The notes under the pieces are model-generated. The model searched no databases and was not told the origin of the DNA. It saw only the letters and a program-made list of their open reading frames with translations. Of a DNA stretch of 64,000 bases, positions 1-64,000 are shown one piece after another (position 1 is the stretch's first letter; each line of letters opens with the position of its first letter). Source of the stretch: Amycolatopsis regifaucium (GTDB lineage: Bacteria > Actinomycetota > Actinomycetes > Mycobacteriales > Pseudonocardiaceae); NCBI RefSeq assembly GCF_001613935.1, contig NZ_LQCI01000003.1:540500-604499 (forward strand), in the 5' to 3' direction. The position numbers and the translations under genes are program-made.

Positions 1-2
1 TC

Positions 3-506
3 CTGACCAACGAGGACGAACTGCGCGAACAGCTGTTCTACCTGCGGAACGCGGCCGGTGCGGTGCCCGGCCCGTTCGACGCGTGGCTCACCCTACGCGG
101 CATCAAGACGCTGGCGCTGCGGATGGAGCGGCACAGCGACAACGCCGAACTGATCGCCCGGATGCTGCTTAAGCACCCGAAGGTCGAGCGTGTCTACTTC
201 CCGGGCCTGCCCGAGCACCCGGGCCACGAGGTCGCCTCGAAGCAGATGCGGCGCTTCGGCGGGATGATCTCGTTCACCCACGTCGACGGCGAGCAGGCCG
301 CGCTCGACGTCGCGTCGAAGACGAAGTTGTTCATCCTCGCGGAGTCGCTGGGTGGTATCGAATCGCTCATCGAGCACCCGGGCCGGATGACGCACGCGAG
401 CACCGTGGGGTCGACCCTCCAGGTGCCGGACAATCTGCTGCGCCTGTCCGTCGGCATCGAGGACGGCAGCGACCTGGTCGCCGACCTGGCCGCGGCCCTG
501 GGCTGA
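3..506 (+). CDS. metB: Cystathionine gamma-synthase, C-terminal part (5' end outside window)
   Basis: The reading frame is open from the left edge, so the gene begins upstream; about 167 C-terminal residues are present. It is a PLP-dependent Cys/Met metabolism enzyme joining O-acyl-homoserine and cysteine into cystathionine. Family signs are the R-N-A-A-G-x-V-P-G-P-F-D-A-W-L segment, then VERVYFPGLPEHPGHE, FGGMISF, and the substrate-carboxylate region SLGGIESLIEHP followed by LLRLSVGIED. The catalytic lysine lies outside the window. metB next to the greA/mca neighbourhood matches the M. tuberculosis order (Rv1079-Rv1082), though here several kilobases are inserted between them. Cystathionine gamma-lyase is a close relative that cannot be fully excluded from the C-terminus alone. 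Confidence 0.9.
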   Translation: MTNEDELREQLFYLRNAAGAVPGPFDAWLTLRGIKTLALRMERHSDNAELIARMLLKHPKVERVYFPGLPEHPGHEVASKQMRRFGGMISFTHVDGEQAALDVASKTKLFILAESLGGIESLIEHPGRMTHASTVGSTLQVPDNLLRLSVGIEDGSDLVADLAAALG

Positions 507-525
507 CCGCCGCCGAGCCCAGGGG

Positions 526-592
526 GAGCAAGGGACCTTTGCTATCGTTAGCGTACCCATGCTAACTAAGTGAGCGCAAAGGTCCCTTGCTC
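526..592. terminator. Nested long palindrome between convergent genes (family C)
   Basis: Two perfect 17-nt arms (526-542, GAGCAAGGGACCTTTGC, and 576-592, its complement) enclose a 33-nt loop that holds a second stem, GTTAGC (547-552) with GCTAAC (561-566). It lies between the end of metB (+) and the end of the minus-strand small gene, so it can fold in transcripts from both sides. Bidirectional terminator function is inferred. A single arm recurs at 49926-49942. Confidence 0.7.
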
Positions 593-634
593 TTTTCGCG
601 CTGGTCAGCGCGGTGTGGTGGAGGAATCGCCCGG

Positions 635-904
635 TTACGGGCGGAAGTTGCCGGGCTGGACGTCGCCGGCTTCGTGCGAGGTCCCCTGCGGCGCGGCGGG
701 CAGTTCGGAGCCGTCGACGCAGCCGCCGACGAGTTCGATGTGGTTGTCGTGCCGGATGTACTGACCCGGGTCCACACAACCGGCGCGATCGACGGTGTAG
801 ACCGCGGCGCCGGTCAGCAGCGCGGCCGAGGTCAGGGCCAGCACGGCCGGCAGCATCCCGGCGGAACGGGTCGCCCGGACCCTGCCGATGTTCCCCCGTG
901 CCAT
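635..904 (-). CDS. Small single-pass membrane or secreted protein, unknown function
   Basis: An 89-residue protein. After a short basic N-terminus (MARGNIGRVRATRSAG) there is one hydrophobic segment at about residues 17-37 (Leu/Ala-rich), followed by an outside-type tail with two cysteines (AGCVDPGQY and VGGCVDGSEL) that could form a disulfide. I do not recognise a named family. It is transcribed away from ilvA and ends against the family C palindrome. Upstream of the start (minus strand) there is a purine-rich stretch. Function cannot be assigned; an exported anchored peptide is the simplest reading. Confidence 0.6.
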   Translation of the reverse strand: MARGNIGRVRATRSAGMLPAVLALTSAALLTGAAVYTVDRAGCVDPGQYIRHDNHIELVGGCVDGSELPAAPQGTSHEAGDVQPGNFRP

Positions 905-997
905 GCGCGCTCCCTGGTCGCTTTCACCGCCGTCGTCAAGAGTACCCGGACAGTGAACCTGTCACGTGACGTATCCGTCAGGTGGCATCATCCGGTC

Positions 998-2200
998 ATG
1001 GAATTGGTCGGCGTCGAGAAGGTCCGGGCGGCCCGCAAGCTGCTGGAAGGCGTGACTCGCGTGACTCCCATGGAGCACGCCAGAGATCTTCGGAAGCTCC
1101 ATGGCGGCCCGGTCCACCTCAAATGCGAGAACCTCCAGCGGACGGGTTCGTTCAAAATCCGCGGCGCGTACACCCGAATCCACGGCCTGTCCGCCGGGGA
1201 ACGCGACCGTGGGGTGGTCGCGGCGAGCGCGGGCAATCACGCGCAAGGGGTAGCGCTCGCGTCGGCGCTGCTCGGGACGAAGGCCACGGTCTTCATGCCG
1301 CAACGCGCGCCGCTGCCGAAACTCGCCGCCACTCGCGGCTACGGCGCCGACGTCCATCTGCACGGTGAGGTGCTGGAGGAGACCCTTGCCGAGGCGATCG
1401 CGTTCGGCGAGCGCACCGGGGCGGTGTTCATCCACCCGTTCGACCACGCGGACATCATCGCCGGGCAGGGCACTGTCGGATTGGAAATCCTCGACCAGGT
1501 CCCGGGCGTCCGGACGGTGCTGGTCTCGACCGGAGGCGGCGGTCTGGTCGGCGGGGTCGCTTCGGCGGTGAAGGCGCTGCGCCCGGAAGTGCGGATCGTC
1601 GGCGTCCAGGCCGAGGAAGCCGCCGCGTATCCGCCGTCGCTGGCCGCGGGCGAGCCGGTCCGGCTGCGTGAGATGCACACCATGGCCGACGGGATCGCCG
1701 TCGGCCGACCCGGGCCGATCAGCTACGCGCATGTCGCCGCGTTGGTCGACGACGTCGTGACAGTGACCGAGGAGTCGCTTTCGCGGGCGGTACTGCTTTG
1801 CCTGGAAAGGCGGAAACTCGTCGTCGAACCGGCGGGCGCGGCCGGGGTGGCGGCACTGATGCAGCATCCGGGCGCCTTCGAGCCGCCGATCGTGGCGATC
1901 CTTTCGGGCGGCAACGTCGACCCGGTGCTCCTGCTCCAGATCGTGCGGCACGGGATGACCGCGGGCGGCCGCTATCTGAAGCTGCGGCTGCTGGTACCGG
2001 ACAGGCCGGGCTCGCTGGCTTCGGTGCTTTCCCGTGTCAGCGAACTGGGCGCGAACGTGCTGGACGTCGAGCACTCGCGGGTCTCGGGGAGTCTCGCGCT
2101 CGGTGAGGTCGAGATCTCCCTCGCGCTGGAGACTCGCGGCCCTTCGCATTGCGCCGAGGTGGCGGAGGCGCTGCAGAAGGCTGGTTGGACGGTGGTTTGA
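998..2200 (+). CDS. ilvA: Threonine ammonia-lyase (threonine dehydratase) with C-terminal ACT domain
   Basis: A 400-residue PLP enzyme converting threonine to 2-oxobutyrate and ammonia, the entry step to isoleucine. The PLP lysine is K53 in GSFKIRGAY; the phosphate loop is STGGGGLVGG; SAGNHAQGVA is the substrate loop. Residues from about 325 (LKLRLLVPDRPGSLASVL) to the end form one ACT regulatory domain, as in short TdcB/IlvA-type enzymes, rather than the double domain of E. coli IlvA. The frame stays open far upstream (from 587), but homology begins at the ATG chosen here (MELVGVEKV). No strong ribosome binding site is seen. The stop directly abuts a family A palindrome. Confidence 0.93.
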   Translation: MELVGVEKVRAARKLLEGVTRVTPMEHARDLRKLHGGPVHLKCENLQRTGSFKIRGAYTRIHGLSAGERDRGVVAASAGNHAQGVALASALLGTKATVFMPQRAPLPKLAATRGYGADVHLHGEVLEETLAEAIAFGERTGAVFIHPFDHADIIAGQGTVGLEILDQVPGVRTVLVSTGGGGLVGGVASAVKALRPEVRIVGVQAEEAAAYPPSLAAGEPVRLREMHTMADGIAVGRPGPISYAHVAALVDDVVTVTEESLSRAVLLCLERRKLVVEPAGAAGVAALMQHPGAFEPPIVAILSGGNVDPVLLLQIVRHGMTAGGRYLKLRLLVPDRPGSLASVLSRVSELGANVLDVEHSRVSGSLALGEVEISLALETRGPSHCAEVAEALQKAGWTVV

Positions 2201-2257
2201 GCGCAATGAAGGGGCCTTTCATCGCAAATTTCGCAATGAAAGGGCCCTTCATTGCGC
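2201..2257. terminator. 57-nt palindrome between convergent genes (family A, copy 1)
   Basis: An almost perfect inverted repeat centred on AAATTT; arms begin GCGCAATGAAGGGGCC. It starts one base after the ilvA stop and lies between ilvA (+) and the immunity-like gene (-). Because each arm begins with ATGAAGGG..., it reads as MKGPFIA in more than one frame and on both strands, an artefact and not a protein. Copies 2-4 lie at 15301, 30256 and 56214. Confidence 0.75.
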
Positions 2258-2292
2258 GCCAGGGGGCACGTTGCGCGCGGGGGAGGGTGGTC

Positions 2293-3150
2293 CTAAGTGG
2301 ACGGTTGGCCGGTGATGGCGGCGACCGCGAGTTCGCGTTCGGGCTCGCCGACCTCCGGCAGGGTGAACCGCAGCGCCCGGATGTGGGTGAGCAGTTCGGG
2401 ATCGGGTGCCACGTCGTGCTCGCGCAGATAGTAGGCGACCGCGCCCGGCCAGTACCACCGGCCGTCCGTGCGGAAGTTCAACGGTACCAACGGTTCCCGA
2501 TCGGGTTCGAAGGCGTCGGCGTCGTAGGTCCGTGACGCCAGCACGACCGGAGCGCCGTCAAGGTACTCCAGCACGCGGTCCCGCTCGGCGGGAGACAACG
2601 GCTCGCGGTCCACCACCGGACGGCCCGACTCGTCGAGCCCGTCGTAGACACGCGGAGACTTCAAGGCCTCCGGTGTCTCCGCGGGCGGGGTCGCGACCAA
2701 GGGCCCGGCGGGTTCCAGGCCGGCTCGTTGCCTGAACCAGGGCGGGATGTACTGCTCGGCGCGCGGGAAGAACCGAAGCTCGTCTTGGAAGCCGATCGGC
2801 GGTGGCGCCTGCCGCCACGGCGGCTCGACGTCCAGCAGGAAATCCGTGCCGAGCACCGTCGCCGAGCCATAGACCAGGATCGTGCTCAGCCAGGTCCCTC
2901 TGCCGGGCTGGTACATCCCCGCCCGAAGATTTCCGAGCAACTGCACGGCTTCCGGGCTCGGCTGCACCGGGCGGGGCAGCCCGTCCTGACCGGTGACGAG
3001 CAGGTCGACCTCGACATGCCTGCCCGCCGCCCGGTACTCGACGCGCATCTGCTGCCAGCCCGGAGGCAGCGGGGTGGCGAGGGCATGGCCGATCTGCCAG
3101 ACGAGCTGCTGTTGCTGCTGCTGGGTCAACGGTACTTGTGGTCGGCTCAT
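2293..3150 (-). CDS. YezG-like immunity candidate fused to a second module
   Basis: 285 residues. Residues about 10-145 resemble the two genes before it and the YezG/DUF600 immunity family: helical N-terminus, the RAGMYQPGRGTWLS segment, an acidic strand (DFLLDVEPPW) and F/Y-F-P-R-x-x-x-x-I-P-x-W. Residues about 165-285 form a separate module with VPLNFRTDGRWYWPGAVAYYLREH, which I cannot name with confidence. The start was chosen at MSRPQVPLTQ because a GGAGGGGAC ribosome binding site precedes it; a longer frame upstream lacks support. Last of three consecutive immunity-like genes after the toxin, 20 nt after the previous stop. Likely a cytoplasmic nuclease inhibitor; this is inference from position and similarity. 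Confidence 0.6.
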   Translation of the reverse strand: MSRPQVPLTQQQQQQLVWQIGHALATPLPPGWQQMRVEYRAAGRHVEVDLLVTGQDGLPRPVQPSPEAVQLLGNLRAGMYQPGRGTWLSTILVYGSATVLGTDFLLDVEPPWRQAPPPIGFQDELRFFPRAEQYIPPWFRQRAGLEPAGPLVATPPAETPEALKSPRVYDGLDESGRPVVDREPLSPAERDRVLEYLDGAPVVLASRTYDADAFEPDREPLVPLNFRTDGRWYWPGAVAYYLREHDVAPDPELLTHIRALRFTLPEVGEPERELAVAAITGQPST

Positions 3151-3170
3151 GTCCCCTCCCGCACCGATGA

Positions 3171-3614
3171 TCAGTTCGCCGTGCCGGAGGCGCGACGCTG
3201 AAGCCATTCCGCGCGTTCGCCGGTTCGCGGGTAGCGCTCCAGTTCCTGGGCGAAGAACTCCGCCGGCGGGACGTGATCCCAAGCGGGTTCGTTGTCCCAG
3301 TCGTATTCCACGGAGTACCCGCCTGGATGGACCATGTGATAGCGAACCGAGGTCCAAGCGCCCTCGCCCGGTTGAGCCATGCTGTCCCGCAGGTCCACGA
3401 AGAAGTCCGCTACCCCCGACGGCGGCGTCCACGGTGTGCTCGTGCCCATCACGGTCAGCACGTGGGCCGAGATCTCGACGTAGTCCCCCACCGAACGGAA
3501 GGTGAGGAACAACTGCTCGTAATCCGACGGTACGGAGTGCACCATCCAGGTGGTGAACTCCTTGAACAGCTGATTGGCCTGTGCCGCGCTCGTGGGCACA
3601 ACGGGCATGGGCAT
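3171..3614 (-). CDS. YezG-like immunity candidate (second of three)
   Basis: 147 residues, cytoplasmic, no signal peptide. It shares the pattern of the flanking paralogues: M-A-Q-P-G-E-G-A-W-T-S, then a short acidic strand YDWDNEPAWD, then ELERYPRTGERAEWLQ. The start ATG overlaps the previous stop as TGATG, with AGGAG eight bases upstream, so translation is coupled; an earlier in-frame start exists but is not needed. The YezG (DUF600) family is known as the partner of YeeF-type polymorphic nuclease toxins in Bacillus. Here it sits directly behind a gene whose C-terminus looks like that nuclease class. Inhibition of the nuclease by direct binding is inferred. Confidence 0.65.
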   Translation of the reverse strand: MPMPVVPTSAAQANQLFKEFTTWMVHSVPSDYEQLFLTFRSVGDYVEISAHVLTVMGTSTPWTPPSGVADFFVDLRDSMAQPGEGAWTSVRYHMVHPGGYSVEYDWDNEPAWDHVPPAEFFAQELERYPRTGERAEWLQRRASGTAN

Positions 3615-4087
3615 CAGTCGCGCTCCTTGTCGTTCGCCGCCGCGAGTTTCTCGCTGAGCCAAGCCGGGATGTGTTCAGGATCCCTGGGGAACTTCTTCAG
3701 ATCTTCGACGTAGTGTTCCGGCTCCATGGGCGGCGTGAGCACCGGTTCGTAGTCGTAGTTGTAGTCGTAGAAGATGGCTCCCGGCGGATTCATCGAGATC
3801 CGCGCGGAGAACCAGGCGCCGCGGCCGGGCCGGTACAACAGCGTGCGCAGTTTGGCCAGTATCACGTTCAGCTCGGTCGGTGGCGCGATCTCCGGCCTGG
3901 AACCGTCGTCCATGATCACGGTGAGGCCGAGGTCCTGTGCCGGCACCGTCATCGCGCTGACCAGGTCGATGCGCCGCCAGCCTTCCACGGGGACGAGGTC
4001 CAGCAGCGCGGTGCCGAGCTGCTGGATCAGGTCCTCGTGGGTCTCACCCCCGGAAGTCATCGGGCCAGAGTGGGTCGTTGTGGTCAT
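3614..4087 (-). CDS. YezG-like immunity candidate (first of three, overlaps toxin gene)
   Basis: 157 residues. The C-terminal half has the clearest family signature: YRPGRGAWFSARI, FYDYNYDYEPV, then YVEDLKKFPRDPEHIPAWL. The gene starts inside the last 44 bases of the toxin gene, as expected for an immunity gene that must be translated with its toxin; a second in-frame ATG nine codons later also lies in the overlap. It ends in a TGATG junction with the next paralogue. By position this is the most probable cognate immunity protein of the 1642-residue toxin, with the next two either reinforcing protection or covering related toxins. Family assignment is from motif memory, not a search. Confidence 0.7.
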   Translation of the reverse strand: MTTTTHSGPMTSGGETHEDLIQQLGTALLDLVPVEGWRRIDLVSAMTVPAQDLGLTVIMDDGSRPEIAPPTELNVILAKLRTLLYRPGRGAWFSARISMNPPGAIFYDYNYDYEPVLTPPMEPEHYVEDLKKFPRDPEHIPAWLSEKLAAANDKERD

Positions 4088-7000
4088 TGGGGAAGCTCCT
4101 GACGATTACCGAGATCCGGCCTTCGGCGTCCGGACCGTAGGCCCGGTACTGGCGGGTGTGCGCGTCGTCGACGCCGGGATCCCGGAGTTCGAAAATATCC
4201 TCGTTCTCCAACCTACTAGCGAGGCCGGTCTCGTCCCGATTCCGCTCCATCTGGTACCAGCTGTCGTCGGGATCGTAGGTCTCCGCGAGTTCCTTGGCGC
4301 CCGCGTTGCTGTTGTCCACCCGCCCTTGCGTGCCTTGGTTGCCCGCTTCGCCGGAGCCACCGACGGACGTGCCGCGGTGGTGACCACCGTCGTCGATGTT
4401 CTTCCCGGAGGCGTCCTTGCCACCGTTCGCGCCGACTCCGGCCTGCGCCGGACCGTCGCGCCGGACGTTGCTGGCGCCACCGGGATCCGGCGGGGCCGAG
4501 GTCACCACCACGTTGCCACGCTCGTCGGTCCGGTGGATCTCGCCGGGCGAACGGCGGTTCAGCGGGTTGCCGTCCTTGTCGTGCATTTCCAGGCCGTGAT
4601 CGACCCGGATCACCGCGTTGGGCGGGGGGTTGTTCAGATCCGGGTTGAACGGCTGCCCGGTGTGCAGGTGGGTGATCTTGCCGTCCGGCCCGGTCTGGAA
4701 CGAGCCGTAGGGCAGGCCGTCCTTGTCCACCACGTGGATACGGGTATTGGGTGGCAGGTTGTCGCGGCCCGCGATCGGATCCTTGTGCGCGATCTTGTCG
4801 CTGATCGCCTTGCGCTCGGCGTCACTGAGTGCGTCCGGGTCGCCGTCGACGAACCCCTGCGGATCGTCGCTTCGCGGCGGCGGCTGATGCGAGTAGGTGA
4901 GCTCGCGATCGGGAGCGGGCCAGGAATCCTGGACCTTGCTGGCGTTCTTGGTGCCGTAATGGCCGTCCTGGGTGATCTCCGCGCCCTGGGCGGCCGCCAC
5001 CTCGGAGTTCGTCCGGCCACGCTGGCCACTGGTGGTGTCGACGTGGGTGATACGCCCCGTGTCGTCGGTGTAGAAGTCGCCTCGCGGATGCCCGTACTCG
5101 TCGGTCGGCCGGTGCACGCTGTTCGGCTTGAGCGTGGGGTTCCCGTCCGCGTCGAGCTTGGGGCTGCCGTCTTCGTTGGCATGGAGGCGGTTGAAGGGCT
5201 GGTCCTGCTTCACCGCGTTCGGGTGCGGGACCGGGTCACCCTGCGGCGTCGGCGGGTTGAACTCCTGGCCATGTTCCGGTCGCCCGTCCGGCCCGACGCG
5301 GTACTCCTCGTGGAGCGGCCCTCGGTCGATCCGGTAATTGCTGTCCGGCAACGGTTCCCGGAGTTCGGGGTTGGGACGGTCCGGTGTGCTTTCCGGGGTT
5401 TCGACCCACCTGACCTTGCGCTCGCCGTCGGTCTGGAAGCTGCCGCGGGGATTCCCGTCGGCGTCCGTGACGTGATAGCGGGTGTTCGGTTCGAGATCGG
5501 TGCGACGGCTGAACGCGTCGTTCGCACCGGGTGCCCGTGGGTCGTCGGCCTCGATCCGCACCTCGTCGCGGGGCTTCGGCGGCGACTCGATGTGGTCGAC
5601 CCTGGTGACGTCCTGGCGGCCGTGCTGGGTCTTCACGTCGGTGTGCGTCACCGTCCGGACTTCGCCGTTCGCGTCGGTCGGGAAGGTGTCATGCCGATGG
5701 CCGACCTGCACGCGATAGTTGGAGTTCGGCGCCGGGCGCATGATCTCCGGGTTGCCCGGGGCGTGCAGCTTGTTCGGCGCGACGGCGTCGACGTGCGTCA
5801 CGTTGCGGTTCGCGTCGGTGTAGACCCGGCTGCGCACGTTGCCGTCCGCGTCGGTGATGTCGTACCGCGTACTCGGCTCGAGCTTGCGCGGAGGCGTCGT
5901 CGGATCGAAGAACGACTGGTCGTCGCCCAGCCGGACAGGACGGGCGGGCGGCGTGAAATCGGGCTCCTCCCAGCGTCCGTCGAGCTGATGTTGAGGGGTG
6001 AGGTTGTCGCCCTCACCGCGGTCGCGGGCGCTGTCGGCGTCCACGTCCTGCTTGTCCGCGTGCGAGGTGTCCGGCGTGAAGCCGTCGTCGCTCGCCCGGC
6101 GAGCGGTGCCGTCGGGGCTGTGGATGTCCCACTCGCCGTTCGGCGGGATCCGTGGACGGGTGCGGCCGTCGGGGCCGATCTCGTAGTCGGACGAGAAGAC
6201 GCGCCCGTTCGCGTCGGTCCACGCCGGCTTGCTCGGCGCCATCACCTCGGTGTCGAGTTCCCGCGACAGACGGCGCGCGAAGTCGTTCGAGCCGGCGTCA
6301 CAGCCGATCAGCCGGATCGGGCGGCCGTCGTAATCGGTGTTACGGCGCAGGATGTCCGCGAATTCCTCGGGGGTGTAGGTGCGGTTGCCGATGCGGGCGT
6401 GCCCGTCCGGGGTGACGTGCACGTCGACGGTGTAGCGGCCGTCCGGGTCCGGCTGGACGCGGTGCGGCAAATCGCCCATGTCCGCGTCGCCGCGGTGATA
6501 CGAGCTACCCGCCGGGGTGCCTTCGGAATGCCGCTGGTTGACCTCGTCCGGCGTCAGCGGGCGGTCCGGTTCGCCGTCGGGGCCGCGGTCGTGCGGTGAG
6601 CCGTCGGGGTGACCGTTCGGGTCCTGGCGCGGGCCGTGCCCAGCGGGGCCGTGACCGTCCGGCGAATGCGGCGGCCCGGAGTGACCACCGGGGCCGCGCC
6701 CGCCCGGTCCGGTGTTGCCGGGACCGGTGCCGCCGGGCCGGTTACCGGGGCCGTGCGTGCCCGGCGTGCCGGTGTGCGGCTGGGCGCCGGGGCCGAACTC
6801 GTTGCCGCGGGCCACCGGTTGCGGCTGATGCGGCTGGTTCGGCCGCCCGCCGGGACCGGTCTGCCCGGGACCGCGGCTGGGACCGGTGTGGGTGTCGGGA
6901 GTGCGGGGGGCGTGCGTGTCCGGGGTGCGCGGCGAACCGGGCGTGCCCGTCCAGCCACCGCCCGGCGGCCTGCCGCCGGGCGAACCCGGGGTGCCGCCGG

Positions 7001-8972
7001 GAGTACCGCCGCCGGGCGCGCCCTGTGGCGGCATGCCGCCCGCCATCGGCTGACCCTGCGGCGGGATACCGGGCGAGCCGTCACCACCGGTGCCGCCGCG
7101 CTGCGCGGGAACGTGCGACGGACCGGCGTCGCCGAGTCGCGGCGCGGTGGGCGCGGTACCGCTGGTCGTGGTGCCGCTGTCGGTCGGCCGGGTGGGGCTG
7201 CCGCCGTCGTTTCCGCCGTGCTGGCCGGCTGCCGGGTCGGAACGCGGAGTGGGCGAACCGCCACCGTCACCGCCGTGGGTCCGGGGCGAACCACCGCCGT
7301 CGCCGGTGTGGCCGGGCGAACCGCCGGTGTCCGCGCGCGTGGGACTCGGTGCACCGCCGTCCGGGGTGTGGCTCGGGGAGCCGCCGGTGTCGGTGCGGGT
7401 CTGCGGTGCGGACGCGGGTGAGCCGCCGTCCGGGCCGTGGGGCGGTGAACCGCCGGTATCCGCGCGGGTGTGCGGTGCCGGGGTGGGCGAACCGCCGTCG
7501 GGGGTGTGGCTCGGTGAACCATCGGCGTCGGCGCGTGTCTGCGGTGCGGGACCGCTGTCCGCGCGGGCCGTGCTCGGCGAGCCGCCGTCGGGCGCGCGGT
7601 TCGGCGTACCGGAATCGCCGGAGTGCGTGGGCGAACCGCCGTCGGAGCGGGTGTGCGGAGTACTGGGCGAACCCCCGTCGCCGGTGTGGCCGGGAGTGCC
7701 ACCGCCGGAGCGCGGTGACGAGCCGGCGCCGTCCGGCGCCCTGCCGAGGTTGCCGTCCGATGTGGACGGTCCGTCGCCATCGCCCGCGCGGCTGGTGGAT
7801 CCACCGTCCGAACGGGGCGGGGAGCCACCGTCTCGTGTGGACGGTGAGCCGCCACCGTCGCCGCCGCGGGTGCCGGTGCTCGACGGGGAGTCGCCGCTGG
7901 AACCGTTCGATCCGGTCGAGCCGGAATCGCCGGAGCGGCCGGAGTCGCCCGAACCACCCGAGTCGCCGTCGGAACCGTTCGAGCCGCGGGAACCGTCGCC
8001 GGCACCGTTCGAGCCATCACCGGACCCGCTGCCGGAACCGTCACCGTCCGGACCGTCGCCGGAGCCCGTGCCGCCGCCATCGGGCCCGCCGGATCCGCCG
8101 CCGCGGCCGCCGCGCTGGATGAAGCCGCCCGCCTTGATGTTCTTGGGGTTGAGCGCGTCGAGCCCGGTGACCTTGCCCGCGATCTTGCCGAAGATCTTGA
8201 TGATCTTCTCGAAGACGTCGACCAGCTTGCCGAGCAGCGGGGAAACGCGCCGCATCGCGTCGCACAGTTCCTTGAGCTTGTCGGCGATCTTCGCGGCCCA
8301 CTTCGCGATCGCGGTGACGGCCTGCGCGACCACGACGGGGGTACCGAAGCCGAGGGAGAACACCGTCTCCATGACCCACGCGATGAGCTTGCCGACCGCG
8401 TCCGCGATCAGCTGGCGGATGAATTCGCGGACGAACGCGACGATCTCGCCGAAGATCATCACGACGGTGCTGATCCCGCCCGCGACGGTCGCCGCCGCGC
8501 CGATCGCCTCCGCCTGCTCCGCGGCCTGCTTGCGGTACTGGTCGCCCGCCTCGCCCGTCCAGCCCGCGGTGCCGTTCTTGACCGTGTTCGACAACTCGAC
8601 CTGGGTGTCTTCCAATTTCTTGGCGACGTTGCCCCAGGTTTCGGAGTACGACTGGATCACCGGCGGATCGCCTGCCACCGCGTCCAGCATGTCCTTCAGC
8701 GGCTGCATGTGTTCCATCAGGAACGACGCCACCGACGACATCAGGTAGCCGAACGGGTCGATCGCCGCGCTGGCGATCTCACCGGCGAGGCTCAGCACGC
8801 CGAGCCCGCCGCCCACCCAGTCGCCGTTCGAAATGCCGTTGAAGGCGTCCATGGCCGACTCGGCGACGCCGATCCCCGCCGCGTAGCCGTATTCGCTGTT
8901 CCCCGCCGTCAACGGGCCAGGGCCGTCTTCGTCTGTCGGCGCCTTCGCGACGAGCGGATTTCCCTCGGGCAT
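4044..8972 (-). CDS. Giant type VII-secreted polymorphic toxin with C-terminal nuclease domain
   Basis: 1642 residues. Residues 1-285 form an alpha-helical WXG100-like secretion domain (GWTGEAGDQY with W138) followed by hydrophobic helices. Residues about 285-835 are a low-complexity Gly/Ser/Pro/Thr/Asp linker with recurring GGSP/DGGSP units. Residues about 845-960 (VDVHVTPDGHARIG with H852, RPIRLIGCDAG with C891) resemble the caspase-like His/Cys pre-toxin modules of actinobacterial toxins. Four modules of roughly 125 residues follow (near 1040, 1174, 1298, 1421), each with a TRYxVTDADGNxRGSFxTD..GKxTHV hairpin. Residues about 1500-1642 carry DDGGHHRGTSVGG (H1531/H1532) and GNQGTQG, matching DNA/RNA non-specific endonucleases of the NS_2/YeeF type, although the usual DGGHL is DGGHH. 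Start overlaps the EspC-like stop as TGATG. Export through an ESX machine encoded elsewhere is inferred. Confidence 0.8.
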   Translation of the reverse strand: MPEGNPLVAKAPTDEDGPGPLTAGNSEYGYAAGIGVAESAMDAFNGISNGDWVGGGLGVLSLAGEIASAAIDPFGYLMSSVASFLMEHMQPLKDMLDAVAGDPPVIQSYSETWGNVAKKLEDTQVELSNTVKNGTAGWTGEAGDQYRKQAAEQAEAIGAAATVAGGISTVVMIFGEIVAFVREFIRQLIADAVGKLIAWVMETVFSLGFGTPVVVAQAVTAIAKWAAKIADKLKELCDAMRRVSPLLGKLVDVFEKIIKIFGKIAGKVTGLDALNPKNIKAGGFIQRGGRGGGSGGPDGGGTGSGDGPDGDGSGSGSGDGSNGAGDGSRGSNGSDGDSGGSGDSGRSGDSGSTGSNGSSGDSPSSTGTRGGDGGGSPSTRDGGSPPRSDGGSTSRAGDGDGPSTSDGNLGRAPDGAGSSPRSGGGTPGHTGDGGSPSTPHTRSDGGSPTHSGDSGTPNRAPDGGSPSTARADSGPAPQTRADADGSPSHTPDGGSPTPAPHTRADTGGSPPHGPDGGSPASAPQTRTDTGGSPSHTPDGGAPSPTRADTGGSPGHTGDGGGSPRTHGGDGGGSPTPRSDPAAGQHGGNDGGSPTRPTDSGTTTSGTAPTAPRLGDAGPSHVPAQRGGTGGDGSPGIPPQGQPMAGGMPPQGAPGGGTPGGTPGSPGGRPPGGGWTGTPGSPRTPDTHAPRTPDTHTGPSRGPGQTGPGGRPNQPHQPQPVARGNEFGPGAQPHTGTPGTHGPGNRPGGTGPGNTGPGGRGPGGHSGPPHSPDGHGPAGHGPRQDPNGHPDGSPHDRGPDGEPDRPLTPDEVNQRHSEGTPAGSSYHRGDADMGDLPHRVQPDPDGRYTVDVHVTPDGHARIGNRTYTPEEFADILRRNTDYDGRPIRLIGCDAGSNDFARRLSRELDTEVMAPSKPAWTDANGRVFSSDYEIGPDGRTRPRIPPNGEWDIHSPDGTARRASDDGFTPDTSHADKQDVDADSARDRGEGDNLTPQHQLDGRWEEPDFTPPARPVRLGDDQSFFDPTTPPRKLEPSTRYDITDADGNVRSRVYTDANRNVTHVDAVAPNKLHAPGNPEIMRPAPNSNYRVQVGHRHDTFPTDANGEVRTVTHTDVKTQHGRQDVTRVDHIESPPKPRDEVRIEADDPRAPGANDAFSRRTDLEPNTRYHVTDADGNPRGSFQTDGERKVRWVETPESTPDRPNPELREPLPDSNYRIDRGPLHEEYRVGPDGRPEHGQEFNPPTPQGDPVPHPNAVKQDQPFNRLHANEDGSPKLDADGNPTLKPNSVHRPTDEYGHPRGDFYTDDTGRITHVDTTSGQRGRTNSEVAAAQGAEITQDGHYGTKNASKVQDSWPAPDRELTYSHQPPPRSDDPQGFVDGDPDALSDAERKAISDKIAHKDPIAGRDNLPPNTRIHVVDKDGLPYGSFQTGPDGKITHLHTGQPFNPDLNNPPPNAVIRVDHGLEMHDKDGNPLNRRSPGEIHRTDERGNVVVTSAPPDPGGASNVRRDGPAQAGVGANGGKDASGKNIDDGGHHRGTSVGGSGEAGNQGTQGRVDNSNAGAKELAETYDPDDSWYQMERNRDETGLASRLENEDIFELRDPGVDDAHTRQYRAYGPDAEGRISVIVRSFPNDHNDPLWPDDFRG

Positions 8973-9286
8973 CAGTCAGGCACCTGCACGTTCTTCAGCT
9001 CCGCGGCGAAGTTCTCGTCCTGCGCGTGGTAGGCGTTGGACGCGGACCGCACGTTGTTCGCCACCGCCGTCGCGGCTTCGACCGCCTTGTTCAGCGCGTT
9101 GATGCCGAATTCCTCGACCGGGTCGAGCATCATCCGGAACGGCTGGCAGATGATGCCGTACGCGTCGGTCGGCATGCTCACCTGTTGCGCGGCGTCGACC
9201 GCGGTACGCAGTCCGTCGGCGATGCCGTCGATCTGCTTCGCGTGCGCGTCGAGGTCGGAACCGAGCTCGTAACCCTTGCCTGCCAT
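8972..9286 (-). CDS. EspC-like type VII secretion target protein
   Basis: 104 residues, helical, no signal peptide. The pattern L-x-x-H-A-x-x-I-D, then TDAYGIICQPFRMMLDP, then a helix ending in Y-x-x-x-D/E (YHAQDENFAAEL) fits the actinobacterial type VII secretion target family related to EspC. Such proteins are usually encoded directly upstream of large WXG-type effectors and probably pair with their N-terminal domain during export. Here the stop overlaps the toxin start as TGATG, strongly coupling the two. The Y-x-x-x-D motif near the end matches the general ESX export signal. Role as co-secreted partner or chaperone is inferred from the family and the overlap. Confidence 0.75.
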   Translation of the reverse strand: MAGKGYELGSDLDAHAKQIDGIADGLRTAVDAAQQVSMPTDAYGIICQPFRMMLDPVEEFGINALNKAVEAATAVANNVRSASNAYHAQDENFAAELKNVQVPD

Positions 9287-9319
9287 GGTGTCTCCCCTCT
9301 ACCCGGCCGGATGGAACGT

Positions 9320-9862
9320 CTACGAAAGGATGCTGCCGCCGAAGTCGTCGTCATCGTCGTCCCGCGCGCGGCGGCGGCGCGGGATCGGCTTCGGCTGTGG
9401 CGGCGTGGACGAGGCGGGCGGCGGGGGCTCTTCCTCTTCGGGGCCGAAGCGGTGGTGCCGCTCGGGCTCCGGCGGAGCGGGATCCTCTTCCGGCGGCGCT
9501 TCGGGGAAGGTGCTCTGGGCTTCCGCGATCACGCGGCTCGCCGTCTCGTCGGTCGTACCGACCGTTTCGGCCATCGCCTGCTGCAGCAGTTCGGGGATCC
9601 GGGACTGCGCGAGCTGCACGAGCCGCATGACCTGCGACGAGACCTCGGCCATCCGCTTGCCGCTCGCCGCTTCGGAGATGACGAGATTGGTCAGCAGGCC
9701 CTTGGCGTCGACGGTCACTTCGACGGTGTTGTCCTTCGACCGCTCCGTCACGGTCTGTCCCTGCATCCGCGCCGCCATCGCCTGATAGCGCGCGGCGGTC
9801 TCCTGGATCTGCTTCGTCCAGTTGTCCACCATCTGTTCGCTGGCGTCGACGTTGTCCGGCAT
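9320..9862 (-). CDS. YbaB/EbfC-like protein heading the toxin operon
   Basis: 180 residues. Residues about 1-110 follow the YbaB/EbfC nucleoid-associated fold: helix (MVDNWTKQIQETAARYQAMAARM), beta-strands (NTVEVTVDAKGLLTNLVIS), helix (AEVSSQVMRLVQLAQSRI). The rest is a disordered, Pro/Glu-rich tail ending in a basic RRRRAR and an acidic DDDDDD run. In Actinobacteria such YbaB-like genes often lead cassettes of EspC-like protein, WXG toxin and immunity genes, as seen here, 33 nt upstream of the EspC-like gene. Whether it binds DNA, or has been recruited as a secretion accessory, is unknown. It is not the dnaX-recR-linked housekeeping ybaB. Upstream (9885-9930) lies the probable operon promoter. 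Confidence 0.75.
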   Translation of the reverse strand: MPDNVDASEQMVDNWTKQIQETAARYQAMAARMQGQTVTERSKDNTVEVTVDAKGLLTNLVISEAASGKRMAEVSSQVMRLVQLAQSRIPELLQQAMAETVGTTDETASRVIAEAQSTFPEAPPEEDPAPPEPERHHRFGPEEEEPPPPASSTPPQPKPIPRRRRARDDDDDDFGGSILS

Positions 9863-10010
9863 CGGGACCCTTCCACAAGCTGCATGCTGACGTCTTCACA
9901 CTGACGGTCCGAAGACACCATCGGTTCCGGTGGGCGATGAGTTTTCGTCGGACAGTTTAGTGCTCGTCCGGTGTACCACCCTGGGCCGACAGAGTCGGGC
10001 CGCTCACGCG

Positions 10011-10057
10011 GCGAAAGGGCCCCTCACCGCACCAAATGCGATGAAGAGCCCTTTCGC
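10011..10057. terminator. Imperfect palindrome downstream of hppD (family D)
   Basis: Arms GCGAAAGGGC (10011-10020) and its complement (10048-10057) with additional paired bases inside. It lies 20 nt past the hppD stop on the minus strand, in front of the toxin operon, so it probably ends hppD transcription and insulates the operon. Confidence 0.6.
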
Positions 10058-10076
10058 GCCTTGCGAACTGCCGGGG

Positions 10077-11333
<1,257 letters not shown>

Positions 11334-11397
11334 CTATGTCCAGTGTCGACGGGGGATCCGCTGTCATAGTGGGCAATCTGCGTAGGAGGTAGGGGCG

Positions 11398-11871
11398 ATG
11401 TCGGAAAGCCTTGACGCGCTGGACGCGCGGCTGCTGCTGTTGCTCACCGACTCGCCGCGGCTCGGCGTGCTCGAATGCGCCCGTCGTCTCGGCGTCGCGC
11501 GGGGCACCGTGCAGGCCCGGCTGGACCGGCTGACCGACCGCGGGATCCTCGGCGGTTTCCCGCCGGATCTCGACCTCGGGGCGATGGGTTACGGCCTCAC
11601 CGCGTTCGCCGTTCTCGAGATCGCGCAGGGTCGCCGGGCCGAGGTCGTGGCGGCGCTGTCCGCGATCGACGAGGTGTGCGAGGTCTACGCGACGACCGGG
11701 CAGGGCGACCTCTTCGTGCGGATGGTGGCGCGCGACAACGACGACCTGCAACGGGTGGTCGACGAGGTGGTCGGCGCCCCGTACGTGCGGCGGACCTCGA
11801 CGTCGATCGCGTTGTCGACGCCGGTTCCGCCGCGCGTACGGCCGCTGCTGGAACGGCTGGCGCGGAGCTAG
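11398..11871 (+). CDS. Lrp/AsnC family regulator, probable hppD activator (HpdA-like)
   Basis: 157 residues. An N-terminal winged helix-turn-helix (LDALDARLLLLLTDSPRLGVLECARRLGVARGTVQARLDRL) is followed by an alpha/beta RAM/ACT-like ligand domain (AVLEIAQG..., EVCEVYATTGQGDLFVRMVARD). Such proteins form octamers or dimers that sense amino acids. The start ATG has a strong AGGAGG site. It is divergent from hppD, and in S. coelicolor an AsnC-family protein, HpdA, activates hppD from the same position, so tyrosine or 4-hydroxyphenylpyruvate is the expected effector. A probable -10 element (CATAGT) lies near 11365. The last four bases overlap the convergent MBL-fold gene. Confidence 0.88.
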   Translation: MSESLDALDARLLLLLTDSPRLGVLECARRLGVARGTVQARLDRLTDRGILGGFPPDLDLGAMGYGLTAFAVLEIAQGRRAEVVAALSAIDEVCEVYATTGQGDLFVRMVARDNDDLQRVVDEVVGAPYVRRTSTSIALSTPVPPRVRPLLERLARS

Positions 11872-12671
11872 CCGACCTGGCCGAGGTACCGCTTCGCCGA
11901 CCGCTGGACGGCGTCGTGCCCGTCGGTGCGGATGATCGCGTCCCACCAGGCGCCGTAGATCGCCTCGAATTCGTACGGTTCGAGCATCTCGGCCGCGCGC
12001 CGGACGACCTCCGGGCGCTCCGGGATCAGGTTCGGGTAGCTGTACATCATGCCGACGAACCGGCGGTCCGGGATGACCTGCAGGATATCGCCCGAGAGCA
12101 CCGCGCCGCGGCCGTTCTCCCCGCCCGGCCAGTGCAGCACGGTCCCGCCGTCGAAGTGCACGCCGAGATTGATCAGCCGCAGGTCGGGCGCGACGTCGAG
12201 GGTCGCGCCGCTCCACAGTTTGAGGGCCGGGTCCTGCCTGCCGATCCACTGCTGGTCGTTCTCGTGCAGGTAGACGGGCACGTCGAAGGCGTGCGCCCAC
12301 TCGACCATGGTGGTGTAGTAGTGCGGGTGGCTGATCGCGATCCCGGTGATCCCGCCGAGTTCGCGGACCCGCGCGACGAGGTCGTCGTCGAGGTAGCCGG
12401 CGCAGTCCCACAGGAAGTTGCCGGATTCGGCCTTGATCAGCAGGGCGCGCTCGCCGATGGCGAAGTTCGGGGTCGAGCCGACCCCGATGAGGCCGGGGCC
12501 CTGCTCTTCGACGCGCGCGGTGTACGTCCCGCTCTCGCGCACTGTCTTCAGGTCGGTCCACCGTTGTCCCGCCTGCGGGACGTACTGCCGTTCGTCGTCG
12601 CAGATCGGGCAGTCGGACCGGGGTTCCGCGTACTGCATGCCACAGGCGACGCAGATCGGTAGCTCGCTCAT
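11868..12671 (-). CDS. Metallo-beta-lactamase-fold protein with N-terminal zinc ribbon
   Basis: 267 residues. It begins with a zinc-ribbon CxxC...CxxC (C7, C10, C21, C24), then a beta-lactamase-like fold with GVGSTPNFAIGERALLI, ISHPHYYTTMVEW and later LSGDILQV. The canonical HxHxDH metal motif is altered to HPHYYT, so the active site is unusual or metal binding is reduced; hydrolase chemistry cannot be assumed. The start at MSELPICVAC is preceded by GGAGG with good spacing; ten extra residues upstream are unlikely. It converges with the AsnC-type regulator with a 4-nt overlap. Substrate unknown. Related actinobacterial proteins are annotated only as hydrolases. Confidence 0.75.
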   Translation of the reverse strand: MSELPICVACGMQYAEPRSDCPICDDERQYVPQAGQRWTDLKTVRESGTYTARVEEQGPGLIGVGSTPNFAIGERALLIKAESGNFLWDCAGYLDDDLVARVRELGGITGIAISHPHYYTTMVEWAHAFDVPVYLHENDQQWIGRQDPALKLWSGATLDVAPDLRLINLGVHFDGGTVLHWPGGENGRGAVLSGDILQVIPDRRFVGMMYSYPNLIPERPEVVRRAAEMLEPYEFEAIYGAWWDAIIRTDGHDAVQRSAKRYLGQVG

Positions 12672-12716
12672 CGTTTCCCTCCAGAATGATCCGGGGGTCA
12701 CGCTAACGGCTCATAT

Positions 12717-12746
12717 GCGCGCCCGGCCATATCGGGCCGGGCGCGC
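12717..12746. terminator. Strong GC hairpin after greA
   Basis: A perfect 12-bp stem, GCGCGCCCGGCC with its complement and a 6-nt loop, lies 6 nt beyond the greA stop on the minus strand. A terminator for greA is the natural reading; there is no U-run. Confidence 0.7.
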
Positions 12747-12752
12747 GGACAC

Positions 12753-13244
12753 TCACTTGCCGGTGTAAGGAACGGCCTTGACGAGCGTCACCTTCTGGAT
12801 GCTGCCGTTGGGCAGCTCGTACTCACGGGTCTCGCCCTCTTTGGCGCCGAGCAGCGCCTTGCCGAGCGGGGACTCCGGCGAGTAGACGTCCAGGTCGCCT
12901 TCGGTGCCCTCTTCACGGGTCGCCAAGAGGAAGTTCTCGTCCTCGTCGTCACCGTCGTAGCGCACGGTGAGGACCTTGCCCGGTCCCGCGCTGCCATCGT
13001 TGGCGGGCGGCTCGCCCACCTTGGCCGAGCGGAGGAGCTCCTGGAGGTGGCGGATGCGGGCCTCGTGCTGGCCCTGCTCTTCGCGGGCGGCGTGGTAGCC
13101 GCCGTTCTCCTTGAGGTCGCCCTCTTCCCGGCTATCGTTGATCTTCGCGGCGATGACCGGGCGGAGCTCGATGTAGTGGTCGAGTTCCTGCTTGAGCCTG
13201 TCGTAGGCATCCTGGGTCAGCCAGGTCACCTTTGTGTCGCTCAC
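12753..13244 (-). CDS. greA: Transcription elongation factor GreA
   Basis: 163 residues. GreA enters the RNA polymerase secondary channel and stimulates cleavage of backtracked RNA. The N-terminal coiled coil carries the acidic tip ([22 protein letters not shown]) and the C-terminal FKBP-like domain has [18 protein letters not shown]. The start was set at GTG 13244 ([11 protein letters not shown]): AGGAG lies 9 nt upstream of it but directly abuts the ATG three codons earlier, and the M. tuberculosis protein starts at the matching place. It sits beside DUF4307 and mca as in mycobacteria (Rv1080c-Rv1082). A hairpin with a T-run upstream separates it from DUF4307. Confidence 0.96.
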
Positions 13245-13339
13245 GGTCACCATCTCCTAGTAGGGCCTGCCAGGCTTGGGTGTACAAGCCGGCCACCAGG
13301 CCGACATGGCGCGCCGGTCTGGCTGAGATAAAGGAAAAA

Positions 13340-13360
13340 CACGGCCCGTCTTGGGCCGTG
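13340..13360 (-). terminator. Intrinsic terminator upstream of greA
   Basis: On the minus strand CACGGCCC pairs with GGGCCGTG around a 5-nt loop, immediately followed by TTTTTCCTTT. This is the only classical stem plus T-run seen in the window. It lies between DUF4307 (stop 13453) and greA (start 13244), so it ends DUF4307 transcripts or acts as an attenuator in the greA leader. Confidence 0.7.
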
Positions 13361-13452
13361 CCGGTAGATCAGAGTAACACGGCGCGAGGCATCGCCGCCG
13401 GTCGAATTCGGTCGCGCCTCGGCGTTGGGCGCCCGTTTCACCCCGTTGGCCG

Positions 13453-13908
13453 CTATGGCCTTGACAGGTACCGTGGTACGTCGTATGAGCACCCGAAGAT
13501 ATCAGCCGTGACCGGCCTTCCGATGCTCTTGATGGTGGTAGTCACCCGGCTGTTTTTCGAACCAGGCTGAATCAGAACCTCTTTGCGGCCGCTTTCCGCC
13601 CCGGCCTTGTCACGGACGCGGACGACGCACACCCCCGGCCGGTTCACCTCGTCCCTGGTCACGTTGATGGTGATCTCCATCGCGTCACCTGGCACCTCCT
13701 TGAACGCGACGCGTTCGCCTTCGATGGGCGCGCTGCCGAAGTTCAGATACGCGACGTAGGCGATACCACCGCTGACCAGCAGCGCGAGCACGCCGAACAC
13801 CAGGCGCCGCCAGCGGGCGGGCCGCGCGTCGCGGGTCTTGCCGTAGCGGCCTTCCGGCAGGTCCGTCCGGGTGCTTTCCGCGCTGGGAGCATCCTGTCCC
13901 GTGCTCAA
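13453..13908 (-). CDS. DUF4307 membrane-anchored protein (Rv1081c-like)
   Basis: 151 residues. A cytoplasmic N-terminus with a basic patch (ARPARWRR), one transmembrane segment at about residues 36-56 ([20 protein letters not shown]), then an extracytoplasmic beta-rich domain with two cysteines (VCVVRVRD and FGCSYDVP). This is the layout of the DUF4307 family, whose M. tuberculosis member is Rv1081c beside mca. The start is TTG, supported by GGGAGG six bases before it. It is divergent from mca. Function unknown; the conserved linkage to the mycothiol amidase suggests, without proving, a cell-envelope or redox link. Confidence 0.8.
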
Positions 13909-14053
13909 CCCGGGCCTCCCGGTTGGTGTCGTCGTGCTCGCAGGGACAATGGAGTCGTATGCGAGTGGTTCCCCTCGAGTATCCGCGTCCCGCCGCGCGG
14001 GCCGTCAGGCAGGGTCGCAGGGGAATACGGAACGAGAAGGGGACGTTCGGAGC

Positions 14054-14953
14054 ATGGTGCTAGCCGAGGAACCGCCGAAGTCGAGCCTCCGCCTGATGGC
14101 GGTACACGCGCACCCTGACGACGAGTCGAGCAAGGGTGCCGCCACGCTGGCCAGGTACGCCGCCGAAGGACACGAGGTCATGGTCGTGACCTGTACCGGT
14201 GGCGAAGCGGGCAGCGTGCTGAACCCGGCCATGGACCGTCCCGACGTAGTGGCCAACATGACCGAGATCCGCCGGGAGGAGATGGCCCGGGCGGCCAAGA
14301 TCCTCGGCGTGAGTCACACCTGGCTCGGCTTCATCGACTCGGGACTGCCCGAAGGTGACCCGCTGCCCCCGGTCCCGGAGGGCTCGTTCGCGGTCATCCC
14401 GCTGGAGGAGTCCACCGGTGCGCTGGTGAAGGTCATCCGCGACTTCCGCCCGCACGTGATCGTCACCTACGACGAGAACGGCGGCTACCCGCACCCCGAC
14501 CACATCCGCACGCACGAGATCTCGGTCGCGGCCTTCGACGCCGCCGGGGAGGCGGAGAGGTACCCGGAGGCGGGCGAGCCGTGGCAGCCGCTGAAGCTGT
14601 ACTACGTGCACGGCTTCTCACGCGCCAGGATGACGACCTTCCACGATGCGCTGCTCGCGCGCGGCCTCGAGTCGCCGTACGAGGAGTGGCTGAAGTCGTG
14701 GGATCCGGAGAAGGCCGACGTCATGGAGCGGGTGACCACCCGCGTCGAATGCGGCGACTACTTCGAGCAGCGTGACGAGGCCCTGAAGGCGCACGCCACC
14801 CAGATCGACCCGAACAGCCGCTGGTTCGCCGTCCCGCGCGACCTGCAGCGCGAGGTCTGGCCGACCGAGGAGTACGAGCTGGTCCGCTCACTGGTGGACA
14901 GCACCCTGCCGGAGGACGATCTGTTCGCCGGTGTGAAGGAGAAGGTGGGCTGA
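14054..14953 (+). CDS. mca: Mycothiol S-conjugate amidase
   Basis: 299 residues. Mca cleaves mycothiol S-conjugates to a mercapturic acid and GlcN-inositol, a detoxification step found only in mycothiol-making Actinobacteria. Zinc motifs are AVHAHPDDE near the start and [13 protein letters not shown] in the middle, with [13 protein letters not shown] and the C-terminal [24 protein letters not shown] typical of Mca rather than the deacetylase MshB. The ATG at 14054 gives the right length; a much longer frame upstream is not homologous. The next gene begins immediately after its stop. Neighbours match Rv1080c-Rv1083. Confidence 0.95.
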
Positions 14954-15295
14954 ATGAGTTTCTCGGTGCCGGCGTTCGCCGTCGTTCCAGTGACGGCGGC
15001 GTCGCAGTTCCTGGCACAACAGCCCGGCAACGGCGACAACGGCGGCCAGGGTGAGGACTTCGGCAAGTCCTCACCGGTGGGGTTCCTGATCCTCATCCTG
15101 TTCCTGATCGCCGTCGCACTGCTGGTGCGGTCGATGACCAAGCATCTGAAGCGGCTGCCGGAGAGTTTCGACGAACCGGCCACTTCTTCGGAGACCCCCG
15201 CCGACGAGACTCCTTCGGCGTCGGCGTCGGCGTCGGCGGAGAAGCCCGCTGAGCCCGTCGCCAAGGCGGAGAAACCGGCCGCCAAGTCCGACTGA
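14954..15295 (+). CDS. Small membrane protein following mca (Rv1083-like)
   Basis: 113 residues. A possible weak signal segment at the start (MSFSVPAFAVVPVTAASQFL), a Gly/Asn-rich spacer, one clear transmembrane helix at about residues 42-60 (VGFLILILFLIAVALLV), a short basic stretch (RSMTKHLKRLP), and an Ala/Glu/Pro-rich tail with SASASASAE repeats. The ATG follows the mca stop without a gap, so the two are cotranscribed. Position matches the M. tuberculosis gene Rv1083. No enzymatic motif. A membrane anchor or scaffold is possible; function unknown. Confidence 0.75.
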   Translation: MSFSVPAFAVVPVTAASQFLAQQPGNGDNGGQGEDFGKSSPVGFLILILFLIAVALLVRSMTKHLKRLPESFDEPATSSETPADETPSASASASAEKPAEPVAKAEKPAAKSD

Positions 15296-15300
15296 GCGCT

Positions 15301-15353
15301 GCAATGAAGGGGCCTTTCATCGCAAATTTTGCGATGAAAGGCCCCTTCATTGC
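15301..15353. terminator. 53-nt perfect palindrome between convergent genes (family A, copy 2)
   Basis: Arms start GCAATGAAGGGGCC and meet at an A/T-rich centre (CGCAAATTTTGCG). It begins 5 nt after the Rv1083-like stop and ends 14 nt before the pnkp stop on the other strand. Bidirectional termination is inferred from the convergent setting. Confidence 0.75.
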
Positions 15354-15367
15354 GCTTGAGAAGCGGG

Positions 15368-17860
15368 TCAGAGGCGCGGATCGACCGGATCCGACTCCAA
15401 CGCCAGCACGGCGAACACGCACTCGTGCACTCGCCACAGCGGTTCTCCGCGCGCGAGCCGCTCCAGCGCCTCCAATCCCAGCGCGTACTCGCGCAGCGCG
15501 AGCGCCCGCTTCCGGTTCAGCCCGCGCTTGCGAAGCCGGTCGAGGTTCTCCGGCAGCGTGTAGTCGGGCCCGTAGATGATCCGCAGGTACTCCCGCCCGC
15601 GCACCTTCACCCCCGGCTGCACCAGCCCGCGCGTGCCGCGGGTCAGGTTCGCCGCCGGTTTGACGACCATGCCTTCGCCGCCCGCGCCGGTCAGCTCCAG
15701 CCACCATTCGACACCGCGCGCCACCGCCGCCGGATCCGTGGTGTCGACGGCCAGCGTCCGCGTGCGCGTGAACAGGTCGCCGGTGAGCCGGTCCAGCAGC
15801 GAGAGGTGCCACTCGTGCGGGCGGTCGTGGTACGACCGGCCCTCCGACGCGAGTACCTGGAACGGCGCGAGCCGGACGCCGTCGAGGCCGTCGGTCGGCC
15901 AGCAGTAGCGCCGGTACGCCTGACGGTAGGCGTCCACAGTGGACTCTCGGACCCGCGTCCGCGTCAGGAGCTCCGACACGTCGACCCCACGACCGGCGGC
16001 GGCGTCCAGTGAAGCGACGGCGGTGGGCAGCACGGCCTGAGCCGCCGCGCCGACAGCCGCGTACTGACCCGAGATCAGTGAGCCCGCTTTCGCGCTCCAC
16101 GGCAGCAGCTCCGTGTCGAGCAGCAACCAGCCGGTGTCCAGTTCCTCGAACAGCTCTGACGCCGCTTCGCGCACACCGCTGAGCAACCGCGCGTTCTGCT
16201 CGGGCGTGAAGAACGGCCGCCCGGTGCGGGTGTAAACGGCGCCGGAACCCCGGATGCCGAACCGGGCGGGAGCCACGTCCTCGTCACGGCAGACGAGCAC
16301 GACCGCCCGCGAGCCCATGTGCTTTTCTTCGCAGACAACGGATTGGACACCCGCCGCGCGGAACTCGGCGAAGGCCTCCTCGGGGTGTTCGAGGTAGTCG
16401 TCCGAACTGGACGTCGAACACGGCGCCATGGTCGGCGGCAGGTACGGCAGCCAGCGCGGGTCGACGGCGAACCGGCTCATCACCTCGAGCGCCGCCGCCG
16501 ACTGCTCGGCGGAAACCCCGACCCGGCCGTGGTGGTGGGTCTGGATGATCCGCTTCCCGGTGACGTCGCCCAATTCCAGCACCGCGGGTTCGCGTCCGCC
16601 CAGCGGTCGCTCCGGTTGGAGCGGACGCGCCGGTTCGTACCAGACCTTCTTCGCCTTGACGGAGACGACTTCCCGCTCCGGGTAACGCAAAGCGGTCAGC
16701 TTCCCGCCGAAGACGCAGCCCGTGTCGAGACACATGGTCTTGTTGATCCACTCCGGCTCCAACGTCGGCGTGTGTCCATAGAGGACCATCGCGGTCCCGC
16801 GGTAGTCGCGAGCCCAGGGCAGCCGGACCGGCAAGCCGTACTCGTCGGTCTCGCCGGTGGTGTCACCGTAGAGGGCGGTGCTCCGCACCCGGCCGGACGC
16901 GCGCCCGTGGTACTTCTCGGGCAGGCCGGCGTGCGCGACGACGAGTTTGCCGTCGTCGAGGACGTAGTGCGCGATGAGCCCTTCGCAGAAGGCGTGCGCC
17001 TTCGCGCGGAAGCCGTCGTCCTGCGAGGAAAGCTGCTCCAGTGACTCCGCGAGCCCGTGTGTCGCCTGGACCTTGCGCCCGTTCAGCGCGCGGACCAGTT
17101 TCTGTTCGTGGTTCCCGCAGACGACCAGCGCGCTGCCCGCTTCGGCCATCGCCATCACACGGCGCAGCACCCCCGGCGTATCGGGGCCGCGGTCGACGAG
17201 GTCGCCGACGAAGACCGCGGTGCGACCTTCGGGATGCACGCCGTCGACGTAGCCCAGCTCGGTGAGCAGTTCCTCCAGTTCCTCGCGGCAGCCGTGGACG
17301 TCGCCGATGACGTCGAACGGCCCGGTCAGCTCGCGGCGGTCGTTGCGCAGCGGCTCGACGACGATCTCCGCCTCGGCGATCTCGGCTTCGCTCCGCAACA
17401 CGTGGACACGGCGGAAACCCTCACGTTCCAACGACTTCAGCGACCGATGCAGTTCCCCGCGCTGACGGCGGACGACGTGCTCGCCGAAGTCGCGGTCCGG
17501 CCGTGACTCGTTGCGTTCCTGGCAGACCTTCGCCGGGAGGTCCAGCACGATCGCCGTCGGCAGGACGTCGTACTCCTTCGCCAGCTTCAGCAGGCTCGCC
17601 CGCGACGAGCGCTGGACGTTCGTCGCGTCGATCACGGTGACCCGGCCCGCTTCGAGCCGCTTCGCCGCGACGTAGTGGAGCACGTCGAATGCGGCGGCCG
17701 ACGCGCTCTGGTCGTTCTCGTCGTCGGCCACCAGGCCGCGGAAGTAGTCGCTGGAGAGCACCTGTGTCGGCGCGAAATGGGTCCGCGCGAAGGTCGACTT
17801 GCCGGAGCCCGAGGCGCCGACGAGCACGACGAGGGACATGTCGGGAATGGTCAGCTTCAT
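15368..17860 (-). CDS. pnkp: Bacterial RNA-repair polynucleotide kinase-phosphatase-ligase
   Basis: 830 residues, the length of Clostridium thermocellum Pnkp. Three domains are readable: an N-terminal P-loop 5'-OH kinase (GASGSGKST, residues 15-23; DATNVQRSSR), a central Mn2+-dependent 2',3'-phosphatase (DVIGDVHGC near 187, VFVGDLVDRGPD, VCGNHEQKLV, VAHAGLPE), and a C-terminal nucleotidyltransferase ligase with the adenylated lysine K513 in EEKHMGSR plus GEGMVVKP and QPGVKVRGREYLRI. The protein heals broken RNA ends and, with Hen1, seals them. The start ATG overlaps the hen1 stop as ATGA. A longer open frame upstream belongs to hen1 sequence in another frame. It ends against a family A palindrome. 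Confidence 0.95.
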   Translation of the reverse strand: MKLTIPDMSLVVLVGASGSGKSTFARTHFAPTQVLSSDYFRGLVADDENDQSASAAAFDVLHYVAAKRLEAGRVTVIDATNVQRSSRASLLKLAKEYDVLPTAIVLDLPAKVCQERNESRPDRDFGEHVVRRQRGELHRSLKSLEREGFRRVHVLRSEAEIAEAEIVVEPLRNDRRELTGPFDVIGDVHGCREELEELLTELGYVDGVHPEGRTAVFVGDLVDRGPDTPGVLRRVMAMAEAGSALVVCGNHEQKLVRALNGRKVQATHGLAESLEQLSSQDDGFRAKAHAFCEGLIAHYVLDDGKLVVAHAGLPEKYHGRASGRVRSTALYGDTTGETDEYGLPVRLPWARDYRGTAMVLYGHTPTLEPEWINKTMCLDTGCVFGGKLTALRYPEREVVSVKAKKVWYEPARPLQPERPLGGREPAVLELGDVTGKRIIQTHHHGRVGVSAEQSAAALEVMSRFAVDPRWLPYLPPTMAPCSTSSSDDYLEHPEEAFAEFRAAGVQSVVCEEKHMGSRAVVLVCRDEDVAPARFGIRGSGAVYTRTGRPFFTPEQNARLLSGVREAASELFEELDTGWLLLDTELLPWSAKAGSLISGQYAAVGAAAQAVLPTAVASLDAAAGRGVDVSELLTRTRVRESTVDAYRQAYRRYCWPTDGLDGVRLAPFQVLASEGRSYHDRPHEWHLSLLDRLTGDLFTRTRTLAVDTTDPAAVARGVEWWLELTGAGGEGMVVKPAANLTRGTRGLVQPGVKVRGREYLRIIYGPDYTLPENLDRLRKRGLNRKRALALREYALGLEALERLARGEPLWRVHECVFAVLALESDPVDPRL

Positions 17861-19212
17861 GCCACGGCCTCCTTCCGAGTGGTGAAGACCGCCATTTGGG
17901 TCGGCGGTCCTGATTCTTGGGACGCGGGTCCCACCGGCAAGTGACGGACGTCGTAGCCGTAACGCGACGCGACCCACTCGGCCCACGAGCGGAATTGCCC
18001 GCGAGTCCATTCGAACCGGTGGTCGGCATGCCGGAACCGGCCCTCTTCGAGGAATTCGAAGTGCCGGTTGTACTCGGTGTTCGGCGTCGTGACGAGCACG
18101 GTCCGAGGCGCGGCGACGCCGAACACCGCGTGCTCCAGTGCGGGCAGGCGTTCCTCGTCGACGTGCTCGATCACCTCCATCAGGACGGCGGCGTCGTACC
18201 CGGCAAGCGCCGGGTCCGCGTAGGTCAACGCGGACTGCCGGAGGGTGATCCGCGACTTGTCCTTGAGCCGCTTTTCGGCGATGTCCAACGCGCTCGCCGA
18301 CACGTCGACACCGACGATCTCCGTGAACGACGGGTCCTTCTGGAGCACGCGCAGCAGCGCGCCACCTCCGCAGCCGAGGTCGAGCACCCGCCGCGCGCCC
18401 GCCGCCCGGAGCGCCGCGAGCACGCTCCCGTGCCGCTGGACGGCCAGCGGTTCCGGCCGGTCCGGCAGCTCGGTGACCAGCGCTTCGGCCTCGGCGGGCA
18501 CGTCGTCGTCTTCGGCGAGGCGATCGAGCGCGTATGAGACGATCGGGCGCCGCCGTTCGAGATACCGGTTGGTGATCAGCGCACGTTCCGGGTGCCCGGC
18601 GAGCCAGCCTTCGCCGGCACGCAGCAACTTGTCGGCCTCGTCCTGCCCGACCCAGTAGTGCTTGTCACCGTCGAGTGCGGGCAGCAGGACGTACAGGTGC
18701 CGCAACGCGTCGACAACTCGCTGTGTCCCGGTCAGCCGAAGATCGACGTAGCGGGAATCGCCCCACTGGGGGAACTCGGGGTCGAGCGGGATTGCCTTCG
18801 TCTCGACCTGCCAGCCGAGCGGTTCGAACAGCTTGTGCACGACCTCGGCGCCGCCGCGCGCGGTCAGCGACGGCACCCGGATCTCCAGCGGGAACGCCTC
18901 GTCGACCAGCTCCGGCCGGTTAGCGCACCGGCCGGCGAGCGCCGTGGTGAAGACCGCCCGCAGCGCCACCGCTAGATAGGAGCCGCCCGCGTACGGCCGG
19001 TCGTTGACGTACTGCGTCAACGACGTCCCACCGCCGCGCACGAGGTCGATCGGATCGATCTCGACCAGCAGCGCGACCGTGCAGCGCTCCTCGGTCGCCT
19101 CCGGGTAGAAGACGTGCGCCGTCCCGGCCGACAGCGGGAACGACTGCGCCTTCTCCGGATGCTTGTGCAGGAGAAAGCCCAGGTCGGTGGCGGGCGCGCG
19201 GGTGGTCGTCAT
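17857..19212 (-). CDS. hen1: 3'-terminal RNA ribose 2'-O-methyltransferase Hen1
   Basis: 451 residues. The N-terminal half ([21 protein letters not shown]...) is the domain that activates the Pnkp ligase; the C-terminal half is the methyltransferase, with the SAM loop [14 protein letters not shown] near residue 275, the metal-binding [11 protein letters not shown] near 345 and [11 protein letters not shown] near the end. Bacterial Hen1 methylates the 2'-OH at a break before sealing, protecting the repaired RNA from renewed cleavage by the same ribotoxin. The gene overlaps pnkp by 4 nt. The start chosen is the first ATG before the conserved segment; a GTG four codons earlier is possible. It is divergent from the DUF255 gene. 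Confidence 0.95.
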
Positions 19213-19287
19213 GGTCAGCAGCACCGGATGAGTGTCGCGCAGGCGGCCGTTCTGCGCGCCTGCATTTCCGCGTGCGACCCTGGAGTC

Positions 19288-21294
19288 ATGTCGAATCGCC
19301 TGAAGGCCGCGACCAGCCCGTACCTGCTGCAGCACGCCGAGAACCCGGTGGACTGGTGGCCGTGGGGGGAAGAGGCGCTGGCCGAGGCGAAACGGCGGAA
19401 CGTGCCGATCCTGCTTTCGGTCGGCTACGCGGCCTGCCACTGGTGCCATGTCATGGCGCACGAGTCCTTCGAGGACGAGCCCACCGCGACGCTGATGAAC
19501 GCGAACTTCGTCAACATCAAGGTGGACCGGGAAGAACGCCCGGACATCGACGCGGTGTACATGACCGCCACCCAGGCGATGACCGGCCAGGGCGGTTGGC
19601 CGATGACGTGCTTCCTGACTCCCGAGGGCGAGCCGTTCCACTGCGGCACCTACTACCCGCCGTCGCCGCGGCCGGGAATGCCGTCGTTCTCACAGTTGCT
19701 TGTCGCGGTCTCCGAAGCCTGGACCGAACGCCCGGAGGAGCTGCGGTCCGGGGCCCGGCAGATCGTCGCCCACCTCACGGCGAAGACCGGCCCGCTGCCG
19801 GAGTCCGTTGTGGACAGTGCGGCGCTGGACGCCGCTTTCTCCTCGGTGCGCGGGGACTACGACGCCGAGAACGGTGGTTTCGGCGGCGCGCCGAAGTTCC
19901 CGCCGACGATGACGCTGACCTTCCTGCTCCGGCACCACCAGCGCACCGGCTCGGACCTTTCGATGGTCGAGCACACGGCCGAAGCGATGGCGCTCGGCGG
20001 GCTCAATGACCAGCTCGCCGGCGGGTTCGCGCGTTATTCGGTCGACGCGCGCTGGGAAGTGCCGCACTTCGAGAAAATGTTGTACGACAACGGGTTGCTC
20101 CTGCGCTTCTACGATCGGTTCCATGGCCGGACCGGAGTCGAGTACGCGCGGCGGACGGTCGAGGAGACCGCCGAATTCCTGCTGCGAGACCTCGGGACGG
20201 CCGAAGGTGGGTTCGCCGCGTCGCTCGACGCCGACACGAACGGCGTCGAGGGGCTCACCTACGTCTGGACTCCCGCGCAGCTCGTGGAGGTGCTCGGTGA
20301 GGAAGACGGTGCTTGGGCGGCTGAACTGTTCCAGGTGACCGAGCAGGGCAACTTCGAGCACGGCGCTTCGACGTTGCGGCTGCGTGAGCCGCACCCCGAA
20401 GACGCCGAACGCTACGAGCGGGTCCGCCGGGCGTTGCTGGCCGCGCGCGACGGACGTCCTCAGCCCGCCCGTGACGACAAGGTCATCGCCGCCTGGAACG
20501 GGCTCGCGATAGGCGCGCTCGCCAAGGCGGGTGCCCGGCTGGATCGTCCACAATGGATCGACGCGGCCGCGCGTGCGGCGGCTTTCCTGATGGACACCCA
20601 TTTCGTGGACGGACGGCTGCGCCGGACCTCGCGCGACGGCGTCGTCGGCACGACCGCCGGGGTGCTGGAGGACTACTCGTGCCTCGCCGAAGGATTGCTC
20701 GAACTCCACCAGGCGACCGGAGAACCGCGCTGGCTGGCCGACGCGATCACGTTGCTGGACCTCGCCCTGGCGCATTTCGGCGTCCCGGACTCGCCAGGGG
20801 CCTACTATGACACGGCAGACGACGCGGAAGTCCTCGTGCAGCGGCCTTCCGACCCGGGTGACAACGCGAGCCCGTCAGGTGCTTCGGCACTGGCGAGCGC
20901 GCTGCTGACCGCTTCCGTCTTGGCCGGGCACGACCAGGTCGGCCGATATCGCGAGGCGGCCGAGCGGGCACTGGCGCGGGCGGGACGGCTCGCCGCCCAC
21001 GCGCCGCGGTTCGCCGGGCATTGGCTGTCCGTCGCCGAAGCGGCGGCATCCGGGCCGATCCAGGTGGCCGTGGTCGGACCGGATACCGCTTCGCGCGCGA
21101 ACCTGCTCGCCGCGGCCGTCTCGTCCTTGCCGGACGGGGCCGTCGTGGTGAGCGGGGTGCCGGACGCCGACGGGGTGCCGCTGCTCGCCGACCGGCCACT
21201 GGTGGAGGGCTCGGCCGCGGCGTACGTATGCCGCGGGTACGTGTGCGAACGTCCGGTCACCACTGCCGAGGAGCTGCGCTCCCAGCTCACCTGA
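19288..21294 (+). CDS. Thioredoxin-domain DUF255 protein (YyaL/Rv1084-like)
   Basis: 668 residues, typical for the family. It opens with [30 protein letters not shown], followed by the thioredoxin-like [14 protein letters not shown] site, [16 protein letters not shown] and [13 protein letters not shown]. The remaining two thirds form an alpha/alpha barrel similar to N-acylglucosamine epimerases ([34 protein letters not shown]). The biochemical role is not established; a redox-linked sugar or protein modification is speculative. The M. tuberculosis counterpart Rv1084 directly follows Rv1083; here hen1-pnkp lies between the two orthologues. The start is ATG, with only 75 nt to the divergent hen1 gene. 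Confidence 0.9.
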
Positions 21295-21322
21295 CGGGCA
21301 CGCGGTGGTGAGCGCTTTCAGC

Positions 21323-21835
21323 TCACCAGTCCCACGCCAGCGGGCCGAAGGCGCCGCCGCCGGTCTGCGGAGCCCCGACCGGTTTCACCGCGACCTGCGG
21401 CTTCGGCTTCGGCTTGGCCGTCGTGGTCTTCGACGGCTTCGGCGTCTTCGTGGACGTCGGCGGCTTCGGAGTGGTGGTCGGTGGCGTTCCGATGATGGTG
21501 AACGTGCGGGAGGTCTTCCTGCCGTCCGAGCAGGTGAACGTCGCCGCGTACTTGCCCGGCGTCTTGCCGGCCTTGCCGTAGCCGGCGGCCTTCCCCCAGT
21601 TGCCGCCCATGGTCCACTGAAGCGGTGCGGCGAACCCCGGTGAGGTCACCGGGGTCGCCGGTCCGCAACCGCCCATCGCGGCCTTTGTCTCGGCGTAGAT
21701 CTGTCCGCCGGGTTCGACTTCGGTCGGAGCCAGGCCCCAGGACACGTCCCCGGTCTCCGTCGCCGCCGCCGGTGCGATCACGGCGAGCTGGGCGGCTCCG
21801 ACGATGAGCGCGCCGATCATGGCCTTCTTCAGCAT
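21323..21835 (-). CDS. Secreted beta-rich protein with Pro/Thr tail
   Basis: 170 residues. A clear signal peptide (MLKKAMIGALIVGAAQLAVIAPAAATE, cleavage after AAA) precedes an Ig-like or PKD-like extracellular domain with a cysteine pair (GGCGPATPVTSPGF ... YAATFTCSDGRKTSRTFTI), then a disordered tail of PPTTTPKPPTSTKTPKPSK repeats and KPKPKP typical of wall-spanning regions. The start is supported by an AGGGG site; in-frame codons further upstream are not credible. It converges with the DUF255 gene, 28 nt apart. No enzymatic motif. Function unknown; adhesion or ligand binding at the cell surface is possible. Confidence 0.75.
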   Translation of the reverse strand: MLKKAMIGALIVGAAQLAVIAPAAATETGDVSWGLAPTEVEPGGQIYAETKAAMGGCGPATPVTSPGFAAPLQWTMGGNWGKAAGYGKAGKTPGKYAATFTCSDGRKTSRTFTIIGTPPTTTPKPPTSTKTPKPSKTTTAKPKPKPQVAVKPVGAPQTGGGAFGPLAWDW

Positions 21836-21986
21836 GAGGTTCCCCTTTTCGTCAACTGCTGGTGGGGATACGTCCGCGCAGGTCATCAGGTTGCCTCGGG
21901 TTTCGCCGGGCGAGAACACGAGTATGTCTCGGTGATTGTGGGTGTAGCTTCAGTAGCGTTGTAATCATGTAATCGCGGAGACGAGC

Positions 21987-22577
21987 ATGGACACCTACGT
22001 CAGGACGGCGAGGCATATGGGACGCGGTGGATGGAAAGGCCGGGGCGGCTGGCAGCAGGCGGAGATCCCGTCGGCGGACGACGCGGCCGCCTGGTTCGGC
22101 GGGCGGCTTCCCGACGGCTGGTTCGTCGGCGACCCTGAGGTCACGGTGGATCGCGAGGAGATCGTCATCGTCGGGGAACTCCAGCCCCTCACCGGCGAAT
22201 ACGCCGACGACGCCGCCCGTGCGGCGGCCGAGGACGGCCGGATCAGCCGGTTCCGCGAGGAAACCCGCGACGAGCGCATCGAGATCGCGCGCCAGGCGGA
22301 GCACCGGTATCAGCGCAAGGTCGCCTGGGGCGCGAGCCTCGGCGGCACGAGGCACCTGTTCACCACGCATTCGGCGCCGGTGATGACCAGGCTGCGGCAG
22401 CCCGAACGCCTGGTACTCGACACCCTCGTCGACGCGGGCGTGGCGCGATCGCGATCGGAGGCACTGGCCTGGGCGGTCCGGCTGGTCGGGGAGCACGCGG
22501 ACGCGTGGCTCGCCGAACTCCGGGAGGCGATGACGAAGGTCGACGATCTCCGTTCACAGGGACCGGGCCTTTCCTGA
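21987..22577 (+). CDS. Hypothetical protein with ribbon-helix-helix-like C-terminus
   Basis: 196 residues. The N-terminus is Gly/Trp-rich (HMGRGGWKGRGGWQQAE). The middle has GDPEVTVDREEIVIVGEL, then a long charged helix (AARAAAEDGRISRFREETRDERIEIARQAEHRYQRKVAWGASLGG). The end, LDTLVDAGVARSRSEALAWAVRLVGEHADAWLAELREAM, has the spacing of a ribbon-helix-helix DNA-binding or dimerisation segment. I do not recognise a named family. Base composition matches its neighbours and the codon usage is GC3-rich, so it is a real gene. The start is ATG with a weak GAGACGAG site. A transcription factor or antitoxin-like role is a guess from the C-terminus only. Confidence 0.65.
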   Translation: MDTYVRTARHMGRGGWKGRGGWQQAEIPSADDAAAWFGGRLPDGWFVGDPEVTVDREEIVIVGELQPLTGEYADDAARAAAEDGRISRFREETRDERIEIARQAEHRYQRKVAWGASLGGTRHLFTTHSAPVMTRLRQPERLVLDTLVDAGVARSRSEALAWAVRLVGEHADAWLAELREAMTKVDDLRSQGPGLS

Positions 22578-22596
22578 GGCCGGGGTCCGCGAGTGT

Positions 22597-22983
22597 GTGG
22601 AATCGCTGGTGGTGAAGGGAATCCCGCCGAAGAAGCGGATTGTGCCCCACGCGCTCCAACGCCGACGTGCCGTGCCGGAACGCGATCACTCGCGGCAGCG
22701 AGCAGACCGGCGGTATCCGCGACGTCTACGCGTACCGGCTCACCGTCACCGGCGAGACTCGGTCGCGTACGTCCCCCGGTTCGGGCCGTTCACGATCAGC
22801 CACTCGTCCAGTACGAAGTGCGGGCGGGCGGCCTTCGATGTCCGAGGGTTGCCCAACTCACACGTTCGGGGGCTCCGGGTGAGTGATTGCCGCTCCGAAG
22901 GCTTCGCGAACTCGGAAAACACCCTCAAGCACGTCGATGACCTGCGGTTCGAGGACACGACGAGCAACGGGAGACCGAGCTGA
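22597..22983 (+). pseudogene. Frameshifted remnant of a GH28 (polygalacturonase-like) gene
   Basis: About 390 bases contain pieces of a parallel beta-helix sugar hydrolase in different frames. In one frame (around 22640-22760) NAITRGSEQTGGIRDVYAYRL resembles the GH28 segment I-G-S-E-x-x-G-G-V-R-N-V-Y. In another (around 22800-22983) AFDVRGLPNSHVRGLRVSDC and TLKHVDDLRFEDTTSNGRPS resemble the closing coils of that family. No single frame joins them, the catalytic Asp/His motifs are missing, and no start or ribosome binding site is evident. It fills the 471-nt space before the acyl-CoA oxidase-like gene. Read as a decaying remnant; the family call is by eye. Confidence 0.5.
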
Positions 22984-23048
22984 TTCGTGCTGCGGCCCCC
23001 GATGCGGTGCGGCAGGCTGAACGCAGACCGCACCGCATCGGAGGAATC

Positions 23049-24935
23049 GTGGACACACCAGGACTTCCCGCGAAGATCGACCCGGACGCGCTGACCACCG
23101 TCCTCGATGGACGGTGGGCGGAACTCCGCCGCGCGGTGCGGGCACAGATGGCGGCGGAGGACTTCAAGGACCCCTTCCACCTCGACGTCGAAGGGCACCG
23201 CGCCCAGGTCCTCGAATGGCTGCGCCTGCTCGCCCGCACCGACCGGCCGGGACTCGGTTTCGACCCGGCATACGGCGGTGGCGGCGACGTCGGCGGCTCG
23301 GTGATGTCGTTCGAGATGCTGGGCTTCGGTGACCTTTCGCTGATGGTCAAGGCCGGGGTCCAATGGGGTCTGTTCGGCGGTGCGGTGCAGCTGCTCGGCA
23401 CCGAACGTCACCACGAGCGTTACCTGCGCGAGATCAAGGATCTGGAGCTGCTCGGCTGCTTCGCGATGACCGAGCACGGGCACGGCTCGGACGTCCAGCA
23501 CCTGCGCACCACCGCGACCTACGACCCCGCCACCCGCGAATTCGTCGTGCACACCCCGGATCGCGGCGCGATGAAGGAGTACATCGGCAACGCCGCCCGT
23601 GACGGCGAAGTCGCGGTGGTGTTCGCGCAGCTGATCACCGGCGGTGAGTCGCGCGGCGTGCACGCGTTCCTGGTACCGATCCGCGGCGAGCAGGCCCGTG
23701 GTGTCGAGATCGAGGACTGCGGGCGCAAGGCCGGGCTCAACGGCGTCGACAACGGGCGGCTCACCTTCGACCAGGTGAGGGTTCCGCGCGAGGCGCTGCT
23801 CAACCGGTTCGGTGACGTCACCGAGGACGGGACGTACACGAGCCCGATCGAAAGCGACGGCCGCCGGTTCTTCACCATGCTCGGCACGCTCATCCGCGGC
23901 CGGGTCAGTGTCGCGGGCAGTGCCGGCAGCGCCACGAAACGCGCGTTGACGCTGGCTGTCCGGTACGGCGACCAGCGACGGCAGTTCGCGCGGCCGGAAG
24001 GCGAGGAGGTCGTGATTCTCGACTACCGCGCCCACCAGCGGAAATTGCTGCCCGCGCTGGCGACGTCGTACGCGCTGCACTTCGCGCAGGAAGCGCTCGT
24101 GTCGAAGCTGCACGACATCGCCGAAGACGCGCCGGAGGAGGAACAGCGGGAGCTGGAGTCGCGCGCGGCCGGGATCAAGGCCGTCTCGACCTGGCACGCG
24201 ACGGCGACCATCCAGGCCGCCCGCGAGGCGTGCGGCGGCTCCGGCTACCTGTCGGAAAACCTGCTCGCCGGGCTGAAGGCCGACACGGACGTCTTCACCA
24301 CCTTCGAAGGTGACAACACCGTGCTGCTGCAGCTGGTCGCGAAGGGACTCCTGACCAGCTACAAGGACCACTTCGAGGACCTGAGCCCACTCGCGACCGC
24401 GAAATTCGTGGCCGAGCAGTTCGTCGAGGCCGTGATCGAACGGACGTCCGCGCGGAAGGTCGTCGAGCGGCTCACCGAAGCCGACGACAGCGAGGTGCTG
24501 TACTCGCGCGAGTGGCACCTGAAGCTGTTCGAAGACCGCGAAGAGCACGTACTCGGCGGCGTCGCACAGAGGCTTCGTAAGGCCGCTTCGGACCCCTTCG
24601 GTGTCTTTAACGACGCCCAAGACCATGTCCTGCGCGCCGGGCGCGCACACGTCGATCGAGTGGTACTGGAAGCGTTCGTCGACGCCATCGAGCGATGCGC
24701 CGACGCCGAAGCGCGCGAGCTGCTGGAGCGAGTCTGCGACCTCTACGCGCTGGCGAACATCGAGGCGGACCGTGGCTGGTTCCTCGAACACGGCCGCTTG
24801 ACCTCCGGGCGCTCGAAGGCCGTCACCGCCGCGGTGAACGCGCTGTGCGCCGACCTGCGCCCGCACGCGCGGACGCTCGTGGACGCCTTCGCTATCCCCG
24901 AGCAGTACCTAGCGGCTCCGATGCTGTGGGACTGA
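23049..24935 (+). CDS. Acyl-CoA oxidase/dehydrogenase-like flavoprotein
   Basis: 628 residues, nearer acyl-CoA oxidases than the ~380-residue acyl-CoA dehydrogenases. FAD/acyl-CoA features: DVGGSVMSFEMLGFGDLSL, LGCFAMTEHGHGSDVQHL, the middle beta-domain (FLVPIRGEQ, DCGRKAGLNGVDNGRLTFDQVRVPREALL), and the arginine helix RYGDQRRQFARPEGEEVVILDY. ACGGSGYLSENLLAGLKADTDVFTTFEGDNTVLLQLVAKGLL is typical of peroxisomal-type oxidases; residues after about 440 form the ACOX C-terminal helical domain. It probably oxidises acyl-CoA at the alpha-beta bond, with electron acceptor unknown. The GTG start has GGAGG five bases before it. Its last 44 bases overlap the convergent channel gene. Confidence 0.88.
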   Translation: MDTPGLPAKIDPDALTTVLDGRWAELRRAVRAQMAAEDFKDPFHLDVEGHRAQVLEWLRLLARTDRPGLGFDPAYGGGGDVGGSVMSFEMLGFGDLSLMVKAGVQWGLFGGAVQLLGTERHHERYLREIKDLELLGCFAMTEHGHGSDVQHLRTTATYDPATREFVVHTPDRGAMKEYIGNAARDGEVAVVFAQLITGGESRGVHAFLVPIRGEQARGVEIEDCGRKAGLNGVDNGRLTFDQVRVPREALLNRFGDVTEDGTYTSPIESDGRRFFTMLGTLIRGRVSVAGSAGSATKRALTLAVRYGDQRRQFARPEGEEVVILDYRAHQRKLLPALATSYALHFAQEALVSKLHDIAEDAPEEEQRELESRAAGIKAVSTWHATATIQAAREACGGSGYLSENLLAGLKADTDVFTTFEGDNTVLLQLVAKGLLTSYKDHFEDLSPLATAKFVAEQFVEAVIERTSARKVVERLTEADDSEVLYSREWHLKLFEDREEHVLGGVAQRLRKAASDPFGVFNDAQDHVLRAGRAHVDRVVLEAFVDAIERCADAEARELLERVCDLYALANIEADRGWFLEHGRLTSGRSKAVTAAVNALCADLRPHARTLVDAFAIPEQYLAAPMLWD

Positions 24936-25638
24936 GTCCGGCCCGCTGCTCGGCGAGCTCGGCCCGCAACGCCTTGACTTCGCGGGTCAGCTCGTCGAGA
25001 TGCTCGCGGGTGACGGCCTGCGCGTTCTCGTCGGCCTCGGTCACCCGGCGGATCAGCCACGACGCCAGCGTCGCGGTGACCACACCGAGCAGGGCGATCC
25101 CGGCCAGCATCAACCCGACCGCGACGACGCGGCCGGTACCGCTGATGGGGTAGCGATCGCCGTAGCCGACCGTGGTGATGGTCGTGATCGACCACCACAC
25201 CGCGTCGGGGAAGTCGGTGATCGGCGCGTCCGGCGTGGCGCGTTCCGCGTCGAGGACGGCGAGCGCCGAACAGAACACGATGAGCGCCGTCGCGCCCACC
25301 GTGTAGACCACGACGCGGCCGCGCAACGACAGACCGGCGTTGCGGTTGAGGATGTTGAGCACCGTGACCAGCCGCAGCAGGCGCAACTGCCGGATCAGCG
25401 GGAGCACGATGATCAGCAGGTCGAAGATGTTGCTCTTGAGGAACGCGCGCTTGTCGTCCGCGTGCTTCAGGCGGACGCCGTAGTCCAAGGCGAAGACCCC
25501 CCAGGCGAGCCAGGTGACGACCTCGAACCAGAGGCGGCCGGTATCCCCGATCGAGGGTTGGAGGATCGGCCACGCGTAGGCGGCCAGGAACAGTACGGCG
25601 GCGGCGTTGAGCGGCCACTCCATCCGCTTTTCCCACAT
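24892..25638 (-). CDS. Voltage-gated-type potassium channel
   Basis: 248 residues. The selectivity filter TTVGYGDRYPIS is intact and preceded by the pore helix DFPDAVWWSITTIT. Several transmembrane segments come before it, including an arginine-bearing S4-like segment (LIRQLRLLRLVTVLNIL), and one (VAVGLMLAGIALLGVVTATLASWLI) follows, so this is a six-segment Kv-like subunit forming tetramers. The C-terminus is a short coiled coil (REHLDELTREVKALRAELAEQRA). No RCK domain is present. The ATG at 25638 is favoured by AGGAG seven bases upstream over a GTG five codons earlier. It overlaps the end of the convergent flavoprotein gene by 44 nt. Confidence 0.92.
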   Translation of the reverse strand: MWEKRMEWPLNAAAVLFLAAYAWPILQPSIGDTGRLWFEVVTWLAWGVFALDYGVRLKHADDKRAFLKSNIFDLLIIVLPLIRQLRLLRLVTVLNILNRNAGLSLRGRVVVYTVGATALIVFCSALAVLDAERATPDAPITDFPDAVWWSITTITTVGYGDRYPISGTGRVVAVGLMLAGIALLGVVTATLASWLIRRVTEADENAQAVTREHLDELTREVKALRAELAEQRAGLSPTASEPLGTARG

Positions 25639-25674
25639 CGGGCGTCTCCTCACCTGGCCTTTTCCAGGTGCACG

Positions 25675-26124
25675 TTAAGCGATGTCGAGGGCCGTTCCAT
25701 AGAGTTTGCCGGTTTTGAGGGTGATGTGGAGCCTGCGTTCGGCCGCGATGGTCTCGAGGAACTCGGCCTCGTCCTCGGGTTTTTGGCGCTGTGCGGCGAG
25801 ATAGTCGAGCCCGGCCGTGTCACCGGGTGTCCGGGTGACTTCGGAGAGTTCCGCTTTTCCTTCCACCACGGCGAATTTCCAGTGATCGGCGCTGGAGACG
25901 TAGAGCGAGGCGGTGGGGTTGTTGCGGAGCTGTTTGACCTTGAGACGGTCTTCGGTCGTGCTGATCCGGATCTCGCGGGTTTCGGGATTCCAGTCGTAGA
26001 CGACGGTGGAGAGATGCGGGCGGCCGTCACGCTTGATGGTCGCGAGGGCGCCGAAGGTGTGCTCGGCGAGGAACTCGCTGAGGGCGGCTTCGTCGAGTGC
26101 GCGGGGCGGGGCGTTCTTGGTCAT
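25675..26124 (-). CDS. PPOX-class F420-dependent oxidoreductase-like protein
   Basis: 149 residues with the split-barrel fold of the pyridoxamine-phosphate-oxidase superfamily: LSEFLAEHTFGALATIKRDGRPHLSTVVYDWNPETREIRISTTEDRLKVKQLRNNPTASLYV, then WKFAVVEGKAELSE. Mycobacterial and actinobacterial relatives bind F420 (or heme or flavin) and reduce various ketones, biliverdin or enones. Cofactor and substrate cannot be read from sequence. It is followed, 36 nt later on the same strand, by the K+ channel gene. Upstream, 26125-26245 probably holds its promoter; no clear box was seen. Confidence 0.85.
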   Translation of the reverse strand: MTKNAPPRALDEAALSEFLAEHTFGALATIKRDGRPHLSTVVYDWNPETREIRISTTEDRLKVKQLRNNPTASLYVSSADHWKFAVVEGKAELSEVTRTPGDTAGLDYLAAQRQKPEDEAEFLETIAAERRLHITLKTGKLYGTALDIA

Positions 26125-26245
26125 GTGGCGATCATGGCCGGGGTACCGGAACGCCGGAAGAAGGCACTTTCTTGTGCCAGAGGGAACACGGGTGTGTCCG
26201 TCCTGGTCACGCTGCTCGTGAGTGGCGATTCGGATTAGAGCGTGA

Positions 26246-26302
26246 AGTACATTATGGCCCCCTTCCTTGCGCTAGGCGCAGTGAAGGGGGCCTTCATGTA
26301 CT
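26246..26302. terminator. 57-nt palindrome (family B, copy 1)
   Basis: Arms begin AGTACAT.ATGGCCCCCTTC and meet around GCGCTAGGCGC; a few mismatches. It lies between the hemolysin III gene end (26381) and the PPOX gene start (26124), both minus strand, so here it would end hemolysin III transcripts. The remaining 26125-26380 shows nothing else. Confidence 0.7.
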
Positions 26303-26380
26303 GGGAAAGGTGGGGAGGACTCCTGCGGGAACTCCGAGTCCGTCGCCCGTTGCTCAAGCTCGCGCCGACCGGCCACGCGG

Positions 26381-27067
26381 CTAGGAGTACATCGCCAGCC
26401 AGATCGCGACGTAGTGGGACGTCGCCGCGAGAACCGTGCAAGCGTGGAAGTACTCGTGGTAACCGAACGTCTCCGGGAAGTGGTTCGGCCATTTGACGGC
26501 GTAGAACACCGCGCCCAGCGTGTAGAACAGCCCGCCGACGCACAGCAGCACGAGCGCCGCGACACCGGCGTGGGAGGCCAGCTCGGGCAGGACGAAGACG
26601 GCGACCCAGCCCAGCGCGATGTAAATCGGCACACCGAGCCACCGCGGCGCGTTCGGCCACAGCATCTTCAGTGTGACGCCGCCGACCGCGCCGCCCCAGA
26701 CGATGGCGAGCACGATGTACCCGGTCGGCTGGGACATCGCCAGAAGCGTGAACGGCGTGTAGGTGCCGGCGATGAACAGGAAGATCATCGAATGGTCGGC
26801 GCGCTTCATCCATTCGTATGCTCGTGGGCTCCACAAGCGACGGTGGTAGAGGGCGCTGACGCCGAAGAGGCCGAGCACGGTCAGCCCATAGACCGAAGTG
26901 GATAAAGCGGCTAAAGGCGACACAGTAGACGCTGCGAGACTGATCAAGGTCACGGCGCCGACGACTGCGACGAAGAAGGACCAGAAGTGGATGTGCCCAC
27001 GCAGGCGAGGACGGGTGTCCACCAAGGGCGCGGGGCCGGACGGCTGCTGTTCGGACTCTACGCTCAC
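26381..27067 (-). CDS. Hemolysin III / PAQR-family membrane protein (Rv1085c-like)
   Basis: 228 residues with seven predicted transmembrane segments. Family residues: RGHIHFWSFFVAVVG (first helix), GLFGVSALYHR (S-A-x-Y-H), RADHSMIFLFIAGTYTPF (D-H-S-x-I-x-x-x-I-A-G-T-Y-T-P), and HFPETFGYHEYFHACTVLAATSHY, giving the conserved Ser/His/Asp/His set expected to bind zinc in this hydrolase-like superfamily. Despite the name, haemolysis is not its established role. Start GTG has no ribosome binding site but a TAACCT box 7 nt upstream, so it is probably leaderless. It is divergent from the Z-prenyl synthase, as for Rv1085c/Rv1086. Confidence 0.9.
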   Translation of the reverse strand: MSVESEQQPSGPAPLVDTRPRLRGHIHFWSFFVAVVGAVTLISLAASTVSPLAALSTSVYGLTVLGLFGVSALYHRRLWSPRAYEWMKRADHSMIFLFIAGTYTPFTLLAMSQPTGYIVLAIVWGGAVGGVTLKMLWPNAPRWLGVPIYIALGWVAVFVLPELASHAGVAALVLLCVGGLFYTLGAVFYAVKWPNHFPETFGYHEYFHACTVLAATSHYVAIWLAMYS

Positions 27068-27074
27068 CTTTATC

Positions 27075-27080
27075 AGGTTA
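27075..27080 (-). promoter_or_regulatory. Leaderless -10 box for the hemolysin III gene
   Basis: TAACCT on the minus strand, 7 nt before GTG 27067, with no Shine-Dalgarno sequence between. This spacing places the transcription start at the start codon. Confidence 0.55.
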
Positions 27081-27140
27081 CGTCACCGTAGGTTTTTCGC
27101 CAGTGTCCGTGGCGCGTCCCACTGAGGCGCGAAGGGTGCG

Positions 27141-27146
27141 TACTCT
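27141..27146 (+). promoter_or_regulatory. Leaderless -10 box for the Z-prenyl synthase gene
   Basis: TACTCT, 8 nt before GTG 27155; no ribosome binding site. The divergent boxes at 27075 and 27141 share one intergenic region. Confidence 0.5.
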
Positions 27147-27154
27147 CCGGTGGC

Positions 27155-27931
27155 GTGAGTCTTCGGTCCTTCTTGTCAGACGTCGTGTACAGCGCCTACG
27201 GCAGGCGCTTGATCCAGCAGGCGAAGGGGCGCCATCCACGCCATATCGCCATCATGCTGGACGGCAACCGTCGCTGGGCGCGCGAAGCGGGCTTCACCGA
27301 CGTCGCCGACGGCCATCGCGCCGGCGCCAAGAAGATCGCCGACTTCCTGAGCTGGTGCAACGAGGCCGACGTCGAGGTCGTCACCATGTGGCTGCTCTCG
27401 ACCGACAACCTCGGTCGCGCGGCCGAGGAACTGAGCCCGCTGCTGAAGATCATCACCGACGTCACCGACGAGCTCGCCGCACCGCACACGCCATGGCGGC
27501 TCCGCATCGTGGGGGCCCTTGACCTGCTGCCCCCGGAGGTCGCGAAAGCCCTCAGCGCGGCCGCGGAGCGTACGGAGGGGCGCACTGGGATGGAGGTCAA
27601 CGTCGCGGTCGGTTACGGAGGGCGTCAGGAGATCGCCGACGCGGTCCGCAAACTCCTGCTCCAGCACGCCGACGAGGGCACCTCGATCCGCGAGCTCGCG
27701 AAGATACTGGACGTCGACCATATTTCCGAACACATGTACACCTCCGGCCAGCCTGATCCGGATTTGATTATCCGTACCTCGGGTGAGCAGCGGCTTTCCG
27801 GATTTCTCCTCTGGCAATCGGCGCATTCGGAATTCTGGTTCACCGAAGCGTATTGGCCCGCGTTCCGCCGGGTCGATTTTCTCCGCGCGATGCGTGATTA
27901 CGCGTGGCGGCACCGGCGCTTCGGTTCCTGA
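27155..27931 (+). CDS. cis-Prenyltransferase (Z-isoprenyl diphosphate synthase, Rv1086-like)
   Basis: 258 residues. UppS-fold signatures: HIAIMLDGNRRWAREAGFTDVADGHRAGA (catalytic Asp in M-L-D-G-N-R-R-W), EVVTMWLLSTDNLGR, and the substrate region PDLIIRTSGEQRLSGFLLWQSAHSEFWFTEAYWPAFR. The hydrophobic-tunnel region resembles the short-chain enzyme Rv1086, which makes Z,E-farnesyl diphosphate, rather than decaprenyl synthase Rv2361c. The location beside hemolysin III supports Rv1086 orthology. The product feeds polyprenyl-phosphate lipid carriers for the wall. Product length is inferred from orthology only. Followed by a strong terminator hairpin. Confidence 0.9.
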   Translation: MSLRSFLSDVVYSAYGRRLIQQAKGRHPRHIAIMLDGNRRWAREAGFTDVADGHRAGAKKIADFLSWCNEADVEVVTMWLLSTDNLGRAAEELSPLLKIITDVTDELAAPHTPWRLRIVGALDLLPPEVAKALSAAAERTEGRTGMEVNVAVGYGGRQEIADAVRKLLLQHADEGTSIRELAKILDVDHISEHMYTSGQPDPDLIIRTSGEQRLSGFLLWQSAHSEFWFTEAYWPAFRRVDFLRAMRDYAWRHRRFGS

Positions 27932-27943
27932 CCCTTGACGTGA

Positions 27944-27975
27944 CGAAGGCCCCGGCGTGCACTCCGGGGCCTTCG
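27944..27975. terminator. Terminator hairpin between convergent genes
   Basis: A perfect 12-bp stem, CGAAGGCCCCGG with its complement around an 8-nt loop, lies 13 nt after the prenyl synthase stop and 17 nt before the stop of the small secreted gene on the other strand. Confidence 0.8.
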
Positions 27976-27991
27976 ACGTTCACGCTGAAGA

Positions 27992-28240
27992 TCAGTGGTG
28001 GTGGTGCTCCAGCGAGTGGAGAATCAGCGCCGGGGTGGTGGCGATGCCCGTGTAGGCGCCGGCGACCAGCGAAGCCGCACCGGAGCCTAGCGCGCCACCG
28101 CCCTCGATGAAGGTGTGGTAAGCGTCGCCGAACGTCGGGTCCGGGGTACCGGTGGTGTCACCCGTCGCGGCGAACGCCGTTCCGCCGACCATCATGATGC
28201 CCGCGGCGACGGCGGAAACAAAACCAGCCTTCTTCAGCAC
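27992..28240 (-). CDS. Small secreted protein with natural C-terminal poly-His
   Basis: 82 residues. A basic start (MLKKAGF) and hydrophobic core (VSAVAAGIMMVGGTAFA) form a signal peptide cleaved after AFA. The mature ~55 residues are Gly/Ala/Thr-rich (IEGGGALGSGAASLVAGAYTGIATTPALIL) and end in HSLEHHHH. The start was moved to the internal GTG because AAGGAG lies eight bases before it and only one base from the outer GTG. No known family; a surface-active or metal-binding peptide is conceivable. The four terminal histidines are encoded naturally next to the stop. Function unknown. Confidence 0.65.
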   Translation of the reverse strand: MLKKAGFVSAVAAGIMMVGGTAFAATGDTTGTPDPTFGDAYHTFIEGGGALGSGAASLVAGAYTGIATTPALILHSLEHHHH

Positions 28241-28249
28241 TTCGCACAC

Positions 28250-28848
28250 TCCTTGGTTGGGGACACCAAAATCCGGTGGGGGTGTCCCGCGGTGAGGAAA
28301 TTACTCGCTGTCCAGGCTTTGTGACCGTCTCGTAAGCCCATTGTGTGAGACGAAAAAGCTGCGTTTCACTCTGTCCGGTTCTCTGTCTCGGTCACAAAAT
28401 GCGCTCCGCTACCGCGCGTGGTAGAAGCTCGGATTTTGTCGAGTGAACGCCCTCTGTCGCGGTAATCCGGCCGGGTCGCGTCAACGGGCGTCCCGGAATG
28501 GAGATCATCACTACTCACCGTGATGGTTACCGATTGTCGGTGTCGGACGACCGACAGTGAGATGACGGTTTGGCGAATCACCGTGGTGGCTGCCTGCGCG
28601 ATCGCCCGGACGCAGGTACCTTCCGGAAGTGAGGGTTCGCGTCCCATGCGGACTCTCACGGGAGGCCCTGGTCGTGGCGGTTGTCGACAGGGCGGCTCAG
28701 CCGCCCAGTGGATGCACGAGGGGGCCGGCACCCGGCCCTCGCGGCCGTACCGACTGACGCGCCGAGCGTCAGAAGGAGCGGTTGGCCAGGGAGGTGCCCG
28801 GCCCAGCGAGTGCGGGCGTGGTGCCACGCCCACGAGGGAGATGCCGTC
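28250..28848 (+). other. 600-nt leader/intergenic region upstream of phoH2
   Basis: No convincing conserved gene. It has lower GC than the flanks between 28260 and 28560 (likely promoters for both the small secreted gene and phoH2), a short inverted repeat ACCGATTGTCGGTGTCGG near 28530-28550, and GC-rich stems between 28660 and 28760 such as GGGCGGCTCAGCCGCCC. An open frame ends in a 4-nt overlap with the phoH2 start (see separate entry). A structured 5' leader is possible; no known riboswitch consensus was recognised. Confidence 0.5.
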
Positions 28849-28852
28849 GTGA
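28565..28852 (+). CDS. Candidate PhoAT-like leader ORF overlapping phoH2
   Basis: A possible 95-residue frame from ATG 28565 (an earlier ATG at 28520 and a later one at 28646 also exist). Its stop TGA overlaps the phoH2 GTG as GTGA. In mycobacteria a short gene, phoAT, sits at this place, overlaps phoH2 and relieves its toxicity. The translated sequence is Gly/Arg-rich, has no recognised domain, and its third-codon GC is not clearly coding, so it may be only a leader frame that couples translation. Included because of the overlap; low confidence. Confidence 0.25.
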
Positions 28853-30246
28853 CTGCGCAGCGTTCACCCCGCAAGGCCTCTGGCCGTTCTTCGACCGGTG
28901 CCTCTGGCCCGGAGAAAGCCTCGATCTCGCCCGAATCCCAGCGCGCCACCTACGTGCTCGACACGTCGGTTCTGCTCTCTGACCCCTGGTCGGTGACCCG
29001 GTTCGCCGAACACGCGGTCGTGCTTCCGCTGGTCGTCATCAGTGAACTGGAGGCGAAACGTCACCACCCCGAACTGGGCTGGTTCGCGCGCGAAGCGCTT
29101 CGCATGCTCGACGACCTGCGTCGTCAGCACGGCAGGCTCGACGCGCCGATCCCGATCGGCGAGCACGGCGGCACCTTGCAGGTGGAGTTGAACCACTCGG
29201 ACCCCACGGTGCTCCCGGTCGGTTTCCGCACCGACTCCAACGACCACCGCATCCTCGCCTGTGCGCTCAACCTGGCGGCGGAACGCGCGTCGGTCACGCT
29301 GGTGACCAAGGACATCCCCCTGCGCGTCAAGGCGGGCGCCGTCGGTCTCGAAGCCGACGAGTACCGCGCGCAGGAGGTGACGCCGTCGGGCTGGACCGGA
29401 ATGGCGGACGTGGACGTACCGCAGAACCTGGTCGACGCGCTGTTCAGCGGGGCTTCGGCCGCCGTCGATCCGACGGAGTTCGGCATGCCCGAGGTCGGTG
29501 AACTGCCCTGTCACACCGGGTTGAGGCTGCTGGCGGGCAGTTCGAGCGCGCTGGGCCGGGTCACCGCGGACAAGCGGATCCGGCTCGTGCGGGGTGACAG
29601 GGAGGCGTTCGGGCTGCACGGCCGTTCGGCCGAACAGCGGGTGGCGCTGGATCTCCTGCTGGACTCCGATGTCGGCATCGTCTCGCTGGGCGGACGCGCC
29701 GGTACGGGTAAGTCGGCGCTCGCGCTCTGCGCGGGGCTGGAATCGGTGATGGAACGCCGCCAGCACCGCAAGGTCGTGGTGTTCCGGCCGGTGTACGCGG
29801 TCGGCGGCCAGGACCTCGGCTACCTGCCGGGCTCCGAGTCCGAGAAGATGCAGCCGTGGGCACAGGCGGTGTTCGACACACTCGGCGCGCTGGTCAGTCA
29901 GGACGTCCTCGACGAGGTCTTCGATCGCGGCATGCTCGAGGTGCTGCCGCTGACCCATATCCGCGGCCGGTCGCTGCACGACACGTTCGTCATCGTTGAC
30001 GAGGCACAGTCTTTGGAGCGCAACGTGCTCCTGACCGTGCTTTCGCGGCTCGGCACCGCTTCGCGGGTCGTGCTCACGCATGACGTCGCGCAGCGTGACA
30101 ACCTGCGGGTCGGGCGGCACGACGGCGTTTCCGCGGTGATCGAGAAGCTCAAGGGGCATCCGCTGTTCGCCCACGTCACGTTGACCCGGTCCGAGCGGTC
30201 ACCGATCGCCGCACTGGTGACCGAGATGCTGGAGGACCACGGCTAG
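28849..30246 (+). CDS. phoH2: PhoH2: PIN-domain ribonuclease fused to PhoH ATPase
   Basis: 465 residues. An Arg/Ser-rich N-terminal extension precedes a PIN domain (residues about 35-170) with the acidic residues of [23 protein letters not shown] and [13 protein letters not shown]. From about residue 235 comes the PhoH RecA-like ATPase: Walker [14 protein letters not shown] near 281-293, [13 protein letters not shown], Walker [16 protein letters not shown] and [17 protein letters not shown]. The mycobacterial homologue is a sequence-specific RNase with ATP-driven RNA unwinding activity. The start is GTG with GGGAG nine bases upstream; the long frame before it is not part of the protein. Ends at a family A palindrome. 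M. tuberculosis counterpart: Rv1095. Confidence 0.94.
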
Positions 30247-30255
30247 GCGCGTGCA

Positions 30256-30302
30256 ATGAAGGGGCCTTTCATCGCAAAATTTGCGATGAAAGGCCCCTTC
30301 AT
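30256..30302. terminator. 47-nt perfect palindrome between convergent genes (family A, copy 3)
   Basis: Arms ATGAAGGGGCCTTTCATCGC and complement around an AAAATT centre. It lies 9 nt after the phoH2 stop and 15 nt before the stop of the opposing phosphodiesterase gene. Confidence 0.75.
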
Positions 30303-30317
30303 CTCAGCTTTTCGCGC

Positions 30318-31912
30318 TCAGGTGACCGGTTTCGCCCAGGGGAGCGGCCGTCCGTCCACGTCGTCGGTGAGTTCGACGCCGAGCATGGCCGAAAGGGTCG
30401 CGCCCAGGTCGACGACGTCCAGGTCCGGCAGCTTCGCGCCCGGCTCGAAACCGGGGCCACTGGCGAGCAGCAGCCCGTCCGGGCGGTGGTCGCCGGTGCG
30501 CCAATGCTCGTCCGGTCCGTAGACGACGCCGGTCTTGGGCGACCAGACCGTCTCGATCGGCCCGGTGCGGGCCCAGTCGATCAGCAGATCCGGCAGGGTG
30601 TCATCGGCCTCGCGGTCGTAATGGTCGCTCGTCCGCGAGACCTCGCGCACGACGGGCTTGCCGGTCGCGACGTTCACCAGCGAAAGCAGGTCCTCGGTCA
30701 GCCGCGCGCAGACGGCCTCGTACTCGGCGCCAGGCCGGACGACGCCGTGCGGTTCGCGGCCGACCAGGTTGATCCGCACCCCGCCGAAGACGAAGTTGTT
30801 GGGAGAAAGGTAGAACCGTTGCTTCGACCGTTGTTCGGCGGTCGCCCAGTTCGGCACCGCGGGCAGCGGTGCCGCGGCCAGCCGCTTGCGCAGCAAGGGC
30901 ATCGCGGCGGACGCCAGCGCCGTCCTCAACGGACCGGGTAGCGCGGAGTAGCCGCGTTTGGCCAGCGTCATCGGGGCACTGCCGCGCAACCCTTCCGACG
31001 CCACCCCGTCGAGCAGCCGCAGGATTTCGTGCAGCAGATGGCTTCCCTCGTACCTCGGCCCCATGCCGTGGCTCAGCAGCACGAAGACGGTGGTGTCCGG
31101 TCCGGACAGGGCGAGGTGTTCACCGATCGCGGTGTCGAGGCTCCGGTACACCGAGCGGATCGGATCCAGTTCGGCGGCGAGCGCGGCTTCGTGGTCACGG
31201 TGCGCGGGATCGTGCAGATGCCACTGCTGATGTCCGATGCTGTGGGATTCCCCATACACCGACAGGAAAAGATCCCAGCCGCCTTCGGCGAGGAGCTTGG
31301 TCGACACCTGGGTCTTCTGCGTGATCCCGGCGACGAGGCCGTGGGTCAGCGCGCGCTCCTCGTCGAGTGTCCGATGTGGACCTTCGCGGTGGAGGTAGTC
31401 ATCCGGTGCCCAGTCGCGGACGAGATCCGGTTCGGCGGTGAGGATCGGGGTGAGCCCGACCTCGGCCTCGATCTCCTTCGCCAGTTCCGGCGGTGCGGTG
31501 TGGAAGCCGAAATGCCTGTCGTGGCAGGCGTATTCGCTGACCATGACGCCGTTGAGCGGTTTGTCCGCACGGGAATGCGGGACGTCGAGGACGGCGACGC
31601 GTTTGCCCGCCTCGGAGAGCGTCTCCCAGAACGGGGTGCCCCGGATTTCGAGCGGGCTGGTCAGCCGCCGTTCGTAGGTCTTGGTGTCGACCTCTTCCCA
31701 GCAGTGGAATCCGGTGCGCGCGGCCGTGCGGGCGGTGAAGAAACTGCTCCACAGTGAACCGACGAACAGGCCGTACGGGTTGTGCGTGGTCGCCGACGCG
31801 CTGCTTTCGAGCAGGCGCGCCAACGTCGGCACCTCGCCGGCCGCGGCAAGTTCACGGATCGTGCCGGGGTCGCAGGCGTCGAGTGCGACGACGAGGATCT
31901 TGGTGGGTTCGG

Positions 31913-31916
<4 letters not shown>
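30318..31916 (-). CDS. Alkaline-phosphatase-superfamily type I phosphodiesterase-like protein
   Basis: 532 residues, cytoplasmic by sequence (no signal peptide). Features of the phosphodiesterase/nucleotide pyrophosphatase branch: ILVVALDACDPGTIREL (metal Asp), SLWSSFFTAR (Thr/Ser nucleophile region), VSVYGESHSIGHQQW (S-x-x-I-G-H), VLLSHGMGPRYEGSHLL, and the late SDHYDREADDTLPDLLIDW. The substrate may be a phospho-sugar, nucleotide or lipid headgroup. The GTG start overlaps the upstream glycosyltransferase stop as GTGA, so guaB1, the glycosyltransferase and this gene form one translationally coupled operon. Similar proteins occur in polysaccharide clusters. Substrate unknown. Confidence 0.8.
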
Positions 31917-34937
<3,021 letters not shown>

Positions 34938-34954
34938 GTACGCGGTATACCGGG

Positions 34955-34995
34955 AGTAGGTTACTTCGAGTAGGAATACTGCTCAGTAGGTAACT
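34955..34995. promoter_or_regulatory. Triple AGTAGGTxACT operator-like repeat before the OYE gene
   Basis: Three near-identical half-symmetric units, AGTAGGTTACT (34955-34965), AGTAGGAATACT (34969-34980) and AGTAGGTAACT (34985-34995), run up to the ribosome binding site of the flavin oxidoreductase. The spacing (14-16 bp centre to centre) and AT-rich ends resemble TetR- or MarR-type operator arrays. No cognate regulator is adjacent. Confidence 0.55.
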
Positions 34996-35011
34996 GCCCG
35001 GAGGACGCGCG

Positions 35012-36241
35012 ATGAGCGAGCCCAAGGAACTGCTGGCCGCACCGCTCACCCTCCGCTGCGGCGCGATCCTGCCGAACCGGCTGGCCAAGGCCGCGCTGAG
35101 CGAGCAGCTCGGGGACCGCCGCAACCGGCCCACCCCGGAACTGGCCGAGCTGTACCGGACGTGGTCACGAGGCGGCGCAGGGACACTGATCACCGGCAAC
35201 GTCATGGTCGACCCCACCGCGCTCGGCGAACCGCGCAACGTCGCGGTACCGAGGGAGCCGGACCCGTTGGAGTTCAAGTCGTGGGCGCGCTCGGCCGACG
35301 GGACCGAGACCGGGTTGTGGGTCCAGCTCAACCACCCCGGTCGCCAGAGTCCCCGGTTCCTGTCCCGCCAGCCGGTCGCGCCGTCCGCGGTGCCCTTCGG
35401 CGACCGCGGCATCCGCTCGGTGTTCGCCACGCCGCGGGCGCTCACCGGAGACGAGATCGAAGCGATCATCGAGCGCTTCGGCGTGGCCGCGCGCACCGTC
35501 GTCGACGCCGGGTTCGCCGGTGTCCAGATCCACGGCGCGCACGGCTATCTCGTTTCGCAGTTCCTCTCACCGCTGACCAACCAGCGCACCGACGGCTGGG
35601 GCGGCGACGCGCGGCGACGGCGCCGGTTCCTGCTCGAAGTGGTCGCCAGGGTGCGTGCCGAAGTCGGCGACGCCGTGCCGATCGCGGTCAAACTCAACAG
35701 CGCGGACTTCCAGCGTGGCGGCTTCAGCGAGGAGGAATCGCTCGAGGTCGTCCGCGAACTGGGGGAAGCGGGCATCGACCTGCTGGAGGTCTCCGGCGGC
35801 ACCTACGAGAAGGCCGCCATGATGGGCTCCGGCCGGGCGAGCACGGTCAGCCGTGAGGCCTACTTCCTCGACTACGCCGCGAAAGCGCGGCAGATCACCG
35901 ACGTCGCGCTGATGGTCACCGGTGGTTTCACCAGTCCGGGCGGGATGGCGGACGCGCTGCGCTCCGGCGCGCTGGACGTCATCGGACTCGGCAGGCCGCT
36001 GGTCGTCGACCCGGCACTGCCCGGCCGTCTGTTGCGCGGCGACGACGCCCGCGCCGAGCGCAAGGCCCCGAAGACCGGCCTTTCCCTGGCCGACAGCCTG
36101 CTCGAAATCCAGTGGCACACCCAGCAGATGCACCGCGTCGCCGCCGGGAAACCGGTCGACCGGCGGCTCGGCGCGGTGCGGACGCTAGTGCGCGCCGGCG
36201 TCGCGGACCCGCTCAACGCTTTCCGCCGGGTCCGGGGCTAG
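35012..36241 (+). CDS. Old-yellow-enzyme family NADH:flavin oxidoreductase
   Basis: 409 residues, FMN-dependent TIM barrel. Motifs: LPNRLAKAALSEQLGD, LWVQLNHPGRQSP, the active-site region GFAGVQIHGAHGYLVSQFLSPLTNQRTDGWGG (H-x-x-H variant HGAHG), and the FMN-phosphate GGFTSPGGMADALRSGALDVIGLGRPLVVDP. Such enzymes reduce enones, nitro compounds or nitrate esters, often under xenobiotic or electrophile stress. GGAGG precedes the ATG. The triple operator-like repeat upstream suggests it is tightly repressed. The 3' end overlaps the convergent membrane protein gene by 57 nt. Natural substrate unknown. Confidence 0.9.
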   Translation: MSEPKELLAAPLTLRCGAILPNRLAKAALSEQLGDRRNRPTPELAELYRTWSRGGAGTLITGNVMVDPTALGEPRNVAVPREPDPLEFKSWARSADGTETGLWVQLNHPGRQSPRFLSRQPVAPSAVPFGDRGIRSVFATPRALTGDEIEAIIERFGVAARTVVDAGFAGVQIHGAHGYLVSQFLSPLTNQRTDGWGGDARRRRRFLLEVVARVRAEVGDAVPIAVKLNSADFQRGGFSEEESLEVVRELGEAGIDLLEVSGGTYEKAAMMGSGRASTVSREAYFLDYAAKARQITDVALMVTGGFTSPGGMADALRSGALDVIGLGRPLVVDPALPGRLLRGDDARAERKAPKTGLSLADSLLEIQWHTQQMHRVAAGKPVDRRLGAVRTLVRAGVADPLNAFRRVRG

Positions 36242-36898
36242 TTCGTCGTCGAGCAGCTCGTCGCGTTCGTCGCGACGGGTGAAGGTGCGGTCGAAGCCGA
36301 CCGCGGCCGCCGCGAGCCCGGTGAACAGCACGCCGATCAGCACGCAGTTGAACGCGACTCCGCCGTAGCCGTTGATACCCGGGTCGACGAACGGGTACGG
36401 GTAGAACCCGATCATCACGCCGCGCACCAGCGTGACCGCGAGCCAGCCCAGTGGATACAGCAGCGACCACCACAGTGCCCGCCACGACAGCTGGCCGCGC
36501 GGCCCGAACAGCAGCCAGCCCGCGACGCACATCAGGGGTGACACCTTGTGCAGCATCGTGTCGGCGAACACGGCCCAGCCGTGCAGTTCGTAGAGATCGG
36601 CGAGCGCGACCTGGAAGACGACGCCGGTCACGGTGATGCCGATGAGACCGGTCAGCCGCAGTACCCCGGCGAGGGTCGATCTGCCGGCGACGCCCAGCGC
36701 GAGCAGCAGGCTGCCGACGCCGACCAGGATGTTCGAGTCGATGGTGAAGAAGGCCAGCAGATTGGCCACCCGCCCGGCCGGGGTCTGGAAGGTGCCGCCC
36801 GTGGTGCCCGCCGAGACCGGGATCTGCGCGGCGAGACCGGCGATCACCACCAGCGCTGTCGCGCCGAACCAGGCACGCGCGATGTTGGAAGCCTGCAT
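36185..36898 (-). CDS. Pr6Pr-family integral membrane protein
   Basis: 237 residues with six transmembrane segments, beginning NIARAWFGATALVVIAGLAAQIPVS, then FFTIDSNILVGVGSLLLAL, LRLTGLIGITVTGVVFQVAL, LHKVSPLMCVAGWLLFGPRG, WWSLLYPLGWLAVTLVRG and VAFNCVLIGVLFTGLAAAAVG. The F-F-T-x-x-S/D-N and H-K-x-x-P motifs and Y-P-Y-P-F-V-D are typical of Pr6Pr / FAR-17a-like proteins of Actinobacteria. No catalytic role is proven; eukaryotic relatives hydrolyse fatty-acid esters of hydroxy fatty acids. The last 57 bases lie antisense within the OYE gene end. Confidence 0.75.
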   Translation of the reverse strand: MQASNIARAWFGATALVVIAGLAAQIPVSAGTTGGTFQTPAGRVANLLAFFTIDSNILVGVGSLLLALGVAGRSTLAGVLRLTGLIGITVTGVVFQVALADLYELHGWAVFADTMLHKVSPLMCVAGWLLFGPRGQLSWRALWWSLLYPLGWLAVTLVRGVMIGFYPYPFVDPGINGYGGVAFNCVLIGVLFTGLAAAAVGFDRTFTRRDERDELLDDELAPDPAESVERVRDAGAH

Positions 36899-37032
36899 CC
36901 GCCTACTTTATGGGTGACCGGGTCGCGACGTCCCGTCACCAGCGCAATCCACCACTCGATCGGGGCGGGACGCCACCGGGAAATGCCGCACATCGGGTCC
37001 CGACGTGGCGGCGATGGACTGACCAGACGCGA

Positions 37033-37088
37033 TTAGTCCTCTCCATGCGGTAGTTGCACGCGCAAGGACCGCATGGAGAGGACTAATT
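37033..37088. terminator. Long palindrome overlapping the ligB stop codon (family E)
   Basis: Perfect 20-nt arms (37033-37052 and 37069-37088, ATTAGTCCTCTCCATGCGGT and complement) with a 16-nt loop holding an inner TTGC-ACGC-GCAA stem. The ligB stop (37083-37085) lies inside the right arm. It is downstream of ligB on the minus strand. The rest of 36899-37032 shows nothing clear. Confidence 0.7.
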
Positions 37089-38600
37089 GCCGGGTTTGAG
37101 GAGGCCACGCACGGTGTCGATGGTGTCGGCGTCGGCGGCCTCCTTGTCGGGCCGGTAGCGCACGACCCGCGCGAACCGCAGCGCCAGCCCGCCCGGATAC
37201 CGCGTGCTCACCTGGGCGCCGTCGAGTTCGATCTCGACGACGATCTCCGGCCGGACGTGCACCGTCCACTCCGTGCGGTGGGTCTCGATCTCCTGGAATG
37301 TCTTCGTCTGCCAGGCCAGCAGTTCGTCGGTCATGCCCTTGAACGTCTTGCCGACCATGATCGGCGGTCCGCCGTCGGGATCGCGCGCGCCGAGATGCAG
37401 GTTCGAGAGCGTGCCGGTGCGCCTGCCGTGCCCCCATTCCGCGGCCAGCACGACCAGGTCGATCGTGTGCACCGGTTTGACCTTGAGCCACGCGCGCCCG
37501 CGGCGCCCCGCCGCGTACGGCGACGCGAGATCCTTGACCATCACGCCCTCGTGCCCGGCGGCCATCGCCGCTTCCAGCACCTCCTCGGCCGACGCGGGCG
37601 CGACCTCGCCGGGGATGACGTGCTCTCCGGCGACCTTCCGCAGGGCGGCGTTCCGTTCGGACAGCGGCGCGTCCAGCAGGTCGACGCCGTCGAGATGCAG
37701 GCAGTCGAAGAAGTACGGCCGCAGCAGCAACGCCTTGACCTGCTCCTCGCGTGTGCTGCCGAACCGGCTCATCGTCTCCTGGAACGGCCTCGGCCTGCCG
37801 TCGTCGGTGAGTGCCAGCGTCTCGCCGTCGAGGACCACCGACGAACACGGCAGCGAACGCACCAGCTCCACCAGTTCGGCGACGCTGCCGGTGATCTCCC
37901 GCAGCGTCCGGGTGTAGACGTGCACCTCGTCGCCGTCGCGGTGGACCTGGATCCGCGCACCGTCCATCTTGTACTCGACCAGGGCTTCGGCGTGCTCGGT
38001 GATCGCCTCGTCCAGCGACTCCGCCGGGGACGCCAGCATCGGCCGGATGGGCCTGCCCAGAGCCAGCCTGAACTCCGCCAGCCGCTCTTGCCCGCCGGTC
38101 ATCGCCGCGAGCGCCGTCACCGGGAGCTGTCCGGACAGCATGAACGCCCGCCGGACGTCCTCCACCGGGAGCTCGGCCGCCGCCGCGATGGCGTCCACCA
38201 TGATCCCTTCGAGGGCGCCCTGCCGCAGTTCACCGGTGAGGAGCCGGAACAGGAACTCCTGCTCGGCCTTGGTCATCTTGGTGAACAGCGCCCGCAACGT
38301 CTCCGCGCGCAGCTTCACCGAGCCCGAACCGGAGGCGGCCCCGACCGTGCCGAGCGCCGTGTCGACCTCCGCCACGGTCAACGACGGTTCGGTGGCCGGG
38401 GTGGCGTTCAACTCGGCCAGCGTCCGCCAGCCGGTGCCTATCCGGCCCTGCGTCGGTTGTCCGGTGAGGAACGCGACCACGGCGGGCAGCTCCAGCTCAC
38501 CGGCGGCGCGCAGCAGCGCGGCCAGGGTGGCGATCTTCGCCTTCCGGGACCTGGTGGCGGCCAGCTCGGCCGACGCGGTCACCACCGCGGTGAGCAACAT
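37083..38600 (-). CDS. ligB: ATP-dependent DNA ligase (LigB type)
   Basis: 505 residues, the size of M. tuberculosis LigB (Rv3062). Domain order: N-terminal DNA-binding domain (to about 190, FTKMTKAEQEFLFRLLTGELRQGALEG), nucleotidyltransferase with lysine K211 in EYKMDGARIQVHRDG, then VVLDGETLALTDDGRPRPFQ, EGVMVKDLASPYAAGRRGRAWLKVKP, and an OB-fold domain (TFKGMTDELLAWQT, ALRFARVVRYRPDK). It seals nicks using ATP and is an accessory to the NAD+-dependent LigA. No Ku or primase genes are nearby, so it is not the NHEJ ligase LigD. The start at MLLTAVVTASAEL fits homologues; upstream codons in frame are not conserved. Its stop lies in a palindrome. Confidence 0.93.
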   Translation of the reverse strand: MLLTAVVTASAELAATRSRKAKIATLAALLRAAGELELPAVVAFLTGQPTQGRIGTGWRTLAELNATPATEPSLTVAEVDTALGTVGAASGSGSVKLRAETLRALFTKMTKAEQEFLFRLLTGELRQGALEGIMVDAIAAAAELPVEDVRRAFMLSGQLPVTALAAMTGGQERLAEFRLALGRPIRPMLASPAESLDEAITEHAEALVEYKMDGARIQVHRDGDEVHVYTRTLREITGSVAELVELVRSLPCSSVVLDGETLALTDDGRPRPFQETMSRFGSTREEQVKALLLRPYFFDCLHLDGVDLLDAPLSERNAALRKVAGEHVIPGEVAPASAEEVLEAAMAAGHEGVMVKDLASPYAAGRRGRAWLKVKPVHTIDLVVLAAEWGHGRRTGTLSNLHLGARDPDGGPPIMVGKTFKGMTDELLAWQTKTFQEIETHRTEWTVHVRPEIVVEIELDGAQVSTRYPGGLALRFARVVRYRPDKEAADADTIDTVRGLLKPGN

Positions 38601-38694
38601 GGGTCCATCATGACCCCGGACACCGACAGTTTTCGCGCTGAAGCCTGATCGAGGTACTGGGAAGGGGTGGACGAGCTCATGACCCGGCAAGTGC

Positions 38695-39537
38695 TCAGGC
38701 GTGGGCGGGATCCGCGACCCAGCTGGCGAGCAGACCGAGCGCTCGGTCGCTGTCGGAACCGGGCTCGGCGGTGTAGATCACCAGTGCCTGGTCCGGGTCG
38801 TCGGGCAGCCGCAGTGTCTCGTAGCGCAGCCGGAGTTCCCCCACGATCGGGTTGATCATCACCTTCCACGCGTGCGCCTTCTCACGCACGGTGTGCTTCG
38901 CCCACAGCTTCCGGAACTCCTCGCTGCCGAGGGAAAGCTCGCCGACCAGCTGCGCGAGATAGGGGTCATCCGGGTATTTCCCGCTCTCGGAGCGCAGGTT
39001 CGCCACGACCTCCTTCGCCACGGTCTCCCACTCCGGATGCATTTCCCGCGCGTTCTCGTCGAGGAAGAACATCTTCGGGATGTTGCGCTCGCCGGGAGCG
39101 CAGGCGGCGAAGTCGAACGACAGCGCACTGCCGAGCGAATTCCAGGCCAGGACGTCCAGATAGCGGCCGAAGACGAACGCGGGTGAGTGGAGCGCGTTCA
39201 GCATCGTCTGCAGTTCCGGCCGGACGCGCTGCGCTCGCGGCCGCGCGACGCGTTTGCGTTTCGGGGCGGCCAGGTTGCGGAGGTAGGTCTCCTCGTCGCG
39301 GTGCAGCCGTAGCGCCCGGCTCAGCGATTCGAGGACCGCATCGGAGACGTTGCGCGCCCGGCCCTGTTCGAGCCGCGTGTAGTAGTCGACGCTGATCCCG
39401 GCCAGTTGCGCCAGCTCCTCGCGCCGCAGTCCGGCGACCCGCCGCTGGTTGAACCCGGTCGGCAGCCCGAGGTCCGCCGGGTCCAGCGCGGCTCGGCGCG
39501 CCTTGAGGAAATCGCCCAGTTCGGCCGTGTCGGTCAT
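38695..39537 (-). CDS. XRE-family regulator with MmyB-like ligand domain
   Basis: 280 residues. The N-terminal helix-turn-helix is of the actinobacterial type LGDFLKARRAALDPADLGLP...RRVAGLRREELAQLAGISVDYYTRLEQGRARNVSDAVLESLSRALRL. The C-terminal MmyB-like PAS-related domain (VFGRYLDVLAWNSLGSALSFDF, KMFFLDENAREMHPEWETVAKEVVANLR, KLWAKHTVREK) binds small hydrophobic ligands in relatives. It is divergent from an EamA transporter gene across an inverted repeat at 39568-39596 and probably controls that gene and itself. The ATG at 39537 was preferred over a GTG two codons earlier; a GATACT box lies 7 nt before it. Confidence 0.9.
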   Translation of the reverse strand: MTDTAELGDFLKARRAALDPADLGLPTGFNQRRVAGLRREELAQLAGISVDYYTRLEQGRARNVSDAVLESLSRALRLHRDEETYLRNLAAPKRKRVARPRAQRVRPELQTMLNALHSPAFVFGRYLDVLAWNSLGSALSFDFAACAPGERNIPKMFFLDENAREMHPEWETVAKEVVANLRSESGKYPDDPYLAQLVGELSLGSEEFRKLWAKHTVREKAHAWKVMINPIVGELRLRYETLRLPDDPDQALVIYTAEPGSDSDRALGLLASWVADPAHA

Positions 39538-39567
39538 GTCCACGAGTATCCCGGACGGGGCCGGGTG

Positions 39568-39596
39568 CGTGCCTGGTCCTGTCAGGCCCAGGCACG
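39568..39596. promoter_or_regulatory. Operator-like inverted repeat between XRE regulator and EamA transporter
   Basis: CGTGCCTGG (39568-39576) and its exact complement CCAGGCACG (39588-39596), 11-nt spacer; about 30 nt upstream of the regulator start and 80 nt upstream of the transporter start. Probable site for the XRE protein; inferred. Confidence 0.5.
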
Positions 39597-39677
39597 CGGT
39601 TGCGTCGACTTATGGCCCTATTGCTCTGACGTGTTCTGGCCCTGTGCCTCGGACCAATCGGCCGACATCGTGGAGGC

Positions 39678-40775
39678 ATGGACAGCGAACGAAGAAGCGT
39701 GACGATCGGCGTACTGGGGGTGCTGGTCGTCGGCGCGTCCGTGCCGGTGACGGGAATGCTCGACGGTTATCCGGTGATCACCGGCCAGGCGCTGCGCTAC
39801 GCGCTGGCGGGAGTCATCCTGCTGGCGTGGGCGCGGCTGAGCGGGCGCCCGTTGCCGCCGCCCGGCGCGCGCGACGCCCCGTCGCTGCTCGCCCTCGCGG
39901 CGACGGGGATGATCGGGTTCCAGGCTTGCCTGCTGTTCGCGCAGCGCTACGCCGAACCCGGTCTGGTCGCGGCGTTCCTCGGCGGCACACCGCTCGTGCT
40001 CGCGCTCGCCGGCCCGCTGGCGAAAGGGAAACGGCCCTCGTGGGCGCCGGTGACCGGGGCGGTGCTCGCCGGACTCGGGATCGCCGTCCTGTCCGGTGGC
40101 GGCGCGGCGCGCTGGCAAGGACTGGTGCTCGCGGCGCTGGCGATGGTGTGCGAAGCGCTGTTCACGCTGCTCGCCGTCGGCGTGCTCGAGCGGCTCGGGC
40201 CGTTGGCGACCGCGACCTGGAGTTGTTTCGCCGCCGGTGTCGGCGGCGCCGTCGTCGGCACGATCGCCGACCCGTCCGGCGCCTGGGCGTGGCCGGACGG
40301 GCGTGAACTGCTCGCGCTCGGCTACCTGACGGTCGTCGTCACCGCGATCGCGTTTCTTCTCTGGTACTCGGCGGTTTCCGCACTGGGCGCGGACCGGGCC
40401 GGGGTGCTGGTCGGGCTGATGCCGGTCTCCGGGCTCGCCGTCTCGCTCCTGCTCGGCATGCAGGATTTCCGGTTCACCCAGGTGATCGGGGTCGCGCTGG
40501 TGTCCTCAGGCGTCGTGATCGGCCTGCGCCGCCGCAAGCTCGACGAGCCTGGCGCATTTGACGTCGAAATGCTTCACGACGTCGCCGCCGATGACCGCGA
40601 CCATGACCGAGCGCAGCGGCCCGTCGAAGGTGACCTTCTGGACGAACTCCGTCCCGCCGTCGACCGCGGTCAGACTCAGCACGAGAGTCATGGCGCCCAA
40701 GGGAATCGGCTGACGGAAGGCGATCTCGCGGTGCTTGGTCAGGGAGGTGATCGTGAACGGCTCGGCGACCCGTGA
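39678..40775 (+). CDS. EamA/DMT-family transporter with unusual antisense-overlapping tail
   Basis: The frame is 365 codons. Residues 1 to about 287 are a ten-helix drug/metabolite transporter of two EamA repeats (GQALRYALAGVILLAW, AAFLGGTPLVLALAGPLAKG, and in the second half AVVGTIAD..., TAIAFLLWYSAVSALGADRAGVLVGLMPVSGLAVSLLLG, GVALVSSGVVIGLRRRK). The normal family end is near 40540. Beyond it, the frame runs about 80 codons as a hydrophilic stretch that is simply the antisense of the SRPBCC gene, so the ancestral stop appears lost. GGAGG precedes the ATG by one base. Probable exporter of a metabolite or drug under control of the divergent XRE regulator; substrate unknown. Confidence 0.8.
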   Translation: MDSERRSVTIGVLGVLVVGASVPVTGMLDGYPVITGQALRYALAGVILLAWARLSGRPLPPPGARDAPSLLALAATGMIGFQACLLFAQRYAEPGLVAAFLGGTPLVLALAGPLAKGKRPSWAPVTGAVLAGLGIAVLSGGGAARWQGLVLAALAMVCEALFTLLAVGVLERLGPLATATWSCFAAGVGGAVVGTIADPSGAWAWPDGRELLALGYLTVVVTAIAFLLWYSAVSALGADRAGVLVGLMPVSGLAVSLLLGMQDFRFTQVIGVALVSSGVVIGLRRRKLDEPGAFDVEMLHDVAADDRDHDRAQRPVEGDLLDELRPAVDRGQTQHESHGAQGNRLTEGDLAVLGQGGDRERLGDP

Positions 40776-40961
40776 GTGCGCGCGGCCGCGCACTCCGGTC
40801 GGCACGAGGGATCCAGTGGAGCCCACCTCGGCGGGCCCGTGGAGTTCGACGGCGACGAGGTCGGGATCCCAGTCGGGCCACCGGGTGAAGTCGGCCAACG
40901 GGGCCCAGAGCGCGGACGGCGAGCAGGGCAGGATTTCGCGGGAGGTTCTGGTCCAGGTCAT
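40506..40961 (-). CDS. SRPBCC (START-like) family protein
   Basis: 151 residues with the helix-grip fold: MTWTRTSREILPCSPSALWAPLADFTRWPDWDPDLVAVELHGPAEVGSTGSLVP, then EPFTITSLTKHREIAFRQPIPLGAMTLVLSLTAVDGGTEFVQKVTFDGPL and a long C-terminal helix (GGDVVKHFDVKCARLVELAAAQ). Members bind hydrophobic ligands or act as polyketide cyclase-like proteins. Divergent from a TetR regulator across 44 nt, so probably its target. A TATATT box lies 8 nt before the ATG and there is no ribosome binding site (leaderless). Its 3' part is overlapped by the convergent transporter frame for 270 nt. Confidence 0.85.
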   Translation of the reverse strand: MTWTRTSREILPCSPSALWAPLADFTRWPDWDPDLVAVELHGPAEVGSTGSLVPTGVRGRAHSRVAEPFTITSLTKHREIAFRQPIPLGAMTLVLSLTAVDGGTEFVQKVTFDGPLRSVMVAVIGGDVVKHFDVKCARLVELAAAQADHDA

Positions 40962-40969
40962 CCCCGGAC

Positions 40970-40998
40970 AATATATGGAACTGGCAGTCTCGTAAACT
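40970..40998. promoter_or_regulatory. Divergent leaderless promoters of SRPBCC and TetR genes
   Basis: Minus strand TATATT (40970-40975) is 8 nt before ATG 40961; plus strand TAAACT (40993-40998) is 7 nt before ATG 41006. Neither start has a ribosome binding site. Both promoters lie in 44 nt, so one bound TetR dimer could block both. Confidence 0.6.
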
Positions 40999-41005
40999 GG
41001 GGTGC

Positions 41006-41587
41006 ATGGTGCGAGGCAGGCCGAGAGAAGAGGGCATCGACGACGCGGTCCGCGAAGCCGTGCGGGCGCTGCTGGCCGAAACCGGTTACCAGCGCTGCAC
41101 GATCGACGCGGTCGCGGCGCGGGCGGGGGTCGGCAAGGCCGCGGTGTACCGGCGGTGGCGGTCGAAGGCGGAACTCGTGTTCACCGCGGTGATCCATGCG
41201 GCGGACTTGGCGCCGCCGGAGGACACCGGTTCGCTGCGGGGTGACGTGGCGGCGGTCCTCGGGGTGATCGAGTCCTCTTTGGACGGTCCGGAACTGCGGC
41301 GGGCGCTGCCGTCGCTGCTCGCCGACGTCCGGGCGGATCCCGTGCTGGAAGCACGGTTCGGCGAGGTCTTCCTCGGGCGGGAACGCGGATATCTGGTCCA
41401 GATGCTGGATCGGGCCGTCGAGAGAGGGGAACTCTCGCGACGGCCCGATCCGGCGCTCGTGCACGCGATGCTGCTCGGCCCGGTGCTGACGTGGCTGCAC
41501 CTTTTCCCCGAGCCGCCGCCATCCGGCGGATTGGCGGCTTCACTCGCCTCGCCGGTTTACGCGGCGGTGGTCGCCCTCGGTGCTTAA
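41006..41587 (+). CDS. TetR-family transcriptional regulator
   Basis: 193 residues. N-terminal helix-turn-helix: [60 protein letters not shown]. The C-terminal ligand/dimer domain ([52 protein letters not shown]...) matches the TetR_C group common in actinomycetes. It is leaderless and divergent from the SRPBCC gene, its probable target together with itself. Ligand unknown. The stop overlaps the fumarase stop by 4 nt (convergent). Confidence 0.92.
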
Positions 41588-42981
41588 CGGCCGCCGCGCG
41601 CCATGCGGAGCACGTCGAGTGCTTCGTCCAGCTGCGCTTCCGTCAGCTTGCCGTTGGCGACGTGACCGCGTTCGAGCACGACCTCGCGGATCGTCTTCAG
41701 CTCCTTGAGCGCCTGCTTCGCGATGGCGGCGGCTTCTTCGTAGCCGAGGTATTTGTTGAGCGGCGTCACGATCGACGGCGAACCCTCGGCGTACTCCCGC
41801 GCGCGGTCGGCGTTCACCGTCACCCCCGCGAACACCTTGTCCGCCAGCAGTCGCGAAACCGCCGCGAGCAGCCGCGCCGATTCGAGCACGTTGCGCGCGA
41901 TCACCGGCAGGTTCACGTTGAGCTGGAAGTTGCCGGCCGCGCCCGCGAAGGCGACCGCCGCGTCGTTCCCGATCACCTGGGCGACCACCTGCAGTGTCGC
42001 CTCCGGGATCACCGGGTTCACCTTGCCCGGCATGATCGAGGAGCCCGGCTGCAGATCGGGCAGCGCGAGTTCGGCGAGCCCGGTGCGCGGGCCGGAACCC
42101 AGCCAGCGCAGGTCGTTCGCGATCTTGTTCAGCGACACCGCGACCGTGCGCAGATGTCCGGAGGTCTCGACGACGCTGTCCTGCGTCGCCTGCGCCTCGA
42201 AGTGGTCGCGCGCCTCCGTCAGCGGGAGGCCGGTGACCGAAGCCAATTCCTGCGAGACAGCGGCGCCGAAACCTTCCGGCGCGTTCAGCCCGGAACCGAC
42301 CGCGGTGCCGCCGATCGGCAGTTCACCGAGCCGCGGCAGACCCGAACGCAGCCGCTCGACACCGAACCGGACCTGCGACGCCCACGCGCCGGCTTCCTGG
42401 CCGAAGGTGATCGGGACGGCGTCCATCAGGTGCGTACGGCCGGACTTCACGATGTCCGCCCACTCGGCCGCCCCCGTCTCGATCGCGGCGGCCAGGTACT
42501 CCAGCGCCGGGATGACGTCGGACAGCACGGCTTCCGTCGCGGCGACGTGGATCGTCGTCGGGAAGGTGTCGTTCGAGGACTGCGAGGCGTTGACGTGGTC
42601 GTTCGGGTGCACGTCGCGGCCGAGCGTCCTCGACGCGAGCGTCGCGATGACCTCGTTGGCGTTCATGTTCGACGAGGTCCCGGAACCGGTCTGGAACACG
42701 TCGATCGGGAAATGCGCGTCGTGCTTGCCCTCGGCGACCTCGTCGGCGGCCTTCGCGATGGCCTCGGCGACCTCGGCGTCCAGCACACCGAGTTTCGCGT
42801 TGACCCGCGCGGCCGCGGCCTTCAGCAGGCCGAGCGCGCGGATCTGGGCGCGCTCCAGGCCCCGGCCGGAGATCGGGAAGTTCTCGACGGCGCGCTGCGT
42901 CTGCGCGCGGTAGAGGGCGTCGACGGGGACGCGCACCTCGCCCATGGTGTCGTGTTCGATCCGGTATTCCTGTTCAGCCAT
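41584..42981 (-). CDS. fum: Class II fumarate hydratase
   Basis: 465 residues. A homotetrameric, iron-free fumarase of the aspartase/fumarase superfamily, interconverting fumarate and malate in the TCA cycle. Signatures: [47 protein letters not shown], the [15 protein letters not shown] loop, and the C-terminal [12 protein letters not shown] with [10 protein letters not shown]. The active-site His is in GRTHLMD. The ATG is preceded by GAGG one base upstream. M. tuberculosis has fum (Rv1098c) next to glpX (Rv1099c); here a ferredoxin reductase and a protease gene lie between them. Confidence 0.96.
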
Positions 42982-43094
42982 GCCTCAAGTTTCGCGCAGG
43001 GACACCTGGCGCGCTCCGTGTCTTTCGGCACGCGAGGGCTAGGATCGATTGTGTTCTCGATCACGCCGCCCACCACTGGCCGGGAGAGTGCCGA

Positions 43095-44084
43095 ATGAGC
43101 GAGTCCGCTGGGGAAACGTCGTACGACCTCGTCATCATCGGGGCAGGTCCGACGGGTTTGTTCGCCGCCTACTACGCGGGATTCCGCGGCCTTTCGATGG
43201 CCGTCGTCGATTCGCTGCCGGAGGCGGGCGGACAGGTCACCGCCATGTACCCCGAAAAGATGATCTACGACGTCGGCGGTTTCGCGGAGATCCGGGGCCG
43301 GGATCTGGTACAGGGTCTGCTCGACCAGGCCGCGCCGTGGAAGCCCACGTATCTGCTCGGCCGCAAGGCGGAAAAACTCGAAAGTGTCGAAGGCGGCATC
43401 ACCATCACGCTCGATGGCGGACAGGTCCTGCGCGCCGGGGCGGTGCTGATCACCGCCGGAATCGGGGAATTCACCCCGCGTCCGCTACCCGCCGGGGAGG
43501 GCTGGCTCGGCCGCGGCATGGTTCATTTCGTCCCGTCGCTGCGGGCGCACGCCGGCCAGCACGTGGTCGTCGTCGGCGGTGGGGACTCGGCCTTCGACTG
43601 GGTGCTGGCCCTGCATCCGGTCGCCGCGAGCGTCACCCTCGTGCACCGGCGCGCGCGGTTCCGCGCGGCCGAATCGATCGTGCGGCAGGCGCGGGAACTC
43701 GGCGTGCGGATCATCACCGACGCCGAAGTCACCCGCTTCCTCGACCGCGACGGCGCGCTGGCGGAGGTGGAGGTCCAGGCCAAAGACGCCGAACCCGAGG
43801 TGCTGCCCGCCGATTCGGTGGTGGCCGCGCTCGGCTTCACCGCGGACCTGGGCCCGATCGAAAGCTGGGGGCTGCGGATCGACCACCGCGCGATCACCGT
43901 CGACTCGACCATGGCGACCCCGCGGGAGCGGGTCTACGCGGCGGGCGACGTCGCGGCGTATCCGGGGAAGGTCAAGCTGATCGCGACCGGTTTCGGCGAG
44001 GCGGCGACGGCGGTCAACAACATCGCGGTGCTGCTGGACCCGGACGCGCACCTGTTCCCCGGTCACTCCAGTAACGCGGAGTAG
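43095..44084 (+). CDS. Thioredoxin-reductase-like ferredoxin:NADP+ reductase (YumC type)
   Basis: 329 residues. FAD site DLVIIGAGPTGLFAAYYAGFRG, then LPEAGGQVTAMYPEKMIYDVGGFAEIRG; NADP site VVVVGGGDSAFDWVLALHP with VTLVHRRARFRA; C-terminal VYAAGDVAAYPGKVKLIATGFGEAATAVNN and DPDAHLFPGHSS. There is no redox CxxC, which separates this group from thioredoxin reductases and matches B. subtilis YumC ferredoxin-NADP reductases. It passes electrons between NADPH and ferredoxin or flavodoxin, for example for P450s. GGGAGAG precedes the ATG. It ends beside a perfect family B palindrome. Confidence 0.92.
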   Translation: MSESAGETSYDLVIIGAGPTGLFAAYYAGFRGLSMAVVDSLPEAGGQVTAMYPEKMIYDVGGFAEIRGRDLVQGLLDQAAPWKPTYLLGRKAEKLESVEGGITITLDGGQVLRAGAVLITAGIGEFTPRPLPAGEGWLGRGMVHFVPSLRAHAGQHVVVVGGGDSAFDWVLALHPVAASVTLVHRRARFRAAESIVRQARELGVRIITDAEVTRFLDRDGALAEVEVQAKDAEPEVLPADSVVAALGFTADLGPIESWGLRIDHRAITVDSTMATPRERVYAAGDVAAYPGKVKLIATGFGEAATAVNNIAVLLDPDAHLFPGHSSNAE

Positions 44085-44117
44085 CGCGCGCAAGGCGAGG
44101 TCACGCCGGTGACGGCC

Positions 44118-44174
44118 AGTACATGATGGCCCCCTTCCTTGCGCTAGGCGCAAGGAAGGGGGCCATCATGTACT
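44118..44174. terminator. 57-nt perfect palindrome between convergent genes (family B, copy 2)
   Basis: Perfect 27-nt arms starting AGTACATGATGGCCCCC around the loop TAG. Between the ferredoxin reductase (+) and the serine protease (-). It is the cleanest member of its family; copies 1 and 3 at 26246 and 59538. Confidence 0.8.
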
Positions 44175-44194
44175 ACGTCGGGCCTGCCACCCCC

Positions 44195-44968
44195 TCAGGC
44201 AGGCGGACCCGGAGGCGTGATCTTCTCCGCGATCCACTGCGCGTAAGCCACCACCGAGGTCGCGATCGACGGCGAGGTCGCGCAGACCGGGTCCGCGTTG
44301 CCCGGACGGCTGATCGTGCCCAGCAGGACCCACTTCTCGGCGACCTTGGCGATCTGCGGTCCGCCGGAATCGCCGTAGCACGAACCCGACTTCCCGCCGG
44401 GGTTGTCGGTGCACAATTCGACGGCGCCGTCGAACTTCGCGGTGCAGCGCACGCCTTCGACGATCTTCGTGTCCAGTTGCTGCAGCTTCGCCGTGCCCTT
44501 GTCGCAGCCCGAAGTCGGGCACATCTGGCCCCAGCCGAGCAGCCGCGTCGGCGTCTCCGGCGCCACGGTCGCGCCGATCGAGATCGGGGCCGACTTCACC
44601 GGCGCGGCCAGCCGCACCAGCGCGAGGTCACCGCCCGCGTGGTCGGGCACCGGGTTGTAGGACGGGTTCACGATGATCTCGGCGGGTTTCGCGATCTCGC
44701 CGCCCACGGTGTTGTCGTTGCTGCCGATCCGTGCGCTCAGCGTCGCGGCGTTCTTGCCTTCGACACAGTGTCCCGCGGTCACCAGCCAGTCCGCCGTGAT
44801 CAGCGTCCCGGCGCAGAAAGCCTTACCGGAGGCCGAATGCAGCGACACGATGAACGAATACGGCTCGTCGGCCTCTCGGCCGCCGACGAGGTCGCCCGCG
44901 CCCGTGGCCTGCCCGGCCGGCGTCAAGACCATCGCCGCCAGCAGGACCACGAGCACGCGCTTCAGCAC
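44195..44968 (-). CDS. Secreted trypsin-like serine protease
   Basis: 257 residues. Signal peptide MLKRVLVVLLAAMVLTPAGQATG, then chymotrypsin-fold S1 domain beginning near VGGREADEPYSF. Catalytic triad: H67 in TAGHC, D114 in GGDLALVRL, S201 in GDSGGP. Cysteines at 52/68 and others fit the usual disulfides. There is no long propeptide: the G-D-L-V-G-G-R-E site may be cut as in trypsinogen. The start is GTG with AAGGAG five bases before it, overlapping the glpX stop, so it is cotranscribed with glpX although functionally unrelated. Substrate specificity cannot be fixed from sequence alone. Confidence 0.93.
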   Translation of the reverse strand: MLKRVLVVLLAAMVLTPAGQATGAGDLVGGREADEPYSFIVSLHSASGKAFCAGTLITADWLVTAGHCVEGKNAATLSARIGSNDNTVGGEIAKPAEIIVNPSYNPVPDHAGGDLALVRLAAPVKSAPISIGATVAPETPTRLLGWGQMCPTSGCDKGTAKLQQLDTKIVEGVRCTAKFDGAVELCTDNPGGKSGSCYGDSGGPQIAKVAEKWVLLGTISRPGNADPVCATSPSIATSVVAYAQWIAEKITPPGPPA

Positions 44969-44977
44969 GGATTCTCC

Positions 44978-46048
44978 TTAGGGGAGCGGGGGAACGACGT
45001 CGTCTTCCAGCGAATCGTCGAGGTGGCCGTCGAAGTTGACGGACGAGTACGAGCGGAGCTTGGTCAGCCGGTGGTAGCCGTCGATCATCCGGACCGTGCC
45101 GGATTTCGACCGCATCACGATCGACTGGGTCGTCGCGCCGCCGGCGCGGTAGTGCACGCCGCGCAGCAGGTCGCCGTCGGTGACGCCGGTGGCACAGAAG
45201 AACACGTTGTCGCCGCGGACGAGGTCGTCGTTGCCGAGCACGCGGTCGAGGTCGTGGCCCGCGGCCAGTGCCTTCTCGCGCTCGGCGTCGTCCTTCGGCC
45301 ACAGGCGGCCCTGCAGTTCGCCGCCGAGACATTTCATCGCGCAGGCCGCGATGATGCCTTCGGGGGTGCCGCCGATGCCGAGCAGCATGTCGACGCCGGT
45401 GGTCGGCCGGGCCGCGGCGATCGCGCCGGCGACGTCGCCGTCGGAGATGAAGCGGATCCGCGCGCCCGCGTCGCGGACCTCCTTGATCAGCCGCTCGTGG
45501 CGCGGCCGGTCGAGGATGCACACGGTGACGTCGGAAACGCTGGAGTTCTTGGCCTTCGCGACCCGTCGGATGTTCTCCGCGACCGGGGCGGCCAGGTCGA
45601 CCTTGCCGGCGGCGTCCGGTCCGACGGCGAGCTTCTCCATGTAGAAGACCGCGGACGGGTCGAACATCGCGCCGCGTTCGGCGACCGCGAGCACGGCCAG
45701 CGCGTTCGGCATGCCCTTGGCCATCAGGGTCGTCCCGTCGACCGGGTCTACCGCGACGTCGCAGTCCGGCCCGTCGCCGTTGCCGACCTCTTCCCCGTTG
45801 AACAGCATCGGGGCTTCGTCCTTCTCACCCTCGCCGATGACGACGACACCGCGCATCGACACGGTCGAGACGAGCTGGCGCATCGCGTCCACGGCGGCGC
45901 CGTCACCGCCGATCTTGTCCCCGCGCCCCACCCAGCGGCCCGCGGCCATCGCGGCGGCTTCGGTCACGCGGACCAGCTCCATCGCGAGGTTGCGGTCAGG
46001 CGCTTCAGGGCGTCGAGAAGAGCCGGCGGACGAGGTGGGGGTGGGCAT
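44978..46048 (-). CDS. glpX: Class II fructose-1,6-bisphosphatase
   Basis: 356 residues. GlpX-type phosphatase for gluconeogenesis, essential in mycobacteria growing on fatty acids. Features: [48 protein letters not shown], the metal/phosphate loop [68 protein letters not shown], and [16 protein letters not shown]. The start at MPTPTSSAG is chosen because GGGAGG is four bases before it; longer frames are not supported. Orthologue of Rv1099c. A secreted protease gene follows 9 nt after its stop. Confidence 0.95.
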
Positions 46049-46134
46049 GAGGCCTCCCGGGTCAGGAAACTCGGCGGGGTCCCAGTCTCTCAGATACCCG
46101 CCGTGCATCGGCGACTCGGAGAGCATGGTGAACG

Positions 46135-46368
46135 TCACTGACCGTTGCTGGTCTCTTCTTCCACGGACGACAGCGCGGCCTCGATCCGCTCGCGCGCGCC
46201 TTCGAGGTGGTGTTCGCAGACCTTCGCCAGCTGCTCGCCCTTTTCCCACAAAGCGAGCGACTGCTCCAGGGACAGTCCGCCCGCTTCGAGCTCGCGGACG
46301 ACCTCGACCAGTCTGTCGCGGGCCTGCTCGTAGCCGAGTTCGGCGGTCTCGCCACCGGGTTTGCTCAC
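46135..46368 (-). CDS. xseB: Exonuclease VII small subunit
   Basis: 77 residues. The helical XseB pattern is clear: [56 protein letters not shown]. It binds XseA to form the single-strand-specific exonuclease VII. Start GTG (SKPGGETAE) with AAGGA eight bases before it; GTG overlaps the stop of the preceding hypothetical gene as GTGA. Unlike most genomes, xseA and xseB are separated by a small gene. Followed by an 86-nt gap to glpX. Confidence 0.93.
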
Positions 46369-46766
46369 GCTGTGCTTCCTTCTACCGGACGTCGATGCTT
46401 GCCGATACCCGCGCACACTACCGCGCCGGCCATGGCGTTGTCGTAACCCACGAAGGCGAGAGCGAACTCCTGTCCGTCACCCTCCGCGATCGCCGCGACG
46501 AGGTTTTCCTGCGCTCGCGCCACCCGTTTGCGGTGCCCGGCCCCGTCCGCGAACCACCAACGGGTGCCGACGTGCTCGGCCGTGGCCTCCGACAGCTTGC
46601 GCAATCGGGCGTCGAGATCCCGCTTGGTCGAGAACTCACAGCCCGCCAGCAGCACCGTCCAGCATTCGGCGGCCGCACGGTCGGTGAGGAGGGCCTGGCG
46701 CAGCACCTCGGGGGCGTCGGCGCGCTTCGCGGCGTCGACGGTCAAAGGCAGGAAACTCCCCGTCAA
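46365..46766 (-). CDS. Conserved hypothetical protein inserted between xseA and xseB
   Basis: 133 residues. Mainly helical: [113 protein letters not shown] do not recognise a family. The start is taken as TTG because GAGGAG lies five bases upstream and it overlaps the xseA stop as TTGA; the end overlaps the xseB GTG as GTGA. So it is translated in a chain from xseA to xseB, and a link to exonuclease VII, or use as a mere rider, is possible. No signal peptide or membrane segment. Confidence 0.65.
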
Positions 46767-48028
46767 AGCTTCTCCTCCGCCTCGGCCGCGACGACGGCGC
46801 CGATCGCGCCGTCGACCACGCGGACGCGCAGGCTCGCGCCGTCCGCGACTTCGGAGACGGACCGGAGTACCTGGAGGTTGCCTTCGGCGTCGGTGTACTG
46901 GACCACCGCGTAGCCGCGTTCGAGGGTCGCCGCCGGGCCGAGCGCGGTCAGCCGGGCGCGGGCGCTGGCGATCTCCGCCTGGTCCTTGGCGAGCAGGGTG
47001 AGCATCGCGCGGCGTCCGCGCTCGCGGTGGATCTCCACGTCGTCGGACCGCCGCTGGATCGGGCCGAGCGGGTCGGCGAGCACCGGACGGCTGCGCATCT
47101 GGTTCAGCAGCCTGACCTGCGTGTCCACCCAACCGTGCAGGGCGCGGCGACCGCGGTCGCGCAGCTGGTGGACGCGCTGGGTCTCCTCGCGGACGTCGGG
47201 CACGATCCGCTTGCTGGCGTCGGTCGGCGTCGAGCAGCGGAGGTCGGCGACGTGGTCGAGCAGCGGGGTGTCCGGCTCGTGCCCGATGGCGCTGACCACC
47301 GGGGTCCCGGCCGCGGAGACGGCGCGGCACAGCGCCTCGTCGGAGAACGGGAGGAGGTCTTCCACGCTGCCGCCGCCCCGGGCGATCACGATGACGTCGA
47401 TGTCCGGGTCACGGTCCAATTTGGACAGTGCATGCAGGATCTGCGGAACGGCGAGCGACCCCTGCACGGCGGTGTTGATCACCTTGAACGCGACATGCGG
47501 CCAGCGGGCCTGCGCGTTCACCAGCACGTCGCGCTCCGCCGCCGAGGCGCGGCCGGTGATCAACCCGATTCCCCTCGGCAGGAAGGGAATCTTGCGTTTG
47601 CGCTCGGGCGCGAACAGACCTTCGGCGGCGAGCAGCCGCCGCAACCGCTCGATCCGCGCGAGCAGTTCGCCGATGCCGACCGCGCGGATCTCGTTGGCGC
47701 GCAGGCTCAGCGAACCGCGGTTCATGAAGAAGGTCGGCTTCGCGTGCACCACGACACTCGCGCCCTCGCGCAGCGGCGGTTCGATCGTGCGCAGCAGGCC
47801 CATCGGGCAGGTCACCGACATCGAGACGTCCGCGGACGGGTCGCGCAGCGTCAGGAAGGCGGTGTTGGTGCCTTGGCGGGCCGAGATCTGCGTGACCTGA
47901 CCTTCCACCCAGACCGCGCCGAGCCGGTTGATCCACTCGCCGACCTTGCGGGCGACCGTGCGGACCGGCCAAGGGTTTTCGGCGGTGGTGGACGGACCCG
48001 CCGCCGCGGCGGTGGGTTCGGCGCTCAC
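46763..48028 (-). CDS. xseA: Exonuclease VII large subunit
   Basis: 421 residues. N-terminal OB fold (PWPVRTVARKVGEWINRLGAVWVEGQVTQISARQGTNTAFLTLRDPSADVSMSVTC) and catalytic domain with LPRGIGLITGRASAAERDVLVNAQARWP, DVIVIARGGGSVEDLLPFSDEALCRAV, GTPVVSAIGHEPDTPLLDHVADLRCSTPTDAS, then a coiled-coil arm and C-terminal LERGYAVVQ. It degrades single-stranded DNA from either end in mismatch and recombination repair. GTG start overlaps the upstream gene stop (GTGA) with GGAAGG nearby. The gene chain upstream-xseA-hypothetical-xseB all uses 4-nt overlaps. Orthologue of Rv1108c. Confidence 0.95.
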   Translation of the reverse strand: MSAEPTAAAAGPSTTAENPWPVRTVARKVGEWINRLGAVWVEGQVTQISARQGTNTAFLTLRDPSADVSMSVTCPMGLLRTIEPPLREGASVVVHAKPTFFMNRGSLSLRANEIRAVGIGELLARIERLRRLLAAEGLFAPERKRKIPFLPRGIGLITGRASAAERDVLVNAQARWPHVAFKVINTAVQGSLAVPQILHALSKLDRDPDIDVIVIARGGGSVEDLLPFSDEALCRAVSAAGTPVVSAIGHEPDTPLLDHVADLRCSTPTDASKRIVPDVREETQRVHQLRDRGRRALHGWVDTQVRLLNQMRSRPVLADPLGPIQRRSDDVEIHRERGRRAMLTLLAKDQAEIASARARLTALGPAATLERGYAVVQYTDAEGNLQVLRSVSEVADGASLRVRVVDGAIGAVVAAEAEEKL

Positions 48029-48687
48029 TGGCCTTCCGCGCTGTCGCCGTCGCTCTCGGTCTTCTTCACGTTTCCGATGCGGCGCGCGAGCATGCCGACG
48101 AACGACGGCCTGTCGGCGTTCGCGCGTTCGTAGGTCAGCAGCTCTTCCAGCTGGCTCAGATCGAACCGGCGCAGCCGGGCCCGCAGCTGCGGCAGGGTGA
48201 GCGTGTCGTAGTCGTCCAGCCCGGCCGGACCGGAGGTCACGGGCGCCTTCACGCTGTCGAACTCGCCGTCGGCGTGGTCCTCGGCGAGCGCGCGCTCCTC
48301 CTCGGCCCACGGGTCTTCGGTGAGCTGTTCGAGGTCGCGGAGATGCCCGTTCGCCTCGGCACGCGGCTCGGGGACCTCGGCCTCCTCACGCAGCGGGACC
48401 ACACACGAGTCACGTTCGTACCGGCGCTCGTTCACCTCGGGCGGGAGGTCTTCGTCGAAGGTGGCCCAGCTGGGGGTGTCTTCGACCGGGCGAAGGCCCG
48501 ACAGCACGTCGTCGCCCTTGATCGCGAGCTCGGTGACGTGCTGCTGGACGCGCATGGAGAACTGGAGCACCTGGCTGACCACCGTGACGGGGAGCCCGGT
48601 GAGCTGCTTGGGAAGTTCGCGAACCCGCTCGGCGGTGGTGACGGCGAGGCCCGCGGCGACCCGGAGGGGGAGCGGGAGAGGCTTCAT
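48025..48687 (-). CDS. Lipid-droplet-associated-type protein (Rv1109c-like)
   Basis: 220 residues. The N-terminal third is amphipathic (MKPLPLPLRVAAGLAVTTAERVRELPKQLTGLPVTVVSQVLQFSMRVQQHVTELAIKGDDVL), a pattern that actinobacterial proteins use to coat lipid droplets; the middle is acidic and disordered, and the end forms helices (LTLPQLRARLRRFDLSQLEELLTYERANADRPSFVGMLARRI). Position before xseA matches M. tuberculosis Rv1109c. The start at MKPLPLP was preferred over 12 extra basic residues; no good ribosome binding site is seen. It is coupled to xseA by GTGA, though the functions seem unrelated. Confidence 0.72.
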   Translation of the reverse strand: MKPLPLPLRVAAGLAVTTAERVRELPKQLTGLPVTVVSQVLQFSMRVQQHVTELAIKGDDVLSGLRPVEDTPSWATFDEDLPPEVNERRYERDSCVVPLREEAEVPEPRAEANGHLRDLEQLTEDPWAEEERALAEDHADGEFDSVKAPVTSGPAGLDDYDTLTLPQLRARLRRFDLSQLEELLTYERANADRPSFVGMLARRIGNVKKTESDGDSAEGQ

Positions 48688-48826
48688 ACGTCTAGCCTGC
48701 CGTATCCGGTCCATCCTGCCCAACCGAACGGGTGGGTCGGTTCACCGGACGTGATGCCACGCACATACTTTCGAGGGGTTCGCAGGTCACCTGAACGTGA
48801 GTGCGAGTTGCCCCGGGGCCAGCCCG

Positions 48827-48832
48827 TACCCT
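48827..48832 (+). promoter_or_regulatory. Leaderless -10 box for ispH
   Basis: TACCCT, 6 nt before ATG 48839. The GGGGG between box and start is too close to act as a normal ribosome binding site. Confidence 0.45.
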
Positions 48833-48838
48833 GGGGGC

Positions 48839-49852
48839 ATGAGTTCTGCGAGTCCCGGAATCACGCCCGCCGGCAGTCCGACGATCACCGAGTCCGGTGT
48901 GCCGGCAGGTGGCAAACGTGTCCTGCTCGCGAAGCCTCGCGGCTACTGCGCCGGGGTCGACCGCGCGGTCATCGCCGTCGAAAAGGCACTCGAGCTCTAC
49001 GGTGCGCCGGTGTACGTGCGCAAGGAGATCGTGCACAACCGGCACGTCGTGGAGACCCTGCGCGAACGCGGGGTGATCTTCGTCGACGAGACCTCCGAGG
49101 TGCCGGAAGGCGAGCTGGTGGTGTTCTCCGCGCACGGCGTCTCGCCCGCGGTGCACGCCGAGGCGGCCGAGCGCAACCTGCGGACCATCGACGCGACCTG
49201 CCCCCTCGTGACGAAGGTGCACAAGGAGGTCAACCGGTTCGCGAAGGACGACTACGACATCCTGCTGATCGGCCACGAAGGCCACGAAGAGGTCGAAGGC
49301 ACCGCCGGCGAAGCTCCCGACAAGGTGCAGCTGGTCGACACCGCGGAGGACGTCGACAAGGTCGAGGTCCGCGACCCCTCGAAGGTCATCTGGCTTTCGC
49401 AGACCACCCTTTCGGTTGACGAGACCATGGAGCGCGTCGACCAGTTGCGGGACAAGTTCCCGGGCCTGGCCGACCCGCCCAGCGACGACATCTGCTACGC
49501 CACCACGAACCGTCAGGTCGCGGTCAAGGCGATGGCCGCCGAGTGCGACCTGGTGCTGGTGGTCGGCTCGACGAACTCGTCCAACTCGAAGCGGCTGGTC
49601 GAGGTCGCGCTGAAGGCGGGGGCGCGCGCGTCGCACCTGGTCGACTTCGCGCACGAGGTCGACGAAGCGTGGCTCGAAGGTGTCGAGACCGTCGGTGTCA
49701 CGAGCGGCGCTTCGGTGCCGGAAGTGCTGGTCATGGACCTGCTGGCGTGGCTGGCCGAGCGCGGCTGGGACAACGTCGACGAGGTCACCACGGCGAACGA
49801 GAAGATCGCGTTCGCGCTGCCGCACGAGCTGCGTAAGGCCGCGAAGGCCTGA
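48839..49852 (+). CDS. ispH: 4-Hydroxy-3-methylbut-2-enyl diphosphate reductase
   Basis: 337 residues. Last enzyme of the MEP pathway, making IPP and DMAPP on a [4Fe-4S] cluster. The three cluster cysteines are C37 in [11 protein letters not shown], and those in [12 protein letters not shown] and [43 protein letters not shown] and [16 protein letters not shown] are family landmarks. The ATG at 48839 gives the length of mycobacterial LytB2 (Rv1110). A disordered 24-residue N-terminus precedes [11 protein letters not shown]. The gene is followed by a strong terminator; its product supplies the prenyl synthase encoded at 27 kb. Confidence 0.96.
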
Positions 49853-49862
49853 CACCCGCTAC

Positions 49863-49905
49863 GCGAAAAGGGCCGCCCGAGAACTTCTCGGGCGGCCCTT
49901 TTCGC
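49863..49905. terminator. Strong terminator hairpin between ispH and DUF6542 gene
   Basis: Stem GCGAAAAGGGCCGCCCGAGA paired with its complement around a 3-nt loop, ending CCCTTTTCGC. It has A/T runs on both sides of the stem base and lies between convergent genes, so it should end transcription from either side. Confidence 0.85.
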
Positions 49906-49925
49906 TGTTCAGCAGCTCAGGCGAG

Positions 49926-49942
49926 AGCAAAGGTCCCTTGCT
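49926..49942. repeat. Single arm of the family C palindrome
   Basis: AGCAAAGGTCCCTTGCT equals one arm of the palindrome at 526-592 almost exactly and is itself partly self-complementary (AGCAA...TTGCT). It abuts the DUF6542 gene stop. Likely a shortened relic or a half unit of that family. Confidence 0.5.
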
Positions 49943-50809
49943 TCACCGCTCGTCGTCCCACGGGCGACGGCGAGGCGGCGGACCACCGCGGCGCGGATCG
50001 TCCCCACGCGGCGGACGGCGGCGCGGGGCACCGGGAGCGCCTTCGGCACGCGGGTCGCGGCGACGGGGCTCGCCGTCCTCGGGAGGCCGTGGCCGACGGG
50101 GCTGACGTCCCGGGGGCGGCGGTTTGCGGGCGCCGGGCTCGGCGTCGCGGCGAGGACGGCGCTCGTCGTCGACGGGACGGCGGCGCGGTGGCGCGTCGTC
50201 CCGCGGCGCACCACGGCGCGACGGCGGGGGCGGTGTCTGGCCGGTCCGGGAGGCCGGACGGCCACGGCCCGCGGCGGCGGGCTTGGCCGGGGGCTTGGCC
50301 TCGTCGCGGCGTTCCGGCTTCGCGCTCGACTTCAGCTTCACCGGGGCGTCGGGATCGCGCTCGCGATAGATCCGGAAGATCCCGATCGCCAAGGTGACGC
50401 CGGTGGTGATGGCCATCGTCGGGAAGCCGTTGATCAGCGGGCCGCCGACGTCGACGGCTCTGGACAGCAGGTCGGTACCCTTGCTGCCGTCCGAGGTCAG
50501 GAGGATGACCCCCGGGACGGTCACGGCGAGGACCAGGGGCGGCTGCACCATCGGGCCGAACAGCCCCCGGCGCTGCACGGCCACCACGGCGGCCACCGCG
50601 CCGAGCGCGTAGCACGCCTTGAACAGCAGGCCCAGGTCCTTCTGCAGCATCATGTCGACGAAGGCGCCAAGAATGGCGAGCCCGAAGCCCACCAGGACGG
50701 CCGCCCACCAGGGCAGCCCACGCCTGGCGCCGACGAGCGGACGCTCGTCCCAGGCAACGGGGACGTCGTCGGCATCAGGATCGCTCTGGCGATCGCGAAT
50801 CGCGGTCAC
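49943..50809 (-). CDS. DUF6542-type membrane protein with Arg/Pro-rich tail (Rv1111c-like)
   Basis: 288 residues. Four transmembrane segments in the first 150 residues (LPWWAAVLVGFGLAILGAFVDM, LGLLFKACYALGAVAAVVAVQ, PLVLAVTVPGVILLTSD, TMAITTGVTLAIGIFRIYRE), followed by about 130 residues of basic, Pro/Arg/Asp-rich disordered tail (RRPRRDAEPGARKPPPP...). The core matches the actinobacterial DUF6542 family, and the position between ispH and ychF is that of Rv1111c. Start GTG at the TAIRDRQSDPD segment. The tail could bind nucleic acid or acidic surfaces. Function unknown. Confidence 0.75.
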   Translation of the reverse strand: MTAIRDRQSDPDADDVPVAWDERPLVGARRGLPWWAAVLVGFGLAILGAFVDMMLQKDLGLLFKACYALGAVAAVVAVQRRGLFGPMVQPPLVLAVTVPGVILLTSDGSKGTDLLSRAVDVGGPLINGFPTMAITTGVTLAIGIFRIYRERDPDAPVKLKSSAKPERRDEAKPPAKPAAAGRGRPASRTGQTPPPPSRRGAPRDDAPPRRRPVDDERRPRRDAEPGARKPPPPGRQPRRPRPPEDGEPRRRDPRAEGAPGAPRRRPPRGDDPRRGGPPPRRRPWDDER

Positions 50810-50835
50810 AGGCCCCACCGTATATCCAAGCTGCG

Positions 50836-50861
50836 GACATACCGCCAACAGGCGGTATGTC
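50836..50861. promoter_or_regulatory. Perfect hairpin upstream of the DUF6542 gene
   Basis: GACATACCGCC and its complement around an AACA loop (11-bp stem), 27 nt before the DUF6542 start and 147 nt after the rmuC stop, both minus strand. It could end rmuC transcription or be a protein-binding palindrome in the DUF6542 promoter. The rest of 50862-51007 shows nothing clear. Confidence 0.5.
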
Positions 50862-51007
50862 TATCGCCTGGTAGTGGTCATTCCGGACCACCCGGACGGA
50901 CTGCCCGGGCTCTTCCTGGAGGGAGTACGCGTGAGGGTGCGACAAGGTTGTCACCGGGGGCGAAATGGAGCCTCCGGTTCCGGAAACCGCAGGTGGTGAA
51001 GGTTCAC

Positions 51008-51922
51008 TCAGGAGGCAGGAAGTTCGTCCGCCTTCCTGATGAGCGGCACCTGTGCCGGGCTGCCGGCCGCGTCCGTCAACGGGGAGACCGTGCTCCGGAA
51101 GCTCTCGAGCGCCTCCAGCTCCCGCCGTCGTGCCGAGATGAAGCGCTGCAGATGGGTACTCGACAGGTTCAGCGCGTCGACCGCGTTGCCCGCGGCCCGG
51201 TGCGCGGCCGCGGCGCCGGCGCGGACCTGCTCGACGTCCTCGACCAGTGCCCGCTCGGTCGCGGCGAACAGCGCGGCGGACGCCAGTACGGCGAACCCGG
51301 TCGGCCCGCAGAGGAAGACCCGCCGGTCCAGCATCCAGCGCAGCAGTTCCGGATCGGTGTCCAGCGCGGCGACCACGGCCGCGTCGGAGGGGACGAACAT
51401 GATCGTCCCGTAGATCGCGTCGGCCCAGCGCTGGTAGCCCTTGCCCGCCAGCTCGGCCGCCCGGGACCGTAGTTGCCGGACGTGGACGCGCAACGCGTCC
51501 AGCCGTTCTTCGGGATCGTCGGTCTCGACCGCTTCGGCCCAGCAGGCCATGCTCGCCTTCGCGTCGACCGGCACCGTCCGGCCGCCGCCGACCCGCAGCA
51601 CCATGTCCGGTTTCGCCGCGCCGCCGCCCGCGAGATCCGTTTGCAGGGTGAAGTGCAGTTCCTCGCGGAGCCCGAGCGCGCGGGCGGTCTCCAGCAGCAC
51701 CTGTTCGCCCAGTTCACCGCGTCCGCTGATCGAGGCGAACGCCACCTCGTACCGGCGCAGCGCGAGCTGCTGCTGGTCGAGCTTGGACCGCTCGGCGGCG
51801 ACCAGTTTCGCCGCCGCGTCCGCCCGCCGCATCCCGTCGTTGTACAGCCGCCACAGCAGCGCGACGGCCACGAGCAGCAGCAATGCGAGCACGACGGCCG
51901 CGGTGGTGATCACCGTCGCCAC
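51008..51922 (-). CDS. rmuC: RmuC-family DNA recombination protein
   Basis: 304 residues. One N-terminal membrane helix (VITTAAVVLALLLLVAVALLW), a coiled coil (DAAAKLVAAERSKLDQQQLALRRYEVAF), then the RmuC nuclease-like core: GRGELGEQVLLETARALGL, KPDMVLRVGGGRTVPVDAKASMACW (V-D-A-K of the PD-(D/E)XK-like fold) and IYGTIMFVPSDAAVVAALDTDPELLRWMLDRRVFLCGPTGFAVLA. RmuC limits inversions at short inverted repeats in E. coli, of interest in a genome full of palindromes. Start GTG with AGGGAGG five bases before it. Divergent from sbcD-sbcC, which act on hairpin DNA. Confidence 0.88.
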   Translation of the reverse strand: MATVITTAAVVLALLLLVAVALLWRLYNDGMRRADAAAKLVAAERSKLDQQQLALRRYEVAFASISGRGELGEQVLLETARALGLREELHFTLQTDLAGGGAAKPDMVLRVGGGRTVPVDAKASMACWAEAVETDDPEERLDALRVHVRQLRSRAAELAGKGYQRWADAIYGTIMFVPSDAAVVAALDTDPELLRWMLDRRVFLCGPTGFAVLASAALFAATERALVEDVEQVRAGAAAAHRAAGNAVDALNLSSTHLQRFISARRRELEALESFRSTVSPLTDAAGSPAQVPLIRKADELPAS

Positions 51923-52088
51923 CGGTACCTCCCTTCCGGATCCGAGTCGGGGGACATCATGGCGGAACCCACCGACAAAAACCGGACGGCTCCGTCGCGC
52001 TCCGTATCTGACCTGCGCCGTCCCCGGCGTGTCGGAAACCTCGGCCGCACCAAGGGCGCGCCTCCGCCCTCCGGCCGGTGCGCGGCCC

Positions 52089-52094
52089 TACCTT
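52089..52094 (+). promoter_or_regulatory. Leaderless -10 box for sbcD
   Basis: TACCTT, 7 nt before GTG 52102, no ribosome binding site. Confidence 0.5.
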
Positions 52095-52101
52095 GGGCTG
52101 C

Positions 52102-53253
52102 GTGAAGCTCCTGCACACGTCCGACTGGCATATCGGCCGTACCTTCCACGGCGCCGATCTGCTCGCCGAACAGGAAGCCGTGCTCGGCCACCTCGCCGAA
52201 CTCGTGGTCACCGAGTCGGTCGACGTCGTGCTCGTGTCCGGGGACATCTACGACCGCGCGGTGCCGTCGGCGGAGGCCGTCCGCGTGGCCACCACCGCGC
52301 TGGGCAGGCTCCGCCAGGCCGGGGCCAAGCTGGTGATGACGCCGGGCAATCACGACTCCGCGCCGCGGCTGGGCGCCTTCGCCGAATTCGCCGCGGCGGG
52401 CGGGCTGTACCTGCGCGCCACGATCGACGGCCTCGCCGAGCCGGTGCTGCTGCCCGACGAACACGGCGAAGTCGCCCTCTACGGCATTCCGTACCTCGAA
52501 CCGGAGCCCGCGCGTCACGCGCTCGGCGTGCCGGAGTCCCGCGGCCACACCGGCGTCCTCACCGAGGCGATGCGGCGGATCCGCGCGGATCTCGCCGGGC
52601 GGCCGTCCGGCACGCGGTCCGTGGTGCTCGCGCACGCCTTCGTCACCGGCGGCGAGCCGACCGAATCCGAGCGGACCATCGCGGTCGGCGGCGTCGAGCA
52701 GGTGTCAGGGTCGGTGTTCGACGGCGTCGATTACGTCGCACTCGGCCACCTGCACGGGCCGCAGACCCTCGCCGAGCATCTGCGCTACTCGGGCAGTCCG
52801 CTGGCGTACTCGTTTTCCGAGACACGCCAACGGAAATCGGTGTGGCTCGTGGACCTCGACGCCGACGGCCTCGCCGAGGTCCGGCGCCACGAACTGCCGG
52901 TTCCGCGGCGGCTCGCGATGCTCCGCGGCGAGCTGGCCGACCTCCTGTCGGATCCCGCGCACGACGATCTCACCGAACATTTCCTCTCCTTCACGGTCAC
53001 CGACCGGGTCCGCCCGATCGACGCCATGCGCAAACTGCGTGAGAGGTTCCCGTACGCCGTGCACATGGACTGGCAGCCGGAAGGCGGGCACGACGGCGCG
53101 GTGCTGAAGTACGCCGAAGCCGTCCGAGGACGATCCGACGTCGAGATCACCCGGAGTTTCCTCGAAGACTGCCGCGGCTCGGCGCCGTCGGAGAGGGAGG
53201 AGCGCCTCGTCTTGGCCGCTCTCGGCGCCGCGGGCAGGGAGCGCGAAGTATGA
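52102..53253 (+). CDS. sbcD: SbcD (Mre11-like) nuclease subunit
   Basis: 383 residues. Mn2+-dependent phosphoesterase motifs in order: LLHTSDWHIGRTFHG, VLVSGDIYDRAVPS, VMTPGNHDSAPRLG, VVLAHAFVTGGE, YVALGHLHGPQTL. It forms the SbcCD complex that opens DNA hairpins and trims blocked ends; the C-terminal region after about residue 270 (capping domain, VTDRVRPIDAMRKLRERFPYAVHMDW) is present. GTG start at KLLHTSDWH, leaderless. The stop overlaps sbcC as ATGA. Divergent from rmuC across a 179-nt region. Confidence 0.94.
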   Translation: MKLLHTSDWHIGRTFHGADLLAEQEAVLGHLAELVVTESVDVVLVSGDIYDRAVPSAEAVRVATTALGRLRQAGAKLVMTPGNHDSAPRLGAFAEFAAAGGLYLRATIDGLAEPVLLPDEHGEVALYGIPYLEPEPARHALGVPESRGHTGVLTEAMRRIRADLAGRPSGTRSVVLAHAFVTGGEPTESERTIAVGGVEQVSGSVFDGVDYVALGHLHGPQTLAEHLRYSGSPLAYSFSETRQRKSVWLVDLDADGLAEVRRHELPVPRRLAMLRGELADLLSDPAHDDLTEHFLSFTVTDRVRPIDAMRKLRERFPYAVHMDWQPEGGHDGAVLKYAEAVRGRSDVEITRSFLEDCRGSAPSEREERLVLAALGAAGREREV

Positions 53254-56201
53254 GGTTGCACCGGCTGGAGGTCGCCGCTTTCGGCCCGTACGCGGGCCGT
53301 GAGGTGGTGGACTTCGACGCGCTCGGCGCCGACGGCCTGTTCCTGCTGCACGGCGACACCGGCGCGGGGAAGACGACGCTGCTCGACGCCATCGCGTTCG
53401 CGTTGTTCGGCACGGTCCCCGGCGCTCGCGGCGAGGTCAAGCGGCTGCGCTGCGATCTCGCCGAGCCCGACCAGGTCACCGAGGTCGTCCTCGAACTGAC
53501 CGTGCAGGGCCAGCGGATGCGGATCGCGCGCAACCCCGAGTACCAGCGGCCCAAGCGGCGCGGCGAAGGAATGACCGTCCAGCAGGCGAAGGCGGTGCTG
53601 AACTGGGTCGGGACGGTGCCCGCCGGGCATGTCGCCGAAGGCATCACCCGCATCGACGAGGTCGCGCGCACGGTCGAGCGGCTCATCGGCATGACGCACG
53701 AGCAGTTCTTCCAGGTGGTGCTGCTCCCGCAGGGTGAATTCGCGCGCTTCCTGCGCGCGAACACGGCCGAACGGGAGGAGCTGCTGGAGCGGCTGTTCGG
53801 CACCGAGCGCTTCGCCGACGTCGAAGACTGGTTCGCGAACCTGCGCGCCGAACGCGGCCGGGAGTTGCAGGCGCGGCAGCAGTCGTTGCGGGAGTGGGTC
53901 GCGCGGTTCGCGCAGGTCGCCCAGCAGGAAGCGCCCGAAGAGGGACAGGCCGAGTGGATCGACGCGGTCCTCGCCGAATCGGCCCAGCGCGTCGCCGAGG
54001 CACGGGAACGGGAAGCCAAGGCGAGGACGGCGGCCAAGACCGCCGAGGCGATCTGGCAGGAGAACCGGTCCACCGCCGAACGCATCCGCCGGGTGCGGAC
54101 CGCGTACACCCGGCTCGCGGCGATCGCCGAACAGGCGGGGCAGCGCGCGGAGTGGGCGGAAGAGGTCGAGGCGGCCCATCGTGCGGCAGGCGTGGTCGCG
54201 GAGGCCGATCTCCTCGAACGCAGACTGGAGCAGCTCGCGGAGGCCGAGGCCACGGAAGCCCTCCGGGCCCGCGAAGTGCCTGATGCCGAGGACAGCTCCG
54301 CCGTCGAACTTCGCGCGCGTGCCGGTGGTTTGCGCGAGGAGGCCGGGGCGCTCGCCGAACTCGTGGCGGAAAGCGAGCAGCAGCAACGGGATCTGGTCCG
54401 CCGGGAGCAGCTGAACGCCGCCGCGGAAAAGGCGAAGAAGCAGGCCGAAAATTTCGCCGGCGAACTCGATTCGGCACCGGAGAAGGTCGCGGCAGTGCGT
54501 GCCGAGGTGGCCGCGGCCGCGGAAGCCGAAGCGAAACTCGACGGCGTGCGTACCCGCGTCGACGAGCTGTCCGCGCTGCTCCGCGACGCCGACGAGCTGC
54601 CGAACGCGCGGCAAGCCGTCGAGCGAGCCCGTATGACGGTCAGCGAAGCCGTGGACGTCCACCAGCGGGCCCGTCAGCATCGCCTGGATCTTCGCGAGCG
54701 CCGTCTCGACGGGATGGCGGCCGAACTCGCCGCCGGGCTGCACGCGGGCGAGAACTGCCCGGTCTGCGGCGCGACCGAACATCCGACGCCCGCCAAGCAC
54801 ACCGGCGGACTGGTCGATCCCGAAGACGAACGTCGCGCCGAACTCGCGGAGCAACAGGCCGACGGGCGGCGCGAGAAGGCGAAAGCCGCGTTGCTGGAAG
54901 CCGAAAACCGGCTGACGGTCCTGGTCGAGCGGCTGGGTGAGCACACCGCGGAGACGGTGCGGACCGGCCTCGGCGAGGCGCGGGAACTGGTCGCGTCGCT
55001 GTCGGAGTCGGCTCGTCGCAAGCCTGCTCTCGAGACGCGACTCCTCGAACTGGAGAAGACGATCGAGCGGCTGACCGATCAGCGCGGGGTGGCCGAGCGG
55101 CGGGTGGTCGAGGTCGCGACCGAGCTCCGAGGCCTCACGGAACGGCTGGCCGAACGGGAACGACGGCTGGAAAGCGCCCGAGGCGAGTTCGCCGACGTCG
55201 CCGCGCGACGGCGGCACCTGCTCGGCTTCGCGAGCCGCCTCGACGCGCTCGCCGAAGCGCGAATCGGCGTCGCCGGTGCCCGCGAACGCCGCGACGAGCA
55301 AGCGAAGCTGGTCGAGAAAGCGTTGCGTGCCAAGGGCTTCACGGATTTGGACGAGATGCGTGCCGCGGCTCGGCCGGAAGAACAGATCACGAAACTGGAG
55401 ACCAGCCTCGCCGACGCGAAGGTGATGGAGGAGACCGAGCGGCGCGCGCTGGCCGAACCGGAACTCTTCGGCATCTCGCCGGAGGATGAAATCGACGTCG
55501 CCGCCTCCGAGGAAGCGGCGCGGGACACGCGGGGCGAGGCCGAACAGGCTTTCGTGGCACTGCGGACGGCCACGGCGCGGCACACGGACCTGACCGGACT
55601 GTCCGAGCGGATGGCGTCGGTCATGGCGGAACTGGCGCCGGTCGAGGAGCGGTACCTCGAACTGAAGGCGCTGGCCGAGGTGGTCAACGGACGCGGGCAG
55701 AACGCGCGGAAGATGTCGCTGCGCTCGTACGTCCTCGCCGCCCGGCTGGAAGAGGTCGCGGTCGCCGCGACCCACCGCCTGCGGACGATGAGCCAGGGCC
55801 GCTACTCCTTCGTGCACTCGGACGCGGCAGGCGCCCGCGGCACCCGTGGCGGGCTCGGTCTCGACGTGCTCGACGACTATTCCGGCACCGTCCGGCCCGC
55901 GAAGACGCTTTCGGGTGGCGAGTCCTTCCTCGCGTCACTCTCGCTAGCGCTGGGGCTCGCCGATGTCGTCGCCGCCGAAACCGGCGGCGCGCTGCTGGAC
56001 ACCTTGTTCATCGACGAGGGCTTCGGCACCCTGGACGCCGAAACGCTCGATATCGTCATGAACATCCTCGACGAGCTTCGCGCCGGAGGGCGCGTGGTCG
56101 GGCTGGTCTCGCACGTCGAGGAGCTGCGGCAGCGGATCCCGACGCGGCTGCGGGTCCGGAAGTCGCGTACGGGCTCTTCGGTGGAGATCCACGCCGCCTA
56201 G
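53250..56201 (+). CDS. sbcC: SbcC (Rad50-like) SMC ATPase
   Basis: 983 residues. Walker A GDTGAGKT at 35-42, then the Q-loop region QVVLLPQGEFARFLRA; long coiled coils flank the zinc hook CPVC at 503-506 (ENCPVCGATEHPTP); the C-terminus has the ABC signature TLSGGESFLASLSLALGLADVV, Walker B LDTLFIDEGFGTLD and the H-loop GLVSHVEELRQRI. It forms the ATP-driven partner of SbcD, cutting palindrome-derived hairpins and protein-blocked ends. The ATG overlaps the sbcD stop. It ends beside a family A palindrome. The pairing of a palindrome-cutting complex with a palindrome-rich genome is worth noting. Confidence 0.95.
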   Translation: MRLHRLEVAAFGPYAGREVVDFDALGADGLFLLHGDTGAGKTTLLDAIAFALFGTVPGARGEVKRLRCDLAEPDQVTEVVLELTVQGQRMRIARNPEYQRPKRRGEGMTVQQAKAVLNWVGTVPAGHVAEGITRIDEVARTVERLIGMTHEQFFQVVLLPQGEFARFLRANTAEREELLERLFGTERFADVEDWFANLRAERGRELQARQQSLREWVARFAQVAQQEAPEEGQAEWIDAVLAESAQRVAEAREREAKARTAAKTAEAIWQENRSTAERIRRVRTAYTRLAAIAEQAGQRAEWAEEVEAAHRAAGVVAEADLLERRLEQLAEAEATEALRAREVPDAEDSSAVELRARAGGLREEAGALAELVAESEQQQRDLVRREQLNAAAEKAKKQAENFAGELDSAPEKVAAVRAEVAAAAEAEAKLDGVRTRVDELSALLRDADELPNARQAVERARMTVSEAVDVHQRARQHRLDLRERRLDGMAAELAAGLHAGENCPVCGATEHPTPAKHTGGLVDPEDERRAELAEQQADGRREKAKAALLEAENRLTVLVERLGEHTAETVRTGLGEARELVASLSESARRKPALETRLLELEKTIERLTDQRGVAERRVVEVATELRGLTERLAERERRLESARGEFADVAARRRHLLGFASRLDALAEARIGVAGARERRDEQAKLVEKALRAKGFTDLDEMRAAARPEEQITKLETSLADAKVMEETERRALAEPELFGISPEDEIDVAASEEAARDTRGEAEQAFVALRTATARHTDLTGLSERMASVMAELAPVEERYLELKALAEVVNGRGQNARKMSLRSYVLAARLEEVAVAATHRLRTMSQGRYSFVHSDAAGARGTRGGLGLDVLDDYSGTVRPAKTLSGGESFLASLSLALGLADVVAAETGGALLDTLFIDEGFGTLDAETLDIVMNILDELRAGGRVVGLVSHVEELRQRIPTRLRVRKSRTGSSVEIHAA

Positions 56202-56213
56202 ACCCGTTCTCTC

Positions 56214-56269
56214 GTGACATGAAAGGCCCCTTCATCGCAAAATTTGCAATGAAGGGCCTTTCATGTCAC
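56214..56269. terminator. 56-nt palindrome between convergent genes (family A, copy 4)
   Basis: Arms begin GTGACATGAAAGGCCCC around a CAAAATTTG centre with one mismatch. It lies 12 nt after the sbcC stop and 13 nt before the ogt stop. Confidence 0.75.
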
Positions 56270-56282
56270 TTGAGGGACGAGT

Positions 56283-56783
56283 TCAGGCGGCTTCGTGGGT
56301 CAGCAGCCACTGCTTCGCCGGAACACCCCACCGGAAGTTTCCCACCGCCCCACCGGTCCGCACCACCCGATGGCAGGGCACGAACAGCGCCGCCGCGTTC
56401 TTCGCGCATGCCGAGGCGGCCGCCCGCACCGCCGAGGGACTCCCCGCCAGCGCCGCGTATTCCGCATAGCTCACCGGCTCACCGGCTGGCACCTTCCGAA
56501 GGATTTCCCAAGCGTGCTCACGGAAAGCGCCGGACCGCTGCCGAACCTCGATGTCGGCGACGACGTCGAGATCACCGTCGTGGTACCGGCGGATCGCCGT
56601 GCTCACCGGCCCCAGATCTCGTCGTTGCTTCACCTCGCCGGGAGCCAGTGACGGCGAGATCAGCGACGTCAGCTCGCCGACGTCGCCGGTCCAGCCCGAG
56701 GCGAGCACGGCCCCGTCACCCGCCACCACGGCGGTGAACGGACCGATCTTCGTGTCCATTGTGGACCAATACGCGATACTCAT
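56283..56783 (-). CDS. ogt: Methylated-DNA-protein-cysteine methyltransferase
   Basis: 166 residues. Suicide repair of O6-alkylguanine: the acceptor is C137 in FVPCHRVVRTGG, with VPAGEPVSYAEYAALAGSPSAVRAAASACAKN (DNA-binding helix) before it and GGAVGNFRWGVPAKQWLL after it. A weak N-terminal RNase-H-like domain begins MSIAYWSTMDTKIGP. The ATG is preceded by AGGGA. It lies 16 nt after the ada-alkA gene, so both alkylation repair genes form one operon, as for Rv1316c-Rv1317c in M. tuberculosis, where AdaA-AlkA activates the set. Confidence 0.95.
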   Translation of the reverse strand: MSIAYWSTMDTKIGPFTAVVAGDGAVLASGWTGDVGELTSLISPSLAPGEVKQRRDLGPVSTAIRRYHDGDLDVVADIEVRQRSGAFREHAWEILRKVPAGEPVSYAEYAALAGSPSAVRAAASACAKNAAALFVPCHRVVRTGGAVGNFRWGVPAKQWLLTHEAA

Positions 56784-56799
56784 CAGTTCCCTTTCGAGG

Positions 56800-58245
56800 T
56801 CAAGCGCGCCACAGGTACATGCCGGCGTACGAGGACCATGGCTGCCAGGCCCGTCCGCGTTCGGCCAGCGTCTTTTCGTCGTCGGCGATGCCCAGCGCGG
56901 CCGCTCCCCGGCGCAGCGCCGGATCACCGGTCAGGAGGACGTCCGGCGCGCCCAGCACACGCATCAGGACGTAGTCCGCGGTCCGCGGCCCGATTCCGGG
57001 CAGATCGAGCAGCTCAGCTCGTAATTCCATCGGGTCACGGCCGACGTGGACCGAAACGTCCTCCGCCAGCGCCCGGGCCACCGCGGCCACTCGCCCAGGG
57101 CCGTGTTCGGCGACCTGCGCGGCCGTCGGGAACACCGTGGTCACCCCTTCCAGCGACTCGTCGCAGCTGGGCACGCGTTCGCCGAGGGCGTCGGCGAGTG
57201 ACGCCGCCTCGGCGGTGGACAGCAGCGCGCGCAGCACGAGTTCGTCCCCGTCGACCGCGCCGGGCACCCGGATTCCCGGGATCGCCTCGACCAGCGGCGC
57301 GAGCGCCGGGTCGGCCCCGAGGACCCGTGTGACCGCCTCGGGGTCGGCGTCGAGATCGAACAGCCGCCGCACCCTGGCCACCGCGCTGCTCAGATCGCGC
57401 AGGTCGGTGAGCCGCAGGTCGCAGAGGATGTGGTCGTCCTTCGCCGTCAGCCACACCACGCCGGAGCCGTGCGCCAGCCGCAGCGTGCGCCCGTAGCCGG
57501 TCACCCCGGTCTCGTCACGCGTCAGGTGCTCGACGCCGGGTACCGCCCGATCGGCCAGGAAGTCCAGCACCCCGGCGGCGTCGAAGGGTCTGCGGAACGG
57601 CAGCCGCAGGCTCAGGCGGGTCCCGGTCGGCAATTCCTTGGCCCTGCGACGGCGCAGGCTCGCGGCCCGAAGCTGCGAAGGCGTCGTCGCGAACACCTCG
57701 CGGATCGTCTCGTTGAACTGGCGGACACTGGAGAAGCCCGCCGCGAACGCGACGTCGGTCAGCGGGAGCCCGGACATCTCGATCAGCAGCCGGGCCGAAT
57801 GCGCCCGGTGCGCCCTGGCCAGCGCGAGCGGTCCGGCCCCGAGTTCCGCGGTGAGGACGCGCCCGAGCTGGCGTTCGGAATAACCGAGCCGCCGCGCGAG
57901 CCCCGGGACGCCGTCGCGTTCGACGGTCCCGTCCGAGATGAGCCGCATCGCCCGTGCGGCGAGGTCGGCCCGGATGTCCCAGTCGGGTGAGCCGGGGACG
58001 GCGTCGGGGAGGCAGCGCCGGCAGGCGCGGAAGCCGTTGGCCTGCGCGGCGGCCGAGGTCGGGTAGAAGCGGACATTCTGTGGTTTCGGCGTCGACGCGG
58101 GGCAGGACGGGCGGCAGTAGATCCCGGTGGTGCGCACGGCCATGATGAACTGTCCGTCGAAGCGGGAATCACGGGCGGCGACGGCACGGTAACACCGTTC
58201 GGTGTCACGCCACACGGCCCGCTCGGCCAGCGTCTGCTCGGTCAT
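56800..58245 (-). CDS. alkA: Ada-AlkA fusion: alkylation sensor/regulator and 3-methyladenine glycosylase
   Basis: 481 residues. N-terminal AdaA zinc domain with C44, C48, C75, C78 (GIYCRPSCPA, FRACRRCLP), the spacing of E. coli Ada where the first cysteine takes the methyl from phosphotriesters; an AraC helix-turn-helix (LARRLGYSERQLGRVL, LPLTDVAFAAGFSSVRQFNETIREVF); then AlkA N-terminal domain and the HhH-GPD glycosylase (LDLPGIGPRTADYVLMRVLGAPDVLLTGDPAL with the catalytic Asp). Thus it senses alkylation, activates transcription and excises 3-methyladenine. Start at MTEQTLAERAVW; upstream residues overlap the ychF promoter. Orthologue of mycobacterial AlkA (Rv1317c). Confidence 0.94.
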   Translation of the reverse strand: MTEQTLAERAVWRDTERCYRAVAARDSRFDGQFIMAVRTTGIYCRPSCPASTPKPQNVRFYPTSAAAQANGFRACRRCLPDAVPGSPDWDIRADLAARAMRLISDGTVERDGVPGLARRLGYSERQLGRVLTAELGAGPLALARAHRAHSARLLIEMSGLPLTDVAFAAGFSSVRQFNETIREVFATTPSQLRAASLRRRRAKELPTGTRLSLRLPFRRPFDAAGVLDFLADRAVPGVEHLTRDETGVTGYGRTLRLAHGSGVVWLTAKDDHILCDLRLTDLRDLSSAVARVRRLFDLDADPEAVTRVLGADPALAPLVEAIPGIRVPGAVDGDELVLRALLSTAEAASLADALGERVPSCDESLEGVTTVFPTAAQVAEHGPGRVAAVARALAEDVSVHVGRDPMELRAELLDLPGIGPRTADYVLMRVLGAPDVLLTGDPALRRGAAALGIADDEKTLAERGRAWQPWSSYAGMYLWRA

Positions 58246-58347
58246 GACGTCGATCGTGCCACCAGGTCGAGGGCCCGGCTGGCGGAAATCCGACACGGCG
58301 ATCCGGGCCTCGGCGACCGGCACCGGGAGCGGGCGGCGGGCGGCACG

Positions 58348-58353
58348 TAGACT
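58348..58353 (+). promoter_or_regulatory. Leaderless -10 box for ychF
   Basis: TAGACT, 8 nt before GTG 58362; no ribosome binding site. Confidence 0.55.
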
Positions 58354-58361
58354 TCTGGCCC

Positions 58362-59444
<1,083 letters not shown>

Positions 59445-59488
59445 AGATGTCGTGGTACGGCGGGTGAGCCCGGTAGCCGCATGGCCGT

Positions 59489-59522
59489 GAAGGACTCTTG
59501 GGCGGAGGCCCTCAAGGAGTCC
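59489..59522. terminator. Hairpin after ychF (family F)
   Basis: AGGACTCTTG pairs with CAAGGAGTCCT (one bulge) around a GC-rich loop, 45 nt after the ychF stop. It is followed 16 nt later by the family B palindrome, so the convergent interval holds two stacked stem-loops. Confidence 0.6.
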
Positions 59523-59537
59523 TCCACACCTTCCCCG

Positions 59538-59592
59538 TACATGAAGGCCCCCTTCCTTGCGCCTAGCGCAAGGAAGGGGGCCATCATGTACG
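59538..59592. terminator. 55-nt palindrome between convergent genes (family B, copy 3)
   Basis: 26-nt arms starting GTACATGAAGGCCCCC, loop CTA (the complement of the TAG loop in copy 2, so the unit is inserted in the other orientation); one mismatch. Between ychF (+) and the M28 peptidase (-). 59593-59673 has nothing else visible. Confidence 0.75.
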
Positions 59593-59673
59593 TCACGCGA
59601 GCAAGACCGCAGGTGGCGGGTAGGTATCTAAGAGAGGGTTCGTTCTAACGACCCAAATCACTCACGAGTCCTT

Positions 59674-61035
59674 CTACTTTCGCAGCAGACTGTACGCCGC
59701 CGACCCGATCAGCTCCAGCGAGACCTGAAGCCGCTCAAGGGAAACGTTGTCCTTGATGGTGTCTTCCGGCGTGTGGTAGGTCGGCTCCAGCAGTGCCGGG
59801 CCGGCCTCGCCGCGCCAGCTGAAGTTGCCCGACGCGATCCCGCGCTCGAAGAACGGCACGTGGTCGCTCGAACCGCGTGCGACCGGGCCCTTGACCCGCG
59901 GGTCGTAGCCGAGCCGCTTGGCGGCGGCGTTGACGGCCGCGGTCGTGGCGTTGTCGGCACCGTCGACCGAAAGCAGCCAGTAGGTGATCGCCGGGTCCCA
60001 GCTGGTGGCGACCATGTCGTTCTGGAAGCAGCCCGCGATCCGCTTCGCCTCCGGATCGGACAGCTGCGACACGTAGTGCCGCGAACCGATCAGCCCGTAC
60101 TCCTCCGAGCCCCACAGCGCGAACCGCAGCGTCTTGTTCGTCGGCAGATACCGCAGGACGCGTGCGAGTTCGAGGCACAGCACGGTGCCGCTGCCGTCGT
60201 CGTTCGCGCCGGGAGAGCCGGGGACGCTGTCGTAGTGCGCGGTCACCATGACCACGCCGTCGTCCTTGCCGGGGAATGTGGCCGGGCGTTCGGCGATGAT
60301 GTTGTGCGAGGTCAGGTTCTTGTGGTGGACGGCCGACGCCTTCACCGTCACCGAGCCCTTGGCCAGGCGTTCACGCAGGCGCTCCACCTGGACCTGGGCC
60401 AGCCCGAGCACCGGGATGGTGACCGGGGTGGCGAGCGTCGGGGAGAACGCCGACAGCTTGCGTGCCGGGTCGGCGCCGATGCGGCCGAGCAGTACGGCGA
60501 CGGCACCGCGCTGCGCGGCCGTCAGGTAGGCGTCCGCCTTGTTCGCCACGGCCGCGATCAGCACGATCTTGCCGGTCAGGTCATCGGGCAGGGTGGTCCC
60601 GTCTCCGGCGTCGACGACGACCGCTTCGCGCGTGACGTCCTGCGCGCCCTGCGGCGACGAGCCGGTCTGCCAGCTGTCGCGTCCGATCGACAGGGCACCC
60701 AGGAACTTGTCGGCGATCGGGAACGGCTGCACCGTGACCTGGTAGCGCAGGTCACGCAGCACCTTCGCGATGTAGTCCTTGGCACGCAGTTCGCCTTCGG
60801 TGCCGGCGATGCGCGGACCGATCCGGTCGCTGAGCACCCGCAGATGCTCCAGCGCCCGCCGCGACCGGACCCGGGCGACCACGGGATAGTCGCCGAAGTC
60901 CAGCGACGGCGGGAACTGCGCGCCCGGACGCTGTTGCGTGGCCGCGGCGGCGGTGCCGGGGTTCAGCCCGATCGTCGCCGCGCCCGCCAGTGCCACCGCG
61001 CCCGCGAGCACCTCACGCCTGCGCAGACCTGCCAT
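59674..61035 (-). CDS. Exported M28-family zinc aminopeptidase
   Basis: 453 residues. N-terminal signal MAGLRRREVLAGAVALAGAATIGLNPGTAAAA, with the Arg cluster before a moderately hydrophobic core suggesting Tat export. A PA (protease-associated) insert around IVLIAAVANKADAYLTAAQRGAVAVLLG precedes the M28 core: MVTAHYDSVPGSPGANDDGSG (zinc His and Asp), LRFALWGSEEYGLIGSRHYV (catalytic Glu), FQNDMVATSW, and late SSDHVPFFERGIASGNFSW plus PTYHTPEDTIKDNV. Comparable to Streptomyces griseus aminopeptidase-like proteins; peptides or amino acid substrates at the cell surface. Convergent with ychF. Confidence 0.92.
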   Translation of the reverse strand: MAGLRRREVLAGAVALAGAATIGLNPGTAAAATQQRPGAQFPPSLDFGDYPVVARVRSRRALEHLRVLSDRIGPRIAGTEGELRAKDYIAKVLRDLRYQVTVQPFPIADKFLGALSIGRDSWQTGSSPQGAQDVTREAVVVDAGDGTTLPDDLTGKIVLIAAVANKADAYLTAAQRGAVAVLLGRIGADPARKLSAFSPTLATPVTIPVLGLAQVQVERLRERLAKGSVTVKASAVHHKNLTSHNIIAERPATFPGKDDGVVMVTAHYDSVPGSPGANDDGSGTVLCLELARVLRYLPTNKTLRFALWGSEEYGLIGSRHYVSQLSDPEAKRIAGCFQNDMVATSWDPAITYWLLSVDGADNATTAAVNAAAKRLGYDPRVKGPVARGSSDHVPFFERGIASGNFSWRGEAGPALLEPTYHTPEDTIKDNVSLERLQVSLELIGSAAYSLLRK

Positions 61036-61149
61036 GGAACACCCCTCACTTCTCGGGAAACCTTCGTTCGAGTAGCTAAGAGACGCGCGGCCCGGAGAGC
61101 AACCTCCGATCGTCCCCTTTTTCCGCTTCAGCGAGGGCGCCGATCACTC

Positions 61150-61614
61150 CTACGCGGACCTGCGTAGGGGTTCGCCGAGGACTGCGGTGAGTTCCGCCGA
61201 AATCGCGGTCACCAGTTCGTCGCCGAATACGCAGAGCGTGTACTCCCACGGATGCCCGAACGTGCCGAGCCGGAAGTCCGGCGTGAGGTAGATGTAGTAG
61301 TCGCCGTCCGGGAACGGGCTGAGCGGCCAGTCTTCCGCGGCGGTCGGGAACCGGTACGCGTCGTGGTGCCAATCGAGCGCGTACAGCTCGTCGGCGCAGG
61401 CGGTCAGACCCCGTCGGACCACGGAAACCAGCCGGTCCAGCAGCAGGTACTCCGGGTCGTCGTCGAGGGCGGTCAGGCTCCAGGTCACCGAACCCGGCGG
61501 CTCGCTGATCCCGGGCCACTGGAACCGGTTCGTGCTGGGCCGGAAGGCGAAGTCCGCGTAGAAGCGGTGCCATACCTGGCGGTGGTCGGAGTCTCCGAGG
61601 GTCTCGACGCTCAC
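61150..61614 (-). CDS. DUF2716 family protein
   Basis: 154 residues. Family pattern: VWHRFYADFAFRPSTNRFQWPGISEPPGSVTWSLTAL, ADELYALDWHHDAYRFPTAAEDWPLSPFPDGDYYIYLTPDFRLGTFGHPWEYTLCVFGDEL. This matches DUF2716 (many Streptomyces and Bacillus copies), sometimes grouped with immunity-like proteins but without proven function. Start GTG; TATCTT lies 6 nt upstream on its strand with no ribosome binding site. It is divergent from the antitoxin-Doc operon across 50 nt. No signal peptide or membrane segment. Confidence 0.8.
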   Translation of the reverse strand: MSVETLGDSDHRQVWHRFYADFAFRPSTNRFQWPGISEPPGSVTWSLTALDDDPEYLLLDRLVSVVRRGLTACADELYALDWHHDAYRFPTAAEDWPLSPFPDGDYYIYLTPDFRLGTFGHPWEYTLCVFGDELVTAISAELTAVLGEPLRRSA

Positions 61615-61620
61615 CCGGGG

Positions 61621-61626
61621 AAGATA
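61621..61626 (-). promoter_or_regulatory. Leaderless -10 box for the DUF2716 gene
   Basis: TATCTT on the minus strand, 6 nt before GTG 61614; shares the intergenic region with the antitoxin operator at 61641-61653. Confidence 0.5.
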
Positions 61627-61640
61627 CGCGCAGCACGTGC

Positions 61641-61657
61641 TACCAGAGTGGTATCAT
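61641..61657 (+). promoter_or_regulatory. Operator overlapping the leaderless promoter of the antitoxin-Doc operon
   Basis: The palindrome TACCAGAGTGGTA (61641-61653) overlaps a TATCAT -10 box (61652-61657) that lies 7 nt before GTG 61665. Binding of the antitoxin (or antitoxin-Doc complex) here would directly block RNA polymerase, the usual autoregulation of type II systems. Inferred from position and symmetry. Confidence 0.6.
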
Positions 61658-61664
61658 CGACGGC

Positions 61665-61868
61665 GTGGCCATGACCCTGAGGTTGAACGACGAGCAGGAG
61701 CGCGCGCTCGCCTTGCTGGCCGAGGCCGACGGCGTGAGCAAGCACGAAGCCACGGTTCGCGCCATCATCGAGGCCGCCGGACGCCGCGTTCGCGATGATC
61801 GTGTCCGCGCGCTGTCGAAGGACGGCCGAGAGCGCTATGCCGCACTGCTCGACCGCCTCGCCCAGTGA
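61665..61868 (+). CDS. Ribbon-helix-helix-type antitoxin of a Doc toxin
   Basis: 67 residues: MTLRLNDEQERALALLAEADGVSKHEATVRAIIEAAGRRVRDDRVRALSKDGRERYAALLDRLAQ. The N-terminal beta-strand and two helices (TLRLNDEQERALALLAEADGVSKHEATVRAIIEA) fit a ribbon-helix-helix DNA-binding domain; the C-terminal basic helix would cover the toxin. It is not a Phd-fold protein although its partner is Doc-like. Start GTG 61665 (leaderless) or ATG 61671. The stop overlaps the toxin start as GTGA. Autoregulation through the adjacent palindrome is likely. Confidence 0.85.
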   Translation: MAMTLRLNDEQERALALLAEADGVSKHEATVRAIIEAAGRRVRDDRVRALSKDGRERYAALLDRLAQ

Positions 61869-62245
61869 TCGAGTATCTCACCGTCGAAGACCTCCTGACG
61901 CTCGCTGAAGATCTCCGGGTGCCCAAGGTTCGTGACCTCGGGTTGCTCGACTCCGCCGCGCATCGTCCGCAGGCTTCGTTGATGGGCCGGGACGCGTATC
62001 CGACGCTGCACGAAAAAGCCGCGGTCCTGTTGGAGTCGGTCGTTCGCAACCACCCGCTCATCGACGGCAACAAGCGTCTTTCCTGGATGGCGACGTTCGT
62101 CTTCTACGGGCTCAACGGCCACGATCTCGACGCGCCGGAAGACGACGCCTACGACCTGGTGATCGCGATGTCCACCGGCTCGCGTACCTATCGGGAAGCC
62201 GCGGCCGAACTGGCGGCGTGGACGAGGGTAACTTCGAACGGGTGA
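61865..62245 (+). CDS. doc: Doc/Fic-family toxin
   Basis: 126 residues. The Fic-fold motif is HPLIDGNKRLSW with H63, D67 and the GNKR loop (68-71); DLRVPKVRDLGLLDSAAHRPQASLMGRDAYPTLHEKAAVLLESVVRNHP precedes it, as in phage P1 Doc. Doc proteins are kinases that phosphorylate elongation factor Tu on a conserved threonine and halt translation. The GTG start overlaps the antitoxin stop. It is followed, again with a GTGA overlap, by an HxlR-type regulator, which is unusual. Residues for the ATP beta-phosphate loop appear intact, so the toxin should be active. Confidence 0.92.
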   Translation: MIEYLTVEDLLTLAEDLRVPKVRDLGLLDSAAHRPQASLMGRDAYPTLHEKAAVLLESVVRNHPLIDGNKRLSWMATFVFYGLNGHDLDAPEDDAYDLVIAMSTGSRTYREAAAELAAWTRVTSNG

Positions 62246-62601
62246 AGCCGTTGAGTCCCGACATGTTCGCGCCCGGTTGCCCGTCGAAGCTGACGCCGTT
62301 CCGGATCGGCGACAAGTGGGCGGGTCTGGTCGTGCTGTGCCTGGAGGAAGGATCGCGCCGGTTCTCCGAGCTGCGGGTGCCGCTGCGGGGCGTCACATCG
62401 AAGGTTCTCACGGAAACCCTGAGGGCCTTGGAGCGCGACGGCATGATCACGCGGACGGCGTACGACGAGACGCCGCCGCGAGTGGAGTACGAGCTCACCT
62501 CGCTCGGCCGGACGTTGTTCGAGCCGATCGAGGCGTGCCGCGAGTGGGCGGCGAAGCACCTTCCGGAGCTTGTCGCCGCCCGCGAGGCGTACTCAGGATA
62601 A
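62242..62601 (+). CDS. HxlR-family regulator coupled to the Doc toxin gene
   Basis: 119 residues. Winged helix: FRIGDKWAGLVVLCLEEGSRRFSELRVPLRGVTSKVLTETLRALERDGMITRTAYDETPPRVEYELTSLGRTLFEPIEACREWAAKHLPEL matches HxlR/MarR-like one-component regulators. A cysteine near the start (FAPGCPSKL) sits where HxlR redox sensors carry theirs. The GTG at 62242 overlaps the doc stop as GTGA; an in-frame GTG at 62218 and an ATG at 62263 are alternatives. As third gene of an antitoxin-toxin operon it may tie the module to redox or metabolite signals, or simply be a neighbour. Confidence 0.82.
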   Translation: MKPLSPDMFAPGCPSKLTPFRIGDKWAGLVVLCLEEGSRRFSELRVPLRGVTSKVLTETLRALERDGMITRTAYDETPPRVEYELTSLGRTLFEPIEACREWAAKHLPELVAAREAYSG

Positions 62602-62605
62602 AAAG

Positions 62606-62707
62606 CTAGCCGAGAAGACCCAGCACCAAGATCGTCAGCAGCGTGATCGCGGTGGCGAAGGCGGTCACCCAGGCGCGCTGGGCGGCGGTGATGGAGGCGT
62701 TGTTCAC
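62606..62707 (-). CDS. 33-residue single-pass membrane protein
   Basis: Frame MNNASITAAQRAWVTAFATAITLLTILVLGLLG with GTG start. A short polar N-terminus, then one hydrophobic helix of about 20 residues to the very end. A GGGGA stretch about six bases before the start serves as ribosome binding site. Too short for most gene finders. Ends 5 nt after the HxlR stop on the other strand. No homologue is named; such tiny membrane proteins are common regulators or structural stabilisers. Unproven. Confidence 0.45.
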   Translation of the reverse strand: MNNASITAAQRAWVTAFATAITLLTILVLGLLG

Positions 62708-62800
62708 GGCGGTTCCCCGGGGGAGAGAAGCGACAGGTCCGTCGTGAACAGCGCGTTGATCAGGCTTCGCGTTACCTTCGGCAGGCCGCTGTGATCAAGA

Positions 62801-62911
62801 TCACTGATCCTGCTGGTGATGCCGCCCTCGCGCCGTGTACCAGAGCACTCCGGCCGCGGCCGCCACCATCGTGCCGAATGCCGAGAAGCCCACCACGATC
62901 GCTTGCGTCAT
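62801..62911 (-). CDS. 36-residue single-pass membrane protein
   Basis: Frame MTQAIVVGFSAFGTMVAAAAGVLWYTARGRHHQQDQ. One membrane helix (residues about 3-26) followed by a basic/His-Gln-rich cytoplasmic tail. AGGACG lies five bases before the ATG, a good ribosome binding site, so the short start was preferred over a 73-codon frame that lacks one. Lies between the 33-residue membrane protein and phhB, all on the minus strand. Function unknown. Confidence 0.5.
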   Translation of the reverse strand: MTQAIVVGFSAFGTMVAAAAGVLWYTARGRHHQQDQ

Positions 62912-62984
62912 CACTCGTCCTTTCTCGTTGTTCCTACTGGAAGGACGTCCGAGAAGCGGCGACGTGGCGTGATCGTCGCGGACG

Positions 62985-63275
62985 TCACACGGCGGCGAGT
63001 ACCCCGTCGATCTGCGACGCAAGCGCGAAGTCCTTCTCCGTCAGCCCTCCGGCGGAATGGGTGCTGAGTCGGAACGTCACCGTCCGCCAGCGGATGTCGA
63101 TGTCGGGATGGTGGTCGGCCGCCTCCGCCAGTTCGGCCACCTTGTCCACCGCTTCGATGGCCTTCGGGAAGCTCGGCAGCTTCGCCGTCCGCTCGATGGT
63201 GACACCGTCGCGGGTCCAGCCGGAGAGCTGCGTCACGGCTTCGTCGGCCTGCGTGTCGTTCAAGATTTCCGCCAT
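62985..63275 (-). CDS. phhB: Pterin-4a-carbinolamine dehydratase
   Basis: 96 residues, the usual family size: SGWTRDGVTIERTAKLPSFPKAIEAVDKVAELAEAADHHPDIDIRWRTVTFRLSTHSAGGLTEKDFALASQID. The H-H-P-x-x and later T-H-x-x-G-G-L-T-x-x-D histidines form the active site. It regenerates the pterin cofactor after aromatic amino acid hydroxylation; no hydroxylase lies in this window, so it may serve elsewhere or act on other pterins or molybdopterin as in some bacteria. A CACCAT box lies 6 nt before the ATG. Divergent from the lipoprotein gene. Confidence 0.93.
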   Translation of the reverse strand: MAEILNDTQADEAVTQLSGWTRDGVTIERTAKLPSFPKAIEAVDKVAELAEAADHHPDIDIRWRTVTFRLSTHSAGGLTEKDFALASQIDGVLAAV

Positions 63276-63348
63276 GACTCCATGGTGGTACGCCGTCGGC
63301 TACGCTGCACGTTTGCCACGGGTCCCCCAGGAAAACGCAGGAGGCTAG

Positions 63349-64000
63349 ATGAAACGCGCCCTCCGCACGCTCGTTGCGGCTGGCACGGTGGCCGCCCTCG
63401 TCGCGGGCTGCTCACTCTCCGGGAACTCCGGAGAGGACCCGCAGGGACCGACGACGGTCACGCTCGTGACGCACGATTCGTGGCTCGCCCCGCAGGAGGT
63501 CCTCGACGCCTTCGAGCGGCAGTCCGGGATCAAGATCTCCGTGCTCAAGCAGGGCGACGCGGGCGCGCTGACCAACAAATTGGTGCTGACCAAGGCGAAC
63601 CCGATCGGCGACGTCGCGTACGGCATCGACTCGACGTTCGCCTCCCGCGCGCTCTCCGAGGGCGTTTTCGAGCAGTACACCAGCCCGGAAGCCGATCGCG
63701 GCCCGCAGCGGTACTCCATCGACCCCGGGCACCGGCTCTCCGCGGTCGACCTCGGTGACGTCTGCGTCAACATCGACACCCGCTACTTCGCGGACAAGGG
63801 CCTCCCGGAGCCGAAGTCGTTCGCGGACCTCGCCGACGCCAAGTACAAGGACCTGATGGTCGCCGAGAGCCCCGCGACGTCGTCGCCGGGCCTGGCGTTC
63901 CTGCTCGGCACCGTCGCCCAGTTCGGGGACCAGGGCTGGGAGGGGTACTGGACGCAGCTGAAGGCCAACGGGCTCAAGACGGTCAGCGGCTGGGAAGAGG
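63349..64000 (+). CDS. ABC transporter solute-binding lipoprotein, ThiB-like (3' end outside window)
   Basis: 217 residues are present; the frame is open at the right edge. Signal peptide with lipobox: MKRALRTLVAAGTVAALVAGCSLSG, lipidation at the Cys of L-V-A-G-C. The mature part matches thiamine/iron-type binding proteins (family 1 extracellular): VTLVTHDSWLAPQEVLDAFERQSGIKISVLKQGDAGALTNKLVLTKANPIGDVAYGID, then SAVDLGDVCVNID and PATSSPGLAFLLGTVAQFG. ThiB (thiamine) is the best guess; permease and ATPase genes should follow. AGGAGG precedes the ATG. No TPP riboswitch is visible in the 73-nt leader, so the thiamine call is tentative. Confidence 0.85.
   Translation, partial: MKRALRTLVAAGTVAALVAGCSLSGNSGEDPQGPTTVTLVTHDSWLAPQEVLDAFERQSGIKISVLKQGDAGALTNKLVLTKANPIGDVAYGIDSTFASRALSEGVFEQYTSPEADRGPQRYSIDPGHRLSAVDLGDVCVNIDTRYFADKGLPEPKSFADLADAKYKDLMVAESPATSSPGLAFLLGTVAQFGDQGWEGYWTQLKANGLKTVSGWEE

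Follow-up and report, generated by a model that had tools for sequence, protein, structure and literature searches.

The closest described relatives of the locus reported here are two T7SSb toxin-immunity pairs, EsaD/EsaG of Staphylococcus aureus and YeeF/YezG of Bacillus subtilis. In the portions of the two accounts drawn on here, they share with it a nuclease family marked by GGH and a metal-ligand Asn, a YezG/DUF600-type immunity gene directly downstream of the toxin, and small partner genes upstream (PMC9616950, PMC10653861). Unlike these pairs, the Amycolatopsis locus has an actinobacterial ESX setting, EspC- and YbaB-like partners, a His/Cys module, repeats of the nuclease lead-in, a pair of YezG paralogues linked to the tip and one more YezG-like protein linked to the trunk. 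The associations listed for Tox-NucA, which we equate with the EsaD-type tip, include T7SS (WXG), a caspase processing protease and Imm36/DUF600, with actinobacteria among the holders (Zhang et al., 2012, PMC3482391). Our locus has the same parts; the consulted portion of that source tabulates them as associations, with no single named protein holding all, and the fixed pair of genes called y1 and y2 below, the trunk-linked protein and the repeats are additional to what that portion describes. Prophage-encoded WXG toxins of Mycobacterium abscessus likewise have a small partner, tips including Endo-NS2 and TNT, and tip-matched immunity genes; as far as that source was available, they measure about 50 kDa and come with a single immunity gene, whereas the Amycolatopsis locus is chromosomal (PMC8092301). 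Two immunity genes, Tdi5a and Tdi5b, also accompany the His-Me DNase toxin Tde5 of Pseudomonas aeruginosa, but that toxin belongs to a T6SS, and its immunity proteins are described in the available text as structurally distinct (PMC13392607), whereas y1 and y2 are paralogues. The overall design of the locus is already known; the division of labour among its three immunity-like genes seems to be new.

The window analysed is a stretch of 64,000 nucleotides from the soil actinomycete Amycolatopsis regifaucium. Six packed genes on the minus strand (9862-2293), at a chromosomal site flanked by two apparently metabolic genes, make up an actinobacterial polymorphic-toxin locus of the type VII (ESX) class. 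They encode a YbaB/EbfC-like upstream partner of 180 aa (9320..9862; PF02575 E 3.8e-8, over the cut-off), a small EspC-like partner of 104 aa (8972..9286; PF10824 E 1.8e-15, over the cut-off), an open reading frame for a polymorphic toxin of 1642 aa (4044..8972), and the YezG-like proteins y1 (157 aa, 3614..4087), y2 (147 aa, 3171..3614) and i3 (285 aa, 2293..3150). The length of y2 is counted from an ATG overlapping the y1 stop (163 aa if started at an upstream TTG), and that of i3 from its ATG, an alternative 379-aa frame beginning at a GTG within y2. From 5' to 3', the junctions are a 33-nt gap, a 1-nt overlap (EspC-like stop with toxin start), a 44-nt overlap, a 1-nt overlap and a 20-nt gap. 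Three of the five junctions therefore overlap, in line with the earlier note, made from the window sequence, which had described tightly packed minus-strand genes behind a YbaB-like gene, mostly with overlapping junctions, and an EspC-like partner. Among the 47 module loci compared, of which L003 and L006 are cut by a contig end, a YbaB-like frame was found in 34.

The probable reading is a chromosomal polymorphic-toxin locus of the type VII (ESX) class, in which an EsaD-type nuclease is handed to the ESX machine, y1 and y2 provide immunity, a module in the toxin releases the tip, a block of repeats, tip, y1 and y2 is swapped between relatives, and i3 is a partner of the trunk. That the locus is more than a chance arrangement follows from the gene order kept in related genomes, the EspC and YbaB Pfam matches, and the match of the tip to a solved nuclease through its relatives' profile. 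The comparisons below rest on 47 loci that are not independent of one another and were chosen from among the matches listed, with 48 further listed module copies lying outside the set. A tip was counted as EsaD-type when matched by the tip profile built in the present analysis, and the TNT, tip, YezG, i3, module, EspC and YbaB models used for the locus counts were built from the same loci. The occurrence of y1, y2 and i3 in loci with EsaD-type and other tips was compared by Fisher test.

The toxin begins with a constant WXG-like domain (residues 1-280, 8133..8972), whose homologues were found in 180/200 family genomes at E 0.001. The WXG-type N-terminus of the earlier note corresponds to this domain, but the WXG100 families score only below their cut-offs (PF25547 E 0.0018, PF06013 E 0.0036, TIGR03930 E 1.3e-4). 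The linker that it put at 550 residues is likewise present, rich in Gly, Pro and Ser, but spans about 523 (residues 281-803, 6564..8132). ESX export ATPase genes occur in the same genome, as expected for the type VII setting that had been proposed: four EccC genes exceed the TIGR03924 cut-off, compared with none in 14 control genomes, though nine of these score below it. The YbaB-like and EspC-like partners, together with the N-terminal domain, probably pass the toxin to this machine. The toxin may serve to kill competitors, as the earlier note inferred.

The C-terminal tip (residues about 1444-1642, 4047..4643) was delimited by tip alignment and profile, and carries DDGGHH at residues 1527-1532. 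A profile of 20 tips matched S. aureus EsaD (8guo E 3.5e-8, 8gun 1e-5). GGH, W, E and R are invariant among these tips and D, Q, N, P and F nearly so; GGH is kept in 20/20 and the metal-ligand N in at least 90%, and the window tip has both. They map to H528 and N551 of EsaD in the profile alignment, read with the available part of the published description (PMC9616950). By this alignment, H1531 would be the general base and N1556 the metal ligand in DNA cutting, and the tip should be an EsaD/YeeF-type His-Me nuclease that cuts DNA. With E limited to 1, PF13930 (Endonuclea_NS_2) matched 11 of the 20 tips, the best of them at 2.6e-11. The NS_2/YeeF assignment made earlier thus agrees with the relatives' profile, but the profile check proposed for it succeeded only in that form, as the window tip alone matched no Pfam family; the family links of the tip and of y1 (no Pfam match at 0.1) therefore need the relatives' profiles. 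The suggestion that DGGHH marks a variant nuclease did not hold. The catalytic His is constant and the residue after GGH varies (L in 7 tips, H in 5, T in 4, F in 3, I in 1), so HH can be a subfamily mark only.

Ahead of the tip lie repeats with the motif LePntrYeV...TDadGrvtHVdT (residues about 1030-1443, 4644..5885), placed by a repeat model where repeats had been noted before the DDGGHH segment. They resemble the nuclease's own lead-in, although the last lead-in of the window toxin scores below significance against the model (E 0.12). Repeats occur in all 32 EsaD-type toxins, and there is one weak match (E 0.003) among the 15 others. Nucleotide comparison with seven same-genus loci gave no or patchy similarity across 3150..6000, a block that holds the repeats, tip, y1 and y2, between flanks about 90% identical; its edges come from steps of 150 bp, and in L064 and L066 identity falls already within i3. 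Pairwise identities were compared over the 21 loci holding all seven parts, leaving aside L152, and vary slightly with aligner and cuts. They co-vary at 0.88 for tip and y1, 0.89 for tip and y2, and 0.94 for the N-terminal domain of the toxin and the C-terminal domain of i3, and at 0.16 for tip and N-terminal domain. The locus, nucleotide and co-variation comparisons together reveal a constant trunk with exchanged C-terminal tips. Relatives look to be swapping repeats, tip, y1 and y2, which travel together, as one block; homologous recombination between two constant parts, the module and i3, is the most likely route.

The module (residues 804-961, 6090..6563) corresponds to the His/Cys module of the earlier note, and its Cys891 is one of just two Cys in the toxin. 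D850, H852 and C891 are kept in 50/50 aligned rows, namely 49 copies plus the window toxin after E-value and coverage filters; at least two rows repeat a gene: L030 duplicates the window toxin, and a single genome supplied both L043 and L073. The three residues are also kept in 27/27 rows reaching down to 30% identity. The invariant His precedes the invariant Cys in all 50 rows, as in clan CD peptidases. Caspase-like releasing domains are described as lying upstream of the exchanged toxin part (Zhang et al., 2012, PMC3482391, in the portion used). Probably the module belongs to the caspase-like releasing proteases described in 2012; its motif and position suggest that it most likely cleaves the toxin itself and frees the tip. 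A rather doubtful alternative is a structural or binding domain with no protease activity. It would agree with the lack of any Pfam match at cut-off, of any solved-structure match by profile (best of the seven matches listed, E 0.75) and of any match to the two CHAT proteins of the same genome, by which CHAT was also set aside as a relative; the same source, as far as available, reports some caspase repeats without catalytic residues in comparable toxins (PMC3482391). The conserved triad, the clan CD order and the position upstream of the exchanged part all speak against it. At E up to 1, 27 module copies gave matches to DUF4347 (4, best 1.9e-4), Ntox37 (9, best 0.0014) and Pribosyltran (5, best 0.068). 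Searching 40 relatives for DUF4347 yielded no match, but the controls yielded none either, and the result carries no weight.

By profile matches and tree, y1 and y2 probably belong with the YezG/EsaG immunity proteins, as two lineages. A YezG-type profile (A4), which also contained the i3 N-terminal domain in a row starting five residues inside the gene, matched BH3703 (E 0.002) and, over a short stretch, EsaG in 8guo (0.025). PF04634 (DUF600, Imm36) scored y1 at 0.16 and y2 at 0.065, both under the cut-off; within E 0.1 it reached 9 of 24 YezG-like members, the best at 7.1e-4. The YezG-family gene that had been recognised behind the toxin (3614-4087) is thereby supported, and both genes downstream of it proved YezG-like as well. 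Next to EsaD-type tips, y1 was found in 32/32 loci and y2 in 31/32, and neither was found in the 15 loci with other tips. Seven loci (L003-L006, L077, L120 and L121) entered the set by way of the tip or i3; leaving them out gives 25 EsaD-tip and 15 other loci, with y1 in 25 and 0 and i3 in 20 and 12. By analogy with EsaG, y1 would silence the nuclease before export by inserting into the nuclease sheet, and y2, a fixed second paralogue, probably also binds it. If both are needed, immunity in this type VII system would rest on two paralogous proteins.

The third gene, i3, is assigned by homology and co-variation. It has a YezG-like N-terminal domain and a C-terminal domain, and TNT-domain proteins share homology with it over their N-terminal half. 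Elsewhere, full-length relatives carry a fused TNT domain; i3 itself lacks one, with no Pfam match at 0.1. It is present in 27/32 EsaD-tip loci and 12/15 with other tips, being not adjacent in five and three, respectively. Mostly, i3 follows the trunk rather than the tip, which its N-terminal domain follows slightly (partial correlation 0.16, 15 of 1000 permutations). The most likely role of i3 is that of a partner to the constant trunk in export or holding, comparable to that of EsaE. The locus thus shows which genes follow the exchanged tip and which the constant trunk, turning 'three immunity genes' into testable roles.

Three other divisions of labour were weighed. It is unlikely, in our estimate, that y1 and y2 form one obligate immunity split over two proteins (e.g., a heterodimer) and moving with the tip, with the lead-in repeats as extra YezG docking sites and i3 as a common YezG-like guard, bound to the trunk, that keeps the toxin or passes it on until the tip is freed by the His/Cys module. 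Equally hard to credit is i3 as keeper or inhibitor of the Asp-His...Cys module rather than export partner. The C-terminal domain of i3 does co-vary with the module (0.95), and Tox-Caspase is among the Imm36 associations listed, with actinobacteria, in the available part of Zhang et al. (PMC3482391); i3 nevertheless co-varies equally with the N-terminal domain, so the data fit either part of the trunk, and its full-length relatives elsewhere form fusions with TNT domains. We likewise doubt a small polyimmunity array in which the YezG paralogues are interchangeable, each protecting from one tip or another, with y2 and i3 retained as orphans against foreign toxins. Published examples include homogeneous Imm36 polyimmunity loci and S. 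aureus esaG strings (PMC3482391, PMC9484751, as far as available), and L152 carries seven consecutive YezG matches, some partial. Across the 47 loci, however, the order y1-y2-i3 is constant wherever all three occur, and the three fall into largely separate groups in a quick tree with 39/105 inner branches open (5 changes, least possible 4; y1 versus y2, 1 change over 63 rows). Moreover, co-variation with the tip is as strong for y2 as for y1, i3 co-varies with the trunk, and y1 and y2 are absent where the EsaD-type tip is absent. Immunity of i3 to the EsaD-type tip was rejected on its presence beside other tips and its co-variation with the trunk.

Scans of viral contigs gave no relative of i3 or of the module, and the tip matched nothing in phages at 0.01. 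A scan with the i3 alignment gave one locus, and the module matched one Streptomyces record among plasmids. At E 0.01, at least 98/200 family genomes carry the module. The genome of the window also has a remote His/Cys module, in a WXG100_2 protein of 1842 aa adjoining an EccC and a subtilase gene.

The toxin locus runs from 9862 to 2293 on the minus strand and holds six genes in the order YbaB-like, EspC-like, the 1642-residue toxin, and the YezG-like y1 (4087-3614), y2 (3614-3171) and i3 (3150-2293); three of its five junctions overlap. The genome measures 8.27 Mb, and a scan of named genomes at this locus returned four Amycolatopsis records as relatives. The flanking gene at ~1000-2200 presumably encodes a threonine dehydratase-type enzyme, and the one at 11318-10077 is, again from the translation only, taken by us to encode a hydroxyphenylpyruvate dioxygenase-type enzyme. 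Four EccC genes in the same genome scored above the family cut-off (0 of 14 controls). WXG families scored below cut-off against the toxin N-domain.

The earlier note had read the C-terminal tip of the toxin as a nuclease and proposed comparing it with NS_2. Searched singly, the window tip matched no Pfam family; of 20 related tips, 11 touched PF13930 (E <=1, best 2.6e-11). The whole toxin matched no nuclease family in NCBIfam. In an alignment of the 20 tips, which come from related loci, GGH, W, E and R never vary and D, Q, N, P and F almost never do. The profile built from it found EsaD twice, as the nuclease chain of 8guo, the solved EsaD-EsaG complex (3.5e-8), and in 8gun (1e-5). In the published account of EsaD, H528 is given as the general base and N551 as a metal ligand (PMC9616950); the profile and 20-tip alignments place them at H1531 and N1556 of the window toxin. 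The position after the catalytic His is occupied by L (7 tips), H (5), T (4), F (3) or I (1). On a viral contig (locus L156), the frame at 1959-4438 matches VG15 at 8.2e-6 and carries an NS_2 nuclease tip (5.8e-11). The gene immediately after it is YezG-like (4.5e-4, slightly below the cut-off); to judge from the sequence, the pair of toxin and immunity gene recurs here in phage surroundings.

The toxin locus is a true member of an already known kind of weapon. In the tables of Zhang et al. (2012), the associations of Tox-NucA include T7SS (WXG), a caspase in the role of processing protease, and Imm36 (= DUF600); in the sections cited here we saw no single protein that combines them all (PMC3482391). 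Excerpts of other papers describe inhibition of EsaD by EsaG, conserved in YeeF-YezG (PMC9616950), strings of esaG genes (PMC9484751), Mycobacterium abscessus prophage toxins with Endo-NS2 tips (PMC8092301) and one His-Me DNase countered by two immunity proteins (PMC13392607). What we did not find described is how three YezG-like genes divide their tasks: among the matches listed from titles and abstract openings of the open-licence literature, none dealt with YezG genes kept as a fixed pair or with a YezG-like protein tied to the trunk.

We compared 47 loci, all holders of the His/Cys module. The 32 loci with EsaD-type tips contain y1 in 32 cases, y2 in 31 and i3 in 27 (three of these as TNT fusions), against 0, 0 and 12 of the 15 loci with other tips. 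Leaving out 7 loci recruited via the tip or i3 gave 25 EsaD-tip and 15 other loci, with y1 in 25 vs. 0 and i3 in 20 vs. 12. Fisher values for EsaD-tip vs. other loci were 1.3e-12 for y1 and 0.70 for i3, which are not true probabilities because the loci share ancestry. Of the eight loci lacking i3, six come from genomes that match i3 strongly at another place (G032, G184, G156, G088, G140 and G123) and two from genomes with weaker matches only (G029 and G021); action in trans would fit these matches. In locus L076 (4919-7618), a first locus is followed by a second YbaB-EspC-N-domain set, and a masked run lies within its toxin frame.

Among the 21 loci having all seven parts, pairwise tip identity tracks that of y1 (0.88) and y2 (0.89), N-domain identity tracks that of the i3 C-domain (0.94), and tip and N-domain are barely linked (0.16). 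When the N-domain is controlled for, the tip remains linked to y1 and y2 (a value as high in 0 of 1000 permutations) and slightly to the i3 N-domain (0.16; 15 of 1000), but shows no link to the i3 C-domain (as high in 299) or the module (in 492). Our guess is that i3 may act as an export or holding partner of the trunk, the constant part of the toxin; it rests on the trunk-bound partners, including the EspG-like EsaE, that are reported for EsaD (PMC10653861).

The window DNA was also compared with seven same-genus loci holding other blocks (L060 to L066), a block being the repeats, tip, y1 and y2. The N-domain is 91-94% identical, the module 92-93%, the i3 C-domain 89-91% and the linker 77-82%, and similarity is patchy or absent from ~3150 to ~6000. 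The genes bordering the locus match too, which marks it as one and the same site. In L064 and L066 identity drops to ~70% already in the i3 N-domain, which puts the block edge inside i3. Two further loci (L004 and L005) carry the same block as the window at 83-90% identity. This pattern fits a block swapped by homologous recombination between constant flanks.

Single proteins match YezG weakly (y1 0.16, y2 0.065); a profile of 24 YezG-like domains, one from i3, reached BH3703 at 0.002 and EsaG in 8guo at 0.025. A quick tree of 108 such domains is unevenly supported, with 39 of its 105 inner branches open. It requires 5 changes of the position labels (minimum 4; shuffled mean 53.9) and, for y1 vs. 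y2, 1 change across 63 rows. By this measure y1, y2 and i3 represent largely distinct lineages rather than an array of recent origin. The i3 protein consists of a YezG-like N-domain and an additional C-terminal domain; as a whole it matched nothing in Pfam at 0.1. Nearly its full length is homologous to part of several long frames from the taxonomic family, at 39-43% in one comparison and about 40-45% in another. Among the frames examined (L116-L121, L077, L157 and L159), a C-terminal TNT domain was found by Pfam in L118 and L120 and by our own model in L116, L117, L119, L121, L077, L157 and L159; the fusions in L077, L120 and L121 are longer. The window's own genome has three TNT-domain proteins (L157, L159 and L158) in which TNT is preceded by a YezG and C-domain module resembling i3. 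In L158, a 366-aa frame has the i3-type C-domain without the YezG part. The TNT domain sits on the second YezG gene itself in L064, L066, L074 and L078. Four YezG-like domains of TNT proteins form their own group in the tree.

Two 17-bp palindromes, spaced 30 bp apart, form a 47-bp double palindrome at 2206-2252, 15304-15350 and 30256-30302, with a variant at 56219-56267; one copy lies shortly after the end of i3. The pattern has 89 matches in the genome and 0 when reversed, and its appearance suggests either a terminator or a dispersed element of REP type.

A 36-residue motif is present in 1-5 copies in all 32 EsaD-type toxins, with one weak match (E 0.003) among the 15 others. In L060, L061, L063, L065 and L155 a motif match also overlaps the start of the tip as delimited here; in the window toxin the corresponding match falls short of significance (E 0.12). 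This toxin's final repeat unit runs into the tip and resembles the three units before it (blastp 5e-12 to 5e-5). We read the repeats as copies of the nuclease lead-in. In EsaD the lead-in is described as part of the N-terminal fragment docking on EsaG (PMC9616950), and the repeats may dock YezG proteins; alternatively, they may be relics of earlier tip swaps.

The His/Cys module (residues 804-961) retains D850, H852 and C891 in all 50 aligned rows. Caspase-like domains at such a position are described as likely releasing peptidases (Zhang et al., 2012, PMC3482391). Against PDB profiles the module gave nothing below 0.75, and CHAT was not matched; of 27 module copies, 4 touched DUF4347, 9 Ntox37 and 5 Pribosyltran at E <=1. 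Taken together, these results leave a caspase fold probable but unconfirmed. The module occurs in 98 of 200 family genomes, including all 11 same-genus genomes drawn, and by profile search in 24 of 394 class genomes (own genome counted in each). A remote copy with the His and Cys (pairwise hhalign E 2.4e-10) lies in a second WXG100_2 protein, of 1842 aa, in the own genome (L168, 4205-9733), adjoining an EccC gene and a subtilase gene. In one genus (g100, family f32) the module lies in open frames of mostly ~300-400 residues, perhaps a stand-alone protein.
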